A DNA stretch of 33,044 nt from Phycisphaerae bacterium (GTDB lineage: Bacteria > Planctomycetota > Phycisphaerae > Phycisphaerales > UBA1924), in assembly GCA_030429485.1 (NCBI GenBank), contig JAUIFD010000019.1:1-33044 (forward strand). The letters run 5' to 3'. The notes under the pieces are model-generated. The model searched no databases, was not told the origin of the DNA, and worked only from the letters and a program-made list of their open reading frames with translations. Both the position numbers and the translations under genes were made by a program. Position 1 is the first letter of the stretch; each line of letters starts with the position of its first letter. Shown in pieces: positions 1-33,044 of the stretch.

Positions 1-337
1 CGCCGGGATGAGACGACTCGTGCGCGGACGCGCCCTTGTATGGCGTGAGTGTGACGCCGGCGCGGTCGGCGAGAAGCTGGAGGGCTTCGCGGAAGCCGAG
101 TTGGTGGAAACGCATGACGAAGTCGATGGCGTTGCCGCCAGCGCCGCAGACGAAGCAGTGGAAGATCTGTTTGTTGGGCACGACGTAGCAGGAGGGGTTG
201 TGGTCGTCGTGGAACGGGCAGACGCAAACAAACTCGCGTCCTTTGGGCTTGAGTGAGACCACCGACCCGACCACGTCCACGATGTCGCACGCATCGCGCA
301 CGCGAGCCACGTCGTCGTTATGGGTCGATGCACTCAC
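1..337 (-). CDS. dnaG: DNA primase, N-terminal part (cut by window edge)
   Basis: DnaG synthesises the RNA primers for DNA replication. Only the first 112 codons are present; the gene runs off the left edge. Visible is the CHC2 zinc-binding domain: ligands C40, H43, C61 and C64 in the motifs CPFH and CFVCGAGG, preceded by the VVSLKPKGREF stretch typical of DnaG. The GTG at 337 has AGGGA 7 nt upstream. An in-frame GTG at 343 with GGAG 9 nt upstream is an equally possible start. The catalytic TOPRIM domain and the C-terminal helicase-binding domain lie outside the window. The zinc-finger spacing and the following NAIDFVM segment make another CHC2 protein unlikely. Confidence 0.93.
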   Translation of the reverse strand, partial: MSASTHNDDVARVRDACDIVDVVGSVVSLKPKGREFVCVCPFHDDHNPSCYVVPNKQIFHCFVCGAGGNAIDFVMRFHQLGFREALQLLADRAGVTLTPYKGASAHESSHPG

Positions 338-645
338 GCTCACGTCCCTGCGCTCCGAGCGTTGCGACCACCGCGCCCTATTTCGAGGGCGTCACGATTG
401 TGCCGGTCTGACGCCCGTGGGGGTGATGATCCGTTCGGCATTCGGGGGCCAGCCTTGGCCCCGCCGGGGATCCGGGGGTTCGGGCGAGATCGCGCAGTCC
501 AACCCTAGCACGCCCCGGGCGAGCGGCCAGTGATCGCCCGTTTCGAAACTGGATAACCCCAGGCTGGACGCGGATTGGGCCTTATTCCGGACCATCGCCG
601 AGCGGTCCGCCGCCACGATGCCAACACTCCGCCATGGAGCGACGG
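338..645. other. intergenic spacer between dnaG and the acylphosphatase gene
   Basis: This divergent spacer should hold the promoters of dnaG (leftward) and the acylphosphatase gene (rightward). I see no convincing -35/-10 pair. A 6-bp hairpin with a 6-nt loop (CGCCCT/AGGGCG, 374-391) lies just upstream of dnaG without a T tract. Nothing in it reads as a credible small protein or RNA gene. Confidence 0.4.
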
Positions 646-903
646 ATGGTGAGTTATCAAGGGCGCGTGCAGGGCGTCGGCTTCCGGGCCACCACCCGGT
701 CGCTCGCGCGGGGGCACGCGGTCACCGGTTGGGTGCGGAACGAGCCGGACGCGTCGGTTCGGGTCGAGGTGCAGGGGGCCGCGTCCGAAATCGACGCGTT
801 CCTTGCCAACGTGCGTTCGAGCCTCGGGCTCTACATCCAACGCGAGTCGGCCGAGGCCATGCCGCTCGCGGAGAACGAGTCGGGATTCGAGGTACACCGA
901 TGA
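646..903 (+). CDS. acyP: acylphosphatase
   Basis: Acylphosphatase hydrolyses the carboxyl-phosphate bond of small acyl phosphates in the cytoplasm. The 85-residue protein has the family signature GRVQGVGFR near the N-terminus, with catalytic R14, and GWVRN with catalytic N32. Total length is typical. The ATG at 646 is chosen because GGAG lies 6 nt upstream. An in-frame ATG at 634 would add four residues (MERR) but has no ribosome binding site. The stop codon overlaps the start of the HAD phosphatase gene (ATGA, 900-903), so the two are probably translationally coupled. Identity is secure; the physiological substrate is unknown. Confidence 0.93.
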   Translation: MVSYQGRVQGVGFRATTRSLARGHAVTGWVRNEPDASVRVEVQGAASEIDAFLANVRSSLGLYIQRESAEAMPLAENESGFEVHR

Positions 904-1610
904 GTGCTGGTCCTGTTCTCGTGCTGTTCGACCTGGACCTGACGCTCGTGAGTACGCACGCGGCGGGCATGGAGTCGATGGTGCTCGGCGGACGTGGGCT
1001 GCATGGCGACGCGTTTAGCGCCGACGGCGTTTCGTTCGCGGGCCGGCTTGATCCGTTGATCGTGGTCGATCTCCTTCGTTCCAACGCGCTGGAACCGACC
1101 CCCTCTCGCGTCGCGGAGTTCAGGGATGCGTATGAGCGCGCGCTCCGGGCGAGGTTCGAGCGGGGGCCGCTGCCCGAGATCCTCCCGGGCGTCGAGGCGC
1201 TGTTGGCCCGGTTGGGCGCTCTCGACACAGTGGTCCTGGGCCTGCTCACGGGCAACTACGAACAGACCGGCCGCCTCAAGCTGGCCGCGTCGGGGCTCGA
1301 CGCCGACGCGTTCGTGGTGCGCGTGTGGGGTGATGAGTCGCCCCATGACACTCCGGCGCGCGAGCACCTTCCCCCGATCGCCATCGAGCGGGCGGAAGCC
1401 CTCGGCTATGCCCTTCCACCGGACCGGGTGCTGGTGATCGGCGACACGCCGTACGACGTGGCGTGTGCCCGCGCCAACGGGTGCCGATCACTCGGGGTCG
1501 CGACCGGGCGAACGCCGGTGGAGGAGTTGGCCGCGGCGGGTGCGACCCGTGCGGTCGCCGACCTGAGCGACACCGAGGATGTGCTGGCGTGGATCTTGCG
1601 CTCCGAGTAG
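900..1610 (+). CDS. HAD-superfamily hydrolase, phosphoglycolate phosphatase-like
   Basis: A 236-residue HAD subfamily IA phosphatase. Motif I is DLDLT, with nucleophile D11 and acid D13. Motif II is the Thr in LLTGNY, motif III the Lys in GRLKLAASG, and motif IV IGDTPYDV. A helical cap domain lies between motifs I and II. Such enzymes dephosphorylate small phosphometabolites such as 2-phosphoglycolate; the sequence alone does not fix the substrate. The start ATG overlaps the acylphosphatase stop by four bases, placing both in one operon. Pairing with acylphosphatase suggests a shared role in phosphate-ester clean-up, which is inference. Confidence 0.85.
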   Translation: MSAGPVLVLFDLDLTLVSTHAAGMESMVLGGRGLHGDAFSADGVSFAGRLDPLIVVDLLRSNALEPTPSRVAEFRDAYERALRARFERGPLPEILPGVEALLARLGALDTVVLGLLTGNYEQTGRLKLAASGLDADAFVVRVWGDESPHDTPAREHLPPIAIERAEALGYALPPDRVLVIGDTPYDVACARANGCRSLGVATGRTPVEELAAAGATRAVADLSDTEDVLAWILRSE

Positions 1611-1624
1611 GGAGCCGTTACACT
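1596..1624 (+). promoter_or_regulatory. candidate sigma70-type promoter
   Basis: TTGCGC (1596-1601) and TACACT (1619-1624) are separated by 17 nt. The -10 matches consensus at 4 of 6 positions, the -35 at 3 of 6. It would start transcription near 1631, shortly before the strong GGAGGAGG site of the gene at 1658, and so serve that gene and its downstream partner. Confidence 0.33.
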
Positions 1625-1657
1625 GCGATGGGAACTCACGGAGGAGGACCCGCCGCT

Positions 1658-2401
1658 ATGCATGACAGCATCCGTGTGTTCTGTTCGGACTCCTACGTCA
1701 ACCAGAAGCTCACGCTGAAGCTCGACCTTCCTTCGCAGAGGGAGACCGCGCTCACGCTCTTCGAGCGGCTCCGCCGGAGCTTCCCGGAGATGACGCGCCT
1801 CCGGCGCGTCGAGGAGGAACTCGAGCTCGAAGCCGGCGCCGACGCCGACCCCCAGCGATGGGTCGCGATCCGCGGCGCCACCGTGCGTTCCGGCGTGGTG
1901 AACGCCGGTTCCTCGCGGTCGGCCTACGAGCTGCATCGCACCATCCTGGAACTCGCGCCGTACTTCCTCAGCGTGAGCGCCCTCGACGTGGAATCGCTCG
2001 AGCTGCTTTACGGCTTCGACCTCCCCGCGTGTGGCAATCACGACCGGATCGTCGCGGGCACCTTCCTGGGTGATGGTCCGCTCGCGGGCCTGCTGGGGCA
2101 TTCGGACGATGCGATTGAGTGTCAACCGCTTTTGGGCATCACGCTCAACGGGCGCGCCGACACCGAGGCCTTCTTTGAGGTGAAGACACGCCCGGATCGC
2201 GGGCTGAGCGAGGGCCCTCGCCAGGAACCGATCAGCGTGTATGTCACCGTCCGGCGGACCGGCCCGTTTGCGGACGTCGACGCGTTGGCGCCGTCGTTCG
2301 ACGATCTCGCCAGCCAGGCCGAGGAACTTATCGAGACGCGGGTGATTCCGTCGCTCATCGCGCCGCTGCACATGGCGATTTTGTCTGGGCCTCCGGCGTG
2401 A
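1658..2401 (+). CDS. hypothetical protein, 247 aa
   Basis: I do not recognise the family. The 247-residue product has no signal peptide or membrane segment and looks like a soluble, mixed alpha/beta cytoplasmic protein rich in Glu, Asp and Leu. The ATG at 1658 is preceded at 9 nt by a very strong GGAGGAGG site, which rules out the in-frame ATG at 1628. The gene ends in a GTGA overlap with the small membrane-protein gene, so the two are co-translated, and clpX follows in the same direction. Codon use matches its neighbours. An origin within the lineage is likely. Confidence 0.8.
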   Translation: MHDSIRVFCSDSYVNQKLTLKLDLPSQRETALTLFERLRRSFPEMTRLRRVEEELELEAGADADPQRWVAIRGATVRSGVVNAGSSRSAYELHRTILELAPYFLSVSALDVESLELLYGFDLPACGNHDRIVAGTFLGDGPLAGLLGHSDDAIECQPLLGITLNGRADTEAFFEVKTRPDRGLSEGPRQEPISVYVTVRRTGPFADVDALAPSFDDLASQAEELIETRVIPSLIAPLHMAILSGPPA

Positions 2402-2712
2402 CGATCGGGCAGTCCAGTTCGGTGCCGTGGGTCCAGGTCTTGGTTCTCGTCGGCATCGGGGTTGCGGTGGTCATTGTCGCAGGGATCGTGATCATGCTCG
2501 TGCGTCGGCGCGCGCTCGGAGACGACCTGTCGCAATCGCCCGGCATGTTCCTCTCGGACCTTCGCGAAGCCCGCGCGAGCGGGCAAATCTCAGAAGAGGA
2601 GTATGAGGCGGCACGCGCGGCGCTTCTCGGGCGCATGCGACAGGGTGATGCCCCGGGTGTGCGACCGGAACGCGACGGGGGCAATGGAGAAGTGGGCGGG
2701 TCGGGTCGATAG
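2398..2712 (+). CDS. small single-pass membrane protein with SHOCT-like tail
   Basis: A 104-residue protein. A hydrophobic segment at residues 11-36 (Val/Ile-rich) is followed by RRR, suggesting an N-out, C-in single span. The cytoplasmic part contains a short amphipathic stretch, residues 50-77, with the pattern [15 protein letters not shown]. This resembles SHOCT-type C-terminal motifs found in oligomerising bacterial proteins. The tail is polar and disordered. The GTG start overlaps the upstream stop (GTGA, 2398-2401), which implies translational coupling. The function is unknown; the SHOCT resemblance is by eye. Confidence 0.7.
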
Positions 2713-2742
2713 ACTCCGGGCCGGTGCGGCTTTAGCGCCCGT

Positions 2743-2754
2743 TCCGTATACGGA
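2743..2754. promoter_or_regulatory. 12-bp perfect palindrome upstream of clpX
   Basis: TCCGTATACGGA is a perfect 12-bp palindrome ending 16 nt before the clpX start codon, close to the AGGAGAG ribosome binding site. It could be a dimeric repressor operator, or a -10-like TATA core inside a symmetric frame. No repressor gene is adjacent. Confidence 0.3.
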
Positions 2755-2770
2755 CCAACGAGGAGAGTCC

Positions 2771-4111
2771 ATGGCTAAGGATCGAAGCGACGCGGGAGAT
2801 GGCGCCGGCACTGGCGGTCCCAGCGGCGGTGACGACGGACGCGGCTTCCGCGGGCGACGCGTCACGACATGCTCGTTCTGCGGCAAAACCTCCCGCGAGG
2901 TCGGGCCGATGGTCGAGGGACCTAATGAGGTCTACGTCTGCTCCAACTGCGTTGATCTGTGCCAGAACATCTTCCGCCAGGAGCGTCGGCGCGTGTCGTC
3001 TGCTTCGGGCTCGCTGACCGAGATCCCCACGCCCCGTGAGATCACGGAGTTTCTCGATCAGTACGTCGTCGGGCAGGACCTGGCGAAGCGCACGCTCTCG
3101 GTCGCGGTGCACACGCACTACAAGCGGCTGCTGCACCTCGAGAGCGAGGAAGCGAACGACATCGAGCTGGATAAGTCGAACATCCTGCTTGTCGGGCCGA
3201 CCGGCTCGGGCAAGACGCTGCTTGCGCGCACGATGGCGCGGATGCTGAAGGTGCCGCTCGCGATCGGCGACGCGACCACGCTCACCGAGGCGGGGTACGT
3301 CGGCGAGGACGTCGAGAACCTGCTCCTCAAGCTGCTCCAGGCGGCGGACTTCGACGTCGAGGCGGCGCAGCGCGGCATCATCTACATCGACGAGGTGGAC
3401 AAGGTCGGGAAGACCTCGAACAACGTCTCGATCACGCGCGACGTCTCGGGCGAGGGTGTGCAGCAGAGCCTGCTCAAGATGCTCGAGGGCACCGTGGCCA
3501 ACGTGCCGCCGCAGGGCGGGCGCAAGCACCCCGAGCAGCAGTACATCCAGATCGACACCCGCAACATCCTGTTCATCTGCGGCGGGACGTTTGTCGGGCT
3601 CGACGGGATCATCCGCCGGCGCATCGGCAAGTCGAAGATCGGCTTCGCGTCGGCGAACTCCGGCGATCGCACGCACGACCTGAGCCCGAGCGAGATCCTC
3701 ACCCAGGTGCAGACCGAGGACATCATCGAGTTTGGGATGATCCCGGAACTCGTGGGGCGTCTGCCCGTGCTCACGCCGCTCGAACCGCTGGAGATCACGG
3801 CGCTGGTGAAGATCCTGACCGAGCCGCGCAACGCGCTGGTGAAGCAGTATCAGCACCTCTTCCGCCTGGAAGGCGCACGCCTGACCTATACCGAGGGGGC
3901 GCTGCGTGCGATCGCCAAGCGTGCGGCGAAGCGCAACACCGGTGCTCGTGCGCTCCGAGCCGTGATCGAGGAGATCATGCTCCCGCTGCTCTACGAGTTG
4001 CCGGAGATGAACAACGACGGCGCGGAGTATGTGGTCGATGAGGCCGAGGTGCAGAGCAACGGCGCGGGCGGTCTCGCGAGCCTGCGTGTGCCTCGCAAGG
4101 AAACGGCTTAA
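2771..4111 (+). CDS. clpX: ATP-dependent Clp protease ATP-binding subunit ClpX
   Basis: ClpX is the AAA+ unfoldase that feeds substrates to ClpP. The 446-residue protein has the N-terminal C4 zinc-binding domain (C34, C37, C57, C60), Walker A GPTGSGKT (142-149), pore loop GYVG (175-178), Walker B IIYIDE (203-208) and a C-terminal sensor-2 region containing GARALR. About 25 Gly/Asp-rich residues precede the zinc domain, a longer N-terminus than usual. The ATG at 2771 has AGGAGAG just upstream, ruling out the in-frame upstream frame. clpP is not adjacent, unlike the common clpP-clpX order. The stop codon overlaps the convergent pheT stop. Confidence 0.97.
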
Positions 4112-6201
4112 CTCCGGACGAGCGCGCCGAACCGTTCGCCCGCCGTCTCGACCACGCGTTGGACTTGTGGGTCCGCTTCCTCGCGCCGGAGTGTGCGATC
4201 GGCGTCGCGGAATCGGAGGCGGAGCGTGAGGCTCTTGCGTCCGGCTTCGACGGGCTTGCCTCGGTAGACGCCGACAAACGAGACCGCGTCGAGCAATGGG
4301 AGATCGAGCTCGCGCACCAGGCGCTCGACCTCGGCCCATCGGACGTCTTCGGGCAGGTCGAGTGTGACGTCGCGCTCCATCGGCGGGAAGTGGGGGAGCG
4401 CGTGGACGGCGGCCTTGCCGGGGTAGGTGTTCGTGAACGCAGCGAGATTGAGATCGGCCGCGACGATCGGCACGTCGAGGTCGTAGCGTTTGAGCTCGTC
4501 GGGCGCGATGAGCCCGATGCTCCCGAAACGCTCGCCATCGAGAAGTACGTTCGCGAATCCTTCAGCACGGAATGCGGCGCTGTCGGGCTTCCCGGGCTCA
4601 AGGGTGACGCGATGGGGGGCGCACCCGAGGGCTTCGGCGATGGCGTCGATCGTGCCGCGCATGTGGCGGAGCGCGAGTTGGAGGTCGTCGTTGTTCGCGC
4701 GTCCCTTGGCGGAAGTCGGCGCATCGGCGATGAGCGCGAGGTTGCGGTGCTCGACGGTGTGGCGACCGGGCTTGTCGAGCTCGGCGAAGGCGGGCGCGAC
4801 CTCGGCGAGACGCACACCGCCGGGCTGATCGATCTGGGCGCGCTGATTCGCTGACCGGCATGCGAGCAGGCTCGGGATGGCGGACGGGCGGAGCACGGGC
4901 TCGGACCCGCGCCGGTCGTCGTCCACGCGCAGCAGGCGCAGTCCGGGCGGGAGCCAGGGTCGGGCGGCGTCTTCGGAGACAAAGCTGAAGGTGACGGTCT
5001 CGAAGTACCCGAGCGCCGCAAGCGCGTTCCCGATGAGGCGTTCGGCCTGCTCGTGCGCCTGCGGGCGGCGCACCGCAGTGCTCACCTTCTCCGCGATCGG
5101 CACCCGGGCGAAGCCCACGACGCGGGCGATCTCCTCGATGAGGTCGATCTCGCGGGTGAGGTCGAGGCGGAAGGCGGGGATGGTGCAGGCGAAGGCCGGT
5201 TCGTTGCGGTCGGTGGTGTCGGTGATCGCGATGGAGAGGCGCTCGAGTGCGGCACGCTGCTCGTCGTCGGGCACGTCGATGCCGAGCACGCGGCGTGCGC
5301 GCGCGGGGCGGATGTTGACGGCGGCGGGTTCGGGGATGGGTGCGCCGTCTTCGAGCACGCCCTGGCAGAGCTCGCCGCCGGCGAGTTCGACGATGAGCGC
5401 CGCGGCGCGGGCCGCGGCGAAGGCGATCTCGGCGGGCGCGACGCCCCGCTCGAAGCGGTGGCATGCGTCGGTGCGGATGGCGAGGCGGCGCGCGGTCGTG
5501 CGGATCGTGACCGGGTCCCACGTCGCCATCTCGAGGACGACGTCAGTGGTTGAGGCGCTCACCTCGGTCGGCTCGCCGCCGATGACGCCGGCGAGGGACT
5601 GCGCGCGCTCCGCGTCGGCGACCACGAGATCGGTCGCGACGAGCTTGCGGGGCTTGCTGTCGAGTGTGGTGAGGGTCTCGCCCTCTTCAGCGAAGCGGAT
5701 GACGAGGCTCGGGCCGGTGAGCTTGTCGAGGTCGAAGACGTGGCAGGGGTGCCCGAGCTCGAAGGTAATGAAGTTGGTGATGTCGACGATGTTGTTGATG
5801 GGGCGCTGCCCGACCGCTTCGAGTCTGCGGACGAGCCACTCGGGGGATGGGCCGACCTTGACGCCTCGGATCACCTGGGCGGTGAAGAGGGGGCAGAGGT
5901 CGGGCTCCTGGTTGTCGAGGGTGAGGTGCTCGTCGACCGGGGCGGCGGGCTCGGGGTGGTTCCACATCGGGAGCTTGAGGGCGCGCCCGGTGGCGGCGGC
6001 GATCTCCCGGGCGAGCCCGAGGTGGGAGAGGCAGTCGCCGCGGTTGGAGGTGACCTCGACGTCGAGGCACGAATCGCCCCCGGGGGCTGGCTCGATGCCC
6101 TCGAGGGGGAAGCCGGCGTCGGTGAGGGCGCGGTCGGCCTCGTCGGCGGTTAGGCCGGCGGGGTCGAGGAGGTCGTTGAGCCAGGCCAGGGACGCGTTCA
6201 T
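4108..6201 (-). CDS. pheT: phenylalanyl-tRNA synthetase beta subunit, short form without EMAP domain
   Basis: PheT pairs with PheS to charge tRNA-Phe. The 697-residue protein shows the B3/B4 editing region ([16 protein letters not shown]), the B5 region with DLIEEIARV, and the C-terminal FDX-ACB anticodon-binding domain from about residue 605 ([12 protein letters not shown]). The N-terminal segment [10 protein letters not shown] passes straight from about residue 45 to [13 protein letters not shown]. In E. coli PheT (795 aa) the EMAP/OB tRNA-binding domain of about 100 residues sits at that point. pheS is not next to it, which is also unusual. No Shine-Dalgarno is visible; TATCCT lies 8 nt upstream of the ATG. 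The gene converges on clpX with overlapping stops. Confidence 0.95.
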
Positions 6202-6209
6202 GGGGCGAG

Positions 6210-6215
6210 AGGATA
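6210..6215 (-). promoter_or_regulatory. candidate -10 element of pheT
   Basis: TATCCT on the minus strand ends 8 nt before the pheT ATG, where no Shine-Dalgarno exists. Transcription would start at or within one or two bases of the start codon, a (near-)leaderless arrangement. No clear -35 is seen. Confidence 0.35.
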
Positions 6216-6274
6216 GAGGGGTGACAGGTTGGCGTCCGCCGGGGTGGCCGGGGCTAGATACGCAGGGAAACCCT

Positions 6275-6280
6275 TATGTT
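6275..6280 (+). promoter_or_regulatory. candidate -10 element of ilvE
   Basis: TATGTT matches the -10 consensus at 4 of 6 positions. A start near 6287-6289 would give an mRNA whose 5' end coincides with an in-frame ATG (6289), 45 codons before the Shine-Dalgarno-led ilvE start. No -35 is recognisable. Confidence 0.35.
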
Positions 6281-6423
6281 AGTCCGGAATGATCGGATTT
6301 TGGACGGCGTTGTCGGTTGATCCCAGTGGTGGATCAGGTCGATCGCTCATAGAGTCGGGTCCGTACGAGGGGTGCGGGCCTGCCTCGGCTGGGGCTGGCG
6401 GCGACGCCAAGGAGGTGCTTGAG

Positions 6424-7383
6424 ATGTCCAACTTGTCCACCCAGTTCCGGTCGCAGGTCGGGGCGAAGGCCGAGCTCGACAAGCCGTTTGTCTACGTCAA
6501 CGGCGAGATGCTCCCGAAGGCCCAGGCGGCGGTGAATGTCTTCGATCACGGGCTGCTGTATGGGGACGGGGTGTTCGAGGGCATCCGCGTGTATCAGGGG
6601 CGGATCTTCAAGTGCGGGCAGCACATGGACCGCCTGTGGCGGTGTGCGGAGGCGCTGCGGATCAACATCCCGGTGACGCGCGAGGAGATGGTGGATATCC
6701 AGCGCCGGTGCATCGAGGCCAACGAGATCGTCGACGGGTACATCCGCCTTGTCGTGACGCGCGGCGTGGGGACGCTCGGGCTCAACCCCTTCAAGTGCCC
6801 GACGCCGGGCATCATCTGCATCTGCGATCAGATCGTGCTCTACCCGCCTGAGATGTACACCAACGGCATGCGCGTGGTGGTGGCGAACCGCCCGAAGACG
6901 CCGATCGCGTGCCTCGACCCGCGGATCAAGAGCCTGAACTACCTCAACAACATCCTGGCGAAGATCGAAGCGATCGACCACGGTTGCCTCGAAGTGATCA
7001 TGCTCTCGACCGAGGGCAAGGTGGCGGAGGGCTCGGGCGACAACCTGTTCATCGTGAAGGACGGCGAGCTGTTCACGCCGCCGGTGACGGTGGGGCTGCT
7101 CGAGGGCATCACGCGCCGGTTTGTGATGAAGGAGCTTTGCCCGCAGACGGGGTACAAGTGCACCGAGCGCGAGCTCGGGCTCGCGGACGTGCTGGACGCG
7201 GACGAGGTCTTCATGACCGGGTCGGCTGCGGAGATGATCGCGATCACGCAGATCGACACACAGACGTCCGAGGGCAAGATCGCGCAGGAGCACAAGATCT
7301 CCGACGGCGAAGGCCCGATCACGAAGGCGCTGCGGTCGCGGTTCCGCGAAGTGGTGTCGGGGGCGGACGTGCCGGAGGATTGA
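6424..7383 (+). CDS. ilvE: branched-chain amino acid aminotransferase
   Basis: A class IV PLP-dependent aminotransferase of 319 residues that catalyses the last step of Val, Leu and Ile synthesis. Seen are the N-terminal FVYVNGEMLP and DHGLLYGDGVFEGIR, the PLP lysine K169 in RIKSLNYLNN, and the signature AEGSGDNLF with E202. D-amino acid aminotransferase shares the fold, but FEGIR, GLNP and the overall pattern favour BCAT. The ATG at 6424 has AAGGAGGT 7 nt upstream. The frame stays open to an ATG at 6289, which would add an unconserved Gly/Ser-rich 45-residue extension. The stop overlaps a small coupled reading frame (TGATG). Confidence 0.93.
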   Translation: MSNLSTQFRSQVGAKAELDKPFVYVNGEMLPKAQAAVNVFDHGLLYGDGVFEGIRVYQGRIFKCGQHMDRLWRCAEALRINIPVTREEMVDIQRRCIEANEIVDGYIRLVVTRGVGTLGLNPFKCPTPGIICICDQIVLYPPEMYTNGMRVVVANRPKTPIACLDPRIKSLNYLNNILAKIEAIDHGCLEVIMLSTEGKVAEGSGDNLFIVKDGELFTPPVTVGLLEGITRRFVMKELCPQTGYKCTERELGLADVLDADEVFMTGSAAEMIAITQIDTQTSEGKIAQEHKISDGEGPITKALRSRFREVVSGADVPED

Positions 7384-7647
7384 TGGCGGCATGCCCGTTC
7401 GCTCTTGGCGATCGAGTGGTCTTTGTGCGCGACGTTCCGGGTAGCACGATCGCGAGCTTCGGTGAACGCAGGGCGTGGTGGAATTGGCGTGGTGTGCGAC
7501 ACGGACCTCTACGCGAAGCACGGCGTGATTATGGTCGAGATTGAGGCGTGCGATGACTTACCGCGGGCGCTGGTCGACTGCAAGGCCGAGGATGTCGAGC
7601 GAGTTGGCGAGCCCCCCGCGCGAGCGGGGGGAGCTGGGCCCGCGTGA
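7383..7647 (+). pseudogene. small gene apparently split by a frameshift
   Basis: The ATG at 7383 overlaps the ilvE stop (TGATG). The first frame gives a protein-like start, MAACPFALGDRVVFVRDVPG, then turns into Arg/Trp-rich shadow sequence and stops at 7544. From about 7468 the +1 frame gives a protein-like continuation (GIGVVCDTDLYAKHG, then VEIEACDDLPRALVD) and stops at 7647. Joined near 7455-7475 they make one small soluble protein of about 75-85 residues, with a GDRV start as in small SH3-like barrels. The break could be a true pseudogene, an assembly error or, less likely, programmed +1 shifting. Function unknown. Confidence 0.5.
7609..7636. repeat. REP-like hairpin A
   Basis: CCCCCCGC (7612-7619) and GCGGGGGG (7624-7631) form a perfect 8-bp stem around the tetraloop GCGA, flanked by GAG and AGCT. 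There is no T tract, so it is not a standard terminator. It falls at the 3' end of the frameshifted gene, where it encodes the tail PPARAGGAG. A degenerate relative lies about 60 bp downstream. Confidence 0.5.
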
Positions 7648-7683
7648 GGCTTGTGCGCCGATCGCGCGACGGGCGCGGTGCGC

Positions 7684-7708
7684 CGCCCCGCTTGCGCAGG
7701 GAGCTCGC
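7684..7708. repeat. REP-like hairpin B (degenerate relative of A)
   Basis: The sequence CCCCGCTTGCGCAGGGAGCT repeats the plan of hairpin A: C-run, GC, a four-base loop, GC, G-run, then GAGCT. The stem is shorter and has a bulged A. The rest of the spacer to 7842 holds only the GGAG site of kbl, a TACGAT hexamer at 7810 and another CGCTTGCGC word at 7751. Confidence 0.35.
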
Positions 7709-7842
7709 ATGATCCGGTGAGGTGGTGCGCGATCCTTGGTGTCCCGTGGTCGCTTGCGCTCCCCGGCTCTGCTCGGCGGCGTCTGCGGTGAATCCCCTCT
7801 CCCATCGCGTACGATCCGGCCTGAACCGCCCGGAGAACACCT

Positions 7843-9102
7843 GTGACTACGACCGCTGCCCGTCCGTTTGATTCGCGCACCGATGACACGCTTCGCACGC
7901 TCGCGGAGGGTGGGCAGTACAAGCACCTGCGGATGCTGGCGAGCCCGATGGATGCGGAGGTGCGTCTGCGGCGGGACGACGGCTCGCACCACGACTGCCT
8001 GTGTTTCTGCTCGAACAACTACCTCGGGCTCGCGAACCATCCGGAGGTGGTGGAGGCGGGGATCGAGGGGCTGCGGAAGTACGGGGCGGGGACGGCGAGC
8101 GTGCGGTTTATCTGCGGCACGTTTGAGCCTCACGAGCAGCTCGAGGCGACGATCGCGGCGTACATGGGCACGGAATCGAGCTACACGTTCGTGAGCTGTT
8201 GGAACGCGACGGAGGCGCTGTTTCCGACGTTTTGCGAGGCGGGTGACGTGATCGTGTCGGACGAGCTCAACCACGCGTGCATCATCGATTCGATGCGCCT
8301 CACGCCGGTGATCAAGAAGGGCGTGAGGAAGGCGGTTTACAAGCACTCGGATATGGCGAGCCTGCGCGAGGTGCTGAAGAAGTGTGCGGCGGACCCGGAG
8401 ATCACGGGGCAGATCTGGGTGGTGACCGACGGCGTGTTCTCGATGGAGGGGGATATCGCGGACTTGCCGGCGATCCGCGGGCTGTGCGATGCGTTCGGGG
8501 CGCTGCTGGTCGTGGACGATTCGCACGGGCACGGCGTGATGGGGGAGACGGGGCGGGGGACGCATGAGCACTATGGGATGGCAGGCACGGAGGCACGGAG
8601 GCACGAAGGCACGGAGGGGGCGGCAGGGCGTGTCGACTACTTCACCGGGACGTTGGGGAAGGCGCTGGGTGGTGGGGCGGGGGGGTTTATTGCGGGGCCG
8701 AAGCGGGGGACGGAGCTTGTGATTCAGCGCGGGCGGCCGACGCTGTTCTCGAACGCGCTCCCTGTGACGGTGGCGTGCAGCGCGAACAAGGCGATTGAGA
8801 TCGTGATGCGCGAGCCGGAGCGTGTGGCGCGGTTGCGTACGAATACGGCGTACGCGCGCGAGAGGATCAAGGGCGCGGGGTTTGAGGTGATCGAGTCGCC
8901 GACAGCGATCTGCCCGATCATCGTCGGCGAGACGGCGAAGGCGATCGCGATGAGCGCGCGACTGCTGGAGCTTGGCGTGTTTGTGATTGGGTTTGGGTAT
9001 CCGGTGGTGCCCGAGGGCGTGGCGAGGCTGCGCGTGCAGGTCTCGGCGGCGCACACTGAGGCGCACATTGATGCGCTGGTGGATGCGCTGAAGAAGCTGT
9101 AG
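7843..9102 (+). CDS. kbl: 2-amino-3-ketobutyrate CoA ligase (glycine C-acetyltransferase)
   Basis: A PLP enzyme of the alpha-oxoamine synthase family that cleaves 2-amino-3-oxobutyrate with CoA to glycine and acetyl-CoA, the second step of threonine degradation. The 419-residue protein matches Kbl along its length: FCSNNYLGLANHPE, ASVRFICGT, SDELNHACIIDS, VDDSHGHGV, PLP lysine K273 in TGTLGKALGG, and a C-terminal RLRVQVSAAHT. It is about 20 residues longer than E. coli Kbl. Most of the excess is an insert at 248-261 encoded by an 8-bp tandem repeat. The GTG start has GGAG 7 nt upstream. Threonine dehydrogenase (tdh) is not adjacent. Related synthases such as BioF are less likely because of FICGT and the overall match. 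Confidence 0.9.
   Translation: MTTTAARPFDSRTDDTLRTLAEGGQYKHLRMLASPMDAEVRLRRDDGSHHDCLCFCSNNYLGLANHPEVVEAGIEGLRKYGAGTASVRFICGTFEPHEQLEATIAAYMGTESSYTFVSCWNATEALFPTFCEAGDVIVSDELNHACIIDSMRLTPVIKKGVRKAVYKHSDMASLREVLKKCAADPEITGQIWVVTDGVFSMEGDIADLPAIRGLCDAFGALLVVDDSHGHGVMGETGRGTHEHYGMAGTEARRHEGTEGAAGRVDYFTGTLGKALGGGAGGFIAGPKRGTELVIQRGRPTLFSNALPVTVACSANKAIEIVMREPERVARLRTNTAYARERIKGAGFEVIESPTAICPIIVGETAKAIAMSARLLELGVFVIGFGYPVVPEGVARLRVQVSAAHTEAHIDALVDALKKL
8584..8615 (+). repeat. in-frame tandem repeat, 4 x GGCACGGA, inside kbl
   Basis: Four head-to-tail copies of the 8-bp unit GGCACGGA are present (third copy GGCACGAA). With the flanking GGGGGCGGCAGG they encode GTEARRHEGTEGAA, placed between the conserved GRGTHEH and RVDYFTGTLGK segments. 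E. coli Kbl has only a short loop here. Eight bases is not a multiple of three, so only copy numbers that change by three keep the frame. Confidence 0.85.
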
Positions 9103-9129
9103 AGAGAGTCAGGTGAGTCGCAGTTGGGT

Positions 9130-10659
9130 CTATGGTCCCCGCGAGTGTTCGATTTCCAACTCGCGAATACGTACGGCGAGTGACGGTCCTTTGATCTCTT
9201 CACCCGTCGCCTTGTCGATCGAGAGCTGAGCTCCTGTCTCGTCGATCCACTGCTGCATGATTGTGGCGAGTTCGCGCACGCGTTCGGGGTGTTCGCCGGC
9301 GAGGTCGTGGGTCTCGCCGATGTCCTGGTCGAGGTCGTAGAGCTCGAAGTGCCGTTTGGCGTGGAAGTAGATGAGCTTCTCGTCGCCGACGCGGATGGAG
9401 GTGAACGGCCAGATGCCCGGGCCGCTTGCGCCCCACTGGTGCGGCTGATTCCATCCGAGCACGCGGTCGGCGTGGGGCCAGGGCTCTTGGCGGAGGAGCG
9501 GGCCGAGGTCGATGCCGTCGATGGTGTGGTCGGCGGGTAGGGCGACGCCCGCAGCGGCGAGGAGGGTGGGGAAGAGGTCCTGCGTGATGATCGGCTCGGT
9601 GCGCGCGCCGGCGTCATCGGTCACGCCGGGCCACGCGATGACCCACGGCTCGCGCGTGCCGCCCTCGTAGGCGGAGCCCTTGCCGGAGCGGAGCGGTGCG
9701 TTGTGGGTGTGCGGCTCGCCGCCGCGCGCGTGGGCGGAAAGCCCGCCGTTGTCGGAAGTGAAGACGATGATGGTGTTGTCGGTGAGGCCGAGGTCGTCGA
9801 GCGTGTCGAGGATCGAGCCGAGCGCGGTGTCGACGGTTTCGATCATGGTGGCGTAGGCCTGCTCGCGCGGGTCGATGCCTTCGTACTGCTCGGCGTACCG
9901 CTCGTTGACCATGATCGGCGCGTGTACGGCGTAGGGCGCGAAGTCGAGGAAGAACGGCTTGTGCATCGCGGCGGCCTCGCGCAGCAGGCGTGTCGCTTCG
10001 ATGGTGAGCGCTTCGGTGAGGTAGATCTCTTCGCCGTGGTAGGGCTCGAGCCCGGGGACATCCCAGACGCTCGCCTGGTCGGGGTTTCCGCTGCGTTTGC
10101 CGGCTCTGAAGTCGTGGATGCCGTAGTAGCTGCCGGGCGCGCCCGCGGCGTGCCCGGCGACGGTGACGTCGAAGCCGAGGTTGGTGGGGTCGGCGCCGGG
10201 CGTGTCGCGCGCGCCGAAGTGGGCCTTGCCGACGTGCATGGTGTGGTATCCGGCGTCGCGCAGGAGGCCGGGGAGCGTCGGGGCTCCGGGCTGAAGCCCG
10301 TTGAGGTTCCACGCGGGGGCGGCGATGTCGTCGCGTGGGCGCGAGGTGTCGGTGTCTTTGTTGAGCGTCCAGTAGGTGACGTGCGTGCGCGCGGGGCACT
10401 GCCCGGTCATGAGCGCGACTCGGGTCGGCGTGCAGACCGGGGCTGCGGCGTACCCGTTGCGGAAGATCACGCCGCGCTCGGCGAGACGCTCGAGGCTGGG
10501 CGTGCGATAGCGGTCGTTGAAGGGCGTGCGCTCGGTGTGCATGGGCACGGAGCAATCCTGCCAACCCAGATCATCGACAATGAAGACGACGATGTTGGGC
10601 TGCGTCTCTGCGCGGGCGCACGTGGCGACGAATAGGGCGAACATCAACAGCCTGTGCAT
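9130..10659 (-). CDS. secreted sulfatase (arylsulfatase/S1 type)
   Basis: A 509-residue exported sulfatase. The first 17 residues form a signal peptide with a cleavage site near ARA-ET. Metal ligands D29 and D30 lie in VDDLGW. The formylglycine site is C76 in CTPTR, followed by MTGQ. GKAHFG (K145, H147), H246 and SDNGG (D303, N304) complete the active site. Planctomycetes carry many such enzymes for sulfated algal polysaccharides, so a glycan sulfatase is likely, but the substrate cannot be read here. Cys-type activation needs a formylglycine-generating or anaerobic maturase enzyme, which is not in the window. The stop lies 27 bp from the convergent kbl stop. Confidence 0.92.
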   Translation of the reverse strand: MHRLLMFALFVATCARAETQPNIVVFIVDDLGWQDCSVPMHTERTPFNDRYRTPSLERLAERGVIFRNGYAAAPVCTPTRVALMTGQCPARTHVTYWTLNKDTDTSRPRDDIAAPAWNLNGLQPGAPTLPGLLRDAGYHTMHVGKAHFGARDTPGADPTNLGFDVTVAGHAAGAPGSYYGIHDFRAGKRSGNPDQASVWDVPGLEPYHGEEIYLTEALTIEATRLLREAAAMHKPFFLDFAPYAVHAPIMVNERYAEQYEGIDPREQAYATMIETVDTALGSILDTLDDLGLTDNTIIVFTSDNGGLSAHARGGEPHTHNAPLRSGKGSAYEGGTREPWVIAWPGVTDDAGARTEPIITQDLFPTLLAAAGVALPADHTIDGIDLGPLLRQEPWPHADRVLGWNQPHQWGASGPGIWPFTSIRVGDEKLIYFHAKRHFELYDLDQDIGETHDLAGEHPERVRELATIMQQWIDETGAQLSIDKATGEEIKGPSLAVRIRELEIEHSRGP

Positions 10660-10665
10660 CCGCGA

Positions 10666-10671
10666 AGTGTG
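10666..10671 (-). promoter_or_regulatory. candidate -10 element of the sulfatase gene
   Basis: CACACT on the minus strand ends exactly 6 nt before the sulfatase ATG, where no Shine-Dalgarno is seen. It differs from the TACACT-type hexamers of this window by its first base. This suggests a leaderless transcript, with weak support. Confidence 0.25.
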
Positions 10672-10702
10672 GCGTGCGCCGCGCGGGGGTGCAAATGGGC
10701 GG

Positions 10703-10734
10703 AAAACCGGGCCCCGCTTTACGCGGGGGCCCGG
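10703..10734 (-). terminator. rho-independent terminator of the hydrolase operon
   Basis: On the minus strand, CCGGGCCCC-type arms pair over 9 bp (10707-10715 with 10726-10734), extended by GC/GC around a TAAA-containing loop, and are followed by TTTTCC. It lies about 107 nt downstream of the serine hydrolase stop at 10841 and before the sulfatase start, so it should end the SDR-dioxygenase-hydrolase transcript. Confidence 0.7.
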
Positions 10735-10840
10735 GTAGAGAAGAAGCTGTCCGGGTCACCCTCTTGGTGTAGTTTCACCTCGAGCATGAGGCGCGCGTGG
10801 TCGCTGGATGAAACCGGCTTCATCCGCGGGGATGTGTTGC

Positions 10841-11515
10841 TCAGAGGCTGCGTGGTGGGATCGCGCGGAGCATCTTGCTCGTGATCTCCACCTGCTCACG
10901 CGTGACGCTGTGCGGGCGCCCGGGGTATCTCTCGATACGGACCTTCGCGCCCATGCTCTCGAGCAGATGCGCGGATTCGGCGACGCGGGCCCACGGCACG
11001 TGCGGGTCAGGGTCGTTGGCGGAGACGAGCGCGGGTGTGTCGGCGAGCGAGCCGGTGAAGCGGAACGCGTGCCCCGGTGGTCCGATGAGCCCGCCGGTGT
11101 AGGCGGCGATGCACGCGTAGCGCCGAGGGAAGCGGGCGGCGTGGTCGATCGCGAGGCATGCGCCCTGCGAGAAGCCGATGAGTGCGCACCGATCGGGCGT
11201 GAGCCCCGACTCGCCGGCCGCTTCGATGAGGCGCTCGATGACGGCGTGCGCGGAATCCACGCCGGGCTGATTCGCTTCGAGTGGCGCGAGGAAGGAGAGC
11301 GGGTACCACGTGTGCCCGGCGGCTTGGGGCGCCAGGAACGCCACGCCGTCGGCGTCGAACTCGGGCGCGAGCGACATGATGTCGGCCGCGGATGCGCCGC
11401 GACCGTGGAGGAGGATGACCGCGGCGCGTGCTTCGGTGAGCGGCGTGCCGCTCACAAGCACCGGTTCGCCCGCGTGGGGCGGGAGTGCTCGCGAGGTGTC
11501 GATGGGGGTGGTCAC
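10841..11515 (-). CDS. alpha/beta hydrolase, phospholipase/carboxylesterase family (MhqD-like)
   Basis: A 224-residue cytoplasmic serine hydrolase. Seen are the oxyanion segment LLHGRGA, nucleophile S116 in GFSQG, the acid in NDPDPHVP (D170 most likely), and H202 in PGRPHSV. Length and layout fit the AB_hydrolase_2 family of carboxylesterases that includes B. subtilis MhqD. The GTG start overlaps the dioxygenase stop (GTGA on the minus strand), so it is the last gene of a three-gene operon. In Bacillus the equivalent pair MhqE-MhqD is induced by quinones. A role here in processing ring-cleavage products or detoxifying electrophiles is inferred from that context. Confidence 0.87.
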   Translation of the reverse strand: MTTPIDTSRALPPHAGEPVLVSGTPLTEARAAVILLHGRGASAADIMSLAPEFDADGVAFLAPQAAGHTWYPLSFLAPLEANQPGVDSAHAVIERLIEAAGESGLTPDRCALIGFSQGACLAIDHAARFPRRYACIAAYTGGLIGPPGHAFRFTGSLADTPALVSANDPDPHVPWARVAESAHLLESMGAKVRIERYPGRPHSVTREQVEITSKMLRAIPPRSL

Positions 11516-12450
11516 GCGAGCGGCGCCACGTGCTTCTCGATCTCGGCGCGGCGCGGCTCATACTGCGGCGGGAGTTTGAGCGATGTGCCGAGCGATTCGG
11601 CGGGTTCGTCAACGGCGAATCCCGGCGCGTCGGTCGCGATCTCGAAGATCACGCCGCCGGGGATGCGGAAGTAGATCGAGCGGAAGTACTGGCGGTCGAT
11701 CACCGGCGTGACGTTGACGCCAGCGTCTGCGATGCGCGCGGCGATCTCGGTTTGTGCCTCGTCGGTAGGAACGCGCCACGCGACGTGGTGGATCGTCCCC
11801 GCGCCCATGCGCGCAGCCGGCGCAGAGGCGACGTGGACGAGCTCGACGCCATCGCGATCGTCCGTTGATCCGGGGACGGCGAGCGTGGTGCGATCGCCCT
11901 CGCTCCTGGTGACTTCGAAGCCGAGCGTCTCCTGGAGGAACGACTGTGCAGCGTCGGTGTGGGGCGTCTCGATCGCGACGCCCTGCACGCTGGTGATCGC
12001 GTGTGCTTCGTCGATGCCCGGAGCGGACCATGGGCTCGCTGCGGGGCGATCGCTTTGGATGATCGCGAGGCGCATCGCGTGCGGGTCGTCGAAAGTGAGG
12101 CGCGGCGTGCCGTCGCGCTCGTCCTCGGCCGCGTCGATGTGGCGCTCGGCGAGGCGGGCCTGCCAGAAGTCGAGCGAGCCGATGGGGACTCGGAGCGTGG
12201 CGCGAGTGATCTCGGGGGTGCCGCGCACGCCCTGCTTGGCGTGCGGGTGCGGGAAGTGCGTCAGGAGTGAGCCGGGCGAGCCGGCGGCGTCGCCGTAGTA
12301 GAGGTGGTAGACGTACGGGTCGTCGAAGTTGACGGTGCGTTTGACGAGGCGCAACCCCAGCACGTCGGTGTAGAAGGCGGCGTTCTCCGCGGGGCGCGCC
12401 GCGAGCGCCGTGACGTGGTGCAGCCCCGTGATGCGTGCGTCGCCTGTCAC
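11512..12450 (-). CDS. VOC-family ring-cleaving dioxygenase (MhqE/MhqO-like)
   Basis: A 312-residue protein with tandem glyoxalase-like (VOC) modules. The first opens with ITGLHHVTA and FYTDVLGLRLVK; the second holds TIHHVAWRV and ends in PGGVIFEI. Candidate metal ligands are H11/H12, H221/H222 and E270. The LLTHFPHPHAKQG segment is typical of bacterial ring-cleaving dioxygenases of the MhqO/MhqE group, which act on hydroquinones or catechols. The GTG at 12450 is chosen because it lies one base after the SDR stop with GAGGGC upstream; an open frame reaches further but would overlap the SDR gene. The downstream hydrolase overlaps by four bases. Confidence 0.87.
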   Translation of the reverse strand: MTGDARITGLHHVTALAARPAENAAFYTDVLGLRLVKRTVNFDDPYVYHLYYGDAAGSPGSLLTHFPHPHAKQGVRGTPEITRATLRVPIGSLDFWQARLAERHIDAAEDERDGTPRLTFDDPHAMRLAIIQSDRPAASPWSAPGIDEAHAITSVQGVAIETPHTDAAQSFLQETLGFEVTRSEGDRTTLAVPGSTDDRDGVELVHVASAPAARMGAGTIHHVAWRVPTDEAQTEIAARIADAGVNVTPVIDRQYFRSIYFRIPGGVIFEIATDAPGFAVDEPAESLGTSLKLPPQYEPRRAEIEKHVAPLA

Positions 12451-12451
12451 G

Positions 12452-13198
12452 TCAGCCCTCGGCCATCTCGGGTTCGATGACGTTCTCGGCGAAGCTCGCG
12501 TATGCCCCGCCGATCTGCTTGGCGACGGAGTCCGGGAAGACGTGGAACGTACCGGTCCTGAGCCCTTCGAGCAGCGCCTCACCGACGAGCGACGGTGGCT
12601 CCGCGACTTCGCCCAATCCCGCGGCATCGGCCATGTCGGTGGCGATCGGGCCTGGATGCACGCTGAACACTGCCGTGCCCTGCTCGGCCAGCGTGGCGCG
12701 GAGGGCCTGGGTCATGGAGTAGGCCGCGGCCTTGGATGCGCAATAGGTGGAGAAGTCGGGGAAGCTCTTGAGAGAGACGACGGAGTTGACCTGCACGAAC
12801 GCGCCGCCGCCGTTGCTCTTCAGCACGGGCGCGAAGGCTCGTGCGGTGCGCACGAGCCCGTAGAGGTTGGCGTCGAGTTCGAACGCGAGCGCGTCGAGGA
12901 CGTCATCGGCGATGGGGGATGCGCCGCGGAGCACGCCCGCGTTGTTCACGACGATGTGCGCGTCGCTCGCGCGGCTCGCGGCGTCGCGGATCACCGCCTC
13001 GTCGGTGAGGTCGAAGCGGATCGGCGTGATCTGCTCGCCAAACCGGGCGATCAGCGGCTCGGTGGACGACGGGTCGCGCACGGCGGCGTAGACCTTGGCT
13101 ACGCCGGCGCCGAGCAGCGCCTCGGTGATGGCCCTTCCGATCCCGCGGTTGGCGCCCGTCACGAGCGCGATCTTCCCGGCGATGTCATAGGTCGGCAT
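12452..13198 (-). CDS. short-chain dehydrogenase/reductase
   Basis: A 248-residue classical SDR. It has the NAD(P)-binding TGANRGIG (14-21), NNAG (85-88), and the catalytic triad S139, Y152 and K156 in the YCASK motif. [10 protein letters not shown] follows the catalytic residues. It would reduce or oxidise a small alcohol or carbonyl compound; the sequence does not fix the substrate. The ATG has GGAGGACC upstream. It is the first gene of a tight operon with the dioxygenase (1-nt gap) and hydrolase, so a carbonyl or quinone substrate in the same pathway is plausible. Confidence 0.88.
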
Positions 13199-13264
13199 AT
13201 GTGGTCCTCCTCTCGAACGGGCAACGGTAGGGATGAGGCGGATGCCGGCGCGTACGCCCGTGTG

Positions 13265-15415
13265 CTAGCGGGCGACGGCTGTTGTCGTCAGGTTGGTCGC
13301 CATCCAGGTCTGGTTGGGGTACCACGAGTAACGGACGAACGCATTCGAGTTGGTGTAGCCAAAGACGTTGAGCGAAGAATCGGGGCCTGCGATGCCGGTC
13401 ACCGGGCCGTTGGCGATCACAGGCGAGCCGGCGGGCACTGCGTCGGTAAGCGAGGCGATCGCCCATCCGTCGGCCTGGCGTCCCGGCGCCCACCAGTAGG
13501 TCGTGACGTCGCCTGTCGCGAGGTCGACGCCGACGACATTGAGCCCGTCCCAACTGCTCACGAAGCTCGAGACGGTGTCGGGGTCGAGCGAGGGGCCGTT
13601 GGTCTCGGCGGTGAGTGAGCTTTGCACCCAGTCGCCGCCGAACGACGGCACCCACCAGGTGACGAGCAGAGCGCCGGCGCCATCGATGCCGGCGATGTTG
13701 ATCCCGTTCCAGGAGGTGAGGTAGACGGTGAGTCCACCGACGAGCGGGTCGGAGCCGTACGCGGTGGTGAGGTCGGACAGTCGCCAGTTGGTGATCGTCG
13801 GCGCGGTCCAGACCGACCAGATGGTGCCCTCCGCGTCGAGCCCGGCGATGTTGAGCCCGCCCCAACTCGTTGCGTAGCTCACGAGCCCCGTGATCGCGGG
13901 GGTGGTGGCCCCCGCGGGATCGAGGTCTTGCGTCGAGATGTTGCGGAACGACCAGACCGATCCGCCGCCCGGGGCGTCCTGCGCGGTCTGGCGGAAGTAG
14001 AGCACGTCGCCGGTCGCGGAGAGCCCGGTGAGGTGGGCGTATCCGTCGGGCGAGATCATGACGCCGAGTTCGGTCGCGATGGCTTGCGCGCCGGCGACCT
14101 CATCGGTGAGGATGCGGTACGACCAGGTTGTGTCAGAGGCTTCGGTGTAGAGCGCGAGTCCAGAGCCCGTGACCGCGGCGGCCGTGCTTGCGCCGGTCAT
14201 GGTGTCCACCCATGTCACCAGATCGCCCGTGATGGTCGGGCCGCCAACGGAAGTCAGCAGGTCGATCTGGTACCAGATGGAGTCGCTCTCGAGCTGGTAG
14301 ATCGCCGGGCGGCTGAACTGGTTGGCGCCCGGCACGGAGAAGACCACGCGGTCGTCTGGGCCGGTCCCGCCTCCGCCGTCGTTGCCGAGATCACGAGTCG
14401 CGACGCCGAAGACTGGGATGCTGCCGAAAGCGGCGTCCTCTTCGTGTGGGATGAGGATGCGTCCGTCTTGTCCGATGTAGAGGGTTGTGTCGTCGTCGGA
14501 GTTGTCTTCGTCGAGGATGAGCGCCGAGCCGGAGATTCGCCACTCGCCCTCTTCGATTCGAACGAAGTTGCCCGAGTCCCACTCGTCGAGGTCGTAGAGC
14601 TGGTATTCGCCGTCGCCCTCGAGATCGAGGCGGAACTGGGAGAAGTTGATCCCGCCGCCGACGACCACGCCCCATCCCATGTTGTACGAGCCGACCAACT
14701 CGGATGATGTGAGGGTGGAATCGACGCGCGTCGCGATACCGATGTAGAGCTCGCCGTCGTCGGAGTCGGTGTCGACGAAGATGACGGTGCGCCCGTCGGC
14801 GGAGAGGAAGAAGTACTCTTCCTGGTCGGTGTGTGCGACGCCCCTCTCGTCGACGTCGATGATGAAGGTCTCGTCGTTGGGCATGTCGCCCGAGTAGCGG
14901 ATGAGATCGTTGTTGATCGAGAGGGTGCTCGACTCGGTGAAATAACGGGCTGTGTCGGTGTTGAATCCGATCGCGGTGTACTGATAGGTCCCTGAGAAAT
15001 CGGATCGGCTTACGCCGGAGCCGGGGATCTCGACGAGCACCTCAAGCTCCTCGGTCGAGTTCTCGTACTCACCGAGCCACCATCCCGCCGGGTAGCCGTC
15101 GGCCCAGAGGAACTGGGCGCCGTTGGTCTCGACGGGAGTCGCGTTGAGGAAGCCCTCGTTGTCTTGGCGGATCATCCGTCCGTCGTCGATTTTAAAGATC
15201 TTGTCGTAGGAGAGATCGTCGTAGTCGTCGCGCCCGCCGCGGTCGTCGACCCAGGTCTGCGAGCCGGTCACGTTGCCGTCGTCGTCGACGGTGACCTCTT
15301 CGATGAAGGTGTTGGCCGCGGCCTGTCCCAGGCCGTTAGGCCCAAAGACGAGGGCCACTCCGGCGTAGTCCGACGAGAGGAGCGCACGGGGTTCCAGCGA
15401 TTCGAACTTGTGCAT
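13265..15415 (-). CDS. LEPR-motif surface protein with repeat modules and propeller-like C-terminus
   Basis: A 716-residue protein starting MHKFESLEPRALLSS, the LEPR-type motif found at the start of many planctomycete surface proteins, without a classical signal peptide. Residues about 18-340 are acidic and Asp/Gly-rich, with at least two modules of about 100 residues: one opens SGTYQYTAIGF (141) and ends IGIATR (230), the other opens VGSYNMGWG (241) and ends FGVATR (341). Residues about 365-716 hold roughly six beta-rich repeats of 50-61 residues marked by N-I-A-G-L-D-type motifs at 522, 573, 626 and 683, with weaker ones at 411 and 461. This suggests a six-bladed propeller. The function is unknown; binding or adhesion is a guess. 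AGGA lies before the ATG. It is transcribed in the same direction as fumC, 39 bp downstream. Confidence 0.8.
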   Translation of the reverse strand: MHKFESLEPRALLSSDYAGVALVFGPNGLGQAAANTFIEEVTVDDDGNVTGSQTWVDDRGGRDDYDDLSYDKIFKIDDGRMIRQDNEGFLNATPVETNGAQFLWADGYPAGWWLGEYENSTEELEVLVEIPGSGVSRSDFSGTYQYTAIGFNTDTARYFTESSTLSINNDLIRYSGDMPNDETFIIDVDERGVAHTDQEEYFFLSADGRTVIFVDTDSDDGELYIGIATRVDSTLTSSELVGSYNMGWGVVVGGGINFSQFRLDLEGDGEYQLYDLDEWDSGNFVRIEEGEWRISGSALILDEDNSDDDTTLYIGQDGRILIPHEEDAAFGSIPVFGVATRDLGNDGGGGTGPDDRVVFSVPGANQFSRPAIYQLESDSIWYQIDLLTSVGGPTITGDLVTWVDTMTGASTAAAVTGSGLALYTEASDTTWSYRILTDEVAGAQAIATELGVMISPDGYAHLTGLSATGDVLYFRQTAQDAPGGGSVWSFRNISTQDLDPAGATTPAITGLVSYATSWGGLNIAGLDAEGTIWSVWTAPTITNWRLSDLTTAYGSDPLVGGLTVYLTSWNGINIAGIDGAGALLVTWWVPSFGGDWVQSSLTAETNGPSLDPDTVSSFVSSWDGLNVVGVDLATGDVTTYWWAPGRQADGWAIASLTDAVPAGSPVIANGPVTGIAGPDSSLNVFGYTNSNAFVRYSWYPNQTWMATNLTTTAVAR

Positions 15416-15454
15416 GGGGCTTTCCTGGTCGCGCCGTCGGGCGGGGGTAGTGGG

Positions 15455-16897
<1,443 letters not shown>

Positions 16898-17016
16898 GCG
16901 GCCCTCGCTGGTGTTTGTGGGAGGGGATGGTAGAAGGGGCGGGTACACTGATCGAAACCCGGGTGGGGCTCGGGCGTACCAACCACAGGCCGGACACCTG
17001 CCCGCGGAGAACTCCG

Positions 17017-18489
17017 ATGCGCACGACCCTCTCAGCCCTCTTGGCCGCCTTCCTGATGATCGCGTGCGCGAGCGATGCCGCGTGGGGGCAGTCGCGCCGT
17101 CCCGGTCGTCCGTCGCGCGAGCCGAGCCAGCCGACTCAGCCCGCTCCCAAGCCGGCCGATCCGGGGGACGTCGACGATCCGGACCCGGAGGACTCCCAGA
17201 CGCAGCAGCCGGTGCTCCCGCGCGGGCCGGCGCCGAGCGTCGCTCCCGCTGCGCCCGAGCAGCGTGATCCTCCGAAGGACAGCCCGTACCTGCAGCGCGA
17301 ACGTCCGAAGGACTGGACGATCAAAGTCGACGTGACGGTGCAGTCGTACCAGGACTTCCGCCCTGGCCAGCGGCAGATGCCGGTGATCGCTCCCTTGGTG
17401 TTTGACCAGGCGATGGTGGTGTTCCCGGTTGTGCCGACGACCGGATCGTCCCTCGTGCTGACCGAGCGCATCGAGGACGCGGCGGTGCCGGTTGTGCGTG
17501 GGTATGTCGATCTCGATGGCCGCACCGTCTCCGATACGCCGGAGCTCATCAGCACGCGCGCCGGTGGCGAGCCGCTGCAGGGCGGGTCGTGGCGTGCGCA
17601 GTGGCCCGTCCTCCCGCTCCAGGGAGGGGGCAAGTACGAGGTCCGCAACATGAAGCTGCACGTCGAGATTCCCGTGCAGGCGTTCCGCACGGTCTTTGAT
17701 GAGCAGGGTGCGCGTAACATCGTGTGGCCGAAGAACGGCTGGCCCGAAGAGGTGCAGACCGTGTTCGAGCCGTACGGCTTCGTCGACAACGATCTGCGCA
17801 ACGACTACGACATGAGCACGATCGACGGGCTCATCGCGCAGTGGACCGACGGGCAGGACCCGAAGAAGGTCAAGCCGTCGGTGCTCGCGAAGTGGCTCTG
17901 TGGGAACGTGGCGGACCACGTCACCCAGCTCACCGGCAACGGGTTTTCCTACGACACGCGAACGGGCGTGATCAACGGGTTCGAGCCGCAGCCGGTCGGT
18001 GAGACCGCGAGCAGCCAGCGTGGTTCTCCCATCGACCTCGCGACGCTCCTGTGCGCGGTGTACCGGCGGGCCGGCCTCCCGGCGCGCCTTGTGGTGGGGT
18101 ACGACGAAGACGGCGACCGCAACAAGACCTACCTCGAGCGCAACTCCAAGTCCCGCGAACTCCGGGTGTGGGTGGAGTTTGCGCTGTACGACGACGTCGA
18201 GAACACGCTCGCGTGGGTGCCGGTGGATATCGCGCAGATCAAGAAGTCGTCGAGCCGCATGCCGCCCAACTTCATGGATCGTGACCTCAAGTACTTCGGC
18301 ACGCACGACGAGCTGGACCGGGTCGTGCCGCTCTCGTTCCACCTGCACCCGCCGACATCGGTGATCGCCCACGGTGCGCCCGGGCTCTGGGGCTGGCTGC
18401 CGCAGTCGCGCGACGGGCGCGTGCAGGTTGTCGGCGCCACCCAGTTCCTTCGCTTCGATGTGGGTCGCACGCCGAGCCGGGGGCGGTAG
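17017..18489 (+). CDS. exported transglutaminase-fold protein, catalytic residues replaced
   Basis: A 490-residue exported protein. The N-terminal hydrophobic segment (residues 5-17) ends LMIAC, so it may be a lipoprotein at C17 or be cleaved near AWG-Q25. A Pro-rich linker covers 26-98, and a beta-rich region 100-230 comes before the transglutaminase-like core at about 265-405. In the core, the GxCxDxA motif reads GSPIDLA with Pro338 in place of the Cys. The HxWVE motif reads RVWVE with Arg383 in place of His. D404 in WVPVD is kept. It is therefore probably a non-enzymatic binding or scaffold variant. ATG 17017 has GGAG 8 nt upstream; a possible -10, TACACT, lies at 16944. It converges on the S10 gene 4 bp away. 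Confidence 0.85.
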   Translation: MRTTLSALLAAFLMIACASDAAWGQSRRPGRPSREPSQPTQPAPKPADPGDVDDPDPEDSQTQQPVLPRGPAPSVAPAAPEQRDPPKDSPYLQRERPKDWTIKVDVTVQSYQDFRPGQRQMPVIAPLVFDQAMVVFPVVPTTGSSLVLTERIEDAAVPVVRGYVDLDGRTVSDTPELISTRAGGEPLQGGSWRAQWPVLPLQGGGKYEVRNMKLHVEIPVQAFRTVFDEQGARNIVWPKNGWPEEVQTVFEPYGFVDNDLRNDYDMSTIDGLIAQWTDGQDPKKVKPSVLAKWLCGNVADHVTQLTGNGFSYDTRTGVINGFEPQPVGETASSQRGSPIDLATLLCAVYRRAGLPARLVVGYDEDGDRNKTYLERNSKSRELRVWVEFALYDDVENTLAWVPVDIAQIKKSSSRMPPNFMDRDLKYFGTHDELDRVVPLSFHLHPPTSVIAHGAPGLWGWLPQSRDGRVQVVGATQFLRFDVGRTPSRGR

Positions 18490-18493
18490 GGGG

Positions 18494-20086
18494 TCAGGGA
18501 GCGCCGAGGGCGCCGCGATACCACTGGGCGAGATCGCTGCGGAGCTTCTCGCGGTCTGCGCGCCGGACGTACATCATGTGTCCGGCGTCGTAGTACTTCG
18601 TCTCGATGTTGCTGCGGAGTTCCGGGCGGAGCATGAGGTGGTCGATCGTGTAGTCGGCCGCGAAGTACGGCGTCGCGAGGTCGTAGTAGCCCGCCGCGAC
18701 GAAGATCTTGAGCGAGGGCAGCTGCTGCATAGCTGAGCGCATGCGTTCAGCCACGTTGACGTACTGGTTGTTGCCGCTGCGTCCGTAATCCCACGGCTGC
18801 ACGCGCCCGGTGAGGATCTCGTAGGTGAGGTCGGACTCGAAGCCGAGGTCGTGGCGGATGTAATGGTTGAAGGCGCCGGTGTAGTTGCCCTGGATCGCCG
18901 ACATCGAAGGGTCAAACTCGTATCCCTCGCCCGCATCGTCGCGGTCGGCGCCCGTGTACCGCGAGTCGAGTCGGCCCACGGTCTTGCCCTGTGATCGCAG
19001 GAGTTCCTTGCAGAAGCGGCCCTGCGAGATGCGCAAGTTGGAGCGTTGGATGAACGTCGCCGAGAGACCGGTCAGCGCACTCATCCGCTGAGCGATGGCG
19101 CTCTGTTCGGCGGCCGAGAGAGCGTCGCCCTTCATCAAGGCCGTCGCGTACTCGCCGGAAGCGAATGCCTCGGCGTCGCGCAGGAGATCCGCGAGCGGGC
19201 GCGTCGCATGCGGACCGGTCAGCGCGCCATGGGCGTGCGCCGTCGCGGTGTAGGTGGGTAGATAGAGGATGTACGGCAGGTCGTTGCCGATGTTGAACCG
19301 GATGGTCTGGAAGTTGAGCACTGCGGAGATCAGCACCACGCCGTTGAGGGCGATGCCGTGGCGCTCGAAGAGGTGCTCGGAGAGCCCCGCAGCGCGCGTG
19401 GTGCCGTAGCTCTCGCCCGCGATGAACTTGGGGCTCGCCCACCGGTCGTGCTCGGAGAGGTAGCGACGGATGAACTCGGCGACCGAGCTGATGTCCTGTT
19501 CCACGCCGTGGAAATCGCGAGAGCTGCCGCCCTCTTCGGGGCGCGAGAAGCCGGTCGTCACCGGGTCGATGAACACGAAGTCGGAGAGATCAAGCAGGGA
19601 AGCTTCGTTGTCGACGAGCCCGTACGGGGGCGAGCCCGCGTTGCCGAAGTCGTCGGCGTAGTTGATCCGCTTGGGGCCGAAGAGCCCCATGTGGAGCCAA
19701 ACGGAGCTCGATCCAGGCCCGCCGTTGAACGAGAACGTGATGGGGCGCTGGGCCGGGTCGGGGAAGTTCGCAGGATCGCTGGCCGCGGCCTCTCGCCGTT
19801 GGTCGGCCGAAAGCGAGCGCGATGCCCGCCGGTAGGAGATGTAGAACACGCTCGCGGTCGCCTTGCCGTCCTCGCCAGCGAGTTGGATGGTGCCAGCCTC
19901 GGCGACGTACATGAACCGCTGGCCGCCGATCGACGCGTCATGAAAGGTGACCGCCGGCGCGTCGGGGTATCGGACGTACGCGAGGTCGTCCTCCTTCTTG
20001 CCCTTGGCGTCGTCCTGAGCGGCGGTCTGGGAGCACGTCAGTGCGAACGTGACGAGGAGTACGGCGGAGAAGGCGTGCCTGATCAT
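18494..20086 (-). CDS. exported S10 family serine carboxypeptidase
   Basis: A 530-residue protein with a signal peptide (residues 1-24, AFSAVLLVTFALTCSQTAAQ). S10 peptidases remove C-terminal residues from peptides at acid pH. Motifs are FNGGPGSSS (120-128), nucleophile S226 in AGESYG, D469 in GYYDLATPY and H503 in DAGHM, the full triad in the usual order. The ATG at 20086 is chosen because the signal peptide follows directly and TATGCT lies 6 nt upstream. There is no Shine-Dalgarno, pointing to a leaderless mRNA. The frame is open for 20 further codons into the divergent promoter region. The location is probably periplasmic or extracellular, for nutrient scavenging. Confidence 0.92.
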   Translation of the reverse strand: MIRHAFSAVLLVTFALTCSQTAAQDDAKGKKEDDLAYVRYPDAPAVTFHDASIGGQRFMYVAEAGTIQLAGEDGKATASVFYISYRRASRSLSADQRREAAASDPANFPDPAQRPITFSFNGGPGSSSVWLHMGLFGPKRINYADDFGNAGSPPYGLVDNEASLLDLSDFVFIDPVTTGFSRPEEGGSSRDFHGVEQDISSVAEFIRRYLSEHDRWASPKFIAGESYGTTRAAGLSEHLFERHGIALNGVVLISAVLNFQTIRFNIGNDLPYILYLPTYTATAHAHGALTGPHATRPLADLLRDAEAFASGEYATALMKGDALSAAEQSAIAQRMSALTGLSATFIQRSNLRISQGRFCKELLRSQGKTVGRLDSRYTGADRDDAGEGYEFDPSMSAIQGNYTGAFNHYIRHDLGFESDLTYEILTGRVQPWDYGRSGNNQYVNVAERMRSAMQQLPSLKIFVAAGYYDLATPYFAADYTIDHLMLRPELRSNIETKYYDAGHMMYVRRADREKLRSDLAQWYRGALGAP

Positions 20087-20092
20087 GGCGCG

Positions 20093-20098
20093 AGCATA
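20093..20098 (-). promoter_or_regulatory. candidate -10 element, S10 peptidase gene (leaderless)
   Basis: TATGCT on the minus strand ends exactly 6 nt before the ATG at 20086, and no Shine-Dalgarno is present. It shares the 49-bp spacer with the divergent element at 20124-20129. Confidence 0.45.
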
Positions 20099-20123
20099 CC
20101 GCGGGGCGGGGTGGGAGCCGCGA

Positions 20124-20129
20124 TAGGCT
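20124..20129 (+). promoter_or_regulatory. candidate -10 element, AhpD-like gene (leaderless)
   Basis: TAGGCT ends exactly 6 nt before the ATG at 20136, with no Shine-Dalgarno at a workable distance. It mirrors the divergent element of the S10 peptidase gene. Confidence 0.4.
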
Positions 20130-20135
20130 GGGTGC

Positions 20136-20726
20136 ATGGCGTACATCAGGGTGATCCCCGAGGTCGAGGCGGTGGGGGAACTTGCCGAGTTGTATCGGCG
20201 CTACGGCAACGCCGACGGGACCGTCGACAACGTGCTGAAGGTCCACTCGCTCAATGCGGAGTCCCTCGCGGCACACTGCGCGCTGTATGTGCAGGCGATG
20301 CATCGGCCGAGCCCGCTCACGCGGGCCGAGCGTGAGGTCGCGGGCGTCGTGGTCAGCCGGATCAACGGGTGCGCGTATTGCAGGGAGCATCACGCGGCGG
20401 GGCTCGCGCGACTGCTGCCCGCGGAGCGCCGGAGCGCGGCCCGCGCGCTGGCGGATGGCGATGAGTCCGCGCTCGACGCTCGCGAGCGTGCGGTCGCCGT
20501 CTATGCCGCGAAGCTGACGCGCGAGCCCGATGCGGTCGGACAGGCGGACGTCGATGCGCTCCGCGCCGCGGGGTTGAGCGATCGCGAGGTGGTCGATCTT
20601 GCGCAGGTGGTCGCGTATTTCGCGTACGCGAACCGGATTGTCCTGGGGTTGGGGGCTCGGCTTGGCGAGGGCGAGGGAGCTGTCGGCGACTGGCCGGCGG
20701 AGTCGCGTCCCGCGGCGACCGACTAG
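20136..20726 (+). CDS. AhpD-like / carboxymuconolactone decarboxylase-family protein
   Basis: A 196-residue all-helical protein of the AhpD/CMD superfamily, close to the uncharacterised peroxidase-related enzymes. The redox motif is C79-A-Y-C82 with H86 (CxxCxxxH), preceded by LTRAEREVAGVVVSRING. Members reduce peroxides or relay electrons through the Cys pair; the actual substrate is unknown. About 15 polar residues trail the fold. No Shine-Dalgarno precedes the ATG; TAGGCT at 20124 suggests a leaderless mRNA. The acyl-CoA carboxylase gene begins 18 bp after the stop. Confidence 0.87.
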   Translation: MAYIRVIPEVEAVGELAELYRRYGNADGTVDNVLKVHSLNAESLAAHCALYVQAMHRPSPLTRAEREVAGVVVSRINGCAYCREHHAAGLARLLPAERRSAARALADGDESALDARERAVAVYAAKLTREPDAVGQADVDALRAAGLSDREVVDLAQVVAYFAYANRIVLGLGARLGEGEGAVGDWPAESRPAATD

Positions 20727-20732
20727 GCGCGA

Positions 20733-20738
20733 TACCGT
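20733..20738 (+). promoter_or_regulatory. candidate -10 element, acyl-CoA carboxylase gene (leaderless)
   Basis: TACCGT ends exactly 6 nt before the ATG at 20745, and no Shine-Dalgarno lies in the 18-bp gap after the previous gene. The carboxylase may therefore have its own leaderless transcript although it follows its neighbour closely. Confidence 0.35.
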
Positions 20739-20744
20739 GAACGT

Positions 20745-22490
20745 ATGACTGAGCCGGTCGCTGCGCTTCGAAGGACCACCGCCGAGTTCGCCGAGCAGGA
20801 GAAGAGCATCCGCGCGGGCGGCGGCGCGAAGGCGATCGAACGCCAGCACGCCAAGGGACGGCTAACCGCCCGTGAGCGCGTGGCGCGTCTTGTGGATCCG
20901 GTTGCCCAGAGCCGCGAGTGCGGGGGTGCGGGGATCGAGCCGCACGCGGACGCGATCCCGGGCTTCATGGAGCTCGGGCTCTGGTCGGCGCACGGGATGT
21001 ACGCCGAGCACGGCGGCGCACCGGCAGCCGGCGTGGTGACGGGCATCGGGCGTGTTCACGGTCGCCCGCACATGATCATCGCCAACGACGCGACGGTGAA
21101 GGCCGGCGCGTTCTTCCCGATGACGTGCAAGAAGATCATCCGAGCGCAGCACATCGCGCGCATGGCGCGCCTTCCGCTCGTGTATCTCGTGGATTCCGCG
21201 GGCGTGTTCCTCCCGATCCAGGAGGATGTCTTCCCCGACACCGATGATTTCGGGCGGATCTTCTATCTCAACTCGGTGCTGTCGGCCGAGGGCGTGCCGC
21301 AGGTGGCGGCGATCATGGGGTATTGCGTCGCGGGCGGTGGGTATCTGCCCGTGCTGTGCGACACACTCCTGATGACCGAGGGCTCGGGGCTTTATCTCGC
21401 CGGGCCGGCGCTGGTGAAAGCGGCGATCGGGCAGGAGGTCTCCGACGAGGAACTCGGCGGCGCGGAGATGCACGCGAGCATCTCCGGCACGATCGACTTC
21501 CGCGAGCCGGACGACGAGGCGTGCCTGGTGCGCGTGCGGGAGGTGGTGGGGAAGCGCCAAGCGATACCGGGACAGAGTGACACGAATGAAGCCCGGGGTG
21601 TGTCGTCGTATCGCCAGGGTTCAGAGGTCTTCTCCATCTTCACCGACAAGCCCGGCGAGCAGTACGAAGTGCGCGAGATCATCGAATGCATCGTCGATGC
21701 ACGCACGCTTCCCGACACCGCTTCCGAGCACGGCGGCGAGACGCTCGGTCCCGACTTCGACGAGTACAAGGCCGACTACGGGCGATCGCTGGTCTGCGGG
21801 TACGGGCGGATCGACGGCATGCCTTGCGGCATCGTCGCCAATCAGGGCAGGATGACCGAGCGCGTGATGCCGGGCGGCAAGGGCGGGCCGAGCAAGTCAG
21901 TGAACATGCCGCGCGTGATCTACGACGACGCAGCCGACAAGGCGGCGCGCTTCATCATGGACTGCAATCAAAGGAAGATCCCGCTCGTGTTCCTGCACGA
22001 CACAACGGGTTTCATGGTCGGGCGCGATTCGGAGCAGGGCGGCATCATCCGCGCCGGGGCGAAGATGGTCAACGCGATGTCCAACTCGGTCGTACCCAAG
22101 ATCGTCGTCATCATGGGCGGGAGCTACGGCGCCGGCAACTACGCGATGTGCGGGCGGGCGTTCGAGCCGTTCCTGAGCCTCGCGTGGCCGGGCTCGAGGT
22201 GCGCGGTGATGGGCGCCGCCCAGGCCTCCGGCACGCTCGCGATGATCGAGGAACGCTCGCGCGAGCGCAAGGGCGAGGCGATCGACAAGGAGACGCACGA
22301 CGCGATCCTCGGCGCCGTACGCGCGAGCTACAACGAGCAGCAGGACATCCGCCACGCCGCGAGCCGTGGGTGGATCGATCGCATCATTGATCCCGCCGAG
22401 ACGCGCGACGAACTGATCGGTGCGCTCCGCGCGGCCGAAGCGGGGTGGGATTACTCCCGCGCGTTTGGTGTCGGCGTGTTACAGACCTAA
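20745..22490 (+). CDS. acyl-CoA carboxylase carboxyltransferase (beta) subunit
   Basis: A 581-residue carboxyltransferase that moves CO2 from biotin to an acyl-CoA. Seen are HAKGRLTARERV near the N-terminus, the first oxyanion-hole loop CVAGGGYLP (about 192-200) and the second, GGSYGAGNYAM (about 457-467), plus LVDSAGVFLPIQEDVFPD and AGPALVKAAIGQEVS. This pattern is closest to methylcrotonyl-CoA or propionyl-CoA carboxylase beta subunits; which acyl-CoA is used cannot be read here. The biotin carboxylase/carrier subunit that usually sits beside it is absent from the window. A hairpin follows the stop directly. Confidence 0.9.
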   Translation: MTEPVAALRRTTAEFAEQEKSIRAGGGAKAIERQHAKGRLTARERVARLVDPVAQSRECGGAGIEPHADAIPGFMELGLWSAHGMYAEHGGAPAAGVVTGIGRVHGRPHMIIANDATVKAGAFFPMTCKKIIRAQHIARMARLPLVYLVDSAGVFLPIQEDVFPDTDDFGRIFYLNSVLSAEGVPQVAAIMGYCVAGGGYLPVLCDTLLMTEGSGLYLAGPALVKAAIGQEVSDEELGGAEMHASISGTIDFREPDDEACLVRVREVVGKRQAIPGQSDTNEARGVSSYRQGSEVFSIFTDKPGEQYEVREIIECIVDARTLPDTASEHGGETLGPDFDEYKADYGRSLVCGYGRIDGMPCGIVANQGRMTERVMPGGKGGPSKSVNMPRVIYDDAADKAARFIMDCNQRKIPLVFLHDTTGFMVGRDSEQGGIIRAGAKMVNAMSNSVVPKIVVIMGGSYGAGNYAMCGRAFEPFLSLAWPGSRCAVMGAAQASGTLAMIEERSRERKGEAIDKETHDAILGAVRASYNEQQDIRHAASRGWIDRIIDPAETRDELIGALRAAEAGWDYSRAFGVGVLQT

Positions 22491-22510
22491 CGGGGCAGGA
22501 GGAAGCCCCG
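22491..22510 (+). terminator. possible terminator after the carboxylase gene
   Basis: CGGGGC (22491-22496) and GCCCCG (22505-22510) form a 6-bp GC stem with an 8-nt loop directly after the TAA stop. Only GGTTCG follows, so a U tract is lacking. Confidence 0.4.
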
Positions 22511-22607
22511 GGTTCGTGCGACGGAGACGGCGGTTGACGAGGATGCGACCTGCGCCGGCGGTAGCATGCGCACGGCCGGTCGTGCATCGGGCCATAGGAG
22601 ATTCAGC

Positions 22608-23642
22608 ATGCGGTTCGGAAGATACACAGCAATGGTCGCGGCCTTTGGCGTCGCGGCTCCCGCTTCGGCGCAGTTGATGGTGGTGGACAGCTCGGGCGAT
22701 CGCGTCTGCTTGTTTGACCAAGAAGACGGGTCGGTCATCGACCTGGATTGGCTCAGCGACGCCGGCGCCGTTGGATGGGCGTTCTCGACGCCGAAGGAAG
22801 CAGCGGTTGTCGGCGATGAGATCTGGGTCGCGGATCAGCTTGAGGACGCGATCCACCGTTTCGCCGCTGACGGGGTGTTTCTCTCGACCATCACCGAGGG
22901 TCCGGGTGGTCAGCCTCTCAACAACATCAGGAGCCTCGGCGTCACCGGCGATACGGTGTATGTGACCAACGCGGACGCGCCGCTCAACGACGCGATTGTT
23001 ATCTTCTCGAGCGACGGCACGCCGATGAGCAGCTTCGCTGCGTCCGGCGCGTTCTCGCTCGGGTGCTTCGACGCGGAGCCGTTCAACGGCGAGATTCTCG
23101 TTTCCAACGCCGATTCCGACGCGCTGCAGCGCTATACGGAGTCCGGCGCGTTCCTCGGGAACTTCGCGAGCGGGTACGCCTACTTGGAGCAGGTCGTTGT
23201 GCTCGACGACGGGAGCGTCCTCACTGCCAACGCGATCGACTCGGTCGGTATCGAGGGTATCTACCACTTCAACGCCGATGGTTCGGTTCGGGCGTACCTC
23301 GACACCGCCGCCATCAATACGTCCGCGGTGATCCGCGGCGCCAACGTGCTCAACAACGGCGGGTATCTCGTCTCGACCTCGGCGGGGGTCTGGACCTATG
23401 TCTCCGGCGTCTGGACGGAGATCAACGGTGACATCAACGGCCAGTACATCACGGTGCTGTCTGCCGGTGACGATGCCTGTGCGCCGGACCTGACGGATGA
23501 CGGCAACGTCGACACCAACGATTTCTTCCTGTTCTTGACGTACTACCAGAACCAGGACCCACGCGCCGATTTCTCCGCCGGCGGCGGGATCAACACCAAC
23601 GACTTCTTCGCCTTCCTCGCGGCCTACCAGGCTGGGTGCTGA
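22608..23642 (+). CDS. secreted beta-propeller-like protein with C-terminal GC-type dockerin-like tail
   Basis: A 344-residue secreted protein. The signal peptide (residues 1-21, ending ASA-Q) is followed by an NHL/SMP-30-like beta-propeller region (about 25-285) with repeats such as EIWVADQLEDAIHRF, TVYVTNAD and EILVSNADSDALQRY. Residues 294-344 form two EF-hand-like dockerin segments: DLTDDGNVDTNDFFLFL, then INTNDFFAFLAAYQAGC. The protein ends in Gly-Cys, the form known as GC-type dockerin in Phycisphaerae, thought to act in surface sorting or attachment. The ATG has GGAG 7 nt upstream. A TTGACG at 22534 and TAGCAT at 22562 are 22 nt apart, too far for a standard promoter. A strong terminator follows. 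Confidence 0.87.
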   Translation: MRFGRYTAMVAAFGVAAPASAQLMVVDSSGDRVCLFDQEDGSVIDLDWLSDAGAVGWAFSTPKEAAVVGDEIWVADQLEDAIHRFAADGVFLSTITEGPGGQPLNNIRSLGVTGDTVYVTNADAPLNDAIVIFSSDGTPMSSFAASGAFSLGCFDAEPFNGEILVSNADSDALQRYTESGAFLGNFASGYAYLEQVVVLDDGSVLTANAIDSVGIEGIYHFNADGSVRAYLDTAAINTSAVIRGANVLNNGGYLVSTSAGVWTYVSGVWTEINGDINGQYITVLSAGDDACAPDLTDDGNVDTNDFFLFLTYYQNQDPRADFSAGGGINTNDFFAFLAAYQAGC

Positions 23643-23680
23643 CGGAAGAGCTGAGAAGCAACGATCGTGGACTTGCGCAG

Positions 23681-23710
23681 CCGCCCCGTGTCTACGGGGC
23701 GGTTGTCTTT
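23681..23710 (+). terminator. rho-independent terminator after the dockerin protein gene
   Basis: CCGCCCCG (23681-23688) pairs perfectly with CGGGGCGG (23695-23702) around the loop TGTCTA, followed by TTGTCTTT. It lies 38 nt after the stop. Confidence 0.8.
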
Positions 23711-23733
23711 CGACACTTTGGGCGGATCGGCGT

Positions 23734-23739
23734 TACGCT
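23734..23739 (+). promoter_or_regulatory. candidate -10 element, M14 peptidase gene (leaderless)
   Basis: TACGCT ends exactly 6 nt before the ATG at 23746. The sequence before the start is CTCTCC, with no Shine-Dalgarno. It follows the terminator of the previous gene, so an own promoter is required here. Confidence 0.45.
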
Positions 23740-23745
23740 CTCTCC

Positions 23746-24696
23746 ATGCTGACTCGCGCATGGATCGCGTCGTGTCTGGTCGTCTTCGCAGGATGTGCCG
23801 TGGAGAACGGTGGGACTGAGGCGATGACCCCCGTTGCGGGCCCGTCGGTCGCTGCGGCTCCCTCGTCAGTGCCGAAAGTACACGAGGCAGAGCTTCCAGT
23901 GCCGCCACGCGTCCGCGCACGCGAGGGAGGGCTGACCACTACCGATCGCCCGATCGGGCGATCTCGGGACGGCGCGACGATCACGGTGCGCGAGTTTGGC
24001 TCTGGGGCGGCTCGGGTGCTCTTGGTCGGGCTCATCCACGGTGACGAGGCGGAGGGGTACGAGCAGTTCGACCAGCTTTGGGAGGAGCTCCGTGCTGAGG
24101 GTGTCGGCAGTGTGGCGACCGTGCGCGCGATCCCGAATGTGAACCCCGATGGGCACGCGGCACGCTCTCGATCGAACGCTCGCGGCGTGGATCTCAACCG
24201 CAACTGGCCGGCGTCCAACTTCTCCCCTTCGCCCTCGCGCGGTCCGCACGCTCTGTCGGAGCCGGAAACCCGGGCGGCGCTCGCCGAGCTCCGTGCCTTC
24301 GATCCACACCTGATCGTCGTGTTCCACTCCGCGTCGAGTGGGCCGTTCGTTGATCCCGACGGCCCCGTCGATGAGGCGGCCGAGGCGTTCGTGTCTGCGG
24401 CTCGTGCGAGTGACTCCCGTTGGCGTGTGCATGCGGATTACACCAATCCCCCGGGCTCGCTCGGCACGTACGCCGGGCTCGACCTCGGCATCCCGGTCCT
24501 TACGGTCGAGTTCAAGCGTGGGCAGTCCGCTGCATCGGCGCGCATTGCTGCGTCCCTTGGTCTGCGTGCGTGCATCGATCATCTCGCGGCCGGCGGGGGT
24601 CAGGCGCCGCGCAACGCGGCCGAATCGCTGGATCGCATCGACGCGAGCATCGCTCGCCATCGGGAAGCCGTATCGACATCGGCGCCCATGCCCTAG
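23746..24696 (+). CDS. M14-family zinc carboxypeptidase lipoprotein
   Basis: A 316-residue predicted lipoprotein with the lipobox VVFAGC (C17), followed by a Pro/Ala-rich linker to about residue 65. The M14 fold shows zinc ligands H98 and E101 in LIHGDE and H194 in VVFHSA, substrate-binding R152 in DLNRNWP, and general base E255 in TVEFKRG. Layout and size resemble the murein-peptide amidase MpaA and other small M14 enzymes, so cleavage of peptidoglycan peptides is possible but unproven. It is expected to be anchored in a membrane facing the periplasm. It starts without a Shine-Dalgarno behind TACGCT. Confidence 0.88.
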   Translation: MLTRAWIASCLVVFAGCAVENGGTEAMTPVAGPSVAAAPSSVPKVHEAELPVPPRVRAREGGLTTTDRPIGRSRDGATITVREFGSGAARVLLVGLIHGDEAEGYEQFDQLWEELRAEGVGSVATVRAIPNVNPDGHAARSRSNARGVDLNRNWPASNFSPSPSRGPHALSEPETRAALAELRAFDPHLIVVFHSASSGPFVDPDGPVDEAAEAFVSAARASDSRWRVHADYTNPPGSLGTYAGLDLGIPVLTVEFKRGQSAASARIAASLGLRACIDHLAAGGGQAPRNAAESLDRIDASIARHREAVSTSAPMP

Positions 24697-24746
24697 GCCC
24701 TGTTCGCGCCCACTCTTGGACGAGACTGGGGCGGTGCGCATCACGC

Positions 24747-25673
24747 CTATTGCAGCGTCCACGCCACATATCCCGCGTAGAGCAACAGGAACGCCAAGCC
24801 CTCCGACCGGGCGATGCGGCGCCCGGTGAGCACAACCGGTAGGCACACGATCGCAACGCCGGTCATCACGGGAAAGTCGCGGGCGAGTGTCGGGGCGGGC
24901 GCGCCCAGTGGTGTGGGTGAGGCGAGGGCGGTCGCGCCCAGGATGGCGAGCAGGTTGAAGATGTTCGAGCCGACAACGTTCGCAACGGCGAGATCGCGCT
25001 CGCGCCGCACTGCCGCGACGATCGACGTCGCCGCTTCCGGAAGGGAGGTGCCCGTCGCGACGATGGTGAGCCCGATCGTGAGGGCGTCCACGCCGATCGA
25101 CTGCGCGGCGTCGACCGCGCCGCGCACGAACCAGCGTGATCCGATCAGAGTCAGCGCCAATCCGATCGCGATGCCCGCGAGCAGAAGCGGCGGGCGCCCC
25201 CGGCTGTGGCGACGTTCCAGATCGCGCGCTCCCTCCCTCGCGCCGCGGATCGTCAGGGCCGTGTACCCCGTGATCGCAAGCATGAGTAGCGCACCCTCGA
25301 ACTTCCCGATGTGCCCGTCGCGCGCGAAGGCCCACGCGGCGCACGAGGCGCCGATCATGATCGGCACATCGACGCGCATCACGCGCGCGTCGACCGCCAG
25401 CTGGCGCAGGAGCGCCGACGCGCCGAGCACGAACAGCACGTTGAAGATGTTGGAGCCCACGACGTTGCCGACCGCGACTTCCGGGTTGCCCGCCCGCACT
25501 GACGTAAGGGACACGGCAAGCTCCGGCGCGCTCGTGCCGAAGGCGACGACCGTCAGGCCGATCGCCGTCGTGCTCACGCCGAGCCTGTGCGCCAATCCCG
25601 ACGCCGATCGGACGAGTACGTCTGCACCGAGCAGGAGCGTGGCGAGCCCGAACATCAGGAGCACGATCGACAC
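24747..25673 (-). CDS. CaCA-family sodium/calcium exchanger (YrbG-like)
   Basis: A 308-residue inner-membrane antiporter of the Ca2+:cation family. It has the two inverted alpha repeats: GTSAPE (46-51) with GNVVGSNIFN (69-78), and GTSLPE (208-213) with ANVVGSNIFN (231-240). The acidic residues E51 and E213 are the expected ion ligands. About ten hydrophobic segments are visible, with a charged Arg/Glu-rich loop at 143-160 between the halves. The GTG start lies 12 bp after the small membrane-protein gene on the same strand, so the two probably form an operon. Specificity (Na+/Ca2+ or H+/Ca2+) cannot be decided. Confidence 0.93.
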   Translation of the reverse strand: MSIVLLMFGLATLLLGADVLVRSASGLAHRLGVSTTAIGLTVVAFGTSAPELAVSLTSVRAGNPEVAVGNVVGSNIFNVLFVLGASALLRQLAVDARVMRVDVPIMIGASCAAWAFARDGHIGKFEGALLMLAITGYTALTIRGAREGARDLERRHSRGRPPLLLAGIAIGLALTLIGSRWFVRGAVDAAQSIGVDALTIGLTIVATGTSLPEAATSIVAAVRRERDLAVANVVGSNIFNLLAILGATALASPTPLGAPAPTLARDFPVMTGVAIVCLPVVLTGRRIARSEGLAFLLLYAGYVAWTLQ

Positions 25674-25685
25674 CCCGCGGGCCGC

Positions 25686-25964
25686 TCAGGCCGAGCGCCG
25701 ATAGTGTGCGGGCGGGGTGTGGTGATCAGGTTCGATGCGTGCCGTCGGCTCCGCGTCGGTGCCCTCACTGGTGACGTGGTTGGTCGGTCCCCCGATGCAC
25801 TCTGCCGCGCCCAGGAAGGTCATAGTCACCGAACCGACTCCCACGAGAAGCGTGGGGATGAGCAGCGCGTCGTGCAGGAAAGCGCCAGGTGCGATCAGCA
25901 CGAGCCCCTCCAGCACCGCGGTGATGCCCCACCCCACCAAGCCCGCGACCAACCGGGAAGACAC
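25686..25964 (-). CDS. small membrane protein upstream of the CaCA exchanger
   Basis: I do not recognise a family. The 92-residue product has two hydrophobic segments (about residues 4-26 and 32-56) and a polar His/Pro/Asp-rich tail of about 30 residues ending RRSA. The GTG at 25964 is chosen because GGAGG lies 8 nt upstream; the frame is open further to 26048 without a ribosome site. It ends 12 bp before the exchanger gene, so co-transcription is likely. A helper or regulatory subunit role would be a guess. Confidence 0.6.
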   Translation of the reverse strand: MSSRLVAGLVGWGITAVLEGLVLIAPGAFLHDALLIPTLLVGVGSVTMTFLGAAECIGGPTNHVTSEGTDAEPTARIEPDHHTPPAHYRRSA

Positions 25965-26090
25965 GCCTGACACCTCCGCTGGCGCAACGCACGGAACGCG
26001 CCGAAGCCGAGAAGAGTGTTCCCTCGCATGCGGCAGAATCAAGAACATCGCACGCTGTTACACGGCGTAAGGTAGTCCCTACCGCCGTTG

Positions 26091-28256
26091 CTATTCCGCG
26101 CTGGCTCGGGCCAGCGCGTCACGGATCATCGCGTAGAACGTGCCAACCGATTCGGGCTCGTCGGCCTTCGCATCGGGGGGCGGCACGCGCGGCACGTACG
26201 AACCATCGGGTTGAAGGTCCCAGGCGCGGCGGTGGTCACGACGGAGCGTGTCGACGATCTTCAGGAGACGCGCGCGCGAGTCCCGATCGCGCACGGGCAC
26301 CGCCGCTTCCACGCGGTCGTTGAGGTTGCGGTGCATCCAATCCGCGGACCCGATGTACCACGCGCCGTCGAGCGGGTCGTCGCGGCCCGCGGCAAAGTGG
26401 AACAAGCGCGAGTGTTCGAGGAAACGCCCGATTACCGAGACCACCTTGATGTTCTCGGAGAGCCCCGGCACGCCCGGGCGCAGGCAACAGAACCCGCGCA
26501 CGAAGAGTTCCACCGGCACGCCGGCGATCGACGCCTCGTACAGGTGCTCGGTGATCTGCTGATCCTCCAGGGAGTTCATCTTCGCAACGATCCGCGCCGG
26601 ACGGCCCGCCTTTGCGTGCGCGATCTCAGAGTCGATCAGGCGACTGAACTCCATGCGCATCGTCTCCGGTGCGACGAGGAGCTCGTTGTAGGTCGCTTGG
26701 CGGGAGTGTCCTGTCAGCAGGTTAAACAGCGCCACGACGTCGTCGGTGATCGCCGGATTCGCGGTGAGAAGGCCGAGGTCGGTATAGAGCTGGGCGGTGT
26801 GCGGGTGGTAGTTCCCCGTACCGATGTGGACGTACGAGCGAAGCCCGTGGGGCTCGCGCCGCACCACGAGCGAGCACTTGCAGTGCGTCTTAAGACCGAT
26901 CACACCGTACGCCACGTGCACGCCGTGCTTTTCGAGCTGTCGCGCGAAGCGCACGTTGCGTGACTCGTCGAAACGTGCGCGCAGCTCCACGAGGCAGGCG
27001 ACCTGCTTGCCTCGCTCCGCGGCGCGGATCATCGACGCGAGGAACGGCGAGTCGCGGCTCGTGCGGTAGATCGTCTGCTTGATCGCCAGCACGTTCGGGT
27101 CCCGTGCCGCCTGCGCGATGAACCGCTCGATCGAAGCCTCGAAGCTGTCGTACGGATGGTGCAGCAGGATGTCGCGCTTGCGAATTGTCGCGAAGATGTC
27201 GGGTTCGTCTTTGCCGGGCTCGGGGGCGAGCGCCGGCGGCACGATCGGCTTCCACGTGCGCTGCTTGAGGTCGGGGCGATCGATGTCCGCCAGCTGAAAC
27301 AGATCGCCGTACTCCATCGGCCCCCGGCGGACGTACACGTCGTCCGGCGTGAGCATGAGCTCGTCGCAGACGATCCGGCGCACCCGGCGGTCGTGCGCCG
27401 GGGTGAGTTCGAGCCTGACGCCTTCGGCGAAGCGGCGCGCGCGCAGCTCGGTCTCCACGTGCTCCAGGAGGTCGTCGACTTCCTCCTCATCGTCCGGCTC
27501 GACACCCGCGGCACGCGTGACACGGAACGGCGTCGCCGACTCGATCGTCAAACCGGGAAAGAGATCGTCCAGGTTGTGCACGATCAGGTCTTCGAGGTGC
27601 ACCAGCGCCGTGTCGCCCGATTCGCCGGGGATCGGCACGAAGCGGCGCAGCGCGTCGGGGACCTTCAGGCGAGCGAACTGCGGCGGGGCCGCGTTCTCCG
27701 ATGCGAGCAGCACGCCGAGGTTCTCCGACAGGTTCGAGATGAACGGGAACCGGTGCCCGGGGTCTACCGCGAGCGGCGTGAGGATCGGGAACACGTTTGC
27801 GCGGTGCCAGCGGTCGAGTTGTTCGCGCTGCGGGGCATCCAGGTCGGCGTACGCCATGATGCGGACGCCATTGGCCGCGAGTTCGGGGCGGAGCGCGTCT
27901 TCCCACAGCGCGGCCTGCTGCTGCTGCAGGTGCGCGACGACGCGGCGGATCTCCTGAAAGAGGGTCGCGGGCGTGTACCCGTCGCGGTGCGGGTCTCGCC
28001 GAGGCTTGAGCATGCGGCGCTTGAGCAGCGCGACGCGCTTCATGAAGAACTCGTCCAGGTTCGACGCGAAGATCGCGAGGAACTTCACCCGGTCGAGCAG
28101 CGGGAAGTCGGGGTCCCAAGCCTGCGCCAATACACGCCTGTTGAACTCGAGCCACGAGAGATCACGGTTGAAGAAGTGGTCCGACAGCGGCGCCGCGGGC
28201 CCCTCTGCGAGCACGCGCATGGCTTCCGATTCCGGGATGGGCGCCTTGTCTGTCAC
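26091..28256 (-). CDS. ppk1: polyphosphate kinase 1
   Basis: PPK1 reversibly polymerises the gamma-phosphate of ATP into polyphosphate. The 721-residue protein has the N-terminal FFNRDLSWLEFNRRVL and FASNLDEFFMKRV, the middle domain with NLSENLGV, and the C-terminal phospholipase-D-like catalytic domains. These include GLKTHCK (H458 as likely phospho-histidine), SYVHIGTGNYH (474-484) and YIGSADWMHRNLNDRVE. Length is normal. The GTG start follows a weak upstream region without a good Shine-Dalgarno. The gene stands alone; ppx and phoU are not adjacent. Confidence 0.95.
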   Translation of the reverse strand: MTDKAPIPESEAMRVLAEGPAAPLSDHFFNRDLSWLEFNRRVLAQAWDPDFPLLDRVKFLAIFASNLDEFFMKRVALLKRRMLKPRRDPHRDGYTPATLFQEIRRVVAHLQQQQAALWEDALRPELAANGVRIMAYADLDAPQREQLDRWHRANVFPILTPLAVDPGHRFPFISNLSENLGVLLASENAAPPQFARLKVPDALRRFVPIPGESGDTALVHLEDLIVHNLDDLFPGLTIESATPFRVTRAAGVEPDDEEEVDDLLEHVETELRARRFAEGVRLELTPAHDRRVRRIVCDELMLTPDDVYVRRGPMEYGDLFQLADIDRPDLKQRTWKPIVPPALAPEPGKDEPDIFATIRKRDILLHHPYDSFEASIERFIAQAARDPNVLAIKQTIYRTSRDSPFLASMIRAAERGKQVACLVELRARFDESRNVRFARQLEKHGVHVAYGVIGLKTHCKCSLVVRREPHGLRSYVHIGTGNYHPHTAQLYTDLGLLTANPAITDDVVALFNLLTGHSRQATYNELLVAPETMRMEFSRLIDSEIAHAKAGRPARIVAKMNSLEDQQITEHLYEASIAGVPVELFVRGFCCLRPGVPGLSENIKVVSVIGRFLEHSRLFHFAAGRDDPLDGAWYIGSADWMHRNLNDRVEAAVPVRDRDSRARLLKIVDTLRRDHRRAWDLQPDGSYVPRVPPPDAKADEPESVGTFYAMIRDALARASAE

Positions 28257-28357
28257 AGCCGAGATTCTTGGCGCGCAACTCCCGTCGCTCTACTTGCCGT
28301 CCGCCGGCTCGCAGGAGCGGGTCCGGCGTACGTTACCGCCGCGCGCCGTCACGCGCC

Positions 28358-29017
28358 TTAGTAGTCTGACCCGTTGATCGAACGGTGGATGACCGGGATC
28401 CTCCACCACAGGTCCTTCAAGCCGTAGTGATCTCGCAGGCTCCCGCCCCAGACAAGGTCCTTCGAGAGTTCCTCGTCGATCACGGACCCCATCTGGTACC
28501 GCACGTTGGGCGATTCCCACATCAGGTCCTCGCTCGGCACCAGCGGGAATCCGGAGAACGTCCACGGCGGACGCAGCACGTAGCCCGAGTGCGTGAACTC
28601 TCGGTCGCCGGGTGACTTGATGGCGCCGAATGGCGAGTCGTCGAACATCGAGTAGAAGCTCCATCCCTGCCCGATGCTCATCTTCGAGGCGTTCATCCCG
28701 TCCTCGGCGGAGAGGTAGGTCACGACGTCCGTAAGGTCTTCAGCCACACCGTCGAACTGGTCCTCTTCCCAGGTGGGGATGGCGGGCGCATCGAGGTCGT
28801 TGATGCTCTGGGCCCAGAAGTTGAGGTCCATGAACGCCATCGACGCCTCGAACGTCTTGCGGTGCGCGTCGAGGTAGGCGCGCTGGTTGCGCCCGTGCAG
28901 GCGCACGACCATGAAGGCCGTCCACATCATCCCGATGAGGATAATGAACACCAGGATCGTCTCCACGACCACGGCCCCGCGGTCGTCCTTGATCAGGGAT
29001 CGGTTGCGATCTTCCAT
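28358..29017 (-). CDS. TadE-like pseudopilin-type protein, third in the Tad operon
   Basis: A 219-residue protein starting with a short charged stretch (DDRGAVVVE), then one hydrophobic helix (residues 15-37). The Gly-Ala before V-V-V-E19 is the TadE/TadG plan of a pseudopilin-like N-terminus. The remainder is a hydrophilic, Trp/Asp-rich domain presumably outside the membrane. It differs from ordinary TadE in its long C-terminal part. It is 9 bp downstream of the 508-residue TadG-like gene, with a GGAG before the ATG, and is the last gene of the operon. A structural or assembly role in a Tad-type pilus is inferred from context. Confidence 0.7.
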   Translation of the reverse strand: MEDRNRSLIKDDRGAVVVETILVFIILIGMMWTAFMVVRLHGRNQRAYLDAHRKTFEASMAFMDLNFWAQSINDLDAPAIPTWEEDQFDGVAEDLTDVVTYLSAEDGMNASKMSIGQGWSFYSMFDDSPFGAIKSPGDREFTHSGYVLRPPWTFSGFPLVPSEDLMWESPNVRYQMGSVIDEELSKDLVWGGSLRDHYGLKDLWWRIPVIHRSINGSDY

Positions 29018-29026
29018 GGTGTGCTC

Positions 29027-30553
29027 CTAGTGGTAGATGAGTGACCGGAGGCGCCGGGCGAACTGCCCGTCGTCCTGCGGAAGGTGGTTGTTCTCGCCGC
29101 CCGAGATCATGAAGTAGTGGTGGTGTGACTGCAGGCGGATGTGTTCACCGTCGGATTCGATCCTCGCGCCCAGGAAGTCCGGGTGCACCTCCCGCAGCCT
29201 CGCCTGCCAGTTCCACCCCCACGTCGAGAACATGCGGTAGGGGTAGGGGATATCGAGCGGCGCCGTGAGACGGTTGATCGTGGGGTTGTAGTACTCGGCG
29301 CTCGCGACCGCGAGCGTCGAGTCGTCCCAGTTTGCACCGGGGCTAAACCAGCCGTCGAAGAGGTACCTCCCCTTTGCGCCGAACCGACCCACCGACGGAT
29401 CGGCGAGGTTGTTGGTGATGCGCGTGGTCGCGGCGTTGCCCACGTTGCGGAGCGTGACCGCCGCGGTCATCGTGTACTTGTCGAACACGTCCGTGTCGGC
29501 GTTGTCGTCGTACGAGAGCAGGTCGGAGTCGAAGTTGCCGTAGGACGTGGCGAACCACATCGGCGCACGACCGTTCACCCCGAACGGCGGCGTCCACTCC
29601 ATGAACGGGATCGAGAACCCGCCCAGATTCACCGGGTCCTGCAGCACGACGGTGCGGTTCGACAGCTCCAGCACGTTGAGCACGTAGAAGATCATCACGC
29701 ACGTGCGCCACGCCTCCTGCCCGCGTCCGAACACCACCGGCGCGAACTTGTTGTACCAGTGCTCGTGGTCGCGGTACACGCGGATCAGCAGCGGGAGCGC
29801 GACGTCGAACCGGTTCAGGAAGCTCGGTCCGAAGTCGCCGATCGAGCCGACCATCGACGAGGCGTACGAATCGAGGGGGAGGTCCGACATGTCGATGTCG
29901 CGGTCGGGCGCCTCGGTCCCGGACGATTCCTCGTCGACCGAGTCGCCGATCAGGATGTCGCAGTTGTACCGCTCCTCGTAGGTCTTCACCATCTTCTCGA
30001 TCACGGGGTCCGGTATCTCGATCAGCTTCTTCTGGAAGTCGTTGAGCTCGCGTATGCGCGCGGCGACCGTGCCGGGCGGTCCTGTCCCGGCGATCGCGTC
30101 TATGGTGCCGAATATCAACTCCCATATGCCGTTGATCACCCCTGGTAAGAAGTCGATCACGACAGCGAAGAACTCCTCGACGCAGAACCCCGCCACAATG
30201 AGCGCAAAGGGCCCCGCGCTCGCGATCGCGCGGATCCAGTTGTAGACGATCAGGATCAGCGTCAGCGGGCTCGCCTGGAGCAGGATGTTCGCGCTGATGT
30301 GCTGCGTGATGCCGACGTTGGTCGCGACCGCGAGGTTCATCGCGCGGGCCTTGGTCAGCGCGGCGTTGTACACCACCGCGTCCGCGACCATCTGCGTCTG
30401 GATGCTCTTGGTCGTCACCTGGGCGGTGTTCCAGGTGTACCCGACACTCGAGAAGATGACGAAGATGTAGAACATCATCAGCATCACCCACACGTTCCCG
30501 CGGTCTTCGCGGTGCAGGCGACGCACGAATCTGGGGGCGTCAACCGTCATCAT
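29027..30553 (-). CDS. TadG-like pilus-associated protein, 508 aa
   Basis: A 508-residue protein with an N-terminal DRGNVWVMLMMFYIFVIFSS helix (19-37), the plan of TadG/TadE-type proteins. A segment DAVVYNAALTKARAMNLAVATN (58-79) follows, recalling the AADAAAL-type helix of TadG. Two more hydrophobic stretches lie at about 97-113 and 115-137. The large C-terminal part (150-508) is hydrophilic, beta-rich, and likely extracytoplasmic. The ATG overlaps the upstream gene's stop (ATGA, 30550-30553), so the two are translationally coupled. Assignment to the Tad system comes from the N-terminus and neighbours; the C-terminal domain is not recognised. Confidence 0.7.
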   Translation of the reverse strand: MMTVDAPRFVRRLHREDRGNVWVMLMMFYIFVIFSSVGYTWNTAQVTTKSIQTQMVADAVVYNAALTKARAMNLAVATNVGITQHISANILLQASPLTLILIVYNWIRAIASAGPFALIVAGFCVEEFFAVVIDFLPGVINGIWELIFGTIDAIAGTGPPGTVAARIRELNDFQKKLIEIPDPVIEKMVKTYEERYNCDILIGDSVDEESSGTEAPDRDIDMSDLPLDSYASSMVGSIGDFGPSFLNRFDVALPLLIRVYRDHEHWYNKFAPVVFGRGQEAWRTCVMIFYVLNVLELSNRTVVLQDPVNLGGFSIPFMEWTPPFGVNGRAPMWFATSYGNFDSDLLSYDDNADTDVFDKYTMTAAVTLRNVGNAATTRITNNLADPSVGRFGAKGRYLFDGWFSPGANWDDSTLAVASAEYYNPTINRLTAPLDIPYPYRMFSTWGWNWQARLREVHPDFLGARIESDGEHIRLQSHHHYFMISGGENNHLPQDDGQFARRLRSLIYH

Positions 30554-31818
30554 GGCAGGGGGCTCCCTGAGATCAGCGAGGTCACGTGTCCGACGCGAGT
30601 CCCCGTGGACTGCAGCGCGACCTCGCTCTTGAGGGTGATGTACCGACCGGGCACGCCGTGGCGGGTCTCGCGGTTCGGCTCCATGAGCATCGCGACCAAC
30701 GGCATCTTGAGCTGGTACGGGTATTCGATTGTCACGGTCACCTGGCGAGGGGCGAACGGGTTGTCGAAGTTCACCGTGTCGGCGATGCTCTGCAGGTTGT
30801 TGAACAGCGGGCGGATCAGCTCGTTGATCGCCGGCGTGACGACGTACTCCTTCACCAGGTCCTTCAGACCCGTGTCGAGCCCGAAATCGGAGAACCCGAG
30901 ACCCGGGTTCCAGGCCTTGATGTCCGGGAAGGGCCAGGGCAACGGCACGATCGTGATCCAGTCGGGCGCCTTGTTCGGGTTGAGGATCCCGTTGAGCATG
31001 TCGTCGAACAGCCCGATCTGCGCCAGGATGTCGTCGAACGCGCCCTGAAACGCGGACGTGTACTGCTGCCCGTCAAAGTTCAGGAACGGCGGACGCCCCA
31101 TCTCCACCTCGATGCGGCTTCCCGGCACATTCGCCTCGAGCGCTCGCAGCGCCCAAGACGCCCGTCGCTCGTACCGATCCGGTGTGTACCCCCACGGCGC
31201 ATACGAGACCCCCGTCTCGGCGAACGCCCGCGCGGGCGACACGCCCGACTGCGTCGTCTCGGTTTCCCAGCCCGCGTTCGGCGAGCTGTGCATCGGCGCG
31301 AGCTGCGCGAGCACGAGGGCGGCCGCCTCGCGCGGGCGGTGCATGCGTCCGTCCGGAATCTCCTCGTCGAACATGAAGTCGTACACGAGCCCGGCGAAGT
31401 TGTCCTCCTCGATCTGCACCACCGCCGAGCGCGCCGCGCGCCACGCGGCGAAGTCCGCCACGATCTTCGCCCGCCCGATCAGCAGGAACTGGATCACCAG
31501 CCCGAACATGATGTACACCCAGGGGAAGGTGAGCAGGAACTCGACCGAGAGCGTCCCGCTCTCGCCGTCGCGCGCCATGTGGCGGCGCTTGTGGGCGAGG
31601 CGCGCCAAGCGCAGCAGCACGCGCCCGGCGCCGATGCTGCACACGATCACCCCCACGCCGACCACCGCGATGAAGACCTCGTCGGCGGTCAGGTCGATCC
31701 GGCCGCCGTAGTCGGCGACCGCGTGGACGTTGCGGAACAGCGCGAGCGCGCCCGCGACCGCCAAGACCGCGAGGCCGTCGGCTACCAGTTCGCGTTGTGT
31801 GCGTCGAGAGATCACCAT
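30550..31818 (-). CDS. TadE-like protein with two extra N-terminal membrane segments
   Basis: A 422-residue protein. Hydrophobic segments at about 12-30 and 46-68 come first, then a basic loop (RLAHKRRHMARD), then a TadE-type helix at about 88-115 opening GTLSVEFLLTFPWVY with E93. The WRAARSAVV stretch after the helix is usual in TadE proteins. The rest (135-422) is hydrophilic. This is a fusion-like layout, since standard TadE has a single N-terminal helix. A GGAG lies before the ATG, 26 bp after the prepilin peptidase gene, and the stop overlaps the TadG-like gene. It probably belongs to the pilus envelope complex. Confidence 0.72.
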   Translation of the reverse strand: MVISRRTQRELVADGLAVLAVAGALALFRNVHAVADYGGRIDLTADEVFIAVVGVGVIVCSIGAGRVLLRLARLAHKRRHMARDGESGTLSVEFLLTFPWVYIMFGLVIQFLLIGRAKIVADFAAWRAARSAVVQIEEDNFAGLVYDFMFDEEIPDGRMHRPREAAALVLAQLAPMHSSPNAGWETETTQSGVSPARAFAETGVSYAPWGYTPDRYERRASWALRALEANVPGSRIEVEMGRPPFLNFDGQQYTSAFQGAFDDILAQIGLFDDMLNGILNPNKAPDWITIVPLPWPFPDIKAWNPGLGFSDFGLDTGLKDLVKEYVVTPAINELIRPLFNNLQSIADTVNFDNPFAPRQVTVTIEYPYQLKMPLVAMLMEPNRETRHGVPGRYITLKSEVALQSTGTRVGHVTSLISGSPLP

Positions 31819-31844
31819 GATCGTCTCCTTACCTCAGCAGCCCC

Positions 31845-32729
31845 TTACCCGCCCATGTTCAGGAACTTCAGGATCGGCTCCCACAGCGGAGCCCACTGGG
31901 CGCAGATCAGCCCGAGCAGCACGGCTACCCCGAACGGCGCCTCCGACTTCCCGAATGGGTACACGTCGAGCGCCTTCTTGCGCAGCGTCAGGTTGACCTG
32001 CAGCGCCATCGACATCGCCTGAATCTTCCGCACCAGGTTGCCCTTGAACATCAGGTTCACGATCCCGATGATGCACGCGAACACCAGCGCGTTGAACAGC
32101 ACCGCGATCGACTCCTGAAAGCCGAGGATCGCGCCGATCGCTGCGATCAGCTTCACGTCACCGCCGCCCAGCCCGCGGAACATGAAGCTGAAGATGCCGA
32201 TGCCCGCGCACGCCATGAACCCCATGACGGCGCCGATAATCCCCGGCGCCGCGAGCCACACGAGCGCCGTCTCCGCCATCGGGTGCGCCTCGCGCAGCTG
32301 CATCAGGATCGGCCAGACCACCACGCTGAGCCCCAGCCCCAGCAGGATCGCCGGATACGTCAGTACGTTCGGGATCCGTCGCGTGGCCGAATCCGACATC
32401 GCCGCGACCGTCGTCACCACGAACGCGAGCGCCAGCGCGAACCCCTTGTACGTGTACAGGCGGTCCGGGTGCAACGGCCATCCCATGAGCTGGAACAGCG
32501 TCGCCAGCATCGCGGCGACCGAAAGTCCGAGCACCCACCAGAGCACCCAGTAGCGCTCGGCCTCGGATTTCAGGCTTTCCTTCTCGCCCGGGCTCGCGGC
32601 GGACTCATCGAGTGCCGCGTGATCGTCATCCGCTGCGGACTCGACCGGCGCGCCCGACTCCGGCGCAGGGATACCGGAACTCGTCACCTGCTCCAGGAGT
32701 TCGTTACGCCCGTCAGCTGCCATGGTCAT
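31845..32729 (-). CDS. prepilin peptidase CpaA/TadV (A24 family)
   Basis: A 294-residue inner-membrane aspartic protease that cleaves Flp-type prepilins. Catalytic Asp residues are D113 in SDSATRRIPN and D191 in GLGGGDVKL. At least six hydrophobic helices follow residue 60. Like other CpaA/TadV proteins it lacks the N-methylase domain of PilD. Unusual is an acidic N-terminal extension (residues 1-58, many Asp, Glu and Ser) on the cytoplasmic side. The ATG at 32729 has GGAGGG 7 nt upstream; a second in-frame ATG lies two codons on. It is the first of four genes on the minus strand after a terminator-like hairpin. Confidence 0.9.
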   Translation of the reverse strand: MTMAADGRNELLEQVTSSGIPAPESGAPVESAADDDHAALDESAASPGEKESLKSEAERYWVLWWVLGLSVAAMLATLFQLMGWPLHPDRLYTYKGFALALAFVVTTVAAMSDSATRRIPNVLTYPAILLGLGLSVVVWPILMQLREAHPMAETALVWLAAPGIIGAVMGFMACAGIGIFSFMFRGLGGGDVKLIAAIGAILGFQESIAVLFNALVFACIIGIVNLMFKGNLVRKIQAMSMALQVNLTLRKKALDVYPFGKSEAPFGVAVLLGLICAQWAPLWEPILKFLNMGG

Positions 32730-32896
32730 TCCTTGTCCCTCCTAGCCTACCAGCGTGCGTCCGCGTGCCAAACGCCGACGCTGCGCCAGGGACCGGCGTT
32801 CCGCCTGGAGCGCCAACATGCAAAATGCGGAAACGCCCGGACGCGGAGGTCATCAACCGTCCATTGCAGAGATCCCGGCTTCCGGCGCCCGCCCCA

Positions 32897-32931
32897 AAGA
32901 GCACGGGGCGCCCGGCAAGCCGGGCGCCCCG
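32897..32931 (-). terminator. strong hairpin terminator or attenuator before cpaA
   Basis: On the minus strand CGGGGCGCCCGGC (32904-32916) pairs perfectly over 13 bp with 32919-32931 across an AA loop, and the stem is followed by TGCTCTTT. It lies 40 nt after the stop of the partial gene at the right edge and 167 nt before the cpaA start. It would limit read-through from that gene into the Tad operon. The 32732-32896 spacer holds nothing else I recognise. Confidence 0.78.
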
Positions 32932-32970
32932 CGTGGATGGTCCCTTGTTCCGGGCGAGCCCGGTCAGGCG

Positions 32971-33044
32971 TTAGCCGCCGGGCGTGAAGTCGGTGTTCTG
33001 GGCGTCGTTCATGTCCTGCGCCGCCTGGTCTGCGGTCTGGTCCA
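32971..33044 (-). CDS. 3' end of a gene upstream of cpaA (possibly Flp pilin)
   Basis: Only the last 23 full codons are visible, ending in Asp/Gln/Asn-rich sequence (QAAQDMNDAQNTDFTPGG) and a TAA at 32971-32973. A Flp-family pilin is the usual gene at this place in Tad loci, and a small pilin followed by a strong terminator fits. The tail itself is not diagnostic, and any other protein with a polar C-terminus is possible. Confidence 0.5.
   Translation of the reverse strand, partial: DQTADQAAQDMNDAQNTDFTPGG

Follow-up and report, generated by a model that had tools for sequence, protein, structure and literature searches.

Four genes of a planctomycete contig read as a segment of a Tad pilus operon with three tip-protein candidates and two CpaF families

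Four genes on a contig of a planctomycete close to Phycisphaerales MAGs probably belong to a Tad (type IVc) pilus operon, of which they make up the cpaA-tadE-tadG-tadF/E segment, and we put the probability of this reading, taken together with a trio of tip proteins and two motors, at about 0.75. The window, i.e., the whole stretch of 33,044 nucleotides that was analysed, is an entire contig (C59), the end of which falls within flp. Downstream of the prepilin peptidase CpaA follow P2, P3 and P4, the products of which are best read as TadE-, TadG- and TadF/E-like minor pilins at the pilus tip, by analogy with KilL/M/N of Myxococcus. All four open reading frames were recovered on the minus strand at the positions and with the sizes given for them in a preliminary description of this DNA (Table 1), and the near or translational coupling that it proposed agrees with gaps of 26 bp (CpaA to P2) and 9 bp (P3 to P4) and by a 4-bp overlap (ATGA) of P2 and P3. 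A scan of positions 28200-33044 against shuffled sequences gave no promoter-like site and one terminator-like site, not above the shuffles, and an NCBIfam search with the four window proteins returned zero matches at E <= 1.

Table 1. Features of the Tad segment in the window
Feature	Position	Strand	Assigned by
CpaA/TadV-type prepilin peptidase, 294 aa, long form	31845-32729	minus	Pfam Peptidase_A24, E 1.8e-13
P2, polytopic TadE-like minor prepilin, 422 aa	30550-31818	minus	TadE PF07811 below cut-off; orthologues above
P3, TadG-like large minor pilin, 508 aa	29027-30553	minus	Tad PF13400 via orthologues
P4, TadF/second-TadE-like minor prepilin, 219 aa	28358-29017	minus	motif, operon place
Flp pilin, C-terminal codons; rest of flp on contig C202	32971-33042	minus	stop at 32971

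The Peptidase_A24 score of CpaA (51.3 bits, cut-off 26.5) is that of a dedicated prepilin peptidase. The acidic extension of 58 residues noticed earlier is present, with 14 D/E and 3 K/R counted in residues 1-58, and is followed by a predicted extra transmembrane segment (61-79) ahead of the usual first one. Behind both lie D113 (DSAT) and GGGDVK (from residue 188), which we take to be the catalytic Asp motifs.

The rest of the machine, which the preliminary description had proposed to look for to the right of the window, is found on two further contigs. A 33-bp exact overlap of contig ends joins C59 to C202; the flp frame runs on across the junction, where it carries the G/x4E motif (GPNTVEWVLLI), and ends DQTADQAAQDMNDAQNTDFTPGG before its stop codon. 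The proposed join rests on this overlap, the single continuous frame and synteny. The Flp product matches Flp1_like with E 8.8e-5 and 22.3 bits, under the cut-off of 33.5. C202 carries flp, a second Flp-like gene, a short cpaF, and a divergent secretin (Secretin match 2.4e-38, with STN and Secretin_N matches just under their cut-offs) together with a TadD-like TPR protein. C219 carries RcpC (2e-16), an FHA-fused CpaF, adjacent genes for TadB and TadC (T2SSF, 4.3e-15 and 3.7e-15), an FHA protein and a kinase. Since a Tad ATPase and a secretin are in the genome and orthologues of P2 and P3 match the TadE and Tad profiles, neither of the two findings that were named beforehand as speaking against a Tad operon (no such ATPase or secretin; a trio unrelated to TadE/TadG) was made, and the operon reading stands.

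In this genome P4 is followed by ppk, not by the kinase gene. In the genomes G007 and G028 a single stretch contains both halves, and there P4 and the kinase gene converge; 7 of 9 further loci hold CpaF, Flp, CpaA, TadE-like, kinase, TadG-like, TadE2, RcpC and FHA-CpaF genes together. A search with P2 as single query found matches in 7 of 41 genomes, its own included, after which the further locus searches used CpaA and CpaF as queries. Relatives of P2, P3 and P4 stand together downstream of cpaA in 10 of 80 named loci, three of which (L096, L101, L102) are copies of the query-giving G-genome loci and seven of which are further loci; because it is kept in these loci, the arrangement is beyond chance.

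The N-terminal motif of P2, ESG-TLSVEF, places the potential cut between G88 and TLSVE93. An AlphaFold2 model of middling confidence (mean pLDDT 66.8) shows a pilin-type helix at 87-142, preceded by two hydrophobic segments (10-28 and 47-65, modelled as helices 5-29 and 45-81), and strands 235-241, 359-369 and 393-403, the first two of which are separated by a helical insertion. P2 scores 16.3 bits against TadE PF07811 (cut-off 22.9) and is the best TadE place in its own genome, yet below the cut-off there too (20.2 bits in the genome search), whereas the orthologues in G007 and G028 pass it (24.5 and 27.7 bits), and all 11 subtype members of P2 match the profile at E <= 0.05. A Foldseek search of the PDB with the model found nothing at E <= 0.001; the best hit of a profile search of PDB sequences, a cilia protein at E 0.019, was taken as chance. 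The two added membrane spans reported for P2 are present, but they are not special to this operon: of 55 TadE-like proteins from the named loci, 49 have one or two transmembrane helices ahead of the TadE motif. This count leaves out the window P2 itself and depends on the rule by which relatives' gene starts were set (the first start downstream of the cpaA stop codon was taken). Membrane extensions at the N-terminus of the TadE-like protein are widespread.

The N-terminus of P3 reads DRGNVWVM, with no Glu, and its model (mean pLDDT 61.5, again of middling confidence) shows a long helix at 17-155. Tad PF13400 is matched at E <= 0.05 by 8 of 9 subtype members but not by the window copy, and P3 is not among the places listed in a Tad-profile search of its own genome; three orthologues scanned singly (33.6, 29.3 and 42.9 bits) all exceed the Tad cut-off of 22.3. 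The distal domain found no match in the PDB by Foldseek at E <= 0.001, and a profile search of PDB sequences reached only E 0.22 at best, which was not accepted as an identification. Among 198 genomes of the class, the P3 profile occurs in 54 (over its full length in 3, at both ends in 4 and in the N-terminal part only in 47). The TadG-like protein is a common N-terminal base plus a subtype-specific distal domain, and this variation agrees with tip specialisation no less than with the adaptation to the planctomycete envelope that had been suggested. For P4, the assignment as a TadF/E-like minor prepilin is made by motif and position, i.e., from DRG-AVVVE (RG/AVVVE), of which R13, G14 and E19 are invariant in 9/9 aligned members (R-G-x4-E), and from its conserved operon place; Pfam matches among these members are weak (TadE 1/9, Flp1_like 1/9). 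The kinship with TadE/TadG claimed for the whole trio therefore holds for P2 and P3, through their orthologues, and is weak for P4. Unrelated membrane proteins are ruled out by the P2 and P3 orthologues above the TadE and Tad cut-offs and by the kept gene order.

Two families of CpaF are encoded in these loci: a short one without a recognisable three-helix bundle and one that is usually FHA-fused. The loci also encode a kinase of the receptor Ser/Thr type. The C202 CpaF scores 273.9 bits and the C219 FHA-CpaF (FHA 17-85, T2SSE 275-547) 334.8 bits against Caulobacter CpaF; both are CpaF-type, with 8rkd and 9e24 as their best PDB matches. FHA is also above its cut-off in 7 of 10 relatives scanned. 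A branch with 100% SH-aLRT parts 83 short CpaF from 24 long ones plus Caulobacter CpaF, in a tree that leaves out the copies of G-genome loci (L096, L101, L102, L113, L124, L135, L147, L167); L097, L100 and L105, partial or without the trio, are in none of alignments A5-A7, and L103 and L104, the very divergent P3 and P4 of which were omitted, are in A5 only. A PF00437 place on C249, under the cut-off, was left out of the CpaF comparison. Of 80 named loci, 29 have both families on the same fetched stretch; among the 38 loci of 18 kb or more the count is 25. In L095, L098, L099 and L100 that stretch also holds one secretin-TadD pair.

With the described Tad/type IVc systems (Caulobacter cpa, Aggregatibacter tad) these loci share Flp, CpaA, CpaF, TadB, TadC, secretin, RcpC, a TadD-like TPR protein and TadE/TadG-like minor pilins. 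They differ in having the kinase and FHA genes within the locus, a TadE-like protein with extra transmembrane helices and two CpaF families, whereas the available parts of PMC12019362 and PMC11300603 describe a one-motor pilus, in which a single bifunctional CpaF extends and retracts and the switching is open. P3 also differs from CpaL, as partially described, in that a Pfam scan recognised no von Willebrand domain in it. The FHA-CpaF of C219 resembles CpaF class III (FHA-IDR-3HB-NTD-CAD; PMC12019362, section 10); however, the available text reports that class mostly from betaproteobacteria, whereas the loci here are mostly planctomycetes, and the second CpaF alongside, with no recognisable 3HB, falls under the minimum architecture stated there. 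The likeness to the type IVa pilus and its two motors, PilB and PilT, is an analogy, in that a single filament may here too be served by two ATPases; both ATPases here are CpaF-type and would therefore be a duplication separate from PilB/PilT.

In the proposed working of the pilus, Flp and P4 would be cut by CpaA at G/x4E on the cytoplasmic face, and P2 may also be cut after G88, freeing an 88-residue two-helix leader. The alpha1 helices of P2, P3 and P4 would pack together, and the resulting priming complex would initiate assembly and finish at the pilus tip, where the P3 distal domain would be the outermost part; such priming and tip complexes are proposed for KilL/M/N and TadE/F/G in the available portions of PMC12075869 and PMC13170226. 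Two CpaF motors would move one filament. Judging by architecture, the FHA-CpaF, with its canonical N-terminal region, is probably the extension motor or a bifunctional one and would be gated by the receptor Ser/Thr kinase and the membrane FHA protein, and the short CpaF may serve in retraction or as an accessory motor. A fuller version is held tentatively and is rather unlikely to be right in every part: two dedicated Tad motors, i.e., a kinase-gated FHA-CpaF acting via phospho-threonine and a minimal CpaF without three-helix bundle for retraction, a tip primed by a polytopic TadE with a membrane-segment leader, and exchangeable TadG-type distal domains, all this in planctomycetes and in some loci labelled Deltaproteobacteria/Myxococcota or Granulosicoccaceae.

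The alternative to which we give most room is that P2 is a permanent membrane scaffold, held by its N-terminal hairpin, uncleaved and outside the filament, which is possible but less likely than not. The widespread membrane extension agrees with it, as does the lack of a strict G-x4-E in 13 of the 55 TadE-like proteins (9 of them without Glu altogether), and short leaders are the norm for TadE; however, the motif is kept in 42 of 55, in a loop predicted to be cytoplasmic, which would be odd without processing. The two CpaF might also serve two machines, with the short one in a first Tad pilus and the FHA-CpaF, together with TadB/TadC, in a second. Here they lie on different contigs, ppk takes the place of the kinase gene after P4, and C126 holds a second secretin (510 bits to that of C202) with its own TadD-like gene and no CpaF in the 18 kb read. 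However, TadB and TadC were found once among the genome loci examined, on C219, so a second machine would be without a platform, unless one is missing from the approximately 90% complete draft, and the shared stretches of the two families, with a single secretin-TadD pair in four of them, also make this division unlikely.

A contact-dependent killing apparatus of the Kil type, the tip of which touches prey and delivers or triggers lysis, would account for the FHA-CpaF and the FHA protein, since the Kil system of Myxococcus xanthus, in the part of its description available, has an FHA-fused CpaF (KilF), further FHA proteins and TadE/F/G-like tip proteins (KilL/M/N) with variable distal domains, to which the TadG-like protein, modular across genomes, compares. 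However, in that description Kil has only one ATPase, lacks TadD and has a secretin that is unusually short and without N0, whereas two CpaF, TadD-like TPR proteins and a secretin with near-threshold STN and Secretin_N are present here. By this comparison with the description, membership in Kil was rejected, and a killing function is improbable. Large minor pilins and a secretin are also features of type II secretion, and a short protein-secreting pseudopilus could be built from them instead of a surface pilus. The short Flp-type pilin and second Flp-like gene, RcpC, the split TadB/TadC and the other PF00437 ATPases that the genome has for other systems (15 places in all) make that reading very doubtful, and the Tad pilus with its tip trio and two motors is preferred.

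If the two-motor reading is true, the division of labour known from PilB and PilT would have been invented a second time, in the Tad pilus. Loci that combine a kinase and FHA proteins with two CpaF families would be a natural system in which to separate direction from control by gene deletion, and the one-motor rule for Tad pili could be tested in them. The polytopic TadE raises the question of whether a prepilin peptidase cuts in a loop of a multi-span protein. Finally, exchange of TadG-type distal domains on a common base, as suggested by the tip genes, would extend well beyond the predators with described adaptable tips.

P2, P3 and P4, the TadE-, TadG- and TadF/E-like candidates (422, 508 and 219 aa) downstream of CpaA (294 aa), are best read as a Tad pilus tip complex, with a probability of about 0.75. 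The preliminary description had placed all four genes correctly in coordinates and strand, and the translational coupling or near-coupling it claimed corresponds to a 4 bp P2/P3 overlap and a 9 bp P3–P4 gap. The 58-residue acidic extension described for CpaA is likewise present (14 D/E vs. 3 K/R), and an extra predicted transmembrane helix upstream of the DSAT and GGGDVK motifs makes this CpaA a long form. None of the four proteins was matched in an NCBIfam scan.

Features in the window and on other contigs (C202, C126, C219) of the source genome; L-numbers are fetched loci
Feature	Coordinates	Strand	Remark
CpaA	31845-32729	minus	Pfam Peptidase_A24, 1.8e-13
P2	30550-31818	minus	Pfam TadE, 16.3 bits, below the 22.9 cut-off
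P3	29027-30553	minus	No Tad match in Pfam scan
P4	28358-29017	minus	Weak Flp1_like match (Pfam)
Polyphosphate kinase	26091-28256	minus	Four PP_kinase domains; directly downstream of P4
ORF, 716 aa	13265-15415		No Pfam match at E≤1e-5
ORF, 358 aa	22566-23642		No Pfam match at E≤1e-5
ORF, 288 aa	10808-11674		No Pfam match at E≤1e-5
Short CpaF	L013:528-1682 (C202)		No recognisable three-helix bundle (3HB); family separate from the same genome's FHA-CpaF
Second Tad-type secretin (841 aa), adjoining TadD-like gene	L174:6576-10385 (C126)		510 and 291 bits to C202 copies
FHA-CpaF, TadB, TadC, membrane FHA protein, receptor-type Ser/Thr kinase	L010:2179-4053 and L010:5878-9079 (C219)

P2 is the genome's best place for TadE, yet lies below the cut-off; all 11 aligned members of its subtype match TadE at E≤0.05, and two orthologues exceed the cut-off. 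Eight of nine P3 subtype members match Tad (PF13400) at E≤0.05, the window copy being the sole exception, and three orthologues exceed the cut-off. The P3 motif has no Glu, and uncut TadG is not known to have one either. In P4, R-G-x4-E is invariant (9/9), but profiles barely detect the protein (Flp1_like in one of nine), so that it is assigned to TadF/E by its motif, length and gene position. The proposed TadE/TadG kinship of the trio is thus supported for P2 and P3 through their orthologues and is weak by profile for P4, where TadE matches one of nine. AF2 models of medium confidence show a helix at 17-155 in P3 (mean pLDDT 61.5) and, in P2 (66.8), helices at 5-29 and 45-81, a pilin-type helix at 87-142 and three strands; neither model matched a PDB fold at E≤0.001.

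Of the 198 genomes in the class, 54 are matched by the P3 profile. The match is end to end in the source genome (G000), G028 and G033 and covers both ends in G105, G126, G148 and G201; in the remaining 47 it spans only ~50-160 positions at the N-terminus, mostly in larger proteins. The simplest reading of this sequence pattern is that P3 may combine a common base with exchangeable distal domains, which agrees with the "adaptable tips" of the Myxococcus Kil system and the proposed TadE/F/G trimers (PMC12075869), and with Caulobacter CpaJ/K/L as a comparable set (PMC13170226).

The added membrane spans noted earlier are present in P2, but they are not a quirk. Of 55 TadE-like proteins from the named loci, 9/13 labelled P2-like and 40/42 labelled standard have one or two hydrophobic helices ahead of the TadE motif (hydropathy threshold 1.4; gene starts set by rule), so a polytopic TadE is usual across these mostly planctomycete loci. 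G-x4-E is strict in 42 of the 55 and partial in four, with Glu absent in nine. The loop preceding the motif appears, by eye, basic in aligned members; it would lie on the cytoplasmic side, the cutting side of the peptidase.

The source genome is a draft (290 contigs, 90% complete), and the window is an entire contig (C59, 33,044 bp), the right end of which interrupts a gene whose product terminates DQTADQAAQDMNDAQNTDFTPGG before the stop. C202 starts with the same 33 bases, and the frame across the overlap reads MQIAKLKNAALRLHKDESGPNTVEWVLLI..., an Flp pilin; a second Flp-like gene and cpaF follow, with a secretin (2.4e-38) and a TadD-type TPR protein divergent from cpaF. The join is supported because L094 (Phycisphaerales OFTM382), the closest locus of the subtype, carries TadD, secretin, CpaF, Flp, CpaA, P2, P3 and P4 on a single contig. 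C219 encodes RcpC (2e-16), a CpaF fused at its N-terminus to an FHA domain, TadB and TadC, as well as an FHA protein and a Ser/Thr kinase that each have a predicted transmembrane segment, beyond which the kinase bears CarboxypepD_reg repeats; the set from FHA-CpaF to kinase is a signalling module within a Tad locus, kept in relatives too. Both a Tad ATPase and a secretin, whose absence would have refuted the preliminary reading, are therefore present in the genome.

In a quick CpaF tree (108 rows), a branch with an SH-aLRT support of 100% separates 83 short CpaF from 24 long ones (512-670 aa) plus Caulobacter CpaF; the long group without Caulobacter has a support of only 67. Long CpaF carry a median of 276 (207-329) residues before the NTD, short ones 22 (3-377, the long values coming from over-extended ORFs). 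A block of 18 alignment columns that stops four columns short of the NTD is filled in Caulobacter and all long CpaF and empty in all short ones, in agreement with alignments to Caulobacter CpaF (PDB 9e24), which start at residue 148 for the genome's short CpaF and 103 for its FHA-CpaF. FHA exceeds the Pfam cut-off in 8/11 long CpaF scanned (the source genome and 7/10 others), with none seen in L106, L115 and L149. Walker A Lys and Thr, Walker B Glu and the last His-box His are invariant in 83/83 short CpaF and found in 24/24 or 23/24 long ones, one row being incomplete. Within the fetched stretches, which stop at a contig boundary or after 10 kb, both families occur in at least 29/80 loci (best 80 of 287) and at least 25/38 of those ≥18 kb.

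Caulobacter CpaF has a 79-residue IDR followed by the 3HB. In published work, CpaF is described as a single, bifunctional motor (PMC12019362, PMC11300603; also PMC6711533) with a minimum architecture of 3HB-NTD-CAD, the FHA class being mostly betaproteobacterial (PMC12019362, section 10). In contrast, the loci here encode two CpaF families, and the short one lacks a recognisable 3HB. By title and abstract, neither a second CpaF/TadA per Tad system nor a planctomycete two-CpaF arrangement was recognised among the top-ranked open-access papers. The source genome is assigned one short and one FHA CpaF among its examined loci because the other PF00437 proteins compared score ≤61 bits to either (the two to each other, 271), and no second TadB or TadC was found among the examined loci of the source genome. 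However, the second secretin on C126, 44.5% identical over 600 residues to that on C202 and with its own TadD-like gene, speaks against a tidy single machine; no other Tad gene was recognised in 18 kb of C126. Two-motor, phospho-gated control, proposed from architecture and linkage, is a rather unlikely reading, and this pair makes it slightly less likely still.

When named genomes were scanned with the CpaF alignment, 287 relatives emerged, with Phycisphaerales MAGs ranking highest; among the best 80, ten loci have the complete P2-P3-P4 subtype, including L096, L101 and L102 (G007, G033 and G028, respectively). In G007 and G028 the two halves of the machine lie together on a single stretch: FHA-CpaF (cut at the stretch end), TadB, TadC, FHA and kinase, convergent with P4, P3, P2, CpaA, Flp, Flp2 and CpaF, with secretin and TadD divergent from CpaF in G007. 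The polyphosphate kinase gene of the window occupies the place of their convergent kinase gene. G028 and G033 have two Tad loci each (L078 and L080; L079 and L081), one of the window subtype and one standard. Seven of nine further loci of the order read CpaF, Flp, CpaA (178-199 aa), TadE-like, kinase, TadG-like (626-688 aa), TadE2 (a second TadE-like gene), RcpC, FHA-CpaF; L083 and L088 have three minor-pilin genes only. Among 36 same-family genomes, G007 alone strongly matches the long CpaA (four more fall between E 9e-5 and 9e-4), and it is also the only one to match P3: the locus has a patchy distribution across the family, through either gain or frequent loss. The short-CpaF clade includes L110, L127, L149, L152, L155 and L170, labelled Deltaproteobacteria, Granulosicoccaceae or proteobacterium. 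A long CpaF is present as well in L110, L149 and L170 (FHA over the cut-off in L110 and L170); the arrangement is not limited to planctomycetes.
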